A stretch of 64,000 bases of DNA from Thermomonas sp. XSG (lineage in GTDB: Bacteria > Pseudomonadota > Gammaproteobacteria > Xanthomonadales > Xanthomonadaceae): NCBI RefSeq assembly GCF_014678725.1, contig NZ_CP061497.1, positions 992,001 to 1,056,000 on the forward strand, read 5' to 3'. Position 1 is the first letter of the stretch. Each line of letters begins with the position of its first letter. Below, one piece after another: positions 1 through 64,000 of this stretch. Below the pieces are notes generated by a model. That model was given only the letters and a program-made list of their open reading frames with translations. It searched no databases and was not told the origin of the DNA. A program made the position numbers and the translations under genes.

Positions 1-1
1 C

Positions 2-694
2 ATCCCCGTTGTTGATCGCAGCGGTGCTTCGCTGGGCACGTTCCCGGTGCGGCGGATCTACTGCGTGGGCCGCAACTTCGCCGACCACGCCCGCGAAATG
101 GGCGCAACAGCCCCGGCTTCGAAGGCCGAACGCGGTACGCCGGTGTTCTTCATGAAGCCCGCCGACGCGATCGTCGTTGATGGCATCGTCCCCTATCCGC
201 CCGGGACCTCCGACCTGCACCACGAGGTCGAACTGGTGGTGGCGCTGGGCGCCGATGCGCCGGCCGGCGAGCTCGCGGTCGCTGCCGCGTCGTCGCTGGT
301 ATTCGGCTACGGCGTCGGCCTGGACCTGACCCGCCGCGACCTGCAAGCCGCCGCCAAGGCCAAGGGCCTGCCCTGGGATACCGGCAAGGGCTTCGATCAT
401 TCCGCCCCGGTCAGCACGCTGCTGCCGGCAGGCGAACTTGGCGCACTGGACGCGCTGCCGATCACGCTGGAGATCAACGGCCAGCGTCGCCAGGCTTCCA
501 CGCTGGACCAGCTGATCTGGGACGTACCCGAGATCCTGCATGAACTGTCGAAGCTGTACGCGCTGCGCGCCGGCGACCTGGTGTTCATGGGCACCCCCGC
601 CGGCGTAGCTGCGCTGCAACCGGGCGACCGCTTCGATGCCCGCATCAGCGATGCGCTGCAGCTGCAGGGTCACATCGCGCCGTCGAACGGTTAA
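2..694 (+). CDS. Fumarylacetoacetate hydrolase family protein (5' end outside window)
   Basis: This belongs to the FAH/MhpD fold family of metal-dependent C-C bond hydrolases, isomerases and decarboxylases. The reading frame is open back to the first bases of the window, and the upstream codons encode a sensible stretch ([16 protein letters not shown]) running into the family motif [18 protein letters not shown]. The GTG at 47 is therefore probably an internal valine and the gene starts before the window. Family signatures that can be seen are the metal-binding [11 protein letters not shown], the [14 protein letters not shown] block, the KGFDHSAP segment and the C-terminal [12 protein letters not shown]. 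The exact substrate cannot be told; fumarylpyruvate-type or acylpyruvate hydrolysis is possible. Confidence 0.85.
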
Positions 695-728
695 TCTTCG
701 GCTTCACGCCAGCAGTGGAGAACAGCCG

Positions 729-1142
729 ATGGGAATGATGACCGAGTTCCGTGAGTTCGCGATGCGCGGCAACGTGATCGACCTCGCCGTCGGCGTGGTG
801 ATCGGCGGTGCGTTCGGCAAGATCGTCTCCGCACTGGTGGACAAGGTGATCATGCCGCCGATCGGGCTGCTGATCGGCGGCGTCGACTTCTCGAAACTGG
901 CGATCACCCTGAAGTCGGCGACGGTGGACGCGGCCGGCAAGGAAGTGCCGGCGGTGGTGCTGGCCTACGGCGAGTTCATCAACGCGCTGATCCAGTTCAT
1001 CATCGTGGCCTTCGCCATCTTCATGGTGGTCAAGGCGATCAACCGCCTGCACAGGAAGCCCGCCGAAGCCCCCGCCGCGCCCGCTGCGCCGACGGAAGAG
1101 GTGCTGCTGCTGCGCGAGATCCGCGATTCACTGCGGAAGTGA
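729..1142 (+). CDS. mscL: Large-conductance mechanosensitive channel MscL
   Basis: This inner-membrane homopentameric channel opens under extreme membrane tension to release solutes on hypo-osmotic shock. The 137-residue product matches the usual length. It begins [20 protein letters not shown], followed by a first membrane helix ([13 protein letters not shown]), a periplasmic loop with GGVDF, a second helix ([19 protein letters not shown]) and the charged C-terminal bundle ending [11 protein letters not shown]-like ([14 protein letters not shown]). The frame is open further upstream, but ATG 729 is chosen because it gives the conserved N terminus and has a GGAG-type ribosome binding site about ten bases before it. 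A hairpin terminator follows. Confidence 0.96.
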
Positions 1143-1165
1143 CACTTCCGGCACGGTTGCCACGC

Positions 1166-1198
1166 AAGCCCCGGGCCTAGACTCGGGGCTTTCCGTTT
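1166..1198 (+). terminator. Probable intrinsic terminator after mscL
   Basis: A perfect 8-bp stem, AAGCCCCG (1166-1173) pairing with CGGGGCTT (1184-1191), has a 10-base loop and is followed by TCCGTTTG. It lies just downstream of the mscL stop and immediately before the ribosome binding site of the peptidase gene. The trailing U run is short, so termination may be partial. Confidence 0.6.
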
Positions 1199-1211
1199 GC
1201 GGAGCCCGCCG

Positions 1212-2609
1212 ATGCGCACCACCCTGCTTGCCGCCACCCTCGCCCTGCTGATTGCCGCCCCGCTGCAGGCGGCGCAGCCGACCCGCATCGATGCCAAGGC
1301 GCTGGCGCAGGCCGCCAACCTGCGCGACGCGGTGCTGCAGGACACCACCGCCTGGCAGGTCACCGAGTCGCTGACCACCGAGGTAGGCCCGCGCCTGGCC
1401 GGCAGCGAAGCCGATGCGCGCGCGGTGGAATGGGCCAGGGCGAAGTTCAAGGCGCTGGGTTACGACAAGGTGTGGACCGAACCGGTGACGTTCCCGAAGT
1501 GGGTGCGCCGCAGCGAGGCCGCGCAGGTGCTGGGCGCGCACGCGCAGCCGCTGCGCGTGGCCGCACTGGGCGGCAGCGCCGGCGGCACGGTGGAAGCCGA
1601 AGTGGTGCGTTTTGCCGATCTGGCCGCGCTGGAGGCGGTGCCGGACGGCTCGCTGGCCGGCAGGATCGCTTTCGTCGACTACCAGATGCAGCGGCGACAG
1701 GACGGCGGCGACTACCGCAACGGCGGCGGCATCCGCGGACGCGGGCCGTCGCTGGCGATCCGCAAGGGCGCGGCCGGCTTCCTGATGCGCTCGGCCGGTA
1801 CCGACACCTCGCGCGCGCCGCATACCGGCAACACCCGCTACGAGCCGGGTCTCACCCCGATCCCCGCCGCCGCCCTGTCCACCATCGACGCCGCCCAGCT
1901 GGCGCGGCTGGTGGCGCTGGGTCCCACCCGCGTGCGGCTGGCGCTGGACTGCGGCTGGGACGGCGAATACACCTCGCAGAATGTCATTGGCGAGATCACC
2001 GGCAGCAGGCGCCCGCAGGAAGTCGTGCTGATCGGCGGGCATCTGGATTCCTGGGACTACGGCACCGGCGCGATCGACGATGCCGCCGGCATCGGCATCA
2101 CCATGGCGGTGGGCGCACTGCTCAAGCCGATGCGGCCGGCGCGCACGATCCGCGTGGTCGCCTTCGCCAACGAGGAACAGGGCCTGTGGGGCGGCCGTGC
2201 CTATGCGGACAAACACGCCGGCGACGTCGCCAACCATGTAATCGCGATGGAAAGTGATTTCGGCGCCGGCCGCATCTACGGCTTCGACGCCAGCGCACGC
2301 GACCTGCAGCCGGCAGCGCTGGCGCAGATTCAGCAGGTGCTGGCGCCGCTGGGCATCGAGTGGATGCCGGGCAAGGGCGATCCGGAGTCCGACATCGGCC
2401 CGATGACCCAGCGCGGCATGGCCTGGGCCTGGCTGGGCCACGATGGCAGCGGCTACTTCGACCTGCACCACAACGCCGAGGACACCCTCGACAAGATCGA
2501 CCCGAAGGACCTGGCGCAGAACACGGCGGCCTACGCGGTGTTCACTTGGCTGGCCGCGCAGGCGGAGGGCGACTTCGGCAGCACCCCCGCGGCGGCGGGC
2601 AGGGATTGA
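1212..2609 (+). CDS. Secreted M28-family zinc metallopeptidase with PA domain
   Basis: This is predicted to be an exported di-zinc aminopeptidase or carboxypeptidase (carboxypeptidase Q-like). A signal peptide at residues 1-20 (MRTTLLAATLALLIAAPLQA) is followed by a protease-associated domain and then the M28 catalytic domain. Metal ligands can be seen in order: the GGHLDSWDYG motif (His about residue 277), AIDDAAG, FANEEQG (catalytic Glu pair), ESDFGAG and HHNAEDTLDKI. ATG 1212 is preferred over the in-frame TTG at 1197, because a GGAG ribosome binding site at 1201-1204 sits between the two and the signal peptide begins at 1212. Peptide preference cannot be assigned from sequence. Confidence 0.9.
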   Translation: MRTTLLAATLALLIAAPLQAAQPTRIDAKALAQAANLRDAVLQDTTAWQVTESLTTEVGPRLAGSEADARAVEWARAKFKALGYDKVWTEPVTFPKWVRRSEAAQVLGAHAQPLRVAALGGSAGGTVEAEVVRFADLAALEAVPDGSLAGRIAFVDYQMQRRQDGGDYRNGGGIRGRGPSLAIRKGAAGFLMRSAGTDTSRAPHTGNTRYEPGLTPIPAAALSTIDAAQLARLVALGPTRVRLALDCGWDGEYTSQNVIGEITGSRRPQEVVLIGGHLDSWDYGTGAIDDAAGIGITMAVGALLKPMRPARTIRVVAFANEEQGLWGGRAYADKHAGDVANHVIAMESDFGAGRIYGFDASARDLQPAALAQIQQVLAPLGIEWMPGKGDPESDIGPMTQRGMAWAWLGHDGSGYFDLHHNAEDTLDKIDPKDLAQNTAAYAVFTWLAAQAEGDFGSTPAAAGRD

Positions 2610-2629
2610 TCCGCTTGCGATCCACCCAC

Positions 2630-2661
2630 GAAAAAAGGCGGCCGGCGGCCGCCTTTTTCTT
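2630..2661. terminator. Bidirectional intrinsic terminator between the M28 peptidase and aceE
   Basis: GAAAAAAGGCGGCC at 2630 onward pairs with GGCCGCCTTTTTC. The result is a long GC-rich stem with an A run on one side and a T run on the other, so it can end transcripts from both convergent genes. Confidence 0.8.
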
Positions 2662-2704
2662 TCCTGGGCTCCCGCCGGTGCGCGGCGGGAGGTCCGTCCG
2701 GCGA

Positions 2705-5395
<2,691 letters not shown>

Positions 5396-5434
5396 CGCGC
5401 GCGCTCCATCGGCCGGTCAGTCGTCGAAAGGCCG

Positions 5435-5520
5435 AGTCTAGCAAGCGCGGGGCGCCGGGTGATGCTGCAATGCAGCTCAAATCACTTTTTACCCGGGTAT
5501 TTCAAAATTACCCCCACTTT
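5435..5520 (-). promoter_or_regulatory. Candidate promoter/operator region upstream of aceE
   Basis: The 249-base gap between maeB and aceE contains an unusually AT-rich island (about 5475-5515) in otherwise very GC-rich DNA. It carries a perfect 10-bp palindrome, TACCCGGGTA, at 5490-5499 and a TTGAAA hexamer on the minus strand. Closer to aceE, TAGACT (minus strand, 5435-5440) could serve as a -10 element. No PdhR-type ATTGGT-N3-ACCAAT site is seen. Assignment as a promoter is inference from composition and position only. Confidence 0.3.
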
Positions 5521-5644
5521 CCAGCCGCGACAGTTCCGCCATCCGTGCGCCGCGTCACCTGGCGATGGTCGATGCCCGCACGCCGACGTGCCCCGGCGCG
5601 GCGCGTCGGGGCACGGAAGGCCCGGTTGGAAACCGCGCGGCGGC

Positions 5645-7945
<2,301 letters not shown>

Positions 7946-8032
7946 CGAAGCGCATTCCATGGTGCGGATGGTGGATGATAACGGCTTCATGCCGGCCGGT
8001 TCCGCCACCGGCGCCGCCGGAGACTCCGCAAC

Positions 8033-9229
8033 ATGCTGCAACTCGATGCCGTGCAGACGCTGGCGCTGGCCGGGCTCGCCCTGTTCCTGGGCTACGGCTT
8101 GTGCCGGGTGATCCCGGTGCTGGGCCGCTACAACCTGCCGCCGCCGGTGATCGGCGGATTGGTGTTTGCCGTGGCCGCGTGGATCGCGCACGCGCGCGGC
8201 GCGACCCTGTTCACCCTCGATACGGGCCTGCAAAGCCCGCTGATGATCGCGTTCTTCACCACCATCGGCTTCAACGCCAGCGTCTGGCTGCTGCGGATCA
8301 GCGGCCGCCAGGTGATGCTGTTCCTGCTGCTGGCCACCGTGTTCGCGGTGGCGCAGAACCTGCTGGGCATGGCGGTGGCGACCGGCTTCGGCCTGCATCC
8401 GCTGTTCGGCGTGCTGGCCGGCTCGACCACCCTGACCGGCGGCCCGGCCACCGGACTGGCGTTCGCGCCACTGTTCGAGCGCGCCGGCGTGGCCGGAGCG
8501 GAATCGATCGCGGTGGCCTCGGCGATGGCGGGAATCGTCTGTGGCGGGCTGATCGGCGGGCCGGTGGCCACGCTGCTGATCCGCCGCTTCGCCCTGACCT
8601 CGATCCGCCCCGACGACCACCGCGCCCCGGCCGATTCGGCCGCCCTGCCCGCCGCCAGCGAGGCCGAGCGCGAGTACAGCGCGCTCAAGAGCATCGTGGT
8701 GATCCTGGTGGCGATGTGGCTGGGCGCCTGGGTGGGCAAGGCAATCTCCGCCACCGGCATCACCCTGCCGGCCTACGTCGGCGCGATGCTGGTCGGGGCA
8801 GTGGTGCGCAACATCGACGACCGCACCCGCCTGATCGGGCTGTCGGTGCCGACCACCGAACTGATCGGCAACGTCTGCCTCTCGCTGTTCCTGGCAGTGG
8901 CGCTGATGAACCTCAAGCTGTGGGAGCTGGCCGGGTTGGCGCTGCCGCTGCTGGTCAACCTGGGCCTGCAGGCGCTGCTGGTGACCGCGTTCTGCGCGGT
9001 CGTGTTCCGCGCGATGGGCCGCGACTATGACGCCGCGGTGATGGGCGGCGGCTTCATCGGCTTCATGCTGGGCACCACCGCCAACGCGATGGCGGTGATG
9101 CGCACGCTGGTGGAGCGTTACGGCGCCGCGCCGCGCGCGTTCCTGGTGGCGCCGCTGGTCGGTGCGTTCTTCATCGACTTCACCAACGCGCTGATCATCA
9201 CCGGCTTCATCAACCTGTGGCCGCATTGA
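8033..9229 (+). CDS. gltS: Sodium/glutamate symporter GltS
   Basis: This inner-membrane Na+-coupled glutamate transporter of the ESS family has 398 residues (typical about 400). Repeated hydrophobic helices and two inverted halves can be seen, with conserved loop segments NLPPPVIGG near the N terminus and TTLTGGPATGLAFAP around residue 130, which correspond to the re-entrant substrate/Na+ loops. A second re-entrant-like GGGFIGFMLGTTANAMAVM segment is near residue 345. The stop codon overlaps the start of the downstream FAD oxidoreductase by one base (TGATG), so the pair is probably translated together. Divergent from maeB, with 87 bases between them. Confidence 0.93.
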   Translation: MLQLDAVQTLALAGLALFLGYGLCRVIPVLGRYNLPPPVIGGLVFAVAAWIAHARGATLFTLDTGLQSPLMIAFFTTIGFNASVWLLRISGRQVMLFLLLATVFAVAQNLLGMAVATGFGLHPLFGVLAGSTTLTGGPATGLAFAPLFERAGVAGAESIAVASAMAGIVCGGLIGGPVATLLIRRFALTSIRPDDHRAPADSAALPAASEAEREYSALKSIVVILVAMWLGAWVGKAISATGITLPAYVGAMLVGAVVRNIDDRTRLIGLSVPTTELIGNVCLSLFLAVALMNLKLWELAGLALPLLVNLGLQALLVTAFCAVVFRAMGRDYDAAVMGGGFIGFMLGTTANAMAVMRTLVERYGAAPRAFLVAPLVGAFFIDFTNALIITGFINLWPH

Positions 9230-10452
9230 TGCACGCGGGCAACGATGCCGATGTAGCCGTGGTCGGCGCCGGCGTGGTCGGCCTGGCCACCGCCTGGGCG
9301 CTGGCCCGCCGCGGCCTGCGGGTGCTGCTGCTCGACCGCGCGGACGGCCCTGCGCTGGGCGCCTCGTTCGCCAACGGCGCCCAGCTCAGTTACGCCTATA
9401 CCGACGCGATGGCCGGCCCGGCGCTGTGGAAGCAGCTGCCCGGCATGCTGGCCGGCGGCGACGCCGCCTTCCGCGTGCGCCCCTCGCTGGACCCGCATTT
9501 CTGGGCCTGGGGCCTGGCCTTCCTGCGCAACGCCACCGCCGCGCGCCTGCAGCGCAACACGCTGGCGACGCTGGCACTGGCGCTGGAATCGAAGGCGGCG
9601 ATGGACGCGCTGCTGGCGCGCCACCCGATCGACTTCCAGCACCGCGTGGCCGGCAAGCTGCACGTATATTACGACGCCGCCGCGCTGCCGAAGGCACGGG
9701 CGATGATCGACGCGAAGCGGCCATTCGGCGTGCGCCAGCAGCTGCTCACGCCCGCGGAGGCGATCGCCGCCGAACCCGCGCTTGCCGGCACACGCGGGAT
9801 GGTCGGCGCCGTGCATTCGCCCGACGAGGAAGCCGGCGATCCATGGCGGTTCTGCACCGGCCTCCTTCAGATCCTGCAGGCGCAGTACGGCATGCAGGCA
9901 CGCTTCGGCTTCGACCTGCGGCGCGCGCAACGCGACGGCACGCACTGGCGCCTGCACGCGGCCAGCGGCGACAGCGTGCGGGTCGGCAAAGTCGCGGTCT
10001 GCACCGGTATCGACAGCCACGCGCTGCTGCGGACGCTGGGCCTGGCCTCGCCGCTGATGGCGATCAAGGGCTATTCGTTCACCGCCCCCTGCGGCACCCA
10101 CGCACCGGTGGCCAGCATCACCGACACTGCGCGCAAGCTGGTGTTCTGCCGGCTGGGCGAGCGCATCCGGGTGGCGGGACTGGCGGATCTCAACCACTGG
10201 GATCCGAAGCCCGACCCGACGCGCATGCAGCAGCTGGTCGCGATGGCCCGCGACTCGCTGCCGGAGGGCGCCGACTACGACGCCATCGAACATCGCTGGG
10301 CCGGCCTGCGCCCGGCCACACCGCCATCCAGCCCGGTCATCCGCCAGCCATGCGACGGCCTGGTGCTGAACATCGGCCACGGCATGCTCGGCTGGACGCT
10401 GGCGATGGGCAGTGGCGAGCGCGCCGCGAACCTGCTGCTGGACGCAGCCTAG
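9229..10452 (+). CDS. DadA-like FAD-dependent D-amino-acid dehydrogenase
   Basis: This belongs to the DAO/DadA family of FAD enzymes that oxidatively deaminate D-amino acids and pass electrons to the respiratory chain. The N-terminal dinucleotide-binding motif VVGAGVVGLATAWALARRG lies at about residues 11-29, followed by the typical SFANGAQLSYAY segment and the C-terminal GLRPATPPSSPVI and NIGHGMLGWTLAMGSG FAD-contact blocks. The 407-residue length is near DadA (about 430). ATG 9229 overlaps the gltS stop and is preferred over GTG 9217. Coupling to gltS hints at D-glutamate or another imported D-amino acid as substrate; that is inference. Confidence 0.88.
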   Translation: MHAGNDADVAVVGAGVVGLATAWALARRGLRVLLLDRADGPALGASFANGAQLSYAYTDAMAGPALWKQLPGMLAGGDAAFRVRPSLDPHFWAWGLAFLRNATAARLQRNTLATLALALESKAAMDALLARHPIDFQHRVAGKLHVYYDAAALPKARAMIDAKRPFGVRQQLLTPAEAIAAEPALAGTRGMVGAVHSPDEEAGDPWRFCTGLLQILQAQYGMQARFGFDLRRAQRDGTHWRLHAASGDSVRVGKVAVCTGIDSHALLRTLGLASPLMAIKGYSFTAPCGTHAPVASITDTARKLVFCRLGERIRVAGLADLNHWDPKPDPTRMQQLVAMARDSLPEGADYDAIEHRWAGLRPATPPSSPVIRQPCDGLVLNIGHGMLGWTLAMGSGERAANLLLDAA

Positions 10453-11705
10453 AGATCGACCACGCTTTCGGCCGAGACCACCTGCTCCAGCCGGATCCGG
10501 TTGGCGAACAGCGAGAACGCCAACGTCCCGGCCAAGCCGTTGGCGCGCGCCACCCACGGCGGCAGCCAGCGCGGTTCGCGCAGGTCGCCGCTTTCGAACA
10601 GCGGCTCGAAGCGCTGCACGTCGGCCAGTGTCATCTTGCCGGCGAACAGCAGCCGGCACAGCCGCAGCTTGCGGTGCTTGAGGGCCCAGCGGAAGAAGGT
10701 GTGCACGCCCAGCAGGCCGCGCAGGTACACGGTGTCCTTGGTGAACGCCTGCCCGCCAGACGTAGGCACGCCGCGGAACACGCGCTGCGCCGAGGTGAAG
10801 CTCTCCACTTCGGTCTGGCCGGACTCGAGGAAGTAGCGGAATACCTGCAGGAAGTCCGCGCCCTCCAGCGCCATCGCCACCGCCTCGATACGCAGGCTGA
10901 CCCGCTTCATCCGTTCGATGTCGATGCTGCCGGTGATCTGCTCGGCGAACACCGCCAGCCCTTCCTGGGTGGCGGTGACCCGCGGCGATGACAGTGCCAG
11001 GCTGGGCAGGATCTCCTGCTGCCGACCATTGAGCGCGGTCAGCGAATGCACGAAGGCCTCGTGCTGCAGCAGCTGCTGCAGGTCGTAGTCGGAGAACGCG
11101 GCGCCCGAGCGCAGGCGGATGCGGGTGGCGCCGGCGGCGGCCTTGGCGATCAGCTCTGGATCAAGCTCGACGTCGATGACGCGGCTGTCGAAGAAGTCGT
11201 CCAGCTCGGACTGCAGCCGCAGCGCCAGCGCCGTGGCGGAAATCTCCACCTGTTCCGCCGGCGCGATCAGCTCGCGGTCGAAATCGTCCGCCACGCGCAG
11301 GAAGTGGTTGGCCGCCTCGCGGGTGGTGATGCCGCCCGGCAGCGCCTGGTCGGGGGTGCCAAACAGCGCGATCGACAGGTCGGTCACCTGCGCACTGCCG
11401 AGATGCTCCAGCAGCTCGGCGGCCAGCACCCAGCCCTGCGCGGATTCGACCAGATACTGCCCGAGCGGATGAGTAGGGTCGGCAGCGGCGGTGACCGCGG
11501 CCAGCTCGCGGCGCGCGTCGGAAAAATCGTGCTTCGGGTACTGGTAGTCCGGCAGCCGCGGGTTGCCGCGCGCCCAGCCGGCCAGGAAGGCCTGCTGCTC
11601 GCTGGCCGGCCAGCTGGCCAGGCTGAGCAGGCGGATGGGCCTGGCCGCGCGCGCCATGCGCGCGTCGAGCGCGGCATGGTGGGCGATGGCGTCAGTGCCG
11701 GCCAT
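10449..11705 (-). CDS. QEGLA-motif metalloprotein of the DUF1704/MATCAP-like family
   Basis: A 418-residue protein of the family often annotated 'flavohemoglobin expression-modulating QEGLA motif protein' (DUF1704). The putative zinc site is visible: HEAFVH at residues 215-220 (HExxxH) and QEGLA at 247-251, whose glutamate is the likely third ligand. Eukaryotic MATCAP tyrosine carboxypeptidases share this arrangement, so peptidase activity is plausible, but the bacterial substrate is unknown. The start at 11705 (MAGTDAIAHHAALDA) overlaps the 3' end of rsgA by 14 bases, implying translational coupling. The 32 in-frame upstream codons are antisense-like rsgA sequence and are excluded. Its stop shares CTAG with the convergent DadA-like gene. 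Confidence 0.85.
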   Translation of the reverse strand: MAGTDAIAHHAALDARMARAARPIRLLSLASWPASEQQAFLAGWARGNPRLPDYQYPKHDFSDARRELAAVTAAADPTHPLGQYLVESAQGWVLAAELLEHLGSAQVTDLSIALFGTPDQALPGGITTREAANHFLRVADDFDRELIAPAEQVEISATALALRLQSELDDFFDSRVIDVELDPELIAKAAAGATRIRLRSGAAFSDYDLQQLLQHEAFVHSLTALNGRQQEILPSLALSSPRVTATQEGLAVFAEQITGSIDIERMKRVSLRIEAVAMALEGADFLQVFRYFLESGQTEVESFTSAQRVFRGVPTSGGQAFTKDTVYLRGLLGVHTFFRWALKHRKLRLCRLLFAGKMTLADVQRFEPLFESGDLREPRWLPPWVARANGLAGTLAFSLFANRIRLEQVVSAESVVDL

Positions 11706-12825
11706 GTTTCTCGTCGAATCTCTTGTATTGCGCCTTGGTCTTGCCCAGCACCTTGGCGTCCGCCTTCTGCGCCAGCCGGGTGGCGAGCCGGTTGGCCGCA
11801 CCCGCCACTTCGTCCGACAGCTTGAGGAAATTGGCTACGCGTTCACCATCCAGCTCGCCGCTTTCCACCGCCGCGCGCACCGCGCAGCCGGGTTCCTTCG
11901 CATGCTTGCAGTCACGGAAGCGGCACTGTTCCGCCAGCGCTTCGACGTCGGCGAAGCTTTCCGCAACATCCTCTTCACCGGTGGGCTTGAGTTCGCGCAT
12001 GCCCGGGGTGTCGATCAGGCAGGCACCGCCGGGCAGCGCCAGCAGCGCGCGATGGGTGGTGGTGTGGCGCCCGCGGGCGTCGCTTTCGCGCACCGCGCCG
12101 GTCTTCATCTTCTCGATGCCAAGCAGGGTGTTGGTCAGGGTCGACTTGCCCGCGCCCGAACTGCCCACCAGCACCACGCTGCAGCCCGCGCCCAGCCACG
12201 GCGCCAGCGCGGCGGCGGCGGCCGGGTCTTTGGCGTTCAGCGCCAGCACCGGCACGTCCAGCGCGCGCAGCGCGCGCAGCGCGGCCCCGACGTCGGCGTC
12301 ATCCCGGTCGGATTTCGTGAGCACGACGACCGGCTGCACGCCGCTGCCGGCCACCAGCAGCAGGTAGCGTTCGATCCGGCGCGGGTTGAAGTCGGCATCC
12401 AGTCCGCAGACCACGAACACCGTGTCGATGTTGGCGGCGATCACCTGCTGGCGGTAGTGCTCGCCGGCGGCGCCGCGCTTGATTGCGGAAAAGCGCGGCA
12501 GCAGGGCGACGATCCGCAGCGACTTCGGCGCCTCGCCTTCCACCAGCACCCAGTCGCCCACCGCCGGCCGCGCCTCGGGATTGATCTCGCCCTTGCGGTA
12601 GCTGCCCGCGCGCTGCCATTCCGGCAGCGATTCGGCCGGATCGGCCTGGTCGATGGCTTCGGCCAGGCGGTAGCCGCTGCGGTGCTGCTCCACGATCCGC
12701 GCCGGCCGCGCGGCCGGATGCGCCGCCAGCAGCGCCGCCCAGCCCGGATCCAGCGCCTGCGGCGTCCAGCGCCAGCCAATCGCGGAAAGCGCAGGGAGCG
12801 CGGCAGGCGCGGCGGACAGGCTCAT
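11692..12825 (-). CDS. rsgA: Ribosome small-subunit-dependent GTPase RsgA (YjeQ)
   Basis: This late 30S assembly factor checks decoding-centre maturation and releases RbfA. The circularly permuted GTPase order that defines the family is visible: G4 (LTKSD), then G1 P-loop GSSGAGKST, switch region RGRHTTTHR, and G3 DTPGM. An OB-fold precedes it, with VGDWVLVE, and a C-terminal zinc knuckle follows (CRFRDCKHAKEPGC). The 377-residue length is slightly above average because of an N-terminal extension of about 40 residues. The downstream QEGLA gene starts inside its last codons. Confidence 0.96.
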   Translation of the reverse strand: MSLSAAPAALPALSAIGWRWTPQALDPGWAALLAAHPAARPARIVEQHRSGYRLAEAIDQADPAESLPEWQRAGSYRKGEINPEARPAVGDWVLVEGEAPKSLRIVALLPRFSAIKRGAAGEHYRQQVIAANIDTVFVVCGLDADFNPRRIERYLLLVAGSGVQPVVVLTKSDRDDADVGAALRALRALDVPVLALNAKDPAAAAALAPWLGAGCSVVLVGSSGAGKSTLTNTLLGIEKMKTGAVRESDARGRHTTTHRALLALPGGACLIDTPGMRELKPTGEEDVAESFADVEALAEQCRFRDCKHAKEPGCAVRAAVESGELDGERVANFLKLSDEVAGAANRLATRLAQKADAKVLGKTKAQYKRFDEKHGRH

Positions 12826-12963
12826 TTGCGGCAGTTTTCATTCATGCGGCGGATTCTAGCCCTGCCGGGAAGCCGCCATGCGGTGCGCCGCCCGGCCGGG
12901 CAGGCCGCGGCGGCGCGCCATTTTCCGCTAGGCTTTGCTTCCCCCCTCCCCGCGCCCACGCCG

Positions 12964-14223
12964 ATGTCGTCGTTCAACCCCCGCAACAGGATCGCCACCC
13001 GCACCCGCCTCACCGAGGTCCGCTACGAAATCCGGGGCGAACTGGCGCGGCGAGCGCGGGAGCTGGAAGGGCAAGGCCGCAGGCTGATCAAGCTCAACAT
13101 CGGCAACCCCGGCGCGTTCGGGTTCCGTGCCCCGGAACACCTGCAGGATGCCATCGCCGGCGGCATCGCCCGCACCGACCCCTACACCCACCAGCAGGGC
13201 CTGCCGGAAGCGCGCGAGGCGATCGCCGCCTTCCACAAGGCACGCGGCACGCCCAACGCGTCGCCGGAGCGGGTGTTCGTCGGCAACGGCGTGTCGGAAC
13301 TGATCGACATCTCCCTGCGCGCGCTGCTCAATCCCGGCGAGGAAGTGCTGGTGCCCTCGCCGGACTACCCGCTATGGAGCGCCGCGACTATCCTCAACGA
13401 CGGCCGCCCGGTCTACTACAAGTGCGATCGCGAGAACGGCTTCCTGCCCGATCCCGAGCAGATCGAATCGCTGGTGTCCTCGCGCACCCGGGCGATCGTG
13501 CTGATCAACCCCAACAACCCCACCGGCGCCAACTATCCGCGTGCGCTGCTGGAGCGCATCGTCGAGATCGCCCAGCGCTACCGGCTGCTGCTGCTGGTGG
13601 ACGAGATCTACGACGGCATCCTCTACGACGACGCGGTGTTCCAGCCGGTCGCACCGCTGGCCGGCGACCTGCCGTGCATGAGCTTCGGCGGGCTGTCGAA
13701 GGTGCATCGCGCCTGCGGCTGGCGGGTGGGCTGGGCGGTGCTGAGCGGCGACCCGCTGGCCTGCGGCGATTTCCACCACGCGCTGGACCTGCTGGGCGCG
13801 CTGCGCCTGTGCGCCAACGTGCCGGGCCAGTTCGCGATCGAACAGGCCCTGCACGGCACCGACACCATCGGCGAGCTGGTGCGCCCCGGCGGCCGCCTGT
13901 ACGAAACCCGCCGCGCGCTGATCGACAGCTGCACCGCCAGCCAGCACCTGTCGCTGGTGCCGCCGGCCGGCGCGCTGTATGGCTTCCCGCGCGTGGTCGG
14001 TGACGCCGCGCGGGGCTTCGACGACCACGACTTCGCGCTGGAGATGCTGGAACAGGAGGACGTGCTGATCGTCCCCGGCACCAGCTTCAACGTGCCCTAC
14101 CGCGACCACTTCCGCGTCACCCTGCTGCCGGAGGCACCGGTGCTGCGCGAGGTGTTCGCCCGCATCGACCGCGTGCTGACCCGCCGCGCGGAGCGCGCGC
14201 AGCGGCAGAGCGCGGTGGCGTAG
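12964..14223 (+). CDS. alaA: Alanine transaminase AlaA-type class I/II aminotransferase
   Basis: This PLP-dependent aminotransferase is probably for pyruvate/glutamate to alanine interconversion. At 419 residues, close to E. coli AlaA (405), it shows KLNIGNPGAFGFRAPEH at the N terminus, the TDPYTHQQGLPEAREAIA segment, INPNNPTGANYP (PLP Asn), VDEIYDGILYDD (PLP Asp/Tyr), and the Schiff-base lysine in SFGGLSKVHRACGWRVGW. ATG 12964 is chosen because it begins the family-like N terminus (MSSFNPRNRIATRTRL); the long open frame further upstream is antisense to rsgA. The assignment to AlaA rather than another fold-type I aminotransferase is by similarity of these motifs. Confidence 0.88.
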   Translation: MSSFNPRNRIATRTRLTEVRYEIRGELARRARELEGQGRRLIKLNIGNPGAFGFRAPEHLQDAIAGGIARTDPYTHQQGLPEAREAIAAFHKARGTPNASPERVFVGNGVSELIDISLRALLNPGEEVLVPSPDYPLWSAATILNDGRPVYYKCDRENGFLPDPEQIESLVSSRTRAIVLINPNNPTGANYPRALLERIVEIAQRYRLLLLVDEIYDGILYDDAVFQPVAPLAGDLPCMSFGGLSKVHRACGWRVGWAVLSGDPLACGDFHHALDLLGALRLCANVPGQFAIEQALHGTDTIGELVRPGGRLYETRRALIDSCTASQHLSLVPPAGALYGFPRVVGDAARGFDDHDFALEMLEQEDVLIVPGTSFNVPYRDHFRVTLLPEAPVLREVFARIDRVLTRRAERAQRQSAVA

Positions 14224-14232
14224 GCACGACGC

Positions 14233-14859
14233 ATGGTCCGCTACCTCGCCCTCGGTGACTCCTACACGATCGGCGAAGGCGTCGAGGACGCGGGCCGCTG
14301 GCCGGCGCAGCTGGCGGCGCGACTGCGCGACGCGGGGATCACGATCGACGAGCCACGGATCATCGCCACCACCGGCTGGACCACCGACGAACTGGCGGCG
14401 GCGATGGACGCGGCCGAACCGCTGGGCGACTGGGACTTCGTCTCGCTGCTGATCGGCGTCAACAACCAGTACCGCGGCCGCAGCGTGGACGAGTATGTCG
14501 GCGAGTTCCATCGCCTGCTGCGGCGGGCGATCACGCTGGCCGGCGGCCGCGCGCAGCGCGTGCTGGTGCTGTCGATCCCCGACTGGGGGGTGACCCCGTT
14601 CGCGCACGCCAGCGGTCGCGACCGCCGGGCCATCGCGGACGACCTGGATGCCTACAACGCCGCCGCACGCGAGCTGTGCCTGGCCGAAGGCGTGGCCTTC
14701 GTGGACATCACCGCGATTTCCCGCACAGGTGAAGCCGCCGGGATGCTGGCGGAAGATGGCCTGCACCCCTCGGCGGCGCAGTACGCGCGCTGGGCCGAGG
14801 CAGCGCTGCCGGTCGCGCTCGGCCTGCTGTCCGGCGGCGCTACAGCATCCGCCGGCTGA
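14233..14859 (+). CDS. SGNH/GDSL-type hydrolase
   Basis: A 208-residue esterase-fold hydrolase without a signal peptide. All family blocks are present: block I ALGDSYTIGEG (nucleophilic Ser near residue 9), block III IGVNNQYRG (oxyanion Asn), and block V DGLHPSAAQYARWA (catalytic Asp/His). It starts 9 bases after the AlaA-like gene and is probably co-transcribed. Its last 20 bases overlap the convergent cytochrome b561 gene. The physiological ester is unknown. Confidence 0.85.
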   Translation: MVRYLALGDSYTIGEGVEDAGRWPAQLAARLRDAGITIDEPRIIATTGWTTDELAAAMDAAEPLGDWDFVSLLIGVNNQYRGRSVDEYVGEFHRLLRRAITLAGGRAQRVLVLSIPDWGVTPFAHASGRDRRAIADDLDAYNAAARELCLAEGVAFVDITAISRTGEAAGMLAEDGLHPSAAQYARWAEAALPVALGLLSGGATASAG

Positions 14860-15373
14860 TCAGCCCGTCGCGCCGCACCCACTGGTGCCAGAGCGCCGCC
14901 GCCGCGTGCAACGCGACCAGCGCGGACAGCAACCACACGCAGGCGAAGTGGACGTACCAGGCGATCGCCCGCCAGGTTTCGTCGTCGGCGGGCGGCACGA
15001 ACAGCCTCGGCACCCGCAACACGCCCAGCACGTCGAGCGGCGCCTCCATCCAGACCCAGATCACGTAGCCGCTGATCGGCAGCAGGAATAGCAGCAGATA
15101 CAGCCCGGCGTGGACGATGTACGCCGCCCGGCGACGCCAGCGCGGTTCTCCGCCATCGGCCCGCGGCATGCGCCGCATCAGCCGGCACGCAACCCGCAGC
15201 AACATCAGCACCAGCAACACCAGGCCGAGCTGGAAGTGGATGCGCAGCAGGCGCATCCCAGCGTCGCCGTCGATGGCTTCCGCCCCCCAGCCCAGCGCAA
15301 GCTGCACCGCCACGCCCATCGCGACCGCCCAGTGCAGGCGCCGGAGGCAGGTGGGATGGCGTTCGCCGCTCAT
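14840..15373 (-). CDS. Cytochrome b561
   Basis: This inner-membrane di-heme b-type cytochrome passes electrons between quinol and periplasmic or other partners. The 177-residue sequence has four hydrophobic helices with conserved histidines: LHWAVAMGVAVQLALGW, RIHFQLGLVLLVLMLLR, YIVHAGLYLLLFLLPISGYV and WYVHFACVWLLSALVALHAAAALWHQWV. ATG 15373 forms an ATGA overlap with the stop of the upstream dioxygenase-like gene and is preferred over ATG 15385. It is the last gene of the sigma/FecR/dioxygenase-like cassette, suggesting that it supplies or removes electrons for a process in the cell envelope. Confidence 0.88.
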   Translation of the reverse strand: MSGERHPTCLRRLHWAVAMGVAVQLALGWGAEAIDGDAGMRLLRIHFQLGLVLLVLMLLRVACRLMRRMPRADGGEPRWRRRAAYIVHAGLYLLLFLLPISGYVIWVWMEAPLDVLGVLRVPRLFVPPADDETWRAIAWYVHFACVWLLSALVALHAAAALWHQWVRRDGLISRRML

Positions 15374-16041
15374 GGCGCCCGGCATTCGCGGTGGCCGGGC
15401 ACGCCCAGCCCGAGCACGATGTCGCGCTCGACCTGCCAGCGCCCATCGACCATCACTGGCCGCAGGAAGCCGTTTCCGCCGGTGCCGTGCGCCTCGCGCT
15501 GTTCTTCTGCGGACAGCTTGGGGTCGTCGAGGAACATCAGGTCGTCGATGTAGTAGGTGAAGCAGCCGGGTTCGAGCACGTGCATATGCACGTGTTCGGC
15601 CATCTCTTCGTCGGGGTAGCTGCCCGGCCGGATGGTGTCGATGGCGTATCGGCCCTGCGCGTCGCTGCGCACCCAGCCGCGCAGGCGTCCATGACGCATG
15701 GCCTCACGACCGAGCCGCTGCGCCGGGCTCGGATAGATGCCTGTGCGATCGGTCTGGTAGGCGTAGACCACCACGCCGGCGCGGGTGCGGCCGGAGCCGT
15801 CCAGTACCCGTCCGGAAATGCGCATCGGCACGCCGGGTTCGCCGGGAGGCGCAAGCCGGATGCTGGACGGAATCTCCGCCGGCATGCCGTCGAACACGGC
15901 TTCGCAGCCCTCGCAGGGATTGCCGATCACCGGCACCGGGCGATTGATCGCCGTCGTGGCGGCATGATCGCTGGCCGGCGCGTCGCAGGCGGCGAGCAGG
16001 ACAAGTGCGAACGCCAGGGTGGCGCGGGGAAGTGCGGGCAT
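15370..16041 (-). CDS. Secreted lipoprotein with intradiol ring-cleavage dioxygenase fold
   Basis: A 223-residue protein with a lipoprotein signal (LVLLAAC, Cys19) and a dioxygenase_C-type beta-sandwich domain. The four ferric-iron ligands typical of protocatechuate/catechol dioxygenases appear conserved: Tyr103 (in TDRTGIYPSP), Tyr142 (in TIRPGSYP) and two histidines in EHVHMHV (from His150). A CEGC pair at 43-46 precedes the domain, as is common in exported members of unknown substrate. A strong AGGAGA ribosome binding site lies about 9 bases upstream. The location outside the cytoplasm argues against the classical beta-ketoadipate pathway; oxidation or tailoring of an envelope or imported aromatic compound is a guess. 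Confidence 0.82.
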   Translation of the reverse strand: MPALPRATLAFALVLLAACDAPASDHAATTAINRPVPVIGNPCEGCEAVFDGMPAEIPSSIRLAPPGEPGVPMRISGRVLDGSGRTRAGVVVYAYQTDRTGIYPSPAQRLGREAMRHGRLRGWVRSDAQGRYAIDTIRPGSYPDEEMAEHVHMHVLEPGCFTYYIDDLMFLDDPKLSAEEQREAHGTGGNGFLRPVMVDGRWQVERDIVLGLGVPGHRECRAP

Positions 16042-16094
16042 CGTTGTGGTCTCCTCGGGGGTGTCGTGTTAGGACGACCGCACCGCGACAACCG

Positions 16095-17204
16095 TTAACG
16101 GCGCTCGGGAACCGCCGTGCGTGCGCCAGTGAATGCCGCATCGTCTCCCGCCGGCAGCGCATCCAGCCATTGCAGCCACCAGCGCTTGGCGCGCGGATAG
16201 GGCAACGCGTTCCACCACGGATCCAGCGCGCCCGGCGCGCCGCGCAGCACCGCTTCGCGCGACGGCGCGGGCGCGCTTGCGAGGAACGCGCGCAAGCGAT
16301 CGTACAGCGGGCCACCCGCCAGCCGCGGGTGCCGCTGCAGCAGCGACAGCAGGCTGATGGCATCCTCTGGCCGCGCCTGCGCCAGCAACCGCTGGAGACG
16401 CGCATCGTCGGCCGGCAACAAGCCGCGTCGCGCGTCGAACTCCGCAAGCGCCGCCACGAAACCGTCGCTTGCGCCAAGATCGTGCGGTGTTCCAGCCGCG
16501 CCGTCCGCGCGCAGGCGCACCGTGGCGCCCTGCGGCACCAGGGCTTCGCCGCCGCCGTTGCCGACCAGCACCCAGCCGCTGCGCACGGTCAGCGCGCCCG
16601 CGCCCGTGGCGTCGCTTTCCAGCGTGAACTCGCAACCCATGTCCAGCGCCTCGGTGCGCGGCAGGCGCACGCCGAAGTAGCCCGGCGGCGCCCACACCCG
16701 CGCCCACAGCCGGCCCTGCAGCAGTCGCACGCGATGCCGGCCGGAGCCGGTCTGCTCCAGCCGCAACCGCGAATCGGCAGCCAGCCGCAGCTCGCCGATC
16801 CGCGCGATCCGCAGGCGTGCGATGCCATCGTCGCCGGTGGCGATTTCGCCGCCGGCCGGCAAGCGTTCGCCGGCCCGCAGCGGCGCGCCCGCCATCCGCA
16901 CCTGCCCGCGCAGGGCCGCCACGTCCCAGCCCCGATGCTCGGGCCAGGCCAGGCGATGCTGCAGCAGGATCGCGGCCGCCAGCGCGCACGCGGCGAGCGT
17001 CGCGGCCAGCCCCCAGGCGATGCGGAAATGGCGCGAGCGGCGGCGATGACGCGTCGGCGCCGGTGCAGACATGGGCGCGATCAGAGTCGCCTCCGGCCAT
17101 TGCCCGCGCGGATGCGCATACGGCGCCAGCAGCCGCTCCAGGCGGAGAAGGTCGTCCTCGCCCAGCCCGGCCTTCGACCACAGGTAATCGTCATGGGGAT
17201 TCAT
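16095..17204 (-). CDS. FecR-domain membrane protein, putative anti-sigma or sigma-linked sensor
   Basis: A 369-residue protein with an N-terminal cytoplasmic segment (MNPHDDYLWSKAGLGEDDLLRLERLLAPY), one membrane helix (about residues 66-84, WGLAATLAACALAAAILL), then a periplasmic FecR-type beta domain (LRGQVRMAGAPLRAGERLPAGGEI, LRLAADSRLRLEQTG, LLQGRLWARVWAP) and a C-terminal helical extension. ATG 17204 lies inside the 3' end of the ECF sigma gene (14-base overlap), so the two are translated together. By analogy with FecI-FecR it probably controls that sigma factor. Unlike the classic arrangement there is no TonB-dependent receptor next to it. Confidence 0.78.
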   Translation of the reverse strand: MNPHDDYLWSKAGLGEDDLLRLERLLAPYAHPRGQWPEATLIAPMSAPAPTRHRRRSRHFRIAWGLAATLAACALAAAILLQHRLAWPEHRGWDVAALRGQVRMAGAPLRAGERLPAGGEIATGDDGIARLRIARIGELRLAADSRLRLEQTGSGRHRVRLLQGRLWARVWAPPGYFGVRLPRTEALDMGCEFTLESDATGAGALTVRSGWVLVGNGGGEALVPQGATVRLRADGAAGTPHDLGASDGFVAALAEFDARRGLLPADDARLQRLLAQARPEDAISLLSLLQRHPRLAGGPLYDRLRAFLASAPAPSREAVLRGAPGALDPWWNALPYPRAKRWWLQWLDALPAGDDAAFTGARTAVPERR

Positions 17205-17760
17205 GGACACGCCTCCCGTCCGGTTCAGCCAGCGCCTGCCGCAGCAGCGCCATGCCGCGATGCAGGTTGACCCGCACGCTGCCGGGGGTCAGCCCGGTCA
17301 GCTCGGCAATCTCCGGGCCGCTCAGCCCTTCCGCCAGCCGCAGCAGCAGCGGCTCGCGGTACGCCTCCGGCAGCCCGCGGATCGCGTGCAGCGCGCGCTC
17401 CGCATCCACCCGATCCTCGTGGCTAGCGTGGACGGCGGTCGCCTCGATCTCCATGCCCGTCGCCGGTGCGAACCGACGCCGTTCGTCCAGGCCAGCGCGG
17501 CGCGCCATGCTGGCGATCCAGCCGGGAAAGGCCGCGTCCTCGCGCAGGTCGGCCAGCCGGCGGAACGCGGTCTCGAACACGCGCTGGGCCAGGTCCTCGG
17601 CGTCGGCGTGCGCCGCGTAGCCCAGCAGGATGCCGTGCACCACCGGCGCGAAGCGGCGGTACAGGCGATCGAGCGCGCCGCCGTCTCCACGGCGCGCGGC
17701 TGCGACCAGCGCGGCGGTTGCCTCGTTCTCGACCAAGCGGTTTCGTTCCGGATACCCCAT
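17191..17760 (-). CDS. ECF-type RNA polymerase sigma factor
   Basis: A 189-residue sigma-70 family protein with region 2 (GALDRLYRRFAPVVHGILLGYAAHADAEDLAQRVFETAFRRL, split here by the AEDLAQ motif) and region 4 with the helix-turn-helix LPEAYREPLLLRLAEGLSGPEIAELTGLTPGSVRVNLHRGMALLR at the C terminus. ATG 17760 (MGYPERNRLVENEA) gives the normal ECF length; the longer upstream frame lacks homology. It heads a four-gene minus-strand cassette with the FecR-domain protein, the dioxygenase-like lipoprotein and cytochrome b561, separated by overlaps or by only 53 bases. These are its most likely targets, through autoregulation. Confidence 0.87.
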   Translation of the reverse strand: MGYPERNRLVENEATAALVAAARRGDGGALDRLYRRFAPVVHGILLGYAAHADAEDLAQRVFETAFRRLADLREDAAFPGWIASMARRAGLDERRRFAPATGMEIEATAVHASHEDRVDAERALHAIRGLPEAYREPLLLRLAEGLSGPEIAELTGLTPGSVRVNLHRGMALLRQALAEPDGRRVHESP

Positions 17761-17914
17761 ACCGACGCGGCGATGGCGCCGGGCGTTAACAGGACGATAC
17801 CCGCGACGCGCGGCGATGCCCGCACCCGCTCTGCCGGCTTGACCGGCGTCATCGGGGCAGCAACCGGCTCCGGCGTAGAATTGGCGGGGTCTCCCCCTTG
17901 CTGGAAGCTCCGCC

Positions 17915-18838
17915 ATGTCCCTCGACCCCGCCCTGCGCGCCCGCATCGAATCCGTGCTGGCCGCCAACCCCGTCGTGCTGTTCCTGAAGGGCACGCCGGA
18001 TGCGCCGCAGTGCGGCTTCTCGGCCAAGACCGCCGCGGCGATGGACGCCACCGGCGCGGACTATGCCCACGTCAACGTGCTGGCCGACCCGGAAATCCGC
18101 GAAGGCATCAAGGCCTATGGCGACTGGCCCACCATCCCGCAGCTGTACATCCGCGGCGAGCTGGTCGGCGGCTGCGACATCGTCACCCAGATGGCCGCCA
18201 GCGGCGAACTGCACGCCGCGCTGGGCCTGCCCGCGCCCGACCGCACTCCGCCGTCGATCACCATCACACCGGCCGCCGCGGAGATGCTGAAGCAGGCGCT
18301 GGCCAACGCCGGCGAGGGCTATGCGCTGCAGGTCGAAGTGGACAAGGGCTACAACGCGCGGCTGCAGCTGGCGCCGGTGGACGATGGCGCCATCGCCAGC
18401 GAATCCGCCGGCATCCGTGCCCAGTTCGACCTGGTCAGCGCGCAGCGCGCGCGCGGGATGACCATCGACTGGGCCGACGACGCCCGTGGCAAGGGTCTGG
18501 TGATCGACAACCCCAACGCGCCGCCGAAGGTGAAGGCGCTGACCCCGGCGCAGGTGCGCGAGCGCGTGCAGGCCGGCACCCTGGTGCTGGTGGACGTGCG
18601 CCCGGCGGACGAGCGCGCGCTGGCGGAGGCGCCGGTCGCCTATCGCCACTTCGACGATGGTGTGGAGGAAATCGAGGCGCTGCCGAAGGACACCGCGCTG
18701 GCCTTCCTGTGCCAGGCCGGCGCGCGCAGCGCGCAGGCGGCGGAGCACTTCCGCGCGCTGGGCTTCAAGGAGCTCTACAACGTGGCCGGCGGCATCGTGG
18801 CCTGGGCCGACCTGGACCCGGCGGTGCCGCGCTACTGA
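17915..18838 (+). CDS. Monothiol glutaredoxin (CGFS) fused to an A-type-carrier-like domain and a rhodanese
   Basis: A 307-residue three-part protein. Residues 1-105 are a Grx4-type glutaredoxin with the Fe-S-binding CGFS motif at 33-36 and WPTIPQLYIRGELVGGCDI. Residues about 113-205 resemble HesB/IscA-type Fe-S carrier domains (SITITPAAAEMLKQAL, GKGLVIDNPNAPP) but contain no cysteine at all. Residues 206-307 form a rhodanese with Cys265 in FLCQAGARSAQ. Grx4 proteins deliver [2Fe-2S] clusters; the fusion suggests linked sulfur and cluster handling. ATG 17915 has a GGAAG-type site upstream. It is divergent from the ECF sigma gene. Confidence 0.88.
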   Translation: MSLDPALRARIESVLAANPVVLFLKGTPDAPQCGFSAKTAAAMDATGADYAHVNVLADPEIREGIKAYGDWPTIPQLYIRGELVGGCDIVTQMAASGELHAALGLPAPDRTPPSITITPAAAEMLKQALANAGEGYALQVEVDKGYNARLQLAPVDDGAIASESAGIRAQFDLVSAQRARGMTIDWADDARGKGLVIDNPNAPPKVKALTPAQVRERVQAGTLVLVDVRPADERALAEAPVAYRHFDDGVEEIEALPKDTALAFLCQAGARSAQAAEHFRALGFKELYNVAGGIVAWADLDPAVPRY

Positions 18839-18867
18839 CGGTCGGCGGGACGCCGCTCCCCCTCCTT

Positions 18868-18948
18868 CGTGGGAGCGCACCGCAGGGGCGCGAACGCTCT
18901 TCGTCGGATCATCCAAAGAGCATCGCGCCCCTACGGCGCGCTCCTACG
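18868..18948. repeat. REP-like imperfect inverted repeat
   Basis: GTGGGAGCGCACCGCAGGGGCGCGA (18869-18893) is mirrored by the complementary TCGCGCCCCTACGGCGCGCTCCTAC (18923-18947) with a 29-base spacer. The motif 'GTAGGAGCGCxCCGxAGGGGCGCGA' in paired opposite orientation is characteristic of REP/BIME elements found between genes in Xanthomonas and Stenotrophomonas relatives. It lies in the convergent gap between the glutaredoxin fusion and the DUF924 gene and can also fold as a transcriptional hairpin. Confidence 0.7.
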
Positions 18949-18974
18949 GATTACCGCTGTAGCGACGAAGAAAC

Positions 18975-19511
18975 TCAGAACCCGCCGCCGGCATCCAGCC
19001 AGGCCTGCTCGGCGGGCATGTTGACTCGGCCCAGTGTGGCATTGCGATGCGGGAAGCGGCCGAACTGCGCAATCACGTCGCGGTGCGCCAGCGCGTAGCC
19101 CAGCAGATTGGAATTCCCCAGCGCGGTGAACAACTCCACCGCGCGCTGCTGGTCGGCCATCGCTTCGGAATGCTCGAACGGCAGGTAGAAGAAGAACCGC
19201 AGCGCTGGCTCGATCTGCGCATCGAAACCGGTCTCGATGGCGCGCGTGGCGAAGTGCAGCGCCAGCGGATCGGTGGCGAAGGCGTGGCCGCTGCCGCGGA
19301 AGATGTTGCGCGGGATCTGGTCCAGCAGCAGCACCAGCGCCAGCGCGCAGTCGGCCGTTTCCATCCAGCCATCGTGCTCGCGGCGGGCGGCGGCGAAATG
19401 CACGTCCTGCCAGCGCGCGCGGCATTCCTCGTCGAAGGCGACCCCGCCACCGAACCATTTGTCCATGCCCGCGTCGCGCCAGAAGGCGAGCAGCTCCTTC
19501 GATACGGTCAT
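18975..19511 (-). CDS. DUF924 family protein
   Basis: A 178-residue all-helical protein of conserved unknown function. Family signatures are LAFWRDAGMDKWFGGG near the N terminus, VLLLDQIPRNIFRGSGHAFATDPLAL in the middle, RFFFYLPFEHSEAMADQQRAVELF, and HRDVIAQFGRFPHRNA toward the end. ATG 19511 follows a good GGAGGG ribosome binding site. It lies downstream of amn on the same strand with about 110 bases between them. No catalytic role can be deduced. Confidence 0.85.
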   Translation of the reverse strand: MTVSKELLAFWRDAGMDKWFGGGVAFDEECRARWQDVHFAAARREHDGWMETADCALALVLLLDQIPRNIFRGSGHAFATDPLALHFATRAIETGFDAQIEPALRFFFYLPFEHSEAMADQQRAVELFTALGNSNLLGYALAHRDVIAQFGRFPHRNATLGRVNMPAEQAWLDAGGGF

Positions 19512-19623
19512 TCGCAGCCCTCCATGGCGCAACAATAACGGCTTCGGGAACCCCTAGCCCGGCCATCCGTGGCCGCGCGTTCACCAAGGCTGCGCGGCGG
19601 CGCCGTGCAAAGCACGCCCTGGC

Positions 19624-20400
19624 TCACTCGTCGAACCGCAGGTGCCGCACCGACTTGCCGTTGCGACGGATCAGCTTCAGCGACTCGATGCCGACCCGGA
19701 TGTGGTTCTGCACATACTCGGCAGACACGCGGGCATCGCTGGCCTCGGTCTTCACGCCTTCCGGGATCATCGGCTGGTCCGACACCAGCAGCAGCGCGCC
19801 GCAGGGGATGCGGTTGGCGAAACCGGCGGCGAAGATGGTCGCGGTCTCCATGTCGATGGCCATGCAGCGCATCGCCCGCAGCCGGTCCTTGAACTCGTCG
19901 TCGTGCTCCCAGACCCGGCGGTTGGTGGTGAACACGGTGCCGGTCCAGTAGTCCAGCTCCATGTCGCGGATGCTGGTGGAGATCACCCGCTGCAGGGCGA
20001 ACGCGGGCAGCGCCGGCACCTGCGGCGGCAGGTAGTCGTCGCTGGTGCCTTCGCCGCGGATCGCGGCGATCGGCAGCACCAGGTCGCCCAGCTGGTTCTT
20101 CTTCTTCAGCCCGCCGCACTTGCCCAGGAACAGCACCGCCTTCGGGCAGATGGCCGACAGCAGGTCCATGACCGTGGCGGCGTTCGGGCTGCCCATGCCG
20201 AAATTGATCAGGGTGATGCCGTCGGCGGTGGCGCTGGGCATCGGCCGGTCGACGCCGACCACCGGCGCGCCGGTCATTTCCGAGAAGTGCGACAGATAGC
20301 CGCCGAAATTGGTCAGCAGGATGTGCTGCCCGAAGCTCTCCAGCGGCACCCCGGTGTAGCGCGGCAGCCAGTTGTCGACGATTTCCTGTTTGCTCTTCAT
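19624..20400 (-). CDS. amn: AMP nucleosidase (short form)
   Basis: This hydrolyses AMP to adenine and ribose 5-phosphate and belongs to the nucleoside phosphorylase superfamily. The 258-residue protein corresponds to the catalytic half of the 484-residue E. coli Amn; short forms of this length occur in Xanthomonadaceae and other bacteria. Recognisable blocks are LTNFGGYLSHFSEMTG, LINFGMGSPNAATVMDLL, LFLGKCGGLKKKNQLGDLVLPIAAIRGEG, the phosphorylase-like CMAIDMETATIFAAGFANR and LLLVSDQPM. ATG 20400 is preceded by AAAGGA. Absence of the N-terminal regulatory domain suggests a different allosteric control from E. coli. Confidence 0.88.
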   Translation of the reverse strand: MKSKQEIVDNWLPRYTGVPLESFGQHILLTNFGGYLSHFSEMTGAPVVGVDRPMPSATADGITLINFGMGSPNAATVMDLLSAICPKAVLFLGKCGGLKKKNQLGDLVLPIAAIRGEGTSDDYLPPQVPALPAFALQRVISTSIRDMELDYWTGTVFTTNRRVWEHDDEFKDRLRAMRCMAIDMETATIFAAGFANRIPCGALLLVSDQPMIPEGVKTEASDARVSAEYVQNHIRVGIESLKLIRRNGKSVRHLRFDE

Positions 20401-20520
20401 CGCGGTCCTTTTCCGTTTCCCGGATTCTAAGCCCGGCCCCATGACCTCGGTCATGTGGCGGCCCGGGCGCGATGACGCTAGGGTGCGTGCATCGTTTTTC
20501 CGCACCAGGGGAACCACCGC

Positions 20521-21899
<1,379 letters not shown>

Positions 21900-21903
<4 letters not shown>

Positions 21904-23210
21904 ATGCCCGCATCATCAAGCGCCTCGCGCTGGCGTCGGCGCTGTTCGCCGCCTGCGGCCTGGCGCAGGCCCAGGACCTGCTGATCCGCAACGCCACCGT
22001 GCATACCGCCAGCGCGCGCGGCACCCTGCGCAACACCGACGTGCTGGTGAAGCAGGGCCGCATCGCCGCCATCGGCAGTGGCCTCGTCGCCGGCAACGCG
22101 CCGGTGGTGGATGCCCAAGGCCAGTCGCTGACGCCGGCGCTGTTCGGCGGCATCACCGACATCGGCGTGGAGGAGGTGTCCGGCGAATCAGGTACCGTCG
22201 ACGCCACCCTGGCCCTGGGCGCCAACGCCGCCGACATGCAGGTGCGGCCTGAGTTCGACGTCACCCTGGCCTACAACCCGGAATCGGTGCTGGTGCCGGT
22301 GGCGCGGGTGGAAGGCATCGGCTGGACGCTGCTGGCGGCCGGCACTCGCCCCGGCGGCTCGCTGATCGGCGGCCAAGGCGGCCTGGTGCGGCTGGACGGC
22401 AGCCTCGACGCGGTCGGTCCGCGCGCGCTGTTCGTCACCCTCGGCAGCGCCGGTGCCAACCTAAGCGGCAGCTCGCGCGCGGCGCAGTGGATGCTGCTCG
22501 ACCAGCTGATCGACGAGGCGCGCGGCCGCATCCCGGCCGACTCGCAGTTCGCCCTGCTCACCCCCGCCGGCCGCACTACCCTGGCGAAATACCTGGGCGG
22601 TGGCGGTCCGGTGCTGGCGCGGGTGCAGCGCGCGGCCGACATCGTCCGGCTGCTGCGCTGGGCCAGGCAGCGCGGCGTGCGGGTGGCGCTGGTGGGGGCG
22701 GCGGAAGGCTGGAAGGTGGCGCCGCAGATCGCCGCGGCCGGCGTGCCGGTGTTCGTCGACGTGCTGGCCAACCTGCCCGGCGACTTCGATGAAATCGGCG
22801 CGACCCTGGACAACGCCGCGCGCCTGCACGCGGCCGGGGTCAAAGTCTCTTTCTTCCAGGGCGGTGACGCTTCGCACAATGCACGCAAGCTGCGCCAGCT
22901 GGCCGGCAACGCGGTGGCCAACGGCCTGCCGTGGGAAGCGGGCCTGGCGGGCCTGACCTCGGTGCCGGCAGCAGCGCTGGGCGCAGGTGCGGACATCGGC
23001 GCGACCATCGCCGTCGGCCAGCGCGCCGACCTGGTGCTGTGGAGCGGCGACCCGCTGGACGTGGCCAGCGTCGCCCGGCAGCTTTGGCTGGACGGCCGCG
23101 CGATCCCGATGCGCAGCCGCCAGACGGAGTTGCGCGACCGTTACCTGCGCGCCGCGGGCACGCCCGAAGAAGGCCAGCTGCCGCGCGCCTATCCGGCCGA
23201 CGCACGCTGA
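21900..23210 (+). CDS. Amidohydrolase-like paralogue lacking the metal-binding motif
   Basis: A 436-residue protein with a signal peptide (ends LAQAQ, about residue 25) and the N- and C-terminal beta-sandwich strands of amidohydrolases (DLLIRNATVHTASARG, and GADIGATIAVGQRADLVLWSGDP). Where the first paralogue has TPGIIDIHSHLG, this one reads TPALFGGITDIGVEEVSG. The HxH pair is absent, and no equivalent downstream histidine/aspartate metal set is evident. It starts at ATG 21900 in an ATGA overlap with the active-looking partner. It is probably a non-catalytic or differently catalytic partner, perhaps forming a heteromer with the upstream enzyme. Confidence 0.82.
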
Positions 23211-23264
23211 CGCAGACTGGTCGCCGCGCCCGGGGCCACCGGGCGCGGATGCCACGAGGGAGAG

Positions 23265-23675
23265 ATGACCATGGCGATGTTCGAAGGCATCAACTGGCTG
23301 GCCGTCCTGGCTGCGGCGCTGTCCGCCTTCCTGCTGGGCGGCCTCTGGTACGGCCCGCTGTTCCGGCGCGCCTGGTGCCGGGAAAACGGCATCGACCCGG
23401 ATGCACCGCCCAGCGGGCATCCGGCGAGAGTGTTCGGGACCGCCTTTGTCGCGGCACTGGTCGCAGCGGCGGCGTTCGCCGTCCTGCTGCGGCCGGAGCC
23501 GCCGCTGCCGGTCGCCCTGCACGCAGGGTTCGTGGCCGGGCTGGCCTATGTCGCGATGGGCTTCGCCATCAACTACGCATTTGCCGGCCGCAGCTTGCGG
23601 CTGTGGCTGATCGACGGCGGCTACCACACGCTGCAGTTCACCCCGTACGGGCTGATCCTCGGCGCCTGGCACTGA
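23265..23675 (+). CDS. DUF1761 family membrane protein
   Basis: A 136-residue inner-membrane protein with four predicted helices. The N-terminal NWLAVLAAALSAFLLGGLWYGPLFRRAW block (residues about 9-36) is the DUF1761 signature, and the C-terminal helix ends YHTLQFTPYGLILGAWH. A GAGGGAGAG ribosome binding site precedes ATG 23265. Function unknown. It follows the amidohydrolase pair on the same strand by 54 bases and may be transcribed with it. Confidence 0.8.
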   Translation: MTMAMFEGINWLAVLAAALSAFLLGGLWYGPLFRRAWCRENGIDPDAPPSGHPARVFGTAFVAALVAAAAFAVLLRPEPPLPVALHAGFVAGLAYVAMGFAINYAFAGRSLRLWLIDGGYHTLQFTPYGLILGAWH

Positions 23676-23812
23676 ATCCATCCAGCGCGCCGGCGCCCGC
23701 AGGCGGATGAACGGCGCCGCTCTCGGCGCGCGTCGTTGCCGCCCCGCCACATGCAAGCGCGTCCGACTTGCGGTACGGTCTTCGACAACTGAACGGGGGG
23801 CTGGAGGACAAC

Positions 23813-24754
23813 ATGCGCATCGGAATCATCGCGGATTCGGCCTGCGACCTGCCAACCGACTTCATCGAGCGCGAGAACATCACCATCCTGCCGGTAACCG
23901 TGCAGATCGGACAGGCGGTGCTGGCCGACGTGCGCAACGAGGAAGCGACGATGAACTTCCTCAGCGGCGAAACCGCCGCGCGGGCGTTCGAGGCGGAGAC
24001 CACGCCATTCACCGTGCAGCAGGTGCACGACCTGTTCCTGGGCAAGCTGGTGCACGACTACGACTACGTGTTCTGCATCACCACCACCCGTACCCGCAGC
24101 GGCATCCACGACAACGCGCAGCAGGCCAGCTTCACCATCCTCAACGAATACAAGGCGGTGCGGGCCGCCTCCGGCAACAACACCCCGTTCTCGCTGCGGG
24201 TCATCGACAGCCAGAACGTGTTCGCCGGGGTCGGCGTGCCGGTGATCGAGGCGGTGCGCATGCGCGCCGCCGGCGAGTCGCCGCCGCGGATCCGCGCGCA
24301 CCTGGAGTTCATCGCCAGCAAGACCCACGCCTACATGGTGGCCCCGGACCTGAACTACCTGCGCAACCGCATCAAGAAGCGTGGCGACAAGAGCGTCAGC
24401 TTCCTCAGCGCGACGCTGGGCACGGCACTGGACATCAAGCCGATCCTGCACTGCAACCAGGGCGAAACCGGCCCGGTGGCGAAGGTGAAGGGTTTTGCCG
24501 CGGCCAGCCGCAAGCTGTTCGATTTCACCGCCGAACGCGTGGCCTCCGGTCTGCTGACCCCCACCGTGAACCTCTGCTACGGCGGTGCGCTGGAGGAGAT
24601 GCGCGCGCTGCCGGGCTACCAGCACCTGCGCGACGTGTGCAAGGACCGCGGCGTCGAGGTGTTCGAGAGCTTCATGGGCCTGTCAGGCCTCGTCAACGTC
24701 GGCCGCGGCGCGCTGGTAGTGGCGTTCGCGGCGCCGCCGCACCGCTTCGGCTGA
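23813..24754 (+). CDS. DegV family protein
   Basis: A 313-residue member of the DegV (EDD) fold family; relatives bind fatty acids, and FakB supplies acyl chains to fatty acid kinase in Gram-positive bacteria. The N-terminal phosphate/lipid-binding IADSACDLP at residues 5-13 is intact, and the thiamine-like second domain shows SFLSATLGTALDIKPIL. Start 23813 is chosen over the longer frame because GGAGG lies 7 bases upstream and the DegV fold begins there (MRIGIIADSACD). No fakA-like DAK gene is next to it in this window, so its ligand and purpose are open. Confidence 0.87.
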   Translation: MRIGIIADSACDLPTDFIERENITILPVTVQIGQAVLADVRNEEATMNFLSGETAARAFEAETTPFTVQQVHDLFLGKLVHDYDYVFCITTTRTRSGIHDNAQQASFTILNEYKAVRAASGNNTPFSLRVIDSQNVFAGVGVPVIEAVRMRAAGESPPRIRAHLEFIASKTHAYMVAPDLNYLRNRIKKRGDKSVSFLSATLGTALDIKPILHCNQGETGPVAKVKGFAAASRKLFDFTAERVASGLLTPTVNLCYGGALEEMRALPGYQHLRDVCKDRGVEVFESFMGLSGLVNVGRGALVVAFAAPPHRFG

Positions 24755-24816
24755 GCAGTGACGGCGCCTCCACGGCCAGGCCACTAGCCTCTGGACTCAT
24801 CTTTCCGGGATCGACC

Positions 24817-25161
24817 ATGACCACTCGCTACTACATCCGCCTGCCCAATCCCGACGAGGCACGAGGCAACGACCCTGAACTGAGCTTCCGTTCGCGCGGC
24901 GCGGAAGGATTCGCCGAGGAGTTGCAGCAGGCACTGCGCGATGACGCCCTGTTCTTGCGCTGGCAGGCCAGGCAGGAAGAGCCTGACGATGTCGATCCGG
25001 CGCTGGCCGCCACCGACCCGGCCGCCCGCGTCACTGGCCAGCAGGACGACCTGCACATCGACCTGATCGTGGATACCCGCCTGTCCTCGGCGCTGCTGCG
25101 CCAGCGAATGGCGCTGCTGGCCGGCAGTCACTGGCAGCTGCGCGACGTCACCGCGGTCTGA
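24817..25161 (+). CDS. Small protein of unknown function
   Basis: A 114-residue acidic protein (begins MTTRYYIRLPNPDEARGNDP) with no signal peptide, membrane helix or cysteine. It looks like an alpha/beta protein: short N-terminal strand TRYYIRLP, a helix FAEELQQALRDDALFLRWQA, an acidic linker, then strand-helix-strand (LHIDLIVD, LSSALLRQRMALLAG, HWQLRDVTAV). I do not recognise a family. Support for coding is its position between two real same-strand genes (13 bases before the PP-loop gene) and normal composition. Confidence 0.6.
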   Translation: MTTRYYIRLPNPDEARGNDPELSFRSRGAEGFAEELQQALRDDALFLRWQARQEEPDDVDPALAATDPAARVTGQQDDLHIDLIVDTRLSSALLRQRMALLAGSHWQLRDVTAV

Positions 25162-25174
25162 GTTTTCCCACCGC

Positions 25175-25846
25175 ATGATCCCGGCGCTGCTGTCATGGAG
25201 CGGCGGCAAGGACGCCGCATGGGCCCTGCACGCCCTGCGCAGGCACGGCGAAGTCGAGGTGGTCGGCTTGCTCACCACCCTCACCGAAGGCTTCGATCGT
25301 GTGTCGATGCAGGGCATCCGCCGCGACGTCCTGCACGCGCAGGCCCGCGCCGCCGGACTACCACTGATCGAAGCATGGATCCCGCAGGCCGCCGACAACG
25401 CGACCTACGTCACCAGCTTCACCGACGCACTGGCACGGGCGCAGGGGCAATGGCCGGGACTCGCCCATATCGCCTATGGCGACCTGCTGCTCGCCGACAT
25501 CCGCAGCTGGCGGGAAGCGCTGTGCACGCGGCTGGGCTGGACGCCGCTGTTCCCGCTGTTCGACAGCGACACCGCACGGCTGGCGCGGGAGATGATCGAA
25601 GGCGGCCTGCGCGCGCACCTGTGCTGCGTGGATACCACCCAGCTCGATGCCGCATTCGCCGGCCGCGCCTTCGATGCCGCGCTGCTGGCCGAACTGCCGC
25701 CGGGTGTCGACCGCTGCGGCGAACACGGTGAATTCCACACCTGCGTGTCCGCCGGGCCGATGTTCGCCGCGCCGCTGGCGCTGCAGGCTGGCGACACCGT
25801 GCTGCGCGACGGACGCTTCGCCTATACCGACTTCAGGCTGGCCTGA
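25175..25846 (+). CDS. PP-loop ATPase of the diphthine-ammonia ligase-like (DUF71/MJ0570) family
   Basis: A 223-residue ATP-pyrophosphatase-fold protein. The PP-loop SWSGGKDAAWALH lies at residues 7-19, RVSMQGIRRDVL follows, and the family-specific GEHGEFHT block is near residue 188. Eukaryotic and archaeal members amidate diphthine on EF2, a modification bacteria lack, so the bacterial substrate is unknown. An adenylation/amidation reaction on a small molecule or tRNA is the general expectation. Confidence 0.85.
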   Translation: MIPALLSWSGGKDAAWALHALRRHGEVEVVGLLTTLTEGFDRVSMQGIRRDVLHAQARAAGLPLIEAWIPQAADNATYVTSFTDALARAQGQWPGLAHIAYGDLLLADIRSWREALCTRLGWTPLFPLFDSDTARLAREMIEGGLRAHLCCVDTTQLDAAFAGRAFDAALLAELPPGVDRCGEHGEFHTCVSAGPMFAAPLALQAGDTVLRDGRFAYTDFRLA

Positions 25847-25877
25847 CTGGAGGCGCCCCGCAGCGTCGCGGACGATG

Positions 25878-26708
25878 CTATGCCTTCAACGCCGTGGCGT
25901 GATGGGCGATGTGCTCACCGATGAAGCTGGCGATGAAGTAATAGCTGTGGTCATACCCCGGCTGCATGCGCAGATACACCGGGTACCCGGCCGCATCGGC
26001 GGCGTCCTTCAGCCGCCACGGCTGCAGCTGGGCATCGAGGAACTCGTCGGCCTGGCCCTGGTCGACCAGCACCGGCAGCTTTTCCGCTGCCGTCCGGATC
26101 AGCTGGCTGGCGTCGTACTGCGCCCATGCCGCATGGTCCTCGCCAAGATAGGCGGCGAACGCCTTCTGCCCCCACGGCACTTGCGAGGGCGCAACGATCG
26201 GCGAGAACGCCGACACGCTGCGATAGCGCCCGGGATTGCGCAGTGCCACCACCAGCGCACCATGGCCGCCCATCGAATGCCCGCTGATCGCACGCGCGTC
26301 CGTCACCGGAAAATGCGCTTCCACCAATGCCGGCAGCTCGTCCGCCACGTAGTCGAACATGCGGTAATGCGCTGCCCACGGCGCCTGCGTGGCGTTGACG
26401 TAGAAGCCGGCGCCCTTGCCGAGGTCGTAGCCCTCGGCATCGGCCACGCCGTCGCCGCGCGGGCTGGTATCGGGGCAGACGATCGCGATGCCGTGCTCCG
26501 CCGCGTAGCGCTGCGCGCCGGCCTTGGTGATGAAGTTCTGTTCGCTGCAGGTCAGGCCCGACAGCCAGTACAGCACCGGCACCGGTCCGTCCTGCGCCTG
26601 CGGCGGCAGGTAGATCGCGAATGTCATGTCGCAGCCCAGCACCGCCGAGCGGTGCCGGTACACGTCCTGCCAGCCGCCGAAGCAGGCGCGGTGTTCGATG
26701 CGTTCCAT
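25878..26708 (-). CDS. fghA: S-formylglutathione hydrolase
   Basis: This alpha/beta-hydrolase esterase D family enzyme converts S-formylglutathione to formate and glutathione, the last step of glutathione-dependent formaldehyde detoxification. The 276-residue length matches (about 278). The catalytic serine is in the elbow [12 protein letters not shown], with Asp in DQGQADEF and His in [29 protein letters not shown] is the family hallmark. It begins 14 bases after adhC. ATG 26708 ([12 protein letters not shown]) is chosen; the longer frame upstream is antisense-like adhC sequence. Confidence 0.95.
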
Positions 26709-26722
26709 CAGGCCATCCCCCT

Positions 26723-27850
<1,128 letters not shown>

Positions 27851-28147
27851 CTACTTGAGATAGGAACGCACCAGCGCGATCACCTGGTCGATGCTCTGCT
27901 GGTGCTGCTTGCGGATTTTCGGGTCGCTGGCGAGCTGAATGAATTCCCCGCGCAGATGGCTGTCCAGGATCTCTGCCATCAGCCCGTTCACCGCACCGCG
28001 CAGCGCGGCCAGCTGCTGCAGGATCGGCGCGCAGTCGGCGCCGGCCTCCACCGCGCGCTCCAGCGCATCCACCTGGCCGCGGATGCGGCGCAGGCGGGTG
28101 GTGGCGCGCTTCTTGTCTTCCGGGGAATGCGGCACGGCGGCACCCAT
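27851..28147 (-). CDS. frmR: FrmR-type formaldehyde-sensing repressor (CsoR/RcnR family)
   Basis: A 98-residue all-helical DUF156 repressor. Cys39 (GADCAPILQQL) and His64 (EILDSHLRGEF) match the formaldehyde-sensing Cys35 and His60 of E. coli FrmR after alignment; RLRRIRGQVDALER is the DNA-contact helix. It heads the frmR-adhC-fghA operon. ATG 28147 gives a short N-terminal extension (MGAAVPHSPEDKK) relative to E. coli. No Shine-Dalgarno sequence is visible before it, and the operator lies only two bases upstream, so the message may be nearly leaderless. Confidence 0.9.
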   Translation of the reverse strand: MGAAVPHSPEDKKRATTRLRRIRGQVDALERAVEAGADCAPILQQLAALRGAVNGLMAEILDSHLRGEFIQLASDPKIRKQHQQSIDQVIALVRSYLK

Positions 28148-28149
28148 CG

Positions 28150-28167
28150 ATACTGCAGGGGAGTATA
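28150..28167 (-). promoter_or_regulatory. FrmR operator overlapping a -10 element
   Basis: ATACT-GCAGGGG-AGTAT (28150-28166) is an inverted repeat flanking a G tract, the same design as CsoR/RcnR-family operators (TACT-G tract-AGTA). On the minus strand the same bases give TATACT (28162-28167), a good -10 hexamer, so FrmR binding would block initiation. The site ends two bases before the frmR start codon. Confidence 0.68.
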
Positions 28168-28212
28168 GGCGAAGCCGGCCCGGCACACACCCCGCGATGC
28201 CCGCAACGCCCC

Positions 28213-30927
28213 CTAACCGGTGTTCTGGATGCCCGCGGCGATGCCGTTGACGGTGGACACCAGCGTGCGCAGCAGGGCTTCGTCCTCGCGCCCGCCTTCG
28301 CGCCATCGCCGCAGCAGGTCCACCTGCAGCAGGCTGATCGGATCGACGTAGGGATTGCGCAGCCGGATCGACAGGCGCAGCCGGTAATCGTCGGCCAGCA
28401 GCGCGTCGCGCTGCTTGATCGCGAGGATCGCCTCGCGGGTGCGATCGAACTCCCCTGCGATGGGCGGGAAGAACACCGGATGCAGCCCGCCGGCCAGCGC
28501 GGAATAGCGTTCGAAGATGTCGATGTCGGACTTCGCCATCGCCATTTCCACGTCGTCGATCATCGCGGCGAAGAACGGCCAGTCGCGGGCCATGGCCGCC
28601 ATCGCGTCCAGTCCGTGCACATCAATGCCGTGGCGCAGGGCGGTTCCGATGCCGTACCAACCGGTCAGGCCGGAACGGCTCTGCGCCCACGAAAACACCC
28701 ACGGGATCGCGCGCAGGTTGGCGATGCCGCCATCGCGGCGGCGCGAGGGCCGCGAACTGATGTGCAGGCGCTCGATCACGTCCACCGGCGTGGCCGCACG
28801 GAAGTAGGCCGGGAAGTCCGGATGCTCGTGCACAAGCGCGCGGTAGTGCGCGCGCGAGACCTGTGCAAGCTCGGTGGCAAGCGCGCGCCAGCGGTCCTCG
28901 CGCGGCTCGGGTGGGCGCGGCCGCAGCGATGCGCGCAGCACCGCGCCGGTCATCTGCTCGAGGTTTCGCAACGCCAGCGCGCGGATACCGTACTTGCGGT
29001 GGATCACTTCGCCCTGCTCGGTGACGCGCATGCGCCCGGCCACGCTGCCGCGCGGCGCCGCCATGATCGCCCGTTCGGTCTTGCCGCCGCCGCGGCTGAC
29101 AGAACCGCCGCGGCCATGGAAGAACACCAGCTGCAGGCCGGCCGAGCGCGCCACTTCCAGCAGCTCGACCTGCGCGCGCTGCAGCGCCCAGCGTGATGCC
29201 AGCAGCCCGCCATCCTTGGCGCTGTCGCTGTAGCCCAGCATCACCACCTGCCGCCCGCCGCGCGCGGCCAGGTGGCGGCGGTACAGCGGGTCGGCGAACA
29301 GCGCCCGCATCGTCGCCGGCGCCGCCGCCAGGTCGTCCACCGTCTCGAACAGCGGCGCCACGTCCAGCGGCACTTCGGCATCGACGACGCAGCCGGCGAT
29401 GCGCGCCAGCGCCAGCACGGCCAGCGCATCGGCGGCATTGCGCGCCATGCTGATGATGTACGGCCCGAAGGCATGTTCGCCCAGCGCCGCGCGCAGTTCG
29501 CGCACGGTGCGGAACACCTCCAGCGTCGCCGTGGCGTCGGCTGCGCCCGCGTCGGCCGGTGCAGCGCCCGAGATCAGCGCATGCAAGCGCTCGATCCGCG
29601 CCGGCAGCGGGCGCGCGGCCCACTCGGCATCCGCTTCCAGCGCGGCCAGCGCCTGCTCGTGCACGGCGGAATCCTGGCGCAGGTCCAGCGCGGCCATGTG
29701 GAAGCCGAAGGTGCGCGCACGCCAGAGGATGCGCCGCAACGCGAAGCGGCCGGCATGGTCGCCGCGGTGCCGGGCCAGGCTTGCATCGATCAGCACCAGG
29801 TCGTCGATGAAGGCCGCTGCATCGGCATAGCCACCCGTCGCGCCTTCGCCGGTGGCCTGCAGGCGCGCGCGCATCGCCCACAGCAACTGCCGGTAGGGCA
29901 TGTCGGCCAACCGTGGCCGGTTGCGCACCATGCCCTCCGGCAGCAGCGCCCGGTGTGCGGCGGCACGCGCCTCGATTTCCGCGTCGATGCCGGCATTGCC
30001 ATGGCTCTGGGTGAGGATGTCGCCCAGCGCGCGCAGGTCGGCCAGGTAGCAGTCCAGCGCCAGCGCGCGCTGCGCGGCCAGCGCGTCGCGCACGCTGGCC
30101 GCGCCGACGTTGGGATTGCCGTCCATGTCGCCGCCCACCCAGCTGCCGAAGCGCAGCAGCGGCGGCAGCGCGATGCGTTCGCCGTAGGCGGCTTCCACCG
30201 CCTCGGAAAATGTCTCGTAGAACACCGGCAGCACGCGATACAGGACGCTGCCAAGGTAGAAGCCGACATGCTCGACCTCGTCGGCCACGCTGGGACGCTG
30301 CAGCGGCGCTTCGTTGGTCTGCCAGGCGGTGGTCAACGACTGGCGGATGCGGGCGTCGTCGGCGCGCCGCTCCGGCTGCGTGCGGGTGCGGTCGACATCG
30401 GCGATCAGCCGTTCGACCACGGTCTTTTCCTTCAGCAGCAGCGCGCGCCGCACCGCCTCGGTGGGATGCGCGGTGAACACTGGCTCCACGCACAGCCCGG
30501 CCAGCTGCGCCTGCAGTTCGGCCAGCGTCACGCCTTCGTCGCGCAGGCCGCGCAGCACCGCTTCCAGTCCACCCGGCTGCGGCGCCTCGCCCAACCGCTG
30601 GTAGTCGCGGCGCCGGCGGATGCGATGCACGCGCTCGGCCACGTTGGTGGCGCTGAAATAGGCCGCGAACGCGCGCACCAACGGCTCCGCCTGCGCCAAC
30701 GGCACCTGCGCCAGCCGCTGCGCCAGCGCGTCCACGGGCTCGCCCTGCTCGCGCCGGGCAATCGCGATCCGCCGCAGCGTCTCGACCTGTTCCAGGAACA
30801 CCGGCGCCACCTGCTCGGCCAGCATGTCGCCGACCATCGCGCCAAGGCGGCGCACATCGTCGCGCAGGGGGGTATCGGTGTCGGCGAATTCGAGCTGCTC
30901 GCGCAGCGGCGTGTCGGCGGACGTCAT
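28213..30927 (-). CDS. ppc: Phosphoenolpyruvate carboxylase
   Basis: This anaplerotic enzyme fixes bicarbonate onto PEP to give oxaloacetate. The 904-residue product is full length. Catalytic and signature elements can be seen: FTAHPTEAVRR (catalytic His, about residue 155), GSWVGGDMDGNP, VMLGYSDSAKDGG, the mobile loop FFHGRGGSVSRGGG, RAIPWVFSWAQSR, and the C-terminal -NTG that binds the allosteric aspartate in the family. ATG 30927 gives MTSADTPLREQLEF. It is separated from frmR by 65 bases. With aceE and maeB it sets PEP/pyruvate/oxaloacetate flux in this window. Confidence 0.97.
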   Translation of the reverse strand: MTSADTPLREQLEFADTDTPLRDDVRRLGAMVGDMLAEQVAPVFLEQVETLRRIAIARREQGEPVDALAQRLAQVPLAQAEPLVRAFAAYFSATNVAERVHRIRRRRDYQRLGEAPQPGGLEAVLRGLRDEGVTLAELQAQLAGLCVEPVFTAHPTEAVRRALLLKEKTVVERLIADVDRTRTQPERRADDARIRQSLTTAWQTNEAPLQRPSVADEVEHVGFYLGSVLYRVLPVFYETFSEAVEAAYGERIALPPLLRFGSWVGGDMDGNPNVGAASVRDALAAQRALALDCYLADLRALGDILTQSHGNAGIDAEIEARAAAHRALLPEGMVRNRPRLADMPYRQLLWAMRARLQATGEGATGGYADAAAFIDDLVLIDASLARHRGDHAGRFALRRILWRARTFGFHMAALDLRQDSAVHEQALAALEADAEWAARPLPARIERLHALISGAAPADAGAADATATLEVFRTVRELRAALGEHAFGPYIISMARNAADALAVLALARIAGCVVDAEVPLDVAPLFETVDDLAAAPATMRALFADPLYRRHLAARGGRQVVMLGYSDSAKDGGLLASRWALQRAQVELLEVARSAGLQLVFFHGRGGSVSRGGGKTERAIMAAPRGSVAGRMRVTEQGEVIHRKYGIRALALRNLEQMTGAVLRASLRPRPPEPREDRWRALATELAQVSRAHYRALVHEHPDFPAYFRAATPVDVIERLHISSRPSRRRDGGIANLRAIPWVFSWAQSRSGLTGWYGIGTALRHGIDVHGLDAMAAMARDWPFFAAMIDDVEMAMAKSDIDIFERYSALAGGLHPVFFPPIAGEFDRTREAILAIKQRDALLADDYRLRLSIRLRNPYVDPISLLQVDLLRRWREGGREDEALLRTLVSTVNGIAAGIQNTG

Positions 30928-31036
30928 GGCCGCAGGCTAGCGCGATTCTTGCTGCATCGCGTCAACGGTTGCAGGTGCTACCGTTCCGGTCAATACCGTC
31001 ATCCATGCACGATCGCCCACGCAGGGAGAGGCCTTG

Positions 31037-31996
31037 ATGAAGCGATGGAAATGGTTCCTGGCAGCTTGCCTGCTGCCCACCGCGTCCGCTCTTGCCGGCG
31101 CTCCGGAAGCTGCCCGGCCGGATGCCGGCTGCGAGGCCGCCTATGCCGCCCTGCCCGAGGGCACGCTGCTCGACCTGCTTGACCCTGCCGCGCCTGAGCC
31201 GCGACGGCACGAGGCCCTGGCGGCGTACAGGCGCTTGTCCACGATGGCCGACTGCCCTGAATTCGGATACACCCTGGGCCAGCTCTATCGCCACGGTGAA
31301 TATCTGCCGGGCAACTTGCTGCCGCAGGATCTGGACAAGGCGCGCGCACTCATCCAGCCGATGGCCGAGGCCGGCTACCTGCCCGCTTTCGCCGATCTGG
31401 CGGAAATGGAGATGCGCCATGCCAACGCGCGCGAAGCGATGCGCTGGACCCAGGTCTACCTGCACTACGTTGACCGGTTCCGCGACCCCGGCATGAGCGC
31501 CGACGACGCGCAGTACCAACGTTCGGCTTACAACGGCAATCTGCTCAACCGCGTGTCGCTGATCTGGCAACACGCCCCGGTCTACCTCCCGCGCAAACTG
31601 GTGGACCAGGACCTGCAGGCCTATCTGGACGCGAACGACAACCGGGTCGCGCGTCGGATCGACGAATATCGGCAGGGCCTGCACCGGCGGGCATCCGCGC
31701 AGGATGGCGGGCCGATCCGGGTCGCATCGCGACCGCAGCGCTGTTACGTGCAGCAGATCGACCGGCTCGGTGCCGCTGCCGCCACCTGGATCGTGGAGGT
31801 TCAGCCTTCGGGCCAGATGGGGAGGATCGTGTTGGAAAACTTCGTGCCCAGGCCGGAGGTGGCCGATGCGATGGTCGACTGCCTGCGGCAATACGTCTTC
31901 GAGCCATTTCCCGGCACGCAGCCGGCAACGATCCGCATCCCGATGGTGATGGGCTCCACTGAAGGCGCCAGCATCAGCCGCAAGCGAAGGCGCTGA
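31037..31996 (+). CDS. Exported protein with Sel1-like repeats and a TonB-C-terminal-like domain
   Basis: A 319-residue periplasmic protein: a signal peptide (MKRWKWFLAACLLPTASALA), a helical region with Sel1/TPR-like features (YTLGQLYRHGEYLPGN, LDKARALIQPMAEAGYLPAFADLAEMEM), then a C-terminal domain resembling the TonB C terminus/energy-transducer fold (ATWIVEVQPSGQMGRIVLEN and YVFEPFPGTQPATIRIPMVM). There is no N-terminal ExbB/D-anchoring helix beyond the signal, so it is not a canonical TonB. ATG 31037 is chosen, with GGGAGAGG upstream. Function unknown. Confidence 0.72.
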   Translation: MKRWKWFLAACLLPTASALAGAPEAARPDAGCEAAYAALPEGTLLDLLDPAAPEPRRHEALAAYRRLSTMADCPEFGYTLGQLYRHGEYLPGNLLPQDLDKARALIQPMAEAGYLPAFADLAEMEMRHANAREAMRWTQVYLHYVDRFRDPGMSADDAQYQRSAYNGNLLNRVSLIWQHAPVYLPRKLVDQDLQAYLDANDNRVARRIDEYRQGLHRRASAQDGGPIRVASRPQRCYVQQIDRLGAAAATWIVEVQPSGQMGRIVLENFVPRPEVADAMVDCLRQYVFEPFPGTQPATIRIPMVMGSTEGASISRKRRR

Positions 31997-31999
31997 GGG

Positions 32000-33370
32000 T
32001 CAGTAGGAAAACTCGCAGAACACCGGGTCGACACTGCCGCGCCATTCGCCGTGGAACAGCGCCAGCTTGCGCTCGGCCGGGGTCTTGCAGGACTCCACGA
32101 TCTCCACCAGCGGATCGAGGAAGCCGGTCTCATCGGCGCCGCAGCGGTCCTGCACGGCGCGCCGGCGCAGGCCGGCGGCGGAAATCTCCAGCGCGCGGCG
32201 GGCCAGGTCGCGCAGCGTGCCGCCGCGGAACGGCAGCCCCAGCGCATGCTTCGGCACGCCATCGCGCAGGGCGTGGCGTTCGACCATGCTGAAATCCTTG
32301 ACCAGGTCCCAGGCGGCATCCAGCGCCGCGTCGTCGTACAGCAGGCCCACCCAGAAGGCCGGCAGCGCGCACAGCCGGCCCCACGGGCCGCCGTCGGCAC
32401 CACGCATCTCCAGGAACTTCTTCAACCGCACTTCCGGGAAGGCGGTGGTCATGTGATCGTTCCAGTCGCGCAGGGTCGGCAGCGCGCCGGGCAGCACGTC
32501 CAGGCGGCCCTGCATGAAGTCGCGGAACGATTTGCCGCTGGCATCGTGGTAGATGCCGTCGCGATAACTGAAGTACATCGGCACGTCGAGCAGGTAATCG
32601 ACGTAGCGCTCGTAGCCGAAGCCATCCTCGAACACGAAGTCGAGCATGCCGGTGCGGTCGGCGTCGGTGTCGGTCCAGATGTGCGAGCGGTAGCTGAGGT
32701 AGCCGTTGGGCTTGCCCTCGGTGAACGGCGAGTCGGCGAACAGCGCTGTTGCTATCGGCTGCAGCGCCAGCGAGACGCGGAACTTCTTCACCATGTCCGC
32801 TTCGGACGCATAGTCCAGGTTGACCTGCACCGTGCAGGTGCGGGTCATCATGTCCAAGCCCAGGCTGCCGACTTTGGGCATGTAGTCGCGCATGATCTTG
32901 TAGCGGCCTTTCGGCATCCACGGCATTTCGTCGCGCCGCCACTTGGGCTGGAACCCCATGCCGAGGAAGCCGAGCTTGAGCTCGTCGGCCACTTCACGCA
33001 CTTCGCGCAGGTGGCTGCCGACCTCCCTGCAGGTCTGGTGGATGGACTCCAGCGGCGCGCCCGACAGCTCCAGCTGCCCGGCCGGCTCCAGCGTCACCGA
33101 CGCGCCATCGCGGGTCAGCGCGATCACCCGGCCGTTTTCCTCGTAAGGCGCCCAGCCGAACCGGACCAGCCCCTTCAGCAGCGCCTCGATGCCACGCTCG
33201 CCATCGAAGGTGGGCGGACGCAGGTCATCCAGCCGGAAGCCGAATTTCTCGTGCTCGGTGCCGATCCGCCACGCGTCGCGCGGTTTCTCGCCCGAAGCCA
33301 GCACCTCGGCCAGCTGGTTGCGGCCGGTGATCGGCGTGTCGCTGGCTGTGCTGGGTCCGGACATCGGCAT
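32000..33370 (-). CDS. gshA: Glutamate-cysteine ligase, plant/alphaproteobacterial (GCS2) type
   Basis: This ATP-dependent enzyme makes gamma-glutamylcysteine, the first step of glutathione synthesis. The 456-residue length is typical of the plant-like class found in Xanthomonas, different from E. coli GshA. Family blocks are [11 protein letters not shown] (residues about 36-46), [24 protein letters not shown] (cited by its [10 protein letters not shown] core), [32 protein letters not shown] and [24 protein letters not shown] (core EMRGADGG). Glutathione made here supplies the adhC/fghA pathway and the glutaredoxin in this window. ATG 33364 is an alternative start two codons in. Confidence 0.94.
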
Positions 33371-33465
33371 CGCCTATCGGTTTGGCGAAGCAGGATAGCC
33401 GGCCCGCGGCGGCACCGCAGCAACGCCGTTGTGGCATCAGCGTTCCGTGATTGCGCGCAATTGGG

Positions 33466-34083
33466 CTATATCGCCAGCCAGCCGGCGACCACCGCGCGCA
33501 GTTCGTCAACGCCCTGCTTCGATTCGCCGGAGAACAGCTGCACGCTGACGCTGTCGGCGAACGACCGCGCCAGTTCCATCCGCACCGCCTGCAGGGTGTT
33601 GCCGGCGGCGCCGCGGCCAAGCTTGTCGGCCTTGGTCAGGATCACGTGCGCAGGCAACCCGCGGCGCATGGCGTATCCCAGCATCTGCCGGTCGTATTCC
33701 TTCAGCGGGTGGCGCACGTCCATCACCACCACCAGCCCGCGCAGGGCGTCGCGGCTGCCGAAATAGCCCTCGAGGAAGGCCTGCCAGTGCGCCTGCAGGT
33801 CCTGCGGCACCTTGGCGTAGCCATAGCCCGGCAGGTCGACCAGGTATTTGTTCTCGTGCGGCGGCAGGCCGAAGAACACCAGCTGCTGGGTGCGGCCGGG
33901 GGTCTTGGATACGCGCGCGAGCGCGTTCTGCTGGCAGAGCGCGTTGAGGGCGGAGGATTTGCCGGCGTTGGAGCGGCCGGCGAAGGCCACTTCGAAGCCG
34001 CCATCGGGCGGCAATTGCCGGTAATTGTGGGCGGCCAGCAGGTACTGGGCGCGCGCGAACGGATTGGGTGCAGCCATGGGCAT
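33466..34083 (-). CDS. engB: Ribosome biogenesis GTP-binding protein EngB (YihA/YsxC)
   Basis: This essential GTPase acts in 50S assembly and early division. G motifs are in normal order: G1 FAGRSNAGKSSALN, G2 region TPGRTQ, G3 DLPGYGYAK, G4 LTKADK, and G5 SGESKQG. About 205 residues, as usual. The start is uncertain between ATG 34083 (MPMAAPNPFARAQ) and ATG 34077 (MAAPNPFARAQ); neither has a strong ribosome binding site. It is divergent from cytochrome c4, with a sigma-70-like promoter for the latter between them. Confidence 0.94.
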   Translation of the reverse strand: MPMAAPNPFARAQYLLAAHNYRQLPPDGGFEVAFAGRSNAGKSSALNALCQQNALARVSKTPGRTQQLVFFGLPPHENKYLVDLPGYGYAKVPQDLQAHWQAFLEGYFGSRDALRGLVVVMDVRHPLKEYDRQMLGYAMRRGLPAHVILTKADKLGRGAAGNTLQAVRMELARSFADSVSVQLFSGESKQGVDELRAVVAGWLAI

Positions 34084-34116
34084 AGCATGGCATGTCCGCG
34101 CGGATGTCGGTCCAGT

Positions 34117-34145
34117 TTGACCGCTCCGGGCGCGCCGACCATAAT
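34117..34145 (+). promoter_or_regulatory. Sigma-70-type promoter for the cytochrome c4 gene
   Basis: TTGACC (34117-34122), a 17-base spacer and CATAAT (34140-34145) lie about 50 bases before the chosen start codon, an arrangement close to the consensus in otherwise GC-rich DNA. The transcript would start near 34152 and carry the GGAG at 34185-34188. Confidence 0.62.
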
Positions 34146-34195
34146 TTGCAGGTTGCGCGGCACCTGCCCGCGTCCTTATGCCAGTGGAGTTTCGC

Positions 34196-34963
34196 ATGCG
34201 TCCTGTCCATGCCCTTGCCGGTGTTGCCTGTCTTGCTCTTGCCGCCGCTGCTTGGGCCCAGAGCGAAGCCGTCGCCGCACCCGACAATGCCCCGGTGCAG
34301 ACCGCGCCGCTGGCCGAGAAGCCCGCCACCTGGGGTGATGCCAAGGCCGGACAGGCCAAGGCCGGCGCCTGCGCGGCCTGCCACGGTCTCGACGGCAACG
34401 CGATGCAGCAGAACGCGCCGCGCATCGCCGGCATGCCGGAGCGCTACATCGCCGACCAGCTGCACCTGTTCAAGAGCGGCCAGCGCACCAGCGGCATGGC
34501 CGCGATCATGGCCCCGTTCGCCGGCATCCTCAGCGCGCAGGATATGCGCGACGTCGGCGCCTGGTACGCCAGCCAGAAGGCCGGCACCGGCGTGGCCGAT
34601 GACACCACGATTGCCGAAGGCCCCAATCAGGGCATGAAGTTCTACCAGGTCGGCGAGCGCCTTTTCCGCAGTGGCGACCCGGCCCGCGGCCTGCCGGCCT
34701 GCATGGCCTGCCACGGCCCGTCGGGTGCCGGCAACCCCGGTCCGGCCTATCCGACCCTGCACGGCCAGGACTCGGCATACGTGACGCGCCGGCTGGAGGA
34801 ATACCGCACCGGCACCACCACCTACACCGCGCCGGCGCATTTCAACCTCATGGCCGCGGTCAGCAAGTCGCTGAGCGACGAGGAAATCCGTTCGCTGGCC
34901 AGCTACGTGCAGGGCCTGCATACCCGCGCCCCCGGCACCACCAAGGAAAGCATCGCCCGCTGA
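34196..34963 (+). CDS. Cytochrome c4 (di-heme)
   Basis: This periplasmic electron carrier donates to terminal oxidases such as the aa3 and cbb3 types. The 255-residue precursor has a signal peptide (MRPVHALAGVACLALAAAAWA) and two CxxCH heme sites, CAACH and CMACH, in duplicated cytochrome c domains, with likely methionine sixth ligands in the repeated RTSGMAAIMAPF and FNLMAAVSKSLSDEE segments. ATG 34196 is preferred over ATG 34178 because GGAG lies 8 bases before it and the signal peptide begins there. It is a plausible electron donor for the oxidase encoded at 54.5-58.8 kb. Confidence 0.92.
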   Translation: MRPVHALAGVACLALAAAAWAQSEAVAAPDNAPVQTAPLAEKPATWGDAKAGQAKAGACAACHGLDGNAMQQNAPRIAGMPERYIADQLHLFKSGQRTSGMAAIMAPFAGILSAQDMRDVGAWYASQKAGTGVADDTTIAEGPNQGMKFYQVGERLFRSGDPARGLPACMACHGPSGAGNPGPAYPTLHGQDSAYVTRRLEEYRTGTTTYTAPAHFNLMAAVSKSLSDEEIRSLASYVQGLHTRAPGTTKESIAR

Positions 34964-35041
34964 GCGATGCTTCACCATGCGTTGGCCCTGGCCCGTGCAT
35001 GCTCGTCCGGGCCCACTGCTTGAACACCGGAGCCTGATTCG

Positions 35042-35740
35042 ATGCGCGGACTGCTGTTGACGTTCGTCCTGCTTGCCGCCACCGCGTTTGCGCCCGCACA
35101 GGCGCAGCGCGCCCTGCCCGGCCTTGCCGAAGGCTTGCAGTACCGCTACATCGACAACGGGCAGCCCTACCGCGCGCTGCCGCCCGGCATGGTGGAAGTG
35201 GCCGAGGTCTTCGCCTACACCTGCCCGCACTGCGCGCACTTCTCGCCGATGCTGGAAGCCTGGGCCAAGCAGCTGCCCGCGCATGCCCGGCTGGTGCTGG
35301 TGCCTGGCGTGTTCAGCCGTGACGACCCGTGGTCGCGGGTGTTCTTCGCCGCGCAGGCCGCCAAGTCGTTGCAGGTCCTGCACCCGCGCCTGTTCGCCGC
35401 CGTCCACGAGACCGGCGAACTGCCGCGCAATGCCGATGCCGGCCAGATCCTCGCCTTCGCCGGCGGGGTCCAGGGCAGCAATGCCGCGGCACTGAAAGCG
35501 GCGATGGCGGACGACGCCGCGCTGCTGCCCAAGCTGAAGCAGGCCTACGATTTCGGCGTGCGCAGCCAGCTCGAGGGAACGCCATCGCTGGTGATCGCCG
35601 GCCGTTACCTGGTCCTCGGCAACAGTTACGAAAGCCTGCTGGCCAATGCGCGTGCGGTCGTCGACGCGCTGGCACCGAAGAAAAAGCCGGCCCCCCCGCG
35701 GGCCGCACCGGCGGCCAAACCCGCCGCCCCCCGATCCTGA
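35042..35740 (+). CDS. Periplasmic DsbA-like thiol:disulfide oxidoreductase (CPHC)
   Basis: A 232-residue exported thioredoxin-fold protein with a signal peptide ending near residue 21 (AQAQR) and the active site CPHC in VFAYTCPHCAHFSPML, the same dipeptide as E. coli DsbA. The cis-proline loop is GTPSLVI. The C terminus carries a Lys/Pro/Ala-rich tail (KKKPAPPRAAPAAKPA). It is the first of two adjacent DsbA-like genes that follow cytochrome c4, 18 bases before its neighbour; folding of c-type cytochromes or secreted enzymes is a reasonable role. Confidence 0.88.
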   Translation: MRGLLLTFVLLAATAFAPAQAQRALPGLAEGLQYRYIDNGQPYRALPPGMVEVAEVFAYTCPHCAHFSPMLEAWAKQLPAHARLVLVPGVFSRDDPWSRVFFAAQAAKSLQVLHPRLFAAVHETGELPRNADAGQILAFAGGVQGSNAAALKAAMADDAALLPKLKQAYDFGVRSQLEGTPSLVIAGRYLVLGNSYESLLANARAVVDALAPKKKPAPPRAAPAAKPAAPRS

Positions 35741-35758
35741 CCGACTGACGGAACCGCC

Positions 35759-36607
35759 ATGACCGCATTGCGCCACGCCCTGCTCCTGCTCGTCCTGCTG
35801 CCGCTGGCCGCCTGCAAGAACGACGCGCCCGCGCCGGTCGCGGCCGGCGACGCCGCCCCGGCGGCTACGCAGGCCGCCACCAAGGCCGCCAGCGCCGAGG
35901 ATCCGCAGCGCGCCGCACAGGCCGCAGCGGCGGTGCAGGCCGCGGCCGAGGCTGCCGCCAAGGCACCGCCGCCGGTGGAAGGCACCGACTACGTGACCAT
36001 TCCCAACGGCCAGCCGTTCGACACCGCGCCTGGCCGCATCGAGGTGGTCGAGTTCTTCGGCTACGTCTGCCCGTTCTGCGCCGCCGTGCAGCCGCAGGTC
36101 TCGGCGATGAAGTCCAAGCTGCCGCCGGACGTGCATTTCGTCTACGTGCCGGCCGCGTTCGGCGCGATGTGGGACAACTACGCCAAGGCCTACTACGCCG
36201 CCGAAGCGATGGGGCTGGTGGACAAGACCCACGACGCGATGTTCCGGGCCATCCATATCGACCAGACCCTGAAGGGCGAGCGCGGCATGGACAAGCCGGA
36301 GGACATCGCCGCGTTCTACGCCAACTATGGCGCCAACCCCGGGCAGTTCCTCAACAGCATGCAGAGCTTCGCGGTGGCCACCAAGATGAACCGCGCCCGC
36401 CAGTACATGACCGAAGCCTTCGCCAATGGCGACCAGATGGGCACCCCGGCCTTCGTGGTCGCCGGCAAGTACCGGGTCAAGGGCAAGAGCGTGGACGACA
36501 TGTTCCGCATCATCAACCAGCTGATCGTCGCCGAGCGCTCCAAGCTCGCCGCCTCGGCACCCGCGGCGGCGCCCAGCCCTGTGGCGACGGACGCGCCGCA
36601 GGGCTGA
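35759..36607 (+). CDS. DsbA-like thiol:disulfide oxidoreductase, predicted lipoprotein (CPFC)
   Basis: A 282-residue paralogue of the preceding gene. It has a lipobox (LLPLAAC, Cys about 19), an Ala-rich low-complexity linker of some 55 residues, then the thioredoxin/DsbA domain with CPFC in FFGYVCPFCAAVQP and the cis-proline loop GTPAFVV. Helical insertion MFRAIHIDQTLKGER fits DsbA. The different dipeptide (Pro-Phe) and membrane anchoring suggest a redox partner or substrate set distinct from the soluble CPHC protein. Probably one operon with the next gene (10 bases apart). Confidence 0.88.
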   Translation: MTALRHALLLLVLLPLAACKNDAPAPVAAGDAAPAATQAATKAASAEDPQRAAQAAAAVQAAAEAAAKAPPPVEGTDYVTIPNGQPFDTAPGRIEVVEFFGYVCPFCAAVQPQVSAMKSKLPPDVHFVYVPAAFGAMWDNYAKAYYAAEAMGLVDKTHDAMFRAIHIDQTLKGERGMDKPEDIAAFYANYGANPGQFLNSMQSFAVATKMNRARQYMTEAFANGDQMGTPAFVVAGKYRVKGKSVDDMFRIINQLIVAERSKLAASAPAAAPSPVATDAPQG

Positions 36608-36617
36608 TTCCCGCCCC

Positions 36618-37376
36618 ATGGACAAACGCCGGCTGCGCCTGCTGAGCGCCAATATCCAGGCCGGCTCCAGCACGCGCGGCTACGGCGACTACGTCGCGCG
36701 CAGCTGGTCGCACGTGCTGCCGGCCGGCAACAAGCGCGGCGCACTGGACACCATCGCCGAACTGGCCGGCCGCCATGACATCGTCGGCCTGCAGGAGGCC
36801 GATCCCGGCAGCCTGCGCTCCGGGTTCACCAACCAGACCCATTACCTGGCCGAACGCGCCGGCTTCGCCTACTGGAGCCACCAGCCCAACCGCAGCGTGG
36901 CCGGCGTGGCTTCCAGCGCCAATGGCCTGCTCAGCAAGCTGGAGCCGCGGCTGGTCGAGGACCACCCATTGCCGGGCAGGGTCAAGGGCCGCGGCGTGCT
37001 CACCGCCACCTTCGGCGACGGCCGCGACGCGCTGACCGTGGCGGTGGCCCATCTCTCGCTGGGTAGCCAGTCGCGGCGCTCGCAGATCGACTTCATCGCC
37101 GACATCCTCGCCGGCCTGCCGCACGCAGTGCTGATGGGCGACTTCAACTGCGATCCGGAGCAGCCGGAGATGCAGCAGCTGTATCGCAAGACCCGGCTGC
37201 AGCCGCCCGACCGCTGCGTGCCCACCTTCCCCTCATGGCGCCCCCAGCGCGCCATCGACCACATGCTGGTGACGCCGGCGCTGGCACTGGCCACCATGCA
37301 GGCGCTGCCCGCCGCGCAGTCCGACCACCTGGCGCTGTCGGTGGAACTGGACGTACCGGAAACGGCGCTGCGCTGA
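36618..37376 (+). CDS. Endonuclease/exonuclease/phosphatase family protein
   Basis: A 252-residue EEP-superfamily phosphohydrolase without a signal peptide. The catalytic signatures are LLSANIQAG (Asn), GLQEADPG (Glu metal ligand), VAHLSLG (His), LMGDFNCDPEQPEM (Asp/Asn) and the C-terminal SDHLALSVEL (Asp-His). Substrates in this superfamily range from nucleic acids to phospholipids and cannot be chosen here. It is the last gene in the cytochrome c4/DsbA run and converges with the TSUP gene. Confidence 0.87.
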   Translation: MDKRRLRLLSANIQAGSSTRGYGDYVARSWSHVLPAGNKRGALDTIAELAGRHDIVGLQEADPGSLRSGFTNQTHYLAERAGFAYWSHQPNRSVAGVASSANGLLSKLEPRLVEDHPLPGRVKGRGVLTATFGDGRDALTVAVAHLSLGSQSRRSQIDFIADILAGLPHAVLMGDFNCDPEQPEMQQLYRKTRLQPPDRCVPTFPSWRPQRAIDHMLVTPALALATMQALPAAQSDHLALSVELDVPETALR

Positions 37377-37383
37377 AACGAGC

Positions 37384-38184
37384 CTAGGTTGCGCTGTACG
37401 CGAACGCGCTGCCGACCACCAGCAGGAAGACCGCGAACACCCGCTTCAGCGCGGGCCCGCTGAGCGCATGCGCGAGCCGGGTGCCGTAAGGCGCCGCCAG
37501 CACAGACGCCAGCGCCACGCCGATCGCCGCCGGCAGATAGACATAGCCCACCGCGCCCGCCAGCGGAAGCGCGCCTGCCGGCGCCTGCAATGCGTAACCC
37601 AGCGCGCTACCCAGGCCGATGAAGATGCCGCAGGCAGACGAAGTGCCCACCGCCTGCACCGGCACCACCCCGCGCCACACCAGCAGCGGCACGGTCAGGC
37701 TGCCACCGCCGATGCCGACGATGGCCGACACGATGCCGATCCCGCCACCTGCCAGCGTGTAGCCGGGGCCACGGGGCACCAGCGCGGCATCGCCGCCGGA
37801 TTTCGGCTGCACCAGCAGCATCTGCGCCGCCACGATCCAGCAGTACGCCGCCACGCACCAGCGCAGCACGTTGCCATCCAATGTGATCGCGAAGCGGCTG
37901 CCCAGCCAGCCGCCCAGCAGCACGCCGGGCACCATCCAGCCCACCGTCGGCCACAGCACGCTGCCGCGGCGGTGATGCGCGCGCGCCGATGAGGCCGCGG
38001 TCAGCACGATGCTGGCCAGCGAACTGGCCAGCGCCGCGTGCATCGCCGCGTCCACCGGCACGCCTTGGGTGGGCAGCAGCCATGCCAGTGCACCCACCAG
38101 CACCAGCCCGCCGCCGATGCCCAGCAGCCCGGCCAGCACGCCGGCACACGCGCCCAGCGCCAGATAGAGAAGCAGGAACGACAT
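37384..38184 (-). CDS. TSUP-family permease (TauE/SafE sulfite exporter-like)
   Basis: A 266-residue inner-membrane protein with about eight helices and two TauE repeats: AGLLGIGGGLVLVGAL near the N terminus and SAIVGIGGGSLTVPLLVW in the middle, the family's duplicated GIGGG signature. Members export or import sulfite, sulfoacetate or other organosulfur anions; no neighbouring sulfur gene fixes the substrate here. Confidence 0.87.
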   Translation of the reverse strand: MSFLLLYLALGACAGVLAGLLGIGGGLVLVGALAWLLPTQGVPVDAAMHAALASSLASIVLTAASSARAHHRRGSVLWPTVGWMVPGVLLGGWLGSRFAITLDGNVLRWCVAAYCWIVAAQMLLVQPKSGGDAALVPRGPGYTLAGGGIGIVSAIVGIGGGSLTVPLLVWRGVVPVQAVGTSSACGIFIGLGSALGYALQAPAGALPLAGAVGYVYLPAAIGVALASVLAAPYGTRLAHALSGPALKRVFAVFLLVVGSAFAYSAT

Positions 38185-38233
38185 CGCGCACCATCGAAAA
38201 AGACGTTCATCGATGCTCGGCTATAGTCGGGCG

Positions 38234-40303
38234 ATGCACAAGATCGCGCCCTCGCTGCTGCTGTTGTCGTCGCTGGTTGCCGGCATCACCACCGTCCACG
38301 CGCAGTCGCCCACGCCGCGCCCGGCGCCGCTGCTGCAACCGGCCCCGGTGCGGATCGCGCCGCCCGATCCGGCACTGCGCGCCGCCTTCGACACCGCCGC
38401 CGGCAGCAGCGGGTTGGATGATCTGGCACTGGCGGGTTTTTCCAGCCAGCCGCTGGCCGGCTGGCTGGAGTACGTCGCCCTGCGCGGGCGCATGGATACG
38501 CTGCCGCTGGCGCGCGGCAATGCCTTCCTGGCGGCGCATCGGGGCGAGCCGGTGGCCGCGGCCTTCCGCAACGACTGGCTCAGCGCGCTGGCCCGCCGCA
38601 ACGAATGGCAGGCTTTCCTGGACCAGTGGGATGCCGGCATCGACGGCGCCGCGCTGCGCTGCCTGCGCCTGCAGGCGTTGATGGCGGTCAATCGCGCGGA
38701 TACGCAATGGACTGCCGACGCGCAGGCGCTATGGCGCAGCAGCGGCCGTTCGCTGCCGGCGCAATGCGACCCGCCGTTCGCGCTGCTGGCCGCGCAAGGC
38801 GGCCTGACGGATGCGCTGCGCTGGGAACGCTTCGACCGTGCCGCCGCCGACGCACAGGGCGGCGTGATGCGCGCGATTGCCGCCGGCCTGCCGTCGGCCG
38901 ATGCGGCTCTGGCGCTGCAGTACGCGGCCTATCTGGATGCGCCGGAGGCCGCCGTGGACGCGTGGCCGAAAACCGCTCGCAGCCGGCTGGTGGCATCGAC
39001 CGCGCTGGCCAAGCTGGCGAAGACCGACCCGGCTCGCGCCGAAATGCTGTTGCCGGGCGTAGCGAAGGCCCTGGCGTTCGGGGAGGACGACAACGCCCGC
39101 GTGCTCTACCAGGTCGCGCTGTGGTCGGTGGCGTCCTACCTGCCGGATTCCGCGCGCCGCCTCGCCAACGTCCCGGCGTCGGCCTATGACGACAGCCTGC
39201 ACGAGTGGCGGGTGCGCGAGGCGCTCTCGCGTAGCGATTGGGCTGCCGCGCTGGCCGCGATCAAGCGCATGCCGGACGCGCAGCGTAACGATTCACGCTG
39301 GTTGTATTTCGCCGCCCGCACCAGCGAACTGACCGGCGACGTGGCCGCTGCCAAGTCGCTGTACGCGCAGGCCGCGCGCAAGCCCGACTTCCACGGCTTC
39401 CTCGCCGCCGACCGCCTCGACCAGCCGTACGCGCTATGCCCGTGGCTGCCCGCGCCGACGCCGGCGCTGAAGCAAGCGGTGGCCCGCGATCCGAACATCG
39501 TCCGCGCAGTGCAGCTGTTCCAGCTCGACCGCAGGGGCTGGGCCGCGCGCGAGTGGAACGCCGCGCTGGCGCGCTTCAGCGACGAACAGCGGCGGCTGGC
39601 GGTAGAGGTGGCGCAGGACAACGGCTGGTTCGACCGCGGCGTGTTCGGGCTGGTCAACGTCGATGGCAAGCGCTTTCCGGAAGAGCAGCACCTGTACCGG
39701 CTGCGCTTCCCGCTGCACCACGACGCAACGATCCGCCGCGAAGCCGCGCGCAACGGCCTCGACCCGGCGTGGGTGGCGGCTGAGATCCGCGCCGAAAGCG
39801 TGTTCGACCCCAGCGCCCGCTCCAGCGCAGACGCGCGCGGCCTGATGCAGGTCGTCCCGGCCACCGGCGCGGCGATCGCCGCGAAGATCGGCCAGCCCTG
39901 GAACGGCGCCGACACGCTGTTCGATCCCGACGCCAACATCGCCATCGGCACCGCCTACCTGCGCCAGCTGATGGACCGCTACGGCGGCAAGCCCTACCAG
40001 GTGATCGCCGGTTACAACGCCGGACCCACCCCGCTCAACCGCTGGGTTTCGCAGCGCCCGACGATGGACCCGGACTTCTGGATCGAGACCATCAGCTACA
40101 AGGAAACCCGCGAATACGTGGCGCGCGTCCTCAGCTTCAGCACGATCTACGACTGGCGCATGGACGGCAGCGCGCTGCGCCTGGGCGATCGCATGCAGGG
40201 GCTCACCAACGGCCCGCGCAAGGCGTTCGCCTGCCCGGTCGAGCCCGCGGCGGTCGCGCCGCTGGCGCCTGCGCCAGCGAAGCCCGGCAAGCGACGCAGG
40301 TAG
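38234..40303 (+). CDS. Soluble-type lytic murein transglycosylase (Slt70-like)
   Basis: A periplasmic enzyme of 689 residues that cleaves peptidoglycan with formation of 1,6-anhydro-muramyl products. It has a signal peptide (to about HAQS), a long alpha-superhelical U-domain, and a C-terminal SLT domain: catalytic Glu in AEIRAESVFDP, followed by SSADARGLMQVVPATGAAIA, GTAYLRQLMDRYGG, VIAGYNAGPTPLNRW and ETREYVARVL. ATG 38234 starts at the signal peptide; ATG 38213 is a possible longer start with seven extra codons. Confidence 0.93.
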   Translation: MHKIAPSLLLLSSLVAGITTVHAQSPTPRPAPLLQPAPVRIAPPDPALRAAFDTAAGSSGLDDLALAGFSSQPLAGWLEYVALRGRMDTLPLARGNAFLAAHRGEPVAAAFRNDWLSALARRNEWQAFLDQWDAGIDGAALRCLRLQALMAVNRADTQWTADAQALWRSSGRSLPAQCDPPFALLAAQGGLTDALRWERFDRAAADAQGGVMRAIAAGLPSADAALALQYAAYLDAPEAAVDAWPKTARSRLVASTALAKLAKTDPARAEMLLPGVAKALAFGEDDNARVLYQVALWSVASYLPDSARRLANVPASAYDDSLHEWRVREALSRSDWAAALAAIKRMPDAQRNDSRWLYFAARTSELTGDVAAAKSLYAQAARKPDFHGFLAADRLDQPYALCPWLPAPTPALKQAVARDPNIVRAVQLFQLDRRGWAAREWNAALARFSDEQRRLAVEVAQDNGWFDRGVFGLVNVDGKRFPEEQHLYRLRFPLHHDATIRREAARNGLDPAWVAAEIRAESVFDPSARSSADARGLMQVVPATGAAIAAKIGQPWNGADTLFDPDANIAIGTAYLRQLMDRYGGKPYQVIAGYNAGPTPLNRWVSQRPTMDPDFWIETISYKETREYVARVLSFSTIYDWRMDGSALRLGDRMQGLTNGPRKAFACPVEPAAVAPLAPAPAKPGKRRR

Positions 40304-40324
40304 CCGCTGGGGCATCATCCGCAC

Positions 40325-41575
40325 ATGCATGCGCTTGCGGACAACGTGAAGACCTACCTCGTCGGCGGCGCCGTGCGCGACGCGCTGCTTGGCCTGCCTG
40401 CAGGCGACCGCGACTTCGTGGTGGTCGGCGCCAGCGTGCAGCAGATGCTGGATGCCGGCTACCGGCAGGTGGGCCGCGACTTCCCGGTCTTTCTGCATCC
40501 CGAAACCGGCGAGGAACACGCGCTGGCACGCACCGAGCGCAAGTCCGGGCGCGGCTACACCGGCTTCGTGGTGCATGCCGACCCGTCGGTGACGCTGGAG
40601 GACGACCTGCGTCGCCGGGACTTCACCATCAACGCCATCGCCCGCGCCGGCGACGGCACGCTGGTCGATCCGTTCGGCGGCGCGCGCGACATCGAAGCGC
40701 GCGTGCTGCGCCATGTCGGCGACGCCTTCGTCGAGGATCCCCTGCGGGTGCTGCGCGCTGCGCGCTTCATGGCGCGCTTCGCGCCGCTGGGTTTCACCGT
40801 CGCCCCGGAAACGCTGGCGCTGATGCGGCAGATGGTCGCCAGCGGCGAGCTGGCCGAACTGGTGCCGGAGCGTGTCTGGCAGGAGCTGGCAAAGGCGCTG
40901 CGCGCCGCCGCCCCCGGCGCCTTCCTGCGCACCCTGCGCGAGGCCGACGCCCTGCGCGCGGTGCTGCCGGAAGTCGATGCGCTGTACGGCGTGCCGCAGC
41001 GCGCGGAGTACCACCCGGAAATCGATACAGGCCTGCACTGCGAGCTGGTCTGCGACATGGCCGCCCGCCTCGCGCCGGGGGACGACCTGGTCGGCTACGC
41101 CGCGCTGTGCCACGACCTCGGCAAGGCGCTCACCCCCGCGGACGTGCTTCCGAAGCACCTGATGCACGAGCAGCGTGGGGTCGCCCCCGCAATCGCCATG
41201 AGCCAGCGCCTGAAAGTGCCGAACGAACACCGCGAGCTGGCGGTGGCCTGCTGCCGCGAACACCTCAATGTCCATCGCATCGCCGAGCTGAGAGCCGCGA
41301 CAGTGCACGAACTGATCGCCCGCTGCGACGGCTTCCGCAAGCCGGCCCGCATCGACCAGCTCGCCACCGTCTGCGAAGCCGACGCGCGCGGCCGTGCCGG
41401 CAGGGGCGAAGCCAACTATCCGCAGGCCGACACGCTGCGTCGCCTGCACGCAGCGGCCATGGCGGTGCGCGGTGCGGATATCGCCGCGCAGGGCGTCATC
41501 GGCCCGGCGTTCGGTGAGGCGCTGCGCAAGGCGCGGATCGCGGCGATTGCCGCCGCCCGCCAGCCCTCGGACTGA
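40325..41575 (+). CDS. cca: CCA tRNA nucleotidyltransferase, with HD domain
   Basis: This adds or repairs the 3' CCA end of tRNAs. The 416-residue protein is the class II multifunctional type: [13 protein letters not shown] and DRDFVVVG catalytic carboxylates at the N terminus, [27 protein letters not shown] for nucleotide selection, and an HD phosphohydrolase domain ([14 protein letters not shown]) as in E. coli. It starts 21 bases after the transglycosylase gene. Confidence 0.96.
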
Positions 41576-41628
41576 GAGAGCCCCCGGCGGAACAGGCGCA
41601 GCGCGCGATCTTGCTGGACCGGCAGGCG

Positions 41629-42036
41629 TCAGTGGCGCCGATCGAAGCGCAGCAGAAAATCGCGCAGCGGGGTGAATGCGGTGGCCAGCCCGATCAGGAC
41701 GCCAAGCGTATTGGCCAGCGCATCGTTGCGGTCGAGCATCCGGCCCAGCTTCATCGACGCCTGCAGGTACTCCAGACCGATCCCCATCAATACCAGCAGC
41801 AGGCAGATGAAGCCCCACGACAGCCGCCGCGCGAACAGCTGCACCGCGCCCGCCGCCAGCGCCGCGTAGGCGGCGAAATGTTCCAGCTTGTCGCTGACCG
41901 GCAGCGGCGGCAGGTCCTTGCCAGGCAGCAGCGAACCGATCACCACGATGGCGATCGCCAGCATCCACAGTCCGGCCCACAGCCAAGGCCGCCTGAACGG
42001 CTTGAGCGAACGGCCGATACGTGGCACGCGGCTCAC
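41629..42036 (-). CDS. VanZ-like membrane protein
   Basis: A 135-residue protein with four predicted membrane helices and the VanZ pattern: SLLPGKDLPPLPVSDKLEHFAAYAAL, then LLLVLMGIGLEYLQASMKLGRMLDRNDALANTLGVLIG (core GRMLDRNDALANTLG). The start is GTG 42036, ten bases after the midA-like stop, so it is the last gene of the folB-SDR-PTPS-midA operon. VanZ homologues affect teicoplanin resistance in enterococci, but most chromosomal copies have no assigned role. Confidence 0.82.
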   Translation of the reverse strand: MSRVPRIGRSLKPFRRPWLWAGLWMLAIAIVVIGSLLPGKDLPPLPVSDKLEHFAAYAALAAGAVQLFARRLSWGFICLLLVLMGIGLEYLQASMKLGRMLDRNDALANTLGVLIGLATAFTPLRDFLLRFDRRH

Positions 42037-42046
42037 CGGCAGCAGC

Positions 42047-43237
42047 TCACAGGCGATGGCTCAGGTCGCCGACCAGGAAGGCCGCGTCGAGTTCGACGCC
42101 GCGCTGGAAGCCGATCGCCTGGAAGCGCTCGCCCATCTCGCTGGGCAGGGTCAGGATCTTGGCCTGCTGGCGCAGGTTGTGGCGCGCCACTTCATCGGCG
42201 GTCTGCGCTTCGGCAGCGGCAAGGTTTTCCTGCAACCGGTTGCCGAGCAGGAAGCTGGCCTGCGAGCAGTAACCGGAGAACTCGAAGCCCGCACCCACGC
42301 CGGCTTCGGCCAGCGCGGTGAAATCCACCGAGGCGGTGATGTCCTGTAAGCCGGGCCAGGCGAACACGTCATTGGTGACGTGGTGCTGGCGGAACGCGCG
42401 CAGGGTGCCATCGTCGCGACCTGGCTGGTAGTACTCGCCGCGCGAATAGCCATAGTCGATGAACAGCAGCGCGCCGTTGCGCAGGCCGCCGGCCACCGCC
42501 TGCAGCCAGTACGGCAGCTGCGCCAGCACCTCGCTGCGGTAACCATCGGCGAACGGCGCCGGCAACTGCGATTCGACGCGGCGCACGGCGGCCGCCAGCA
42601 TCGGGTCGGCGGGTTGCTCGGCACGCACGAAGCGGCCTTCGCCATCCAGCGACACGCACTCCTCCAGCACCTCGCCAGCGCGAATGGCGAAGCGCGGCGT
42701 CGGCAGCGCATCGATCACCTCGTTGGCGAACAGCACGCCGTCCCACGGTTCCGAGATCGGCCCGTCCAGCCATTCCACCCGTGCGAACAGCTCCGCCGGC
42801 AGCCGCGCCTGCAGCCGCTCACGCTGGCGCTGGCGCAGGTCGGCGCTGGGCTCCAGGATCGCGTAGCGCGCCGGCGGCACGCCATCGGCCTGCAGCTTTT
42901 CCAGGCAGGCCTCGGCGAACGCACCGCTGCCGCCGCCCACCTCCATGAACACCGCACCCTTGCCGGCCTGCCGCAGCGCCGGCGCCAGCGCGTCAGCCAC
43001 GCAGGCCGCGAACAGCGGCGAGCGCTCCGGCGCGGTGGTGAAGTCGCCGCCCGGGCCGAACTTGTGCGCGCCGGCGCTGTAGTAGCCCAGTCCCGGCGCA
43101 TACAGCGCCAGCTCCATGAATTTCCAGAACGGGATGCGACCGCCGGCAGCGATGATCTGTTCCTGGATCACCTCGCGCAGGTGCGCGCTGTGCGCCTGCG
43201 CATCGGCGGATGGCATCGGCAGCGTGGACGCGGCCAT
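42047..43237 (-). CDS. SAM-dependent methyltransferase of the MidA/NDUFAF7 (DUF185) family
   Basis: A 396-residue class I methyltransferase. Signatures are RIPFWKFMELALYAPGLGYYSAGAHKFGPGGDFTTAPE (core GYYSAGAHKFGPGGDF), the SAM-binding FMEVGGGSGAFAEA, ANEVIDALPTPRF and LLFIDYGYSRGEYYQPGRDDGTL (core DYGYSRGEYY). The eukaryotic homologue dimethylates an arginine of the complex I 49-kDa subunit during assembly; a similar NuoD target is plausible but untested. ATG 43237 overlaps the stop of the PTPS gene by one base (TGATG). Confidence 0.9.
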   Translation of the reverse strand: MAASTLPMPSADAQAHSAHLREVIQEQIIAAGGRIPFWKFMELALYAPGLGYYSAGAHKFGPGGDFTTAPERSPLFAACVADALAPALRQAGKGAVFMEVGGGSGAFAEACLEKLQADGVPPARYAILEPSADLRQRQRERLQARLPAELFARVEWLDGPISEPWDGVLFANEVIDALPTPRFAIRAGEVLEECVSLDGEGRFVRAEQPADPMLAAAVRRVESQLPAPFADGYRSEVLAQLPYWLQAVAGGLRNGALLFIDYGYSRGEYYQPGRDDGTLRAFRQHHVTNDVFAWPGLQDITASVDFTALAEAGVGAGFEFSGYCSQASFLLGNRLQENLAAAEAQTADEVARHNLRQQAKILTLPSEMGERFQAIGFQRGVELDAAFLVGDLSHRL

Positions 43238-43728
43238 CAGTCGAGCTCCATGCGCCGGCCGGCGCTCTGTCCCGGTCCGGAAAACACCCGCACCTCGATC
43301 GCCGCGATGGCGTGTGCACGCAGCGCGTCGCGGTCCTCGCACAGCCGCTGCAGGAACCAGTACGCGAACTCCTCCAGCGTGGCGTTCTCGATCGGCAGCA
43401 GCAGCACGTCGCCGCGCAGGAACGGGATGCGCTGGCCGTTGAAATGCGCATGCACGTGCTCGCCGGCTTCCTCGATGCGCAGGAATTTCGACCGCGTCGG
43501 CAGAATCGTCCACTCGTTCAGTTCGCGGCACAGCGCGACGACGCGATCCTTGTAGATGCCGTAGTCGAAGCACATGCCGTTGCCCAGCATGCGTGCATGG
43601 ATGTCGACCTCCACGGTGAAGTTGTGGCCGTGCAGGCGTTCGCGTTCGGTCGCGTTGAAGATGGTGAAATGCGCCGCCGAGAACTTCATGTTCTGCTTGG
43701 CCAGGCGGATGACGACGGACGGGCTCAT
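43237..43728 (-). CDS. PTPS-III-like pterin synthase (6-pyruvoyltetrahydropterin synthase family)
   Basis: A 163-residue T-fold protein that binds zinc through His20, His33 and His35 (SAAHF and RLHGHNF). The catalytic cysteine four residues before HGH in QueD is replaced: the segment reads E28-R-E-R-L-H-G-H, with Glu30 three residues before His33. The longer C-terminal region (ILPTRSKFLRIEE, LLLPIENATLEEFAYWFLQRL) resembles the PTPS-III group of Plasmodium and some bacteria, which converts dihydroneopterin triphosphate to 6-hydroxymethyldihydropterin and so bypasses FolB. QueD activity (queuosine) is unlikely. ATG 43728 overlaps the SDR stop (ATGA). A folB gene is present in the same operon. 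Confidence 0.8.
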   Translation of the reverse strand: MSPSVVIRLAKQNMKFSAAHFTIFNATERERLHGHNFTVEVDIHARMLGNGMCFDYGIYKDRVVALCRELNEWTILPTRSKFLRIEEAGEHVHAHFNGQRIPFLRGDVLLLPIENATLEEFAYWFLQRLCEDRDALRAHAIAAIEVRVFSGPGQSAGRRMELD

Positions 43729-44429
43729 GGGAAATCCGCCTCTTCGATGTCGCCGAGCTGCGGGCGCATCAGGATGTCCTCGACCACCGTGCGCGCCGAC
43801 AGCGACCACGCCGTCCACGCCATCTCCGCCACGTCCGCGGCCGGCATCAGCCGTTCCGGCGGCAGCGGCACGCCGTCCCACGAGGCGGTCAGGGTCGCGC
43901 CCGGCAGCAGCGCCACCACGCGCACGCCGTGCGGCTTCATTTCCTCGCGCAGGTTGCGCGAGAAGCCGTACAGCGCGTGCTTGGCGATGCTGTAGGAACC
44001 GCCGTTCGGGTAGGCGGCGATGGACGCGGTGCTGCACACGTTCAGCACCATGCCGCTGCGCCGTTCGACCATCTTCGGCAGCAGGCGCCTGGTCAGGCGG
44101 TAGGCGCCGAACAGGTTGGCCTGCAGCATGTCCAGCAGGGCGCCGTCGTCCTCGCCGGCGATCCCGCCGGGCCGGAACGCGCCGGCATTGTTCACCAGCA
44201 GGTCGACAGCGCCGTGCTGCGCGAGGACGTCGCGCGCCAATGCATCCACGGCGTCGCCGTCACGCATGTCGCAGGCATGGCATTCGACCTGCGGCAGTGC
44301 GGCGCGCAGCGCGTCCAGCGCCGCCTGTCCGCGCGCGCAGGCGATCACGGTGGCGTCTTCGCGGGCGAAGCGTTCGACGATGGCGCGGCCGATCCCGCGC
44401 GAGGCGCCGGTCACCAGCACCACGCTCAT
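43725..44429 (-). CDS. Short-chain dehydrogenase/reductase, sepiapterin-reductase-like
   Basis: A 234-residue classical SDR. It has cofactor motif TGASRGIG (residues 7-14), NNAG (80-83), the catalytic serine region CSTAS (132-136), and YSIAK with Tyr146 and Lys150. An Arg rather than Asp/Glu after the second strand (CARG) suggests NADP(H). The C terminus, RTVVEDILMRPQLGDIEE, closely recalls the end of the Chlorobium sepiapterin reductase, as I remember that protein. Position between folB and the PTPS gene, with ATGA overlaps on both sides, supports a pterin substrate. A generic 3-oxoacyl reductase cannot be excluded. Confidence 0.8.
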   Translation of the reverse strand: MSVVLVTGASRGIGRAIVERFAREDATVIACARGQAALDALRAALPQVECHACDMRDGDAVDALARDVLAQHGAVDLLVNNAGAFRPGGIAGEDDGALLDMLQANLFGAYRLTRRLLPKMVERRSGMVLNVCSTASIAAYPNGGSYSIAKHALYGFSRNLREEMKPHGVRVVALLPGATLTASWDGVPLPPERLMPAADVAEMAWTAWSLSARTVVEDILMRPQLGDIEEADFP

Positions 44430-44785
44430 GCAAAACTCCCGCGCTCGATCTCCACGCCCACCGCCGCGGCGTTCGCCAGCGCGTCCGGCTTGGACAACTT
44501 CAGCCGCACCGCCTTGGCGCCGAATTCGGTCAGTATCAGGTCGGCGCAGCATTCGGCCAGCGTTTCCACCAGCATGAAGTCGGTCTGCGCAACGTAGTCG
44601 GCCAGCCGCAGGCTCACCGCCTCGTAGTCCAGCGCATCGGCCAGCGTGTCGCTGCTGGCGGCAATGCGGTTGTCGAAGCGCATGCGGATGTCCAGCAGCA
44701 CCGGCTGGGTGGCGTGGCGCTCACGGTCGTGCACGCCGATCAGGGCGTCCAGGCGCAGGCCTTCGATGAAAACGGTGTCGGTCAT
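44426..44785 (-). CDS. folB: Dihydroneopterin aldolase
   Basis: A 119-residue T-fold enzyme of folate synthesis that cleaves (or epimerises) dihydroneopterin to 6-hydroxymethyldihydropterin. The catalytic set matches E. coli FolB: Glu22 in VHDRER, Tyr54 in LDYEAV, and Lys99 in LKLSKPDAL; IERGSFA closes the protein. ATG 44785 (MTDTVFIEGLRL) is chosen, although no strong ribosome binding site precedes it. It heads a tightly coupled operon with an SDR, a PTPS-III-like enzyme, a MidA-like methyltransferase and a VanZ protein. FolX-type epimerase activity toward monapterin is an alternative. Confidence 0.92.
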   Translation of the reverse strand: MTDTVFIEGLRLDALIGVHDRERHATQPVLLDIRMRFDNRIAASSDTLADALDYEAVSLRLADYVAQTDFMLVETLAECCADLILTEFGAKAVRLKLSKPDALANAAAVGVEIERGSFA

Positions 44786-44896
44786 GGGGCGTGTTCGCGT
44801 TCCCGGGGAACCGGATACCGCGGCGGAATGGGGATTGGATGCACAGCTTAACAACCCGTCCGTGCGTGCCGGCGCCGCCGCGCGGCGCCCGCCCGT

Positions 44897-45913
44897 TCAC
44901 ACCGCCGCGAGCGTCGCCATGTCCCAGCGCGGCACCGCGCGGATCGCGGCATCGTCGTGCTGGCCGGCGGCCAGCCGCAGCGCGCCGGCAAACGCGATCA
45001 TCGCGCCGTTGTCGGTGCACAGCGCCGGGCGCGGGAAGCAGGCCCGGCCGCCGCGCTTCCCGCACATCTCCACCAGCTTGGCGCGCAGCCGCCGGTTGGC
45101 GCCCACGCCGCCGGCCACGATCAGGGTGTCTGTGCCAGCCGCATCCAGTGCGCGGCCACACTTGATCGCCAGCGTGTCCACCACCGCATCCTCGAAGCCT
45201 CGGGCGATGTCGGCGCGGGTCTGCTCGGACTGGTCGCTGTCGCGCCACGCCAGCAGCACCTGCGTCTTCAGGCCGCTGAAGCTGAAATCCAGCCCCGGCC
45301 GGTCGGTCATCGGCCGAGAGAATCTGAATTTCCCCGGCACGCCCTGCTCGGCCAGTCTGGCCAGCTGCGGCCCGCCCGGATACGGCAGGCCCATCATCTT
45401 GGCGGTCTTGTCGAAGGCCTCGCCGGCGGCGTCGTCCAGGGTTTCGCCCAGCAGCCGGTAGCTGCCGATCGCATCCACCGCCACCAGCTGGGTATGCCCG
45501 CCGGACACCAGCAAGGCCACGAACGGCGGCTGCGGTGCGTCTTCCTCGATCAGCGGCGCGAGCAGGTGGCCTTCCATGTGGTGCACGCCGATCGCCGGCA
45601 CGTCCAGCGCCCATGCCAGCGAGCGGGCCACGCCCGCGCCGACCAGCAGCGCGCCCACCAGGCCGGGCCCGGCGGTATAGGCCACGCCATCGATGTCGGC
45701 GGTGGACAGGCCGGCTTCGGCCAGGGTCTGGCGGATCAGCGGCAGCAGCTTGCGCACGTGGTCGCGGCTGGCCAGCTCCGGCACCACCCCGCCGTATTCG
45801 GCGTGCAGGGCGATCTGGCTGTAGACCGCATGGGCGCGCAGGCCGCCTGCGCCGGTGTCGTAGACCGCGACGCCGGTTTCGTCGCAGGAGGATTCGATGC
45901 CAAGGACGTTCAT
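44897..45913 (-). CDS. tsaD: tRNA N6-adenosine threonylcarbamoyltransferase TsaD
   Basis: This enzyme transfers threonylcarbamoyl to A37 of ANN-decoding tRNAs, with TsaB, TsaC and TsaE. The 338-residue ASKHA-fold protein has [19 protein letters not shown] at the start, the metal-binding HHMEGH motif ([11 protein letters not shown]), [25 protein letters not shown] and [15 protein letters not shown] 45913 is chosen for the conserved N terminus. It is divergent from rpsU with 90 bases between them, the usual arrangement in gammaproteobacteria. Confidence 0.97.
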
Positions 45914-45922
45914 CCCCCTATC

Positions 45923-45952
45923 TTGCGCCGAAACCTGGGCTGCTGCTATCAT
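45923..45952 (+). promoter_or_regulatory. Candidate sigma-70 promoter for rpsU
   Basis: TTGCGC (45923-45928), an 18-base spacer and TATCAT (45947-45952) lie in the tsaD-rpsU divergent gap, giving a 5' leader of about 45 bases before the rpsU start. The -35 element is moderate and the -10 good. Confidence 0.5.
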
Positions 45953-46003
45953 GCGCGGCTCGCCCACTTGTCCGGGCGAATTCTCCAGTCACGAGATTCC
46001 CCG

Positions 46004-46219
46004 ATGCCCAGCGTCAAAGTCCGCGAAAACGAACCGTTCGAGTTTGCCCTGCGCCGCTTCAAGCGCACCTGCGAGAAGGCCGGCGTGCTGGCCGAGACCC
46101 GCAAGCGCGAGTTCTACGAGAAGCCGACCCAGGAGCGCAAGCGCAAGGCCGCTGCCGCCGTCAAGCGTCAGGCCCGTCGCAGCTCGCGCGACGTCACCAA
46201 GCGCCAGCGCCTGTACTGA
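46004..46219 (+). CDS. rpsU: 30S ribosomal protein S21
   Basis: A 71-residue basic protein, full length: [21 protein letters not shown] at the N terminus, then [19 protein letters not shown] and an Arg/Lys-rich tail ending TKRQRLY. S21 helps mRNA selection on the 30S subunit. It is the first gene of the macromolecular synthesis cluster with yqeY, a GNAT gene and dnaG. A hairpin follows the stop, as in E. coli, allowing more S21 than primase to be made. Confidence 0.98.
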
Positions 46220-46238
46220 GCGCGGTGGTTGGCTGCGG

Positions 46239-46269
46239 AAGCCGGCACGCGCGAGCGTGGCCGGCTTTT
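46239..46269 (+). terminator. Terminator/attenuator between rpsU and yqeY
   Basis: AAGCCGGCACGC (46239-46250) pairs with GCGTGGCCGGCTT (from 46255) around a GCGA loop, with one bulged base, and runs into TTTTC. It would trim most transcripts after rpsU and let some read on to dnaG. Confidence 0.68.
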
Positions 46270-46319
46270 CGCGTTTCTGCAATCCAGCTTCCTGTGAAGC
46301 ACGCCCGATGGAGCAAGCC

Positions 46320-46763
46320 ATGAGCCTCAAGCAGCAGCTTACCGACGACATGAAAGCCGCGATGAAGTCCGGCGAGAAGGATCGTCTGGCCGTGATCCGC
46401 CTGATCAATGCCGCCATCAAGCAGAAGGAAGTCGACGAGCGCGTGGAGATGACCGACGCGCTGGTGCTGGCCGTACTGGAAAAGATGGTCAAGCAGCGCA
46501 AGGACTCCATTACCCAGTACGAAGCCGCCGCCCGCGAGGACCTCGCCGCGGTGGAGCGCTACGAGTTGGGCGTGATCGATGCCTACCTGCCGGCCAAGCT
46601 CGACGAGGCCTCGATCCTGGCCGAGATCGATAAGGCGATTGCCGCCACCGGTGCGGCCTCCGCCGCCGACATGGGCAAGCTGATGGGAGTGTTGAAGCCT
46701 GCGCTGGCCGGCCAGGCCGACATGGGCCTGGTGTCGAAGCTGGTCAAGCAGAAGCTCGGCTGA
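46320..46763 (+). CDS. YqeY/GatB-tail domain protein
   Basis: A 147-residue helical protein similar to the tRNA-binding tail of GatB. It begins MSLKQQLTDDMKAAMKSGEK, with DRLAVIRLINAAIKQKEVDER and the C-terminal DMGKLMGVLKPALAGQADMGLVSKLVKQKL typical of YqeY. ATG 46320 is preferred over ATG 46308 because it aligns with the family start and has GGAG 9-12 bases before it. The gene commonly sits between rpsU and dnaG; the role is unknown, though tRNA or amidotransferase association is suspected. Confidence 0.9.
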   Translation: MSLKQQLTDDMKAAMKSGEKDRLAVIRLINAAIKQKEVDERVEMTDALVLAVLEKMVKQRKDSITQYEAAAREDLAAVERYELGVIDAYLPAKLDEASILAEIDKAIAATGAASAADMGKLMGVLKPALAGQADMGLVSKLVKQKLG

Positions 46764-46840
46764 GACGCCCCGCGCCTCCGCCGGCGGCGTGCCGGCGGAT
46801 CGGGGATGATGTCCATCCCGGCGCCATCCCGAGGACCACC

Positions 46841-47344
46841 ATGCCAGCCACCACGCCCGTGCTCTCGATCCGCCCGGCCACGCCGGACGACGTGCCGCTG
46901 ATCCGCCAGCTGATCGCCGAGCTGGCCGACTACGAACGGCTGGCGCATGCCGCGGTCGCCACCGATGCCGACCTGCGCGCGCAGCTGTTCGGGGAGAGGC
47001 CCGCCGCCGAGGTGCTGATCGGGGAGTTGGATGGCGAGCCAGCCGGCTTCGCCCTGTTCTTCCACAACTTCAGCACCTTCCTCGGCAAACGCGGCCTGTA
47101 CCTCGAGGACCTGTTCGTGCGCCCGGCCGCACGCGGCGCCGGCCTCGGCAAGCACCTGATGGCCGCGCTGGCGCGCATCGCCGTGCAGCGCGATTGCGGC
47201 CGCTTCGAATGGAGCGTGCTGGACTGGAACGCTCCTGCCATCGGCTTCTACCGCAGCATCGGTGCCACAGGCATGGACGAATGGACCGTGCAGCGGCTGG
47301 AGGGCGCCGCGCTGCACGCGCTGGCCGCCCGCGACGAGCTGTGA
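46841..47344 (+). CDS. GNAT-family N-acetyltransferase, diamine acetyltransferase-like
   Basis: A 167-residue acetyltransferase. The acetyl-CoA pyrophosphate loop is in RPAARGAGLGKHLMAALARIA (core RGAGLGKHL), preceded by LYLEDLFV and followed by WSVLDWNAPAIGFYRSIGA, a pattern shared with spermidine/diamine acetyltransferases (SSAT-like). It lies between yqeY and dnaG, 21 bases before dnaG. The substrate (polyamine, amino acid or thialysine) cannot be fixed. Confidence 0.87.
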   Translation: MPATTPVLSIRPATPDDVPLIRQLIAELADYERLAHAAVATDADLRAQLFGERPAAEVLIGELDGEPAGFALFFHNFSTFLGKRGLYLEDLFVRPAARGAGLGKHLMAALARIAVQRDCGRFEWSVLDWNAPAIGFYRSIGATGMDEWTVQRLEGAALHALAARDEL

Positions 47345-47365
47345 GCCGGACCACCGCCTGATCCG

Positions 47366-49090
47366 ATGGCCCGCATTCCCGACGCCTTCATCGACGATCT
47401 CCTCGCCCGCTCCGACATCGTCGAAGTGGTCGGCGCGCGGGTGCCGCTGAAGCGGCAGGGCAAGGAATACGCGACGCGCTGCCCGTTCCACGACGAGCGC
47501 AGCGCCAGCTTCACCGTCTCGCCGACCAAGCAGTTCTACCACTGCTTCGGTTGCGGCGCGCACGGCACCGCGATCAGTTTCCTGATGCAGTACGACCGGC
47601 TGGAATTCCTCGACGCGGTCGAGGAACTGGCCCGGCGCGTCGGCCTGGAAGTGCCGCGCGACACCGCACAGCGCAACGCCAATCCCGAGACACGCGACCT
47701 GTACGGCGCGATGGAAGCGGCCTCCACCTTCTTCCGCACCCAGCTGGCGCGCAGCGACAAGGCGCGTGCCTACGTGGACAAACGCGGCATCGCCGCGGAG
47801 ATCGTCGAGCGCTATGCCATCGGCTATGCGCCGGACGGCTTCTCCGGACTGCGCGACGCGCTGGGCACCGACCCGCAGCGCATGCAGCTGCTGGAGCGCG
47901 GCGGGCTGTTCTCGAAGAACGACAAGGGCCACGTCTACGACAAGTTCCGCGACCGGCTGATGTTCCCGATCCACGACCGGCGCGGGCGCACGATCGCCTT
48001 CGGCGGCCGGGTCATCGACCCCGAGGATTCGCCGAAGTACCTCAACTCGCCCGAAACCGCGCTGTTCCACAAGGGTCGCGAGCTGTACGGGCTGTGGCAG
48101 GCCAAGCAGGCCAACCAGAAGCTGGAACGGCTGATCGTGGTCGAGGGCTACATGGACGTGGTGGCGCTGGCCCAGTACGGCGTGTCGCAGGCAGTGGCCA
48201 CGCTGGGCACCGCGACCACGCCGGACCACGCCGAGCTGCTGTTCCGCAACGCACCGGACGTGTATTTCTGCTTCGACGGCGACCGCGCCGGCCGCAGCGC
48301 CGCATGGAAAGCGCTGGAGTCGGTGCTGCCGCGCATGAAGGATGGCCGGCAGGCTCTGTTCCTGTTCCTGCCGGATGGCGAGGACCCGGATTCGCTGGTG
48401 CGCCGCGAGGGCGTGGCCGGCTTCGACGCGCGCCTGCGTGATGCCACCCCGCTGTCGGAATTCTTCTTCGCCCAGCTGTCGGCGGACGTGAACCTGGGAA
48501 GCCTCGACGGCAAGGCGCGCCTGGCCGAGCGCTGCAAGCCGTTGCTCGCGCAGATCCCCGACGGCGCCTTCGGCGACCTGATGCGGCAGCGCCTGACCGA
48601 ACTCACCGGCGTCGGCGCACGCGCCAGCGCGCAGCAGGCCCAAGCGCCCGTGCAGCGTGCGAACCGCGGCGGCCCTGCGCAGAAGCCCAGCCTGGTGCGC
48701 GCGGCCATCACCCACCTGCTGCACCGCCCCGCCTTCGCGCTGGAGCTGCAGCCGCCCTACCGTTTCGCCACGCTGCGCCAACCCGGCATCGAGCTGCTGT
48801 CCGAGCTGGTGCTGCTGGTGCGCGAACGTCCGGACATCACCACCGGTGCGCTGCTGGAGCACTTCGAAGGCCGCGACGAACTGGCGGCGCTGCAGAAGCT
48901 CGCCGTGCTGGAGCTGCCGGGCGAGGAGCCCGAGCTGCGCATGGAGTTCACCGACGCGATCGGCCAGCTGGAAAAGCAGGTGCAGCAGCAGCGCATCGAG
49001 GAACTGCAGCAGCAGCAACGCGACGGCGCCCTGGGCGATGCGGAGAAGCAGGAGTTGCGCGCCCTGCTGCAGGCGATGCTGCAGCGCTGA
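47366..49090 (+). CDS. dnaG: DNA primase
   Basis: This synthesises RNA primers at replication forks. At 574 residues, it has the N-terminal CHC2 zinc finger with Cys39, His42, Cys60 and Cys63 (RCPFHDERSASF, HCFGCGAHG), the RNAP basic motif (HVYDKFRDRLMFPIHDRRGR), the TOPRIM domain with VVEGYMDVVAL and CFDGDRAGRSAAW, and a C-terminal DnaB-interacting helical region ending DAEKQELRALLQAM. rpoD, the usual next gene in E. coli, does not follow; dnaG ends 3 bases from the convergent ada-like gene. Confidence 0.97.
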   Translation: MARIPDAFIDDLLARSDIVEVVGARVPLKRQGKEYATRCPFHDERSASFTVSPTKQFYHCFGCGAHGTAISFLMQYDRLEFLDAVEELARRVGLEVPRDTAQRNANPETRDLYGAMEAASTFFRTQLARSDKARAYVDKRGIAAEIVERYAIGYAPDGFSGLRDALGTDPQRMQLLERGGLFSKNDKGHVYDKFRDRLMFPIHDRRGRTIAFGGRVIDPEDSPKYLNSPETALFHKGRELYGLWQAKQANQKLERLIVVEGYMDVVALAQYGVSQAVATLGTATTPDHAELLFRNAPDVYFCFDGDRAGRSAAWKALESVLPRMKDGRQALFLFLPDGEDPDSLVRREGVAGFDARLRDATPLSEFFFAQLSADVNLGSLDGKARLAERCKPLLAQIPDGAFGDLMRQRLTELTGVGARASAQQAQAPVQRANRGGPAQKPSLVRAAITHLLHRPAFALELQPPYRFATLRQPGIELLSELVLLVRERPDITTGALLEHFEGRDELAALQKLAVLELPGEEPELRMEFTDAIGQLEKQVQQQRIEELQQQQRDGALGDAEKQELRALLQAMLQR

Positions 49091-49093
49091 AAT

Positions 49094-49945
49094 TCACTCC
49101 GCGCCGCTCTCGCGCGCAAGCAGCAGCTGCTTGCGCGCAATGCCCCAGCGATAACCGGACAGCGCGCCGTCGCTGCGCACCACCCGATGGCAGGGAATCG
49201 CCACCGCAAGCGTGTTGGCCGCGCAGGCCTGCGCCACCGCGCGTACCGATCTCGGGCTGCCGATGCGCGCGGCAATCTCCGCATAGCTGACCGTCTCGCC
49301 CGCCGGCACCTTGCGCAGTGCCTCCCAGACCCGCTGCTGGAAGGCGGTACCGCGGATGTCCAGCGGCAGGTCCAGGCCCAGCCGCGGTGCTTCCACGAAA
49401 CCGACCACCTGCGCCACCAGCCGCTCGAACCCGCCGTCGCCACCCACCAGTTCGGCCCGCGGGAAACGCTCCTGCAGCTCCCGCAACAGGGCTTCGGGAT
49501 CGTCGCCCAGCGAGATCGCGCACAGGCCGCGCCCGCTGCGCGCCACCAGCAGCGCACCCAGCGTGCTCTGCGCGATGGCGAACATGATCCGCGCATCGGC
49601 GCCGCCGTCGCGGTACTGCGCGGGCTTCATGCCCAGCAATGCGTCGGCGCTGTCGTAGAAGCGGCTGCTGGCGTTGAAGCCGGCATCGAACGCGGCATCG
49701 ACGACCCGCGTGCCCGGCCTGGCCAGCGCATCGCGCAGCGCCTTGCCACGCTGCGCCTGTGCGTAGGCGCGCGGCGTCAGCCCGGTGATGGCCTTGAACA
49801 GGCGGTGGAACTGGTGCGGACTGAGCCCCGCATCGCGCGCTAGCGCATCCAGCACGGGCGGCGCTTCCGCCCGTTCGATGCGGCGGCAGGCGGCGGCGAC
49901 CAGCGCAGCATCGCGGCGGGCTTTGGCGGTGGAGGGAGCTTGCAT
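49094..49945 (-). CDS. Ada-like protein: AraC-type HTH fused to O6-methylguanine-DNA methyltransferase
   Basis: A 283-residue protein with an AraC/XylS HTH domain (residues about 28-112, LSPHQFHRLFKAITGLTPRAYAQAQR) and a C-terminal suicide methyltransferase with the acceptor Cys252 in IPCHRVVRSDGALSGYRWG. E. coli Ada has an extra N-terminal zinc domain with the methylphosphotriester-sensing Cys38; it is missing here, so classical autoactivation is not possible in the same form. ATG 49945 is chosen. It follows alkB by 61 bases, making an alkylation-repair pair at the 3' end of the oxidase assembly operon. Confidence 0.9.
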   Translation of the reverse strand: MQAPSTAKARRDAALVAAACRRIERAEAPPVLDALARDAGLSPHQFHRLFKAITGLTPRAYAQAQRGKALRDALARPGTRVVDAAFDAGFNASSRFYDSADALLGMKPAQYRDGGADARIMFAIAQSTLGALLVARSGRGLCAISLGDDPEALLRELQERFPRAELVGGDGGFERLVAQVVGFVEAPRLGLDLPLDIRGTAFQQRVWEALRKVPAGETVSYAEIAARIGSPRSVRAVAQACAANTLAVAIPCHRVVRSDGALSGYRWGIARKQLLLARESGAE

Positions 49946-50006
49946 GGCGCCACTGTAGTCCGGCCCCGCGCGGCGCACATCCCGGTTCTTGCGCAGTCCG
50001 GCCGGC

Positions 50007-50651
50007 TCAGCGCACCTTGCGGAAGGTCAAGTTGAGCCGATATCCGCCGGTGTCGGGATGCAGTCCCGGCGGCACCGGCAGCACACCGTGGAAGCGCATG
50101 CGGTCCGCCCCGCCCCAGACAACGACGTCACCATGCATGAGCGGCACCCGCACGCTCCTGTCACCGCGCGCGAAGCCGCCGAAGAGGAAGGTCGCCGGCA
50201 GCCCCAACGACACCGAGACGATTGGCGCCACCCGATCGTCTTCGTCGCGATCCTGGTGCAGCGACAGGCGGGTACCCGGCGCATAGCGATTGACCAGGCA
50301 GGCATCGGGCCGGTAGCCGGGAAACCCCGCCGCTTCCGCGGCTTCGCCGGCGAGGGCCAGGAAGGCCGGCGGAAACGCCGGCCACGCCTGCCCCGTCTGC
50401 GGATCGACCGGGTCGTAACGGTAGCCACGTCGATCGCTGCACCAGCCGAAGTGGCCACAGTTGGTCATCGCCACCTGCATCACGTGGCCGCCCGGCGTGA
50501 CCAGATGGCGGAACGGGGCGGCGGCGGTGACCGCCTCGATTCCGGCCAGCAGTGCGTCCGCGAACGGCAGCGCATAGCCGTGCAGCAGGCAGGCCTGCGG
50601 CCCCAGCGCGGTGCTCCGGCCCTGTGCCTGCGCGGCGAACAGGTCGCTCAC
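50007..50651 (-). CDS. alkB: DNA oxidative demethylase AlkB
   Basis: This Fe(II)/2-oxoglutarate dioxygenase removes 1-methyladenine and 3-methylcytosine lesions. The 214-residue length is close to E. coli (216). Iron ligands are His132 and Asp134 (LHQDRDED) and His188 (RFHGV); 2-oxoglutarate is held by Arg205 and Arg211 in [23 protein letters not shown] and HGDVVVWGG match the family. The start is GTG 50651, overlapping the ctaB stop as GTGA, so translation is coupled to heme O synthase. Confidence 0.95.
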
Positions 50652-51577
50652 GGCGCTGGCGCGAACTCCAGCGCCGGCACGGCGTCGAACAGAGGCAACA
50701 ACCAGTGGTCGACCAGCAGGAAAGCGAACAGCGCCATCAGGTAGACGATGGAGTAGCGGAAGGTACGCATGGCGAAGAACTCGTCCGGCGGATCCAGCAG
50801 TTTCCACGCGTACCACAGGAATACCGCGCCCAGCACCAGCGCGCCGGCGAGGTAGAACACGCCGCTCATGCGGGTGGCCCAAGGCAGCACCGTCACCACC
50901 ACCAGCAGCACCGTGTAGAGCAGGATCTGCCAGCGCGTATAGGTCACCCCGTGGGTCACCGGCAGCATCGGCACCAGCGCGCGCGAATAATCCTCGCGAC
51001 GGAAGATCGCCAGCGCCCAGAAATGCGGCGGCGTCCACACGAAGATGATCAGCACCAGCAGCAGTGCGTGCGCCCAGTCCCACTCGCGCTGCATGCCGGT
51101 GACCGCAGCCCAGCCCAGCAGCGGCGGCACCGCGCCGGCCAGCCCGCCGATCACGATGTTCTGCGGCGTGGCGCGCTTGAGGAAGCCGGTGTAGATGATC
51201 GCGTAGCCGATCAGGCCACCGAACGTCAGCAGTGCGCAGATCCAGTTGACCCACAGCACCAGGATCGCCATCGACAGCGCGCCCAGCAGCAGGGCGAAGC
51301 CCAGCACCTGTCCCGGCCGCAGCGTGCCGGTGGCCAGCGGGCGTTCGGCCGTGCGCGCCATCAGCTTGTCGATGCGCGAATCCAGCAGGTGGTTGATCGC
51401 CGCCGCGCTGGCCGCGGCCATCCAGATGCCGATGCTGCCCGCCAGCAGCCGCGACCACGGCCATGCCTCGCCGGGACGGATCGCCAGCAGCATGCCGATG
51501 ATCGCGGTGAACACGATCAGCGCCACGATGCGCGGCTTGGTCACCGCCCAGTACTGCGACCAGCGCGGGCCGGCCAT
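50648..51577 (-). CDS. ctaB: Heme O synthase (protoheme IX farnesyltransferase)
   Basis: A UbiA-family inner-membrane enzyme that adds a farnesyl group to heme b to make heme O. The 309-residue protein has about nine helices. The prenyl-diphosphate/Mg site [23 protein letters not shown] (core [15 protein letters not shown]) and the second motif [28 protein letters not shown] (core [12 protein letters not shown]) are present, with [14 protein letters not shown] 51577 lies 2 bases after the ctaA stop. With CtaA it makes heme A for the oxidase encoded upstream. Confidence 0.95.
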
Positions 51578-51579
51578 GC

Positions 51580-52737
51580 TCAGGCCTCCGGCAGGCGCAG
51601 GCGCGCCAGCAGCGTGACCAGCACGAACAGCAGCGCCACTGCGCCGGCGTTGTGAAGCACCGCGATCTTGAGCGGCAGCGACAGCACGACGTTGGCAATG
51701 CCCAGCCCGAACTGGATGCAGACCAGCAGCGCCAGCGTGCTGCCCCAGCCGCGCAGCCCCGGCATGCGCAACAGGCGTACCGCCATGAACAGCAGGTAGC
51801 AGGCCACCACCACCGCCATCATCCTGTGCGCCAGCTGGATCGCCACGCGCGCGGCGTTGTCGAGGATGCCGCCTTCGTAATCCACGCCGATGCCGCGCCA
51901 CAACACGAAGCCCTCGGCGAAATCATGCGACGGCCACCATGCACCGGCGCACTTCGGGAAATCGGTACCGCAAGCCAGCGCCGCGTAGTTGGCCGAGGTC
52001 CAGCCGCCCAGCGCGATCTGCACCGCCAGCAGCGCCAGACCGACGCCCAGCAGCAGGCGCAACCGGCGCGCATCGCCGCTGACGATCGGGATGCCGGTCG
52101 CCCGCCATGCGATCCAGACCAGCAACGCGAACGTGGTCAGCCCGCCCAGCAGATGGCCCATCACCACGATGGGCTTGAGCAGCCAGGTCACCGTCCACAT
52201 GCCCAGCAGGGCCTGGAAGATGATCACCGCCAGGGTCAGGGTGCTGGCGCGCGCCATATCCACGTTCGACCAGCGCAGCGCCCCGACCAACAGCAACGTC
52301 TCGCCCACCACCGCCAGCGCGGAGGCGGACACGTGCATGCCGCGCATGTACAGCGGGATCGCCACCGCCACCGCGGTGGCCGCACCCAACACGTGCAGCC
52401 AGCCGCGCGGCCGGCGGCGCGTGGCCAGCAGGGCCAGCGACAGCACCAGCACGCCCAGCAGGCCGGCGATCATGCGGTGGAACTGCTCGCGCCAGGCCTT
52501 GCTCGGCTCCACCGGGCGGATTGCGGTAGCGACGTGGTCCACGACCTGGTCCGCATGCGTCGGCCATGCGGCCTTGCCGTAGCAGGTGGGCCAGTCCGGG
52601 CAGCTCAGGCCGGCGTTGGACAGCCGCACGAAGGCGCCGAACACGATCACGCAGGTCGCCAGCAGCACCGCCAGCCAGGCGATGCGGTGGAAATGGCGGT
52701 ACAGATAGGAGGCTTGGGGGGTAGGCATTGCATTCAT
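51580..52737 (-). CDS. ctaA: Heme A synthase, COX15/CtaA family
   Basis: This oxidises the C8 methyl of heme O to the formyl group of heme A. The 385-residue protein has eight helices in two four-helix bundles with paired heme-ligand histidines: [17 protein letters not shown] and [16 protein letters not shown] in the first half, and [17 protein letters not shown] and [12 protein letters not shown] in the second. A periplasmic [10 protein letters not shown] loop near residue 46 carries the conserved cysteine pair. It starts 3 bases after the upstream hypothetical gene. Confidence 0.94.
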
Positions 52738-52740
52738 GGG

Positions 52741-53328
52741 TCAGTTGATCCTCAGCAGCCGCGCAAGATCGCTGCGCAGGTCACCCGGATCGGAACCGCC
52801 AGCGTAACGCAGCACCACGAAACCGTTCGGGTCCACCAGCCAGACCGGGTCACTGTCCGCGGCGTCCCTGCCGCTGCGCACCAGCACTTCACGCAGGCGT
52901 TGATCGACGCGGACCAGATGGACCTCGCGCAGCGTGCCCACGTCCACCGGGGGCGCGCCGGCCCAGAGCACGTGCACGCGGTCGGCGTTGCGGCCCATCA
53001 GCCGCCAGACCTTGTCCAGGTCGCCGAGCAGTCGGGTACAGGCCTCGCGACGTGCGCCATCGCAGTCGCGCGGCATCGCCACGATCCGCCAGGTGCGCGG
53101 ATCGTCGTGCCACGCATAGGGCCGGCCATCGGCCAGCGTCGGCGAATACCCGCGCAAGTCGACATAGGGCTGCAGCATCTCGCCCTTGTTTTTCATCCCG
53201 TCCGGGCGCCAGCCGGAAAACCGCAGTGCGCCGGCGACCAGCATGCCGCCGAAGAACATCACCAGGACCACCAGCAGGGCGGCGCGGTTGCGGCGTTGCG
53301 CCGCGGGCGCCGGATTGGATTCCGTCAT
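52741..53328 (-). CDS. Membrane-anchored protein of unknown function in the oxidase assembly operon
   Basis: A 195-residue protein with a short cytoplasmic N terminus (MTESNPAPAAQRRNRA), one membrane helix (ALLVVLVMFFGGMLVAGALRF) and a periplasmic domain that may have a thioredoxin-like fold, judging from the pattern of strands (RTWRIVAMP, VHVLWAGAP, VWLVDPNGFVVLRYAGG). It lacks a CxxC motif. The same kind of gene lies between SURF1 and ctaA in Pseudomonas and relatives. ATG 53328 overlaps the SURF1 stop (ATGA). A role in copper or heme delivery is inferred only from context. Confidence 0.75.
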   Translation of the reverse strand: MTESNPAPAAQRRNRAALLVVLVMFFGGMLVAGALRFSGWRPDGMKNKGEMLQPYVDLRGYSPTLADGRPYAWHDDPRTWRIVAMPRDCDGARREACTRLLGDLDKVWRLMGRNADRVHVLWAGAPPVDVGTLREVHLVRVDQRLREVLVRSGRDAADSDPVWLVDPNGFVVLRYAGGSDPGDLRSDLARLLRIN

Positions 53329-54083
53329 GTCGCCTTCTTCTTCATTCTGAACGTGAGGGTGGCGGCGACGACCAGCACGGTCAGCGCCAGACCGAACCAT
53401 TGCACCGCATAGCCGAGGTGGCGCTCCGGCGGCATCGTGTTGGGCAGGATGTCGAGGTCCCGCTCGCCGGATGCCGCCATCACGCCGCCATCGCCAGGTT
53501 GGCGCTGCGGATCCAGCCGCAGCACGCGCGGCGCGATCGCCACGCGCAGGCCCAGCGCCTTCGCGACTGCCGGCAGATCCATCCGCGAAGCCAGCCAGCG
53601 CTTGCCCGCCTGTTCCGCAAGCGCATCGCCATGCGCAAGGCCGGGCGTCGGCGGCGGCGCCAGCAGCCCGCGCACGGCCTGGCCGCCACCCGCGGGACAA
53701 GCGGCTTCCGGCAGCTGGCGATCGCCCGCAAGCGGCCACCAGCCGGCATCCACCAGCACCGCCTGCGCGCCATCGTCCGGCAGCAACACGCAGTACAGCC
53801 GCACGCCGACGCGGCCACCACGCTGCTGGGCATCCAGCCACAGGCTGTCATCGAGCAGCGTGCCGCCTCCGGCCGCCCAGTCGTAGCCCTGCGCGCGCGC
53901 CGGGTCCAAGGCCAGCAGCAGCGGCTGTGGATGCGCATGGTCCAGCGCCGAGGACGCCGCCGCCAGCATGGTCTCCTTCTCGTGCATGCGCGCCAGCTGC
54001 CAGCGACCCAGCTGGGCGAAACCCGCCGCCACCAGCAGGGCCAGCAGCCACCAACCCAGCAGCCGTCGCGCGCCGGGGTTCAC
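53325..54083 (-). CDS. SURF1-family cytochrome oxidase assembly protein
   Basis: A 252-residue protein with the SURF1 topology: an N-terminal helix (LLGWWLLALLVAAGFAQLGRWQLAR, with the conserved G-x-W-Q), a large periplasmic domain containing the VDAGWWPL block and LPNTMPPERHLGYAVQWFGLALT, and a C-terminal helix followed by a basic tail (FRMKKKAT). SURF1 proteins help insert or retain heme a3 in subunit I. The start is uncertain: GTG 54083 is chosen because it begins just before the first helix; a TTG at 54146 would add 21 residues. Confidence 0.83.
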   Translation of the reverse strand: MNPGARRLLGWWLLALLVAAGFAQLGRWQLARMHEKETMLAAASSALDHAHPQPLLLALDPARAQGYDWAAGGGTLLDDSLWLDAQQRGGRVGVRLYCVLLPDDGAQAVLVDAGWWPLAGDRQLPEAACPAGGGQAVRGLLAPPPTPGLAHGDALAEQAGKRWLASRMDLPAVAKALGLRVAIAPRVLRLDPQRQPGDGGVMAASGERDLDILPNTMPPERHLGYAVQWFGLALTVLVVAATLTFRMKKKAT

Positions 54084-54101
54084 CGCCGGGCGCCCCGCTG
54101 C

Positions 54102-54110
54102 TGCGATAAT
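54102..54110 (+). promoter_or_regulatory. Possible extended -10 element before the DUF2909 gene
   Basis: TGC-GATAAT is an extended -10 type sequence about 40 bases before ATG 54150, in the gap between the divergent SURF1 and DUF2909 genes. No convincing -35 hexamer accompanies it. Confidence 0.32.
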
Positions 54111-54149
54111 GGCGCACGGGCACGCGGTGTCCGAGGTACGGAGCAATAC

Positions 54150-54377
54150 ATGAGCGATTCGCTGAAAACCCTGCTCATCGTCGGGATCCTGATTCTCATC
54201 CTGTGGAACCTGGGCGCGGGCCTGTACTACATGCTGGCGGACAAGGGCCAGACCAAGCGCACCGTCAATTCACTGACCAAACGCATCGCCCTGAGCGTCG
54301 CGCTGATCCTGTTCGTCGTGCTGGCCATCCATCAGGGCTGGATCACGCCTCACGGGGTGGGCCGAAGCCCGGTCTGA
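54150..54377 (+). CDS. DUF2909 twin-transmembrane protein
   Basis: A 75-residue protein with two helices (TLLIVGILILILWNLGAGLYYMLA and RIALSVALILFVVLAIHQGWITPHG, cited in part) joined by the conserved basic loop DKGQTKRTVNSLTKR, which defines DUF2909. GGAG precedes ATG 54150. It sits between ctaE and SURF1, a usual location for this family, but here it is on the plus strand while the surrounding oxidase genes are on the minus strand. A role in oxidase assembly is suspected from that association. Confidence 0.82.
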   Translation: MSDSLKTLLIVGILILILWNLGAGLYYMLADKGQTKRTVNSLTKRIALSVALILFVVLAIHQGWITPHGVGRSPV

Positions 54378-54396
54378 CCCCGGCTGGGGCCCCAGA

Positions 54397-54423
54397 ACAA
54401 AGGCCGGCAATGCCGGCCTTTGT
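54397..54423. terminator. Bidirectional terminator between DUF2909 and ctaE
   Basis: A perfect 12-bp stem, ACAAAGGCCGGC (54397-54408) and GCCGGCCTTTGT (54412-54423), with an AAT loop. It is followed by CTTTCC on the plus strand and has an A-rich entry on the other side. It lies 117 bases beyond the ctaE stop and 20 bases beyond the DUF2909 stop. Confidence 0.78.
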
Positions 54424-54540
54424 CTTTCCTGTCCCGCGCGCCGCGGGAGGCTCGGGATGAAGGCCCGGGACCAACGAACGGTTCCCGGACCCGCATCCGG
54501 CGCTTCGCGCCGCCTTCCCCGGGCAGGGGAAGGAAAACCG

Positions 54541-55431
54541 TCAGAGCACGTAGACGAACAGGAACAGACCCAGCCATACCACGTCGACGAAGTGCCAGTA
54601 CCAGGCCACCGCCTCGAACGCGAAGTGGTCATCCTTGCTGAAGTGGCCCTTCAGGCAGCGCAGCCAGATGATCGCCAGCATGATGGTGCCGAGGGTCACG
54701 TGCGCGCCATGGAAGCCGGTCAGCATGAAGAACGTGGAGCCGTAGATGCCCGACCCGAGGGTCAGGTTCAACTCGGTGTAGGCGTGGATGTATTCCTCGG
54801 CCTGGAAGAACAGGAACACGCTGCCCAGCAGCACGGTCAGGCCGAGGAACAGCAGCAGCGTGCCGCGCTTGCCCGCCTTGAGCGCGTGGTGGGCAATGGT
54901 CACGGTGACGCCGGAAGCCAGCAGGATCAGCGTATTGAGCAGCGGCAGGCCCCAGGCCGGCACGGTCTGGTAGGTGCCGCCGATCGCGCCCGGGCCGTTG
55001 CTCGGCCAGCCGCCGGCGAAACCGGGCCACAGCAGGCTGTTGGTCACCGCGCCATGGCCTTCACCGTTCAGCCACGGCAGCGCGAACTGGCGGGCGTAGA
55101 ACAGCGCGCCGAAGAAGGCCGCGAAGAAGAACACTTCCGAAAGGATGAACCACACCATGCCCATGCGGAAGGACACGTCGACCTGCTTGTTGTAGTGGCC
55201 GGCCACCGACTCGCGGATGACGTCGCCGAACCACTTGAACAGGATCGCCAGCAGGCCGGCGATGCCGACGAAGAACACGGTGCGTCCCCAGCTGACTTCA
55301 TTCAGCCAGGTGGCGAAACCGACCATGGTGGTGAACAGGGCGACCGAGGCGAACAGCGGCCACTTGCTGCTGTGCGGGACGAAATAGGTGTCCTGGTCGT
55401 GGCTGCCTTGGGCGGCGTGGGCATTGGCCAT
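54541..55431 (-). CDS. ctaE: Cytochrome c oxidase subunit III
   Basis: This seven-helix inner-membrane subunit of the aa3-type oxidase has 296 residues. Recognisable stretches are FRMGMVWFILSEVFFFAAFFGALFYAR (core FILSEVFFFAAFF), the LLNTLILLASGVTVTIAHHAL helix, FQAEEYIHAYTELN, STFFMLTGFHGAHVTLGT and the terminal WYWHFVDVVWLGLFLFVYVL. It is expressed after ctaC, ctaD, the small assembly gene and ctaG on the same strand. Confidence 0.97.
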   Translation of the reverse strand: MANAHAAQGSHDQDTYFVPHSSKWPLFASVALFTTMVGFATWLNEVSWGRTVFFVGIAGLLAILFKWFGDVIRESVAGHYNKQVDVSFRMGMVWFILSEVFFFAAFFGALFYARQFALPWLNGEGHGAVTNSLLWPGFAGGWPSNGPGAIGGTYQTVPAWGLPLLNTLILLASGVTVTIAHHALKAGKRGTLLLFLGLTVLLGSVFLFFQAEEYIHAYTELNLTLGSGIYGSTFFMLTGFHGAHVTLGTIMLAIIWLRCLKGHFSKDDHFAFEAVAWYWHFVDVVWLGLFLFVYVL

Positions 55432-55462
55432 GGCGATTTTCCGGTTGGGTCTTGGCGGAGGA

Positions 55463-56041
55463 TCAGGGCGCGGAACGGACCGCGCCCGCGTGGCCCGTCA
55501 TTGCCGCGAGTGCGGCGGTCTGGGCGTCGTTCTTGTAGAAGGTGTAGGACAGGGTCAACGTCTTCACCCCGGCCGGCAGCGCCGGATCGATGATGAAGCG
55601 CACCGGCATGTCGCGGGATTCACCCGGCGCCAGCGTCTGCGCGGTGAAGCAGAAGCATTCGGTCTTGTTGAAATAGCCGGAGGCGCGCGCAGGTGCGACC
55701 GAAGGTACGGCGCTGCCGACGATGGCGCGGTCGGCGGTATTGCGGGCGAAGTACAGCGCCTCGTACTGTCGGCCCAGCTGCACCCGCATCGAGCGCTGCT
55801 CCGGCGCGAACTGCCAGGGCAGCTTCGAGTTCACGCCGCCGTCGAACTGCACGGTCACCCAGCGTCCGTCTTCGCCCGCGCCACTGGCGCCCTTCGCGGC
55901 CACCGGGCCCTGTTCCAGGCGCACCCCGAACACCTTCTCGCAGGCGATCCGGTACAGCGGCACCAGCGAGAAGGCGAAACCGAACGCGGCCACCGCCACG
56001 CCGACCATCTTCCAGACGCCGAAGGTGCGCGAGGTGCTCAT
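55463..56041 (-). CDS. ctaG: Cytochrome c oxidase assembly protein CtaG/Cox11
   Basis: This copper chaperone delivers Cu to the CuB site of subunit I. The 192-residue membrane-anchored protein has one helix ([22 protein letters not shown]) and a periplasmic immunoglobulin-like domain with the copper motif CFCF in [17 protein letters not shown], followed by [12 protein letters not shown] and [11 protein letters not shown] 56041 overlaps the stop of the 45-residue gene (ATGA). Confidence 0.95.
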
Positions 56042-56175
56042 CGCCCCGTCACCCCGGACAGGAAGAACAGCGCGTACACCGCCACCGCGATCACCGCGCA
56101 AAGCAGCGCGGTGCGGCGGGCGCGCTTGCGACGCGCTGCCAGGGTGGGATCGACGGTGGCGGGATCAACGGGCAT
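56038..56175 (-). CDS. Small single-helix cytochrome oxidase assembly-associated protein
   Basis: A 45-residue protein starting [21 protein letters not shown] and ending with one membrane helix ([20 protein letters not shown]) and VTGR. It occupies the position between ctaD and ctaG, where short membrane proteins annotated 'cytochrome oxidase small assembly protein' occur in other proteobacteria, and it overlaps ctaG by ATGA. A basic N-terminal stretch (RRKRARR) predicts N-in topology. It is easily missed by gene finders. Confidence 0.72.
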
Positions 56176-56194
56176 CTGCGGGTTCCGGGCGGCG

Positions 56195-57817
56195 TCAGTG
56201 GCTGACGTCGCCGTGGGCGAGGTCGCCGTCCTTGATGACCGGCGGGCGCTCGAAGGTGTGATGCGGGGCCGGCGACGGCACCGTCCACTCCAGGCCGCGC
56301 GCGCCTTCCCAGGCACGGGCTTCAGCCACGGCGCCATGCTTCTTCGAGCGCAGCAGCACGAAGGCCATCATGAACGGGGTCAGGAACATGCCGAACGCAC
56401 CGATCGAGCTGACCAGGTTCCAATCCGCGAACACAACGTTGTAGTCCGGGATGCGGCGCGGCATGCCGGCCAGGCCCAGGAAGTGCTGCGGGAAGAACAG
56501 CAGGTTGACGAACACCATGGTCCACCAGAAATGGAACTTGGCCAGGCCTTCGCTGTACATGCGGCCGGTCCACTTCGGCCACCAGTAGTAGATCGCGGCG
56601 ATGATCGCGAACAGCGCGCCGGTCACCAGCACGTAGTGGAAGTGCGCCACCACGAAGTAGGTGTCGTGGTACTGGAAGTCGGCCGGCACGATCGCCAGCA
56701 TCAGGCCGGAGAAACCACCGATGGTGAACAGCACCACGAAGGAGATCGACCACAGCATCGGCGCTTCGAAGGTCAGCGAGCCGCGCCACATGGTGGTGAC
56801 CCAGTTGAACACCTTCACGCCGGTCGGGATCGAGATCAGCATCGTGGCGAACATGAAGTAGACCTCGCCACCCAGCGGCATGCCCACCGTGAACATGTGG
56901 TGGGCCCACACGATGAACGACAGGAACGCGATCGCCGCGGTGGCATACACCATCGCCTGGTAACCGAACAGCGGCTTGCGGCTGAAGGTCGGGATGATTT
57001 CCGACACGATGCCGAACGCCGGCAGGATCATGATGTAGACCTCGGGATGCCCGAAGAACCAGAAGATGTGCTGGTACATCACCGGGTCGCCGCCGCCGGC
57101 CGCGTTGAAGAAGCTGGTGGCGAAGAAGCGGTCGGTCAGCAGCATGGTCACCGCGCCCGCCAGCACCGGCATCACCGCGATCAGCAGGAACGCGGTGATC
57201 AGCCAGGTCCAGCAGAAGATCGGCATCTTCAGCAGATCCATGCCCGGCGCGCGCATGTTCAGCACGGTGGCGATGATGTTGATCGCGCCCATGATCGAGC
57301 TGATGCCCATCATGTGGATGGCGAAGATCGCGAACGCCAGGTTGCTGCCGCCCTGCAGCGACAGCGGCGGGTACATGGTCCAGCCACCGCCGGGCGCACC
57401 GCCCGGCAGGAAGAAGGTCAGCAGCAGCAGCGCGAACGCGAACGGCATGATCCAGAAGGACCAGTTGTTCATGCGCGGCAGCGCCATGTCCGGCGCGCCG
57501 ATCTGCAGCGGGATCATCCAGTTGGCCAGGCCGACGAAGGCCGGCATGATCGCGCCGAAGATCATCACCAGCGCATGCATGGTGGTGAGCTGGTTGAAGA
57601 ACTCGGGCTTGACGAACTGCAGGCCGGGCGTGGCCAGCTCGGTGCGGATGCCGACCGACAGCGCGGCGCCCACGATCGCCATCAGGAAGGCGAACACCAG
57701 GTACAGCGTGCCGATGTCCTTGTGGTTGGTCGAGAAGAACCAGCGCTCGATGAAGCCCTGCTTGTGATGGCCGTGGGCGTCGTGCTGGCCGACGGCGTCT
57801 GGATGCGTGGCGGACAT
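56195..57817 (-). CDS. ctaD: Cytochrome c oxidase subunit I, aa3 type
   Basis: This catalytic heme-copper subunit has 540 residues and twelve helices. It contains the low-spin heme ligand in TTMHALVMIFG, the CuB ligands and cross-linked His-Tyr in FWFFGHPEVYIMILPAFG (core GHPEVYI) and VWAHHMFTVG, the K-channel lysine in SIPTGVKVFNW, and the heme a/a3 histidines in YHDTYFVVAHFHYVL. GMPRRIPDY is the usual A-type family segment. It is transcribed after ctaC (29 bases between them) and is the core of the operon that extends to ctaE. Confidence 0.98.
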   Translation of the reverse strand: MSATHPDAVGQHDAHGHHKQGFIERWFFSTNHKDIGTLYLVFAFLMAIVGAALSVGIRTELATPGLQFVKPEFFNQLTTMHALVMIFGAIMPAFVGLANWMIPLQIGAPDMALPRMNNWSFWIMPFAFALLLLTFFLPGGAPGGGWTMYPPLSLQGGSNLAFAIFAIHMMGISSIMGAINIIATVLNMRAPGMDLLKMPIFCWTWLITAFLLIAVMPVLAGAVTMLLTDRFFATSFFNAAGGGDPVMYQHIFWFFGHPEVYIMILPAFGIVSEIIPTFSRKPLFGYQAMVYATAAIAFLSFIVWAHHMFTVGMPLGGEVYFMFATMLISIPTGVKVFNWVTTMWRGSLTFEAPMLWSISFVVLFTIGGFSGLMLAIVPADFQYHDTYFVVAHFHYVLVTGALFAIIAAIYYWWPKWTGRMYSEGLAKFHFWWTMVFVNLLFFPQHFLGLAGMPRRIPDYNVVFADWNLVSSIGAFGMFLTPFMMAFVLLRSKKHGAVAEARAWEGARGLEWTVPSPAPHHTFERPPVIKDGDLAHGDVSH

Positions 57818-57846
57818 GGGGAAACCTTCTGGATGCTATGCGTGGA

Positions 57847-58806
57847 TCAACCGGCCTGCGCGGCGGCGGGCTGGGCGGTTTGCGGGGCGGCGGCGGTGGC
57901 CTCGGGCGCGGCTTCGGCTTCGGCAGCCGGCGCGGCCGGAGCCGCTTCCGGAGCCGCCGGGGCGGCCGGCGCGCGCTTGGCCTTCTCTTCGGCCAGCCAC
58001 TGCGCGAACTCTGCCTTGCTCACGGCCTTCACCACGATCGGCATGAAGCCGTGGTCCTTGCCGCACAGCTCGGCGCACTGGCCGCGGTAGATGCCCGGCT
58101 TCTCGATCTGCGCCCAGGCCTCGTTGACGATGCCCGGCACGGCGTCCTGCTTCCAGCCCAGCGCCGGCACCCACCAGGAGTGGATCACGTCGTCGGCGGT
58201 CAGCACGAAGCGCACCTTGGTATCGACCGGCAGCACCAGCACGTTGTCGACGTTCAGCAGGTAATGCGGGTCGTCGGCCTCGGTCACGACCTTGCCGCTC
58301 TGGCGCAGCTCGTCGTGCTTGCGGTCGAGACGGCTGGTGAAGGACACGTCCTCGCCCAGGTACTCGTACTTCCACATCCACTGGTAGCCGGTGACCTTCA
58401 CCGTCATCGCCGAATCGCGCACGTCGTACATGCGCATCAGGCCGCTGGTGGCCGGGAACGCCAGGCCGATCAGGATCAGCACCGGGATCGCCGTCCACAC
58501 CGCTTCCAGCCTGGTGCTGTGGGTGAAGGTGGTATCCGGCACCGCGCCCTTGGACTTGCGGAACTTAAAGATCGCCACGGCCATCGCGCCGAACACCAGC
58601 ACGCCGATCACCACGCAGACCCACAGCACCACCATGTGGGCGTCGTAGGCGGCCTGCGAGGTCGGGGTGACGCCCGGCCCCATGTTCAGCTGCCAGCGAT
58701 GCGGGTCGGCGGGACCGGCCGCGGCATCCTGCGCATGGACCGCCAGCGGCATCGCCACGGTCATCGCGGCGGCCAGCGCCAATTGTTTGAAACGACGGGA
58801 TGTCAT
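57847..58806 (-). CDS. ctaC: Cytochrome c oxidase subunit II
   Basis: This carries the CuA centre that accepts electrons from cytochrome c. The 319-residue precursor has a signal peptide (to about VHAQD), two membrane helices, and a cupredoxin domain with VTGYQWMWKYEY (electron entry Trp), SWWVPALGWKQDAVPG, and the CuA ligands in YRGQCAELCGKDHGFMPIVV. There is no fused cytochrome c domain; instead the C terminus is an Ala/Pro/Glu-rich tail of about 45 residues. ATG 58806 is chosen for the signal peptide; the frame is open 40 codons further upstream. Confidence 0.97.
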   Translation of the reverse strand: MTSRRFKQLALAAAMTVAMPLAVHAQDAAAGPADPHRWQLNMGPGVTPTSQAAYDAHMVVLWVCVVIGVLVFGAMAVAIFKFRKSKGAVPDTTFTHSTRLEAVWTAIPVLILIGLAFPATSGLMRMYDVRDSAMTVKVTGYQWMWKYEYLGEDVSFTSRLDRKHDELRQSGKVVTEADDPHYLLNVDNVLVLPVDTKVRFVLTADDVIHSWWVPALGWKQDAVPGIVNEAWAQIEKPGIYRGQCAELCGKDHGFMPIVVKAVSKAEFAQWLAEEKAKRAPAAPAAPEAAPAAPAAEAEAAPEATAAAPQTAQPAAAQAG

Positions 58807-58932
58807 CACACCGAGCCCCACATGTCCTGATTCGATTCCGGGATGGATGGCCGCGCAACGGATGCCCGGGCTGCAGGCAGCCTGGGAATCCGTATCCGCG
58901 CCCGACAGGTCACTAGTAAACAGCAACCCGTT

Positions 58933-58949
58933 TTGACTTGGATCAAGTC
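58933..58949. promoter_or_regulatory. FNR/Crp-type palindrome 1 between ctaC and putA
   Basis: TTGAC-TTGG-ATCAA (58933-58946) matches nine of ten bases of the FNR/ANR half-site pair TTGAT-N4-ATCAA. It is embedded in a perfect 6-3-6 inverted repeat, GACTTG-GAT-CAAGTC (58935-58949). Its centre is about 133 bases before the ctaC start and 140 before the putA start. Confidence 0.5.
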
Positions 58950-58968
58950 TGCGCAGGGATCGCGCACG

Positions 58969-58985
58969 GACTTGATCTGAGTCAA
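58969..58985. promoter_or_regulatory. FNR/Crp-type palindrome 2 between ctaC and putA
   Basis: TTGAT-CTGA-GTCAA (58972-58985) again matches nine of ten bases of TTGAT-N4-ATCAA and repeats the GACTTG/ATC core of site 1. The two centres are 39 bases apart, close to four helical turns, so regulators could bind on the same face of the DNA. Confidence 0.5.
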
Positions 58986-59081
58986 AGATTACTGGCGCAG
59001 CGGGGCCACGGCAACCGGCGCATGCCTGTTTGGTGCCGCCGATCTACACTATGGCCCCCTGCGAACACTGCCTGCGGGCGC

Positions 59082-62000
59082 ATGAGCATCGATTCCCCGA
59101 CCGTTTCCGTCGCTCCCATCCTGTCCCCGGAGCTGGCCCCGCCCGCGCCGGATTCCCGCGCCGCGATCACCGCCGGCTGGATCCGCGACGAGGCCACCCA
59201 CGTCCGCGAACTGCTGGAACAGGCCCGCCTGCCCGCCGCGGAGCGCGACGCCGCCCAGGCGGTGGCCGCCGACCTGGTCCGCCGGGTGCGCGCCCGCGCC
59301 CGCAACCAGGGCGTGGTGGAAGCCTTCATGCGCCAGTACGACCTTGGCAGCGAGGAGGGCGTGCTGTTGATGTGCGTGGCGGAGGCGCTGCTGCGCATCC
59401 CCGACCAGGCCACCGCCGACGCGCTGATCCGCGACAAGCTGGGTGACGCCAACTGGAAGCGCCACCTTGGCCAGTCGGACTCGGTGCTGGTCAACGCCTC
59501 CACCTGGGGCCTGATGCTGACCGGCAGGCTGGTCGACCTGGCCGACGACACCAAACGCGACGTCCACGGCGCATTCCAGCGTCTGGTCGGCCGCGCCGGC
59601 GAGCCGGTGATCCGGCTGGCCGTGCGCCAGGCGATGAAGATCATGGGACACCAGTTCGTGTTGGGTCGGACCATCGACGAGGCGCTGGCGCGCAGCCGCA
59701 AGGGCGACGGCGCGAACTACCGTTATTCCTTCGACATGCTGGGCGAAGGCGCGCTGACCACCAGGGATGCGCTGCGCTACCAGGAAGCCTACCGCAGCGC
59801 CATCCATGCGATCGGGCGCGACTACGCGCCGCACCGCCAGACCGCGCCCGACGCGGTGTTCGGCGCGCCCAGCATCTCGGTCAAGCTGTCCGCCCTGCAC
59901 CCGCGCTATGAGCACGCCAAGCGCGCGCGCGTGCTGGACGAGCTGGGCGGCCGCCTGCTGGAACTGTCGCAGCTGGCCAAGCAGTACGACATCGGGCTGA
60001 CCATCGACGCCGAGGAAACCGACAGGCTCGAACTCTCGCTGGACCTGATCTTCCAGGTGCTGGCGGACGCGTCGCTGCGCGGCTGGAACGGCTTCGGTAT
60101 CGTCGTGCAGGCCTACCAGAAGCGCGCGCCGTTCGTGATCGACCACATCGCCGCCATGGCCGGCCAGCTGGGCCGGCGCATCCCGGTGCGGCTGGTCAAG
60201 GGCGCCTACTGGGATGCCGAGGTCAAGCGCGCGCAGATGGACGGGCAGGCCGGCTACCCGCTGTTCACCCGCAAGCAGAACACCGACGTCAGCTACATCG
60301 CCAATGCGCGCCGGCTGCTCGATGCGGGCGACGCGATCTACCCGATGTTCGCCACCCACAACGCGCAGACCATCGCCACCGTGCACCGGATGGCGCGGGC
60401 GATGCGCGGCCGCCGCGACTTCGAGTTCCAGAAGCTGCACGGCATGGGCGACGACCTGTACGCGGAAGTGATTCCGGCCGACCGGCTGGACGTCCCCTGC
60501 CGCGTGTACGCCCCGGTCGGCAGCCATGAGGACCTGCTGCCCTACCTGGTGCGCCGCCTGCTCGAGAACGGCGCCAACTCCAGCTTCGTCAACCGCATCA
60601 CCGACGAGAGCATCCCGGTCGAGGAACTGATCCGCGATCCGGTGGAATTCGTGTCCTCGCTCGAACACATCCAGCACCCCCGCATCCCGCTGCCGGTCAA
60701 CCTGTACCGCAGCCAGAACCAGCATCGAGACAATTCCATGGGCATCAACCTGGCCAATGACGACGCGCTGCGCGACCTTGCGGCGGCGATGAACAGCGCC
60801 GGCGCCGGCAGCTGGACCGCCGGCCCGCTGGTACCGGGCACCCAGCCCGCGGGCGAGAAGATCGCGGTCACCAACCCGGCCGACCGCCGCGAGGTGGTGG
60901 GCCACTGGCAGGCCAGCACCAGCGCCGAGGTCGAGCGCGCGCTGGCCAATGCGGTGGCCGCGCAGCCCGGCTGGGACGCCACCCCGGCCAGCTCGCGCGC
61001 CGCCCTGCTGGAACACGCCGCGGACCTGCTGGAGGCGCGCATGCCGGCCTACATGGCGATGTGCACCAAGGAAGCCGGCAAGACGCTGGCCGACGGCATC
61101 GCCGAAGTGCGCGAGGCGGTGGACTTCCTGCGCTACTACGCATTGCAGGCGCGCGAGCACTTCGCCCCGGTCGCCCTGCCCGGCCCCACCGGCGAATCCA
61201 ACCAGCTGCAGCTGGCCGGGCGCGGCGTGTTCGCCTGCATCAGCCCGTGGAATTTCCCGCTGGCCATCTTCCTCGGCCAGATCGCGGCCGCGCTGGCCGC
61301 CGGCAATACCGTGATCGCCAAGCCGGCGGAGCAGACCAACCTCATCGGGTTTGCCGCGGTGAAGCTGCTGCACGAGGCCGGCATCCCGCAGGACGTGCTG
61401 CAGTACCTGCCCGGCGACGGCGCCACCGTCGGTGCCGCATTGACCCGCGACCCGCGCGTGGCCGGGGTGTGCTTCACCGGCTCCACCGAAACCGCGCGCC
61501 TGATCAACCGCGCGCTGGCCAGCCGCGAGGCCGGCCCGATCGCCACCCTGATCGCCGAGACCGGCGGCCAGAACGCGATGATCGCCGACAGCTCCTCGCT
61601 GCCCGAGCAGGTGGTCAAGGACGCGCTGGGTTCGGCCTTCACCTCCGCCGGCCAGCGCTGCTCGGCGGCGCGGGTGCTGCTGGTGCAGGACGACATCGCC
61701 GACAAGGTGATCAGCATGCTGGCTGGCGCGATGGCGGAGCTGAAGGTGGGCGACCCCGGCCTGCCGTCCACCGACGTCGGCCCGGTGATCGACACCGATG
61801 CCAAGTGCGTGCTCGACGAACACGCCAGCAGGATGCAGGGCTCGGCGAAATTCATCGCCCAGGCCACACTGGGCGAAGGCACCGAACACGGCACCTTCTT
61901 CGCGCCGACCGCGTGGGAGCTGCAGTCGATCGCGCAGCTGGACCGCGAGAAGTTCGGCCCCGCCCTGCACGTGGTGCGCTGGAAGGCGGACGAACTGGAC

Positions 62001-62297
62001 GCGCTGATCGACACCATCAATGCCACCGGTTACGGCCTGACCCTGGGCATCCATTCGCGCATCGACGCCACCATCGACCGCATCGTGGCGCGCGCCAAGG
62101 TCGGCAACATCTACGTCAACCGCAACCAGATCGGCGCGGTGGTCGGGGTGCAGCCGTTCGGCGGCCAGGACCTGTCCGGCACCGGCCCCAAGGCCGGCGG
62201 CCCGCACTACCTGCCGCGCTTCGCCACCGAGAAGACGGTGACCGTCAACACCACCGCCGCCGGCGGCAACGCCAGCCTGCTGACCCTGGGCGACTGA
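59082..62297 (+). CDS. putA: Bifunctional proline dehydrogenase / L-glutamate gamma-semialdehyde dehydrogenase
   Basis: This oxidises proline to glutamate in two steps, with FAD and quinone first and NAD second. At 1071 residues it has an N-terminal helical arm, the PRODH barrel (about residues 130-480; RLVKGAYWDAEVKRAQ, YPMFATHNAQT, RVYAPVGSHEDLLPYLVRRLLENGANSSF cited by VGSHEDLL) and the ALDH domain (about 580-1040), with ISPWNFPLAIF, catalytic Glu in AETGGQNAM and Cys860 in GQRCSAARV. It lacks the ribbon-helix-helix DNA-binding domain of E. coli PutA, so it cannot repress itself that way. ATG 59082 (MSIDSPTVSVAP) is chosen; the longer frame covers the regulatory region. Confidence 0.96.
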   Translation: MSIDSPTVSVAPILSPELAPPAPDSRAAITAGWIRDEATHVRELLEQARLPAAERDAAQAVAADLVRRVRARARNQGVVEAFMRQYDLGSEEGVLLMCVAEALLRIPDQATADALIRDKLGDANWKRHLGQSDSVLVNASTWGLMLTGRLVDLADDTKRDVHGAFQRLVGRAGEPVIRLAVRQAMKIMGHQFVLGRTIDEALARSRKGDGANYRYSFDMLGEGALTTRDALRYQEAYRSAIHAIGRDYAPHRQTAPDAVFGAPSISVKLSALHPRYEHAKRARVLDELGGRLLELSQLAKQYDIGLTIDAEETDRLELSLDLIFQVLADASLRGWNGFGIVVQAYQKRAPFVIDHIAAMAGQLGRRIPVRLVKGAYWDAEVKRAQMDGQAGYPLFTRKQNTDVSYIANARRLLDAGDAIYPMFATHNAQTIATVHRMARAMRGRRDFEFQKLHGMGDDLYAEVIPADRLDVPCRVYAPVGSHEDLLPYLVRRLLENGANSSFVNRITDESIPVEELIRDPVEFVSSLEHIQHPRIPLPVNLYRSQNQHRDNSMGINLANDDALRDLAAAMNSAGAGSWTAGPLVPGTQPAGEKIAVTNPADRREVVGHWQASTSAEVERALANAVAAQPGWDATPASSRAALLEHAADLLEARMPAYMAMCTKEAGKTLADGIAEVREAVDFLRYYALQAREHFAPVALPGPTGESNQLQLAGRGVFACISPWNFPLAIFLGQIAAALAAGNTVIAKPAEQTNLIGFAAVKLLHEAGIPQDVLQYLPGDGATVGAALTRDPRVAGVCFTGSTETARLINRALASREAGPIATLIAETGGQNAMIADSSSLPEQVVKDALGSAFTSAGQRCSAARVLLVQDDIADKVISMLAGAMAELKVGDPGLPSTDVGPVIDTDAKCVLDEHASRMQGSAKFIAQATLGEGTEHGTFFAPTAWELQSIAQLDREKFGPALHVVRWKADELDALIDTINATGYGLTLGIHSRIDATIDRIVARAKVGNIYVNRNQIGAVVGVQPFGGQDLSGTGPKAGGPHYLPRFATEKTVTVNTTAAGGNASLLTLGD

Positions 62298-62331
62298 TCC
62301 GCCGCCCCGCGTCCCTTGCTGCAATCGAACG

Positions 62332-62352
62332 CCCCGCTACGGCGGGGTTTTT
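62332..62352 (+). terminator. Intrinsic terminator of putA
   Basis: CCCCGC (62332-62337) and GCGGGG (62342-62347) form a 6-bp GC stem with a TACG tetraloop, followed directly by five T residues. It lies about 35 bases after the putA stop. Confidence 0.82.
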
Positions 62353-62401
62353 CATGCGCGCATTGCGAGAATGGAACGGGCGCCCTGTTGCATCGACGCG
62401 C

Positions 62402-62429
62402 AAAAAAGAAGCCCCGCTTGCGCGGGGCT
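62402..62429 (-). terminator. Intrinsic terminator of the fadL-type gene
   Basis: AGCCCCGC (62410-62417) and GCGGGGCT (62422-62429) form an 8-bp stem with a TTGC loop. On the minus strand it is followed by TCTTTTTT. It lies 25 bases beyond the stop of the convergent outer membrane gene. Confidence 0.82.
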
Positions 62430-62453
62430 CCCAGTCTTGCGGGGACGCGAAGA

Positions 62454-63908
62454 TCAGAACTTGTAGTTCATGGAAGCGCCCAGCACGTCGCCCTGCACCT
62501 TGTACTTGCCGCTCAGCACGTTGCCGGTGGCGGTGACGGCGTTGACCGACGGATCGTTGGTCAGCAGGTGGGTGTAGCCGAAGTTGAACTCGGTCTTCTC
62601 CGACGGCATCCAGCCCAGGCCGAACGACAGCCAGGTGCGGGTGGTGTCGGGCACGCGGACGTCGCGGTGCGCGTTGTTGGTGGGGGTCTGGTCGTAACCC
62701 ACGCCGCCACGCAGGGTGATGGTGTCGGACAGCTTGTACTCGGTGCCGATCGACGCGAAGGTGGTGTCGTCGTAACCGAACTCCAGCACGTTGTTGGGCT
62801 GGTTGGAGTCGAAGTCCACCGTCACCTGGTCGAACGACGGCGCCCATGCGGTGCGCGACACGTCGCCCATCACCGTCCAGCGGTCGTTGACGCGGTGGGT
62901 GATGCTGAGCGTGGCCGAGGCCGGCAGGGTCAGCGTGGCCTTGCCGCCGGAGTTGACGAAGGTGCCCGGCGCCTGCGTGGCCAGGAACGCCGCCACGTTG
63001 GCCGGCATGTCGAAGGTGGCCTTGCCGTTGCTGATGTCGTGCTCGACCTTGGAGCGGTAGCTCAGCGCGATGTTGGTGTCCTCGGTCACGCTGAAGGTCG
63101 CGCCCAGCACGTAGCCCCAACCGTTGTGGCTGCCTTCCAGGCTGGCGAAGCCGTCGGCGCTGCCCGGGTAGAAGCCCAGCAGGGCCATCTGCTGCGACGC
63201 GGCGGCGGCGGCGGCCTTGGCCTGCGCCGGCGAACCGCCACCCTGCAGCACCGCGGCGGCGGCCTTCTGCTGCGCGGAACCGTTGATCACCGCGCCCATG
63301 TCCACCGCATTGCTCAGCTCGATGGTCAGGTGTTCGTAGAACACGCTGGCGCCGAAGGAGACGTAGGGATTGACGTCATAGGAGAACGCCGCGCCCAGGT
63401 CGACCGCCTTCAGGTCGGTCTTGACGCCGTGGTAGCGGCCCACCCAGTCCTTGTCGTATTCGGTCTTGAAGCCGAACGGCGCGGTCAGCGACACGCCGAA
63501 ATGCATGTTGTCGTTCTCGCCGAACGGCAGGTGGAAATACGCGGCCGGCACCGGCGCGATCATGCCGGCGTCGCCACCGTTGCCGCCGGAGATCGCGGTG
63601 CCCGTGCCCGGGCCGGTGGGGCCGTTGTTGCGCGCGCTGTAGCCATCCTGCAGCTTGGCCGAGAAGCTGATGGCGCTCAGGTCGGTCTGGAACTGGCGGC
63701 CGTTGAGCAGGCGCATCGAAGCGGGGTTGGTGGCCACCACGGAGGCGTCGCCCCAGGCGCTGGTGGAACCGGCGAACGCGCGGCCGAGGCCCTTGGCGCT
63801 GTTCTCCTTGAGCTGGAACGCGGCGGCATCGGCATGACCCCAGGCGAGGACGCCCGCGATGCCGACGGCCAGAGCGGTGAGACGGGCGAGCGTGGAAGCA
63901 GTATGCAT
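62454..63908 (-). CDS. FadL/OmpP1-family outer membrane transporter
   Basis: A 484-residue 14-strand beta-barrel for hydrophobic compounds such as long-chain fatty acids. A signal peptide (to about ADAAA) precedes the plug domain with the family motif AFQLKENSAKGLGRAFAGSTSA and DASVVATNPASMRLL. Barrel strands with alternating residues follow, ending in the aromatic C-terminal YKF required for Bam recognition. ATG 63908 is chosen with GGAGAGAG upstream. An Ala/Gln-rich insertion (about 225-260) lies in an extracellular loop. No fadD or fadE gene is next to it in this window. Confidence 0.93.
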   Translation of the reverse strand: MHTASTLARLTALAVGIAGVLAWGHADAAAFQLKENSAKGLGRAFAGSTSAWGDASVVATNPASMRLLNGRQFQTDLSAISFSAKLQDGYSARNNGPTGPGTGTAISGGNGGDAGMIAPVPAAYFHLPFGENDNMHFGVSLTAPFGFKTEYDKDWVGRYHGVKTDLKAVDLGAAFSYDVNPYVSFGASVFYEHLTIELSNAVDMGAVINGSAQQKAAAAVLQGGGSPAQAKAAAAAASQQMALLGFYPGSADGFASLEGSHNGWGYVLGATFSVTEDTNIALSYRSKVEHDISNGKATFDMPANVAAFLATQAPGTFVNSGGKATLTLPASATLSITHRVNDRWTVMGDVSRTAWAPSFDQVTVDFDSNQPNNVLEFGYDDTTFASIGTEYKLSDTITLRGGVGYDQTPTNNAHRDVRVPDTTRTWLSFGLGWMPSEKTEFNFGYTHLLTNDPSVNAVTATGNVLSGKYKVQGDVLGASMNYKF

Positions 63909-64000
63909 GGCAGGAACTCTCTCCGATGGTGTTGGTTTTATGGGCATTGCACGCGCATCAACCGGCACAATTGCAGGTCTTCTGCATGCCCGGGCGAGCG

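Follow-up and report, generated by a model that had tools for sequence, protein, structure and literature searches.

BH4 synthesis relies on PTPS-II together with sepiapterin reductase in mammals, cyanobacteria and Chlorobium, and to our knowledge the identity of the reduced pterin cofactor is poorly known for most bacteria. COG0720 includes QueD (PTPS-I), the Plasmodium PTPS, which yields both 6HMDP and 6-pyruvoyltetrahydropterin (PMC2229834), and the bacterial PTPS-III, with the signature ExxHGH (PMC5041015, the source of the PTPS motif rules applied here). A further route leads to tetrahydromonapterin through the pteridine reductases FolM, PruA and PTR1, which are recognized by the motif TGX3RXG (PMC13259868). 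At one locus of Thermomonas sp. XSG and its close relatives, the pteridine reductase route has apparently been swapped for a PTPS-family protein and an SDR, so that both routes can be compared directly.

The window, that is, the whole 64,000-nucleotide stretch of DNA analyzed, comes from a genome of 3.05 Mb in a single contig; families were assigned with Pfam and NCBIfam profiles, and the gene content of the genome was checked family by family. The conserved anchor tsaD (44897..45967, minus strand; TIGR03723, 435 bits) lies upstream of a series of five genes, all on the minus strand: folB (44426..44785), encoding a dihydroneopterin aldolase of 119 aa; a sepiapterin-reductase-like SDR of 234 aa (43725..44429; adh_short); a PTPS-family protein of 163 aa, of the Plasmodium type with a long insert (43237..43728; PF01242, 52 bits); a midA-like SAM methyltransferase (42047..43237; Methyltransf_28, PF02636, 180 bits); and a vanZ-like membrane protein (41629..42036; PF04892, 29.9 bits, narrowly below the cut-off of 30.1). 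The tight coupling of these five genes, reported in the first-pass annotation, was reproduced when the junctions were recomputed, with overlaps of 4 bases (ATGA) at folB/SDR and at SDR/PTPS (-4 each), a TGATG common to PTPS and midA (-1), and a vanZ start 10 bases past midA (+10). About a dozen other Thermomonas loci show the same gene order, nearly all of them with the -4 overlap at folB/SDR and most with the one at SDR/PTPS; the arrangement therefore exceeds chance. The pN/pS values of the PTPS and the SDR (0.05-0.28) indicate that both genes are under purifying selection.

FolB matches PF02152 with 103 bits and TIGR00525 with 86 bits, above the folB equivalog cut-off of 72, and scores 55.6 bits against the FolX model, under the cut-off of 152. 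The search of the genome with PF02152 gave this one match, which makes it the sole FolB-family protein and rules out a second one (FolX). Relatives that lack the SDR-PTPS cassette likewise have midA next to the folB locus, and vanZ is conserved behind midA in the relatives; both are old folB neighbors throughout the family and lie outside the pterin unit. Probably, midA is co-transcribed with the cassette yet is no member of it.

Comparison with the relatives revealed a feature that had gone unnoticed in the first-pass annotation, namely that the SDR-PTPS pair is an acquired insertion that has supplanted two genes behind folB: folK2 and, in antisense orientation, a gene for pteridine reductase (ptr). 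All 18 testable cassette-free loci of the family (those spanning folB to midA) contain ptr, and 16 of these also contain folK2; none of the cassette loci has ptr, such that the two are mutually exclusive at the folB locus. The cassette genomes G000, G146 and G283 encode no ptr orthologue and one folK instead of two; relocation of ptr elsewhere in the genome was rejected, the best remaining match being a generic SDR (TGGARGIG) with 43% identity. In Pseudoxanthomonas jiangsuensis, the cassette has a different layout, with folK2 kept and no ptr between folK2 and midA. Within Thermomonas itself, one species has retained folK2-ptr. The number of independent replacement events is two at most. The displaced Ptr passes the NCBIfam pteridine reductase model (353 bits, cut-off 288), and the Ptr of genome G160 carries TGAARRIG. 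Because the cassette occupies the exact position of folK2 and ptr, this replacement suggests that the reduced pterin cofactor is now made by another route. The cassette is rare: a survey of folB-SDR-PTPS synteny, as had been proposed, found that the set is not general across the Xanthomonadales, an order in which 5 of 200 genomes encode the PTPS. A plasmid-borne origin was rejected, with no tblastn match of the PTPS in 72,556 plasmid records.

The PTPS-family protein was described at first pass as similar to the Plasmodium PTPS and PTPS-III, with the proviso that branching with QueD would contradict this assignment. In the phylogenetic tree, the protein and the Plasmodium PTPS belong to a joint major clade (support 98/97) and QueD branches apart, so the assignment stands. 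It has ExxHGH (R29-E30-R-L-H33-G-H35) without CxxxHGH or CxxxxxHGH, with Thr27 where the cysteine of PTPS-II would stand, and keeps the Zn ligands H20, H33 and H35. Like the Plasmodium PTPS, it has Glu for the active Cys and carries an insert of ~25 residues; PDB matches also place it with the Plasmodium type and not with QueD, and its fold closely follows that of the P. vivax PTPS (TM 0.92, 1.4 A). It differs from the Plasmodium PTPS and PTPS-III in the remaining active-site residues, in the retention of FolB within the same operon and in having a sepiapterin-reductase-like SDR as its operon partner. The catalytic His is replaced by Glu72 and the pterin-anchoring Glu by Ser150; QueD and the Plasmodium PTPS keep both residues, and the Myxococcota proteins keep the Glu. 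Ser150 is found in 18 of the 18 tabulated clade members and Glu72 throughout the bacterial clade, and no variation occurs at the Zn ligands, E30 or Glu119. FolB is kept in 25 of the 27 genomes with a Ser-clade PTPS and in none of the four genomes with the Glu-anchored sister clade.

Judging by these residues, the protein does not appear to be a plain PTPS-III. The two redundant folate routes put forward in the first-pass annotation are unlikely, given that the PTPS clade lacks the catalytic His and the anchoring Glu and coexists with FolB. More specifically, a PTPS-III proper would supply 6-hydroxymethyldihydropterin for folate in parallel with FolB, and the SDR would be incidental. This reading agrees with the ExxHGH signature, the Plasmodium-type structure and the operon with folB; nevertheless, we consider it very unlikely, since FolB is intact here and missing from hardly any genome of the clade, the residue that anchors the pterin has been replaced, most loci show the SDR gene coupled through an overlap, and folK2, the consumer of 6-hydroxymethyldihydropterin, left as the cassette arrived.

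Because QueD and the Plasmodium PTPS both retain the residues that have given way to Glu72 and Ser150 here, the reaction may differ from that of either enzyme. One version of this idea is a neofunctionalized T-fold enzyme that acts on another pterin or a purine-like compound, with the SDR reducing the product, for example in salvage or repair of an oxidized pterin instead of PTPS activity on dihydroneopterin triphosphate. The fixation of both substitutions, the coexistence with FolB that sets this clade apart from the Glu-anchored one and the variation of the SDR partners between lineages are all compatible with such a shift; however, the invariance of the Zn ligands, E30 and Glu119, a fold almost that of the P. 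vivax PTPS, and the location of the gene within the folB operon, where pterin genes were displaced, render it unlikely. In any case, the PTPS defines a clade akin to the malaria enzyme in which two active-site residues are lost and the Glu is kept, so that the link between the anchor residue, FolB dependence and the product becomes testable.

The SDR, which contains the motifs TGASRGIG and YxxxK, was called sepiapterin-reductase-like from the outset, and this description withstood comparison with known structures. For the C-terminal third, the best PDB match is 2bd0, the sepiapterin reductase of Chlorobium tepidum (E 7e-7), and the profile of the SDR family retrieved 2bd0 as the first match over the full chain (1.2e-35), which extends the likeness to a proven bacterial sepiapterin reductase over the whole length. 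The AF2 model likewise has 2bd0 as the top match in Foldseek and VIA-align (Z 30.1), but FabG-type SDRs score within 1 Z of it, which amounts to a tie; the rankings being this close together, we count them as support only. In the alignment, Trp184 takes the position of Trp196, a residue that the C. tepidum enzyme requires for substrate binding (PMC7520308), and it is invariant in nine SDRs of the family. Thus, as in BH4 synthesis, a PTPS-family enzyme is paired with a sepiapterin-reductase-like SDR that bears this Trp, but the Thermomonas PTPS lacks the CxxxxxHGH cysteine and its locus is a folB operon. The FolM/PruA/PTR1 route occupied the same locus in the relatives and has the same presumed tetrahydropterin output; in contrast to these enzymes, the Thermomonas SDR has TGX3GXG, not TGX3RXG, and accompanies a PTPS.

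The PTPS is not the QueD of this genome: it shares the COG0720 fold but lacks CxxxHGH and scores 42.7 bits against the QueD equivalog (cut-off 89.25), and a separate canonical QueD (107.6 bits) exists. The situation differs in marine gammaproteobacteria, where relatives of the PTPS are found in PTPS-SDR-YhhQ operons together with a queuosine precursor transporter (YhhQ). In 17 of 18 such genomes, this PTPS is the only PF01242 protein; the marine carriers have queE and queC, located behind tol-pal, but no QueD, with QueC detected in full or in part in 15 of the 18. These observations make the PTPS a tangible candidate for the QueD that marine gammaproteobacteria lack. Extended to both kinds of loci, an alternative QueD would make, with the SDR, 6-carboxytetrahydropterin or an equivalent QueE substrate for queuosine synthesis. 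We regard this as quite unlikely, given the canonical QueD of Thermomonas, the position of its cassette with folB and not with queuosine genes, and the SDR of another kind (the marine partner lacks the Trp). Moreover, riboswitch control (preQ1, THF) was rejected, as Rfam searches covering both kinds of loci came back empty for the locus in the window (E up to 1) and for all ten loci from relatives. A possible, although somewhat improbable, reading that accommodates both is that the Ser150/Glu72 PTPS represents an unrecognized COG0720 subfamily with a new SDR-dependent reaction, which would substitute for QueD in the marine bacteria and, with a sepiapterin-reductase-like SDR, would have been recruited into the folB operon in Thermomonas, displacing the pteridine reductase.

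The SDR-PTPS pair is best read as the source of a pterin cofactor made alongside folate; to this extent, the unconventional pterin pathway envisaged in the first-pass annotation is retained, without its two redundant routes to 6-hydroxymethyldihydropterin. Starting from the observed gene content, replacement, clade membership and structural likeness, we tentatively propose, as the most likely explanation and at only slightly less than an even chance, that the cassette makes a biopterin-like tetrahydropterin in place of the Ptr route, with a putative substrate, product and cofactor role. An ancestor of most Thermomonas would have gained the SDR-PTPS pair by horizontal transfer, with insertion behind folB in place of folK2 and the antisense ptr. 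The PTPS would convert dihydroneopterin triphosphate to a pterin with an oxo group in the 6-side chain (6-pyruvoyltetrahydropterin or a close compound), perhaps with some 6-hydroxymethyldihydropterin as a side product, and the SDR would reduce this oxo-pterin to a biopterin-like tetrahydropterin. The latter would replace the tetrahydromonapterin of the Ptr route, most plausibly as the cofactor of phenylalanine hydroxylase, and FolB, the remaining FolK and QueD would go on serving folate and queuosine. Several observations weigh against this proposal: the exchange of two active-site residues in the PTPS, the near tie of 2bd0 with FabG-type SDRs, the Trp-less SDR and the YhhQ gene beside the PTPS in the marine relatives, and the small number of replacement events. 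PhhA is present also in G160, which has ptr and no cassette, and thus does not track the cassette; with only 5 of the 18 marine PTPS genomes encoding it and 13 lacking it, PhhA was rejected as the sole cassette partner. The Thermomonas genome has one PhhA, which is likewise found in all cassette genomes tested of Thermomonas and Pseudoxanthomonas.

The five genes that the first-pass annotation had described were all found on the minus strand with the overlaps it reported: folB (44785-44426), an SDR (44429-43725), a PTPS-family gene (43728-43237), and genes for a MidA-like methyltransferase (43237-42047) and a VanZ-like protein (42036-41629). Pfam and NCBIfam assign these families, with the VanZ-like protein scoring slightly below the Pfam cut-off. 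The locus, with tsaD upstream and cca downstream on the opposite strand, belongs to a single-contig genome of 3.05 Mb whose nearest named relatives are Thermomonas.

FolB was found in 117 of 119 genomes of the family. The folB-SDR-PTPS synteny survey across Xanthomonadales proposed earlier showed PTPS to be uncommon, with just 5 carriers among 200 genomes of the order. The five-gene order recurs in the Thermomonas relatives G146 and G283 and in about a dozen further loci. In G160, from the same genus, an antisense pteridine reductase gene (ptr) occupies the space between folB and midA; such a gene lies there in 18 of 18 testable family loci without PTPS, joined in 16 by a second folK (folK2). 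This is the arrangement of the ancestral family folB locus (e.g., L048:5229-6463, and 17 others). With 353 bits against a cut-off of 288, the reductase of the relatives passes the NCBIfam equivalog for pteridine reductase; folK2 likewise passes TIGR01498. Genomes with the SDR-PTPS pair (hereafter, the cassette) carry one folK, compared to two in relatives, and a search for a ptr ortholog elsewhere in these genomes found none. The layout differs in Pseudoxanthomonas jiangsuensis, where a membrane protein gene separates folB from the SDR, and folK2, about 75 bases from midA, is kept although ptr is absent from the locus; thus, the cassette tracks the loss of ptr in particular. Because the compared loci are kin, the exchange amounts to one or two events. 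In P. jiangsuensis (L093:5535-12210), the cassette and its surroundings are inserted between folB and folK2; judged by eye, the surrounding genes seem to encode a membrane protein, a channel of the MscS type, an ATP-grasp/alpha-E pair and a protease.

The closest PDB relatives of the PTPS are those of Plasmodium vivax and P. falciparum. Its AlphaFold model (pLDDT 94.7) superimposes on the Plasmodium structure 2a0s with a TM-score of 0.92 (1.4 Å), compared to 0.47-0.59 for the listed QueD chains. In the phylogenetic tree, the check suggested in the first-pass annotation, the protein groups with Plasmodium, Myxococcota and Planctomycetota homologs, apart from QueD (support 98/97), and Plasmodium PTPS joins the Myxococcota proteins (99/97). 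A canonical, Cys-containing QueD is encoded elsewhere in the host genome. In rat PTPS and QueD, the Glu of the VxVxE strand anchors the pterin and the LDH histidine is part of the catalytic triad. Unlike in Plasmodium PTPS, the column table shows this histidine replaced by Glu72 in all bacterial long-insert proteins, and the strand Glu by Ser150 in the gammaproteobacterial clade and a Sericytochromatia relative, whereas the Myxococcota and Planctomycetota proteins keep it. The signature of the protein is ExxHGH, the PTPS-III motif (PMC5041015). FolB is retained in 25 of 27 Ser-clade genomes and in 0 of 4 Glu-clade genomes. Ancestry confounds this split, which is nevertheless consistent with a functional shift away from substituting for FolB. 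No FolB match was found in the genomes of L126, L127, L128 (Myxococcota) and L129 (Planctomycetota), the loci of the closest bacterial relatives of Plasmodium PTPS.

The C-terminal third of SDRs carries substrate specificity, and for the cassette SDR the best match of this region is the sepiapterin reductase of Chlorobium tepidum (2bd0), also the first match to span the entire chain in the family-profile search. Foldseek and VIA-align likewise place 2bd0 on top for the SDR model (Z 30.1, 2.0 Å, 227 residues), tied with FabG-type SDRs, less than 1 Z unit apart. The Chlorobium enzyme requires Trp196 for substrate binding (PMC7520308); the aligned residue of the cassette SDR, Trp184, does not vary among nine SDRs of the family. 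A pteridine reductase identity was ruled out for this SDR, which contains TGASRGIG rather than the TGX3RXG of the motif rule (PMC13259868).

Plasmodium PTPS yields 6-hydroxymethyldihydropterin, an output its authors ascribe to a Cys-to-Glu replacement, together with 6-pyruvoyltetrahydropterin (PMC2229834). A Plasmodium-type PTPS, overlap-coupled to a sepiapterin reductase-like SDR, could supply the latter with an oxo-pterin. Given that ptr is displaced and phenylalanine hydroxylase (PhhA) is found in cassette genomes, the product would be a tetrahydropterin cofactor. Gene content and replacement are observed directly, whereas the chemistry and the product's role are inferred. The most likely reading of the cassette is a variant module of PTPS plus reductase by which pteridine reductase was displaced; the direction of the earlier interpretation holds, but its central redundancy of two routes is not supported.

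The 18 marine gammaproteobacterial genomes from metagenomes (G295-G312; loci L100-L124, e.g., L102:6968-8962) generally encode PTPS followed by another SDR, which differs from that of the window in lacking the Trp and in its tail, and by a queuosine precursor transporter (YhhQ; PF02592/TIGR00697). The same trio is present in G016 and G034, from the order of the window. PTPS is the sole PF01242 protein in 17 of the 18 marine genomes, yet QueC is present in 15 (one a fragment) and queE, named by sequence, adjoins queC in most QueC loci read, which suggests that PTPS replaces QueD there. Such a replacement makes a hydroxylase cofactor less likely as the product of the entire clade; PhhA is found in only 5 of the 18. 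These marine bacteria present a queuosine pathway without canonical QueD, comprising the PTPS-SDR-YhhQ operon and queE-queC. Between queC and queE of G295 (L219:5178-6269) lies a gene for a 363-residue protein with three tandem PTPS domains, only one of which has the Cys motif. G016 and G034 also encode another COG0720 protein, highly divergent and bearing a CxxxHGY motif (L230:5697-6152 and L231:6486-6938), perhaps their QueD, next to an apparent glutamyl-tRNA synthetase gene.
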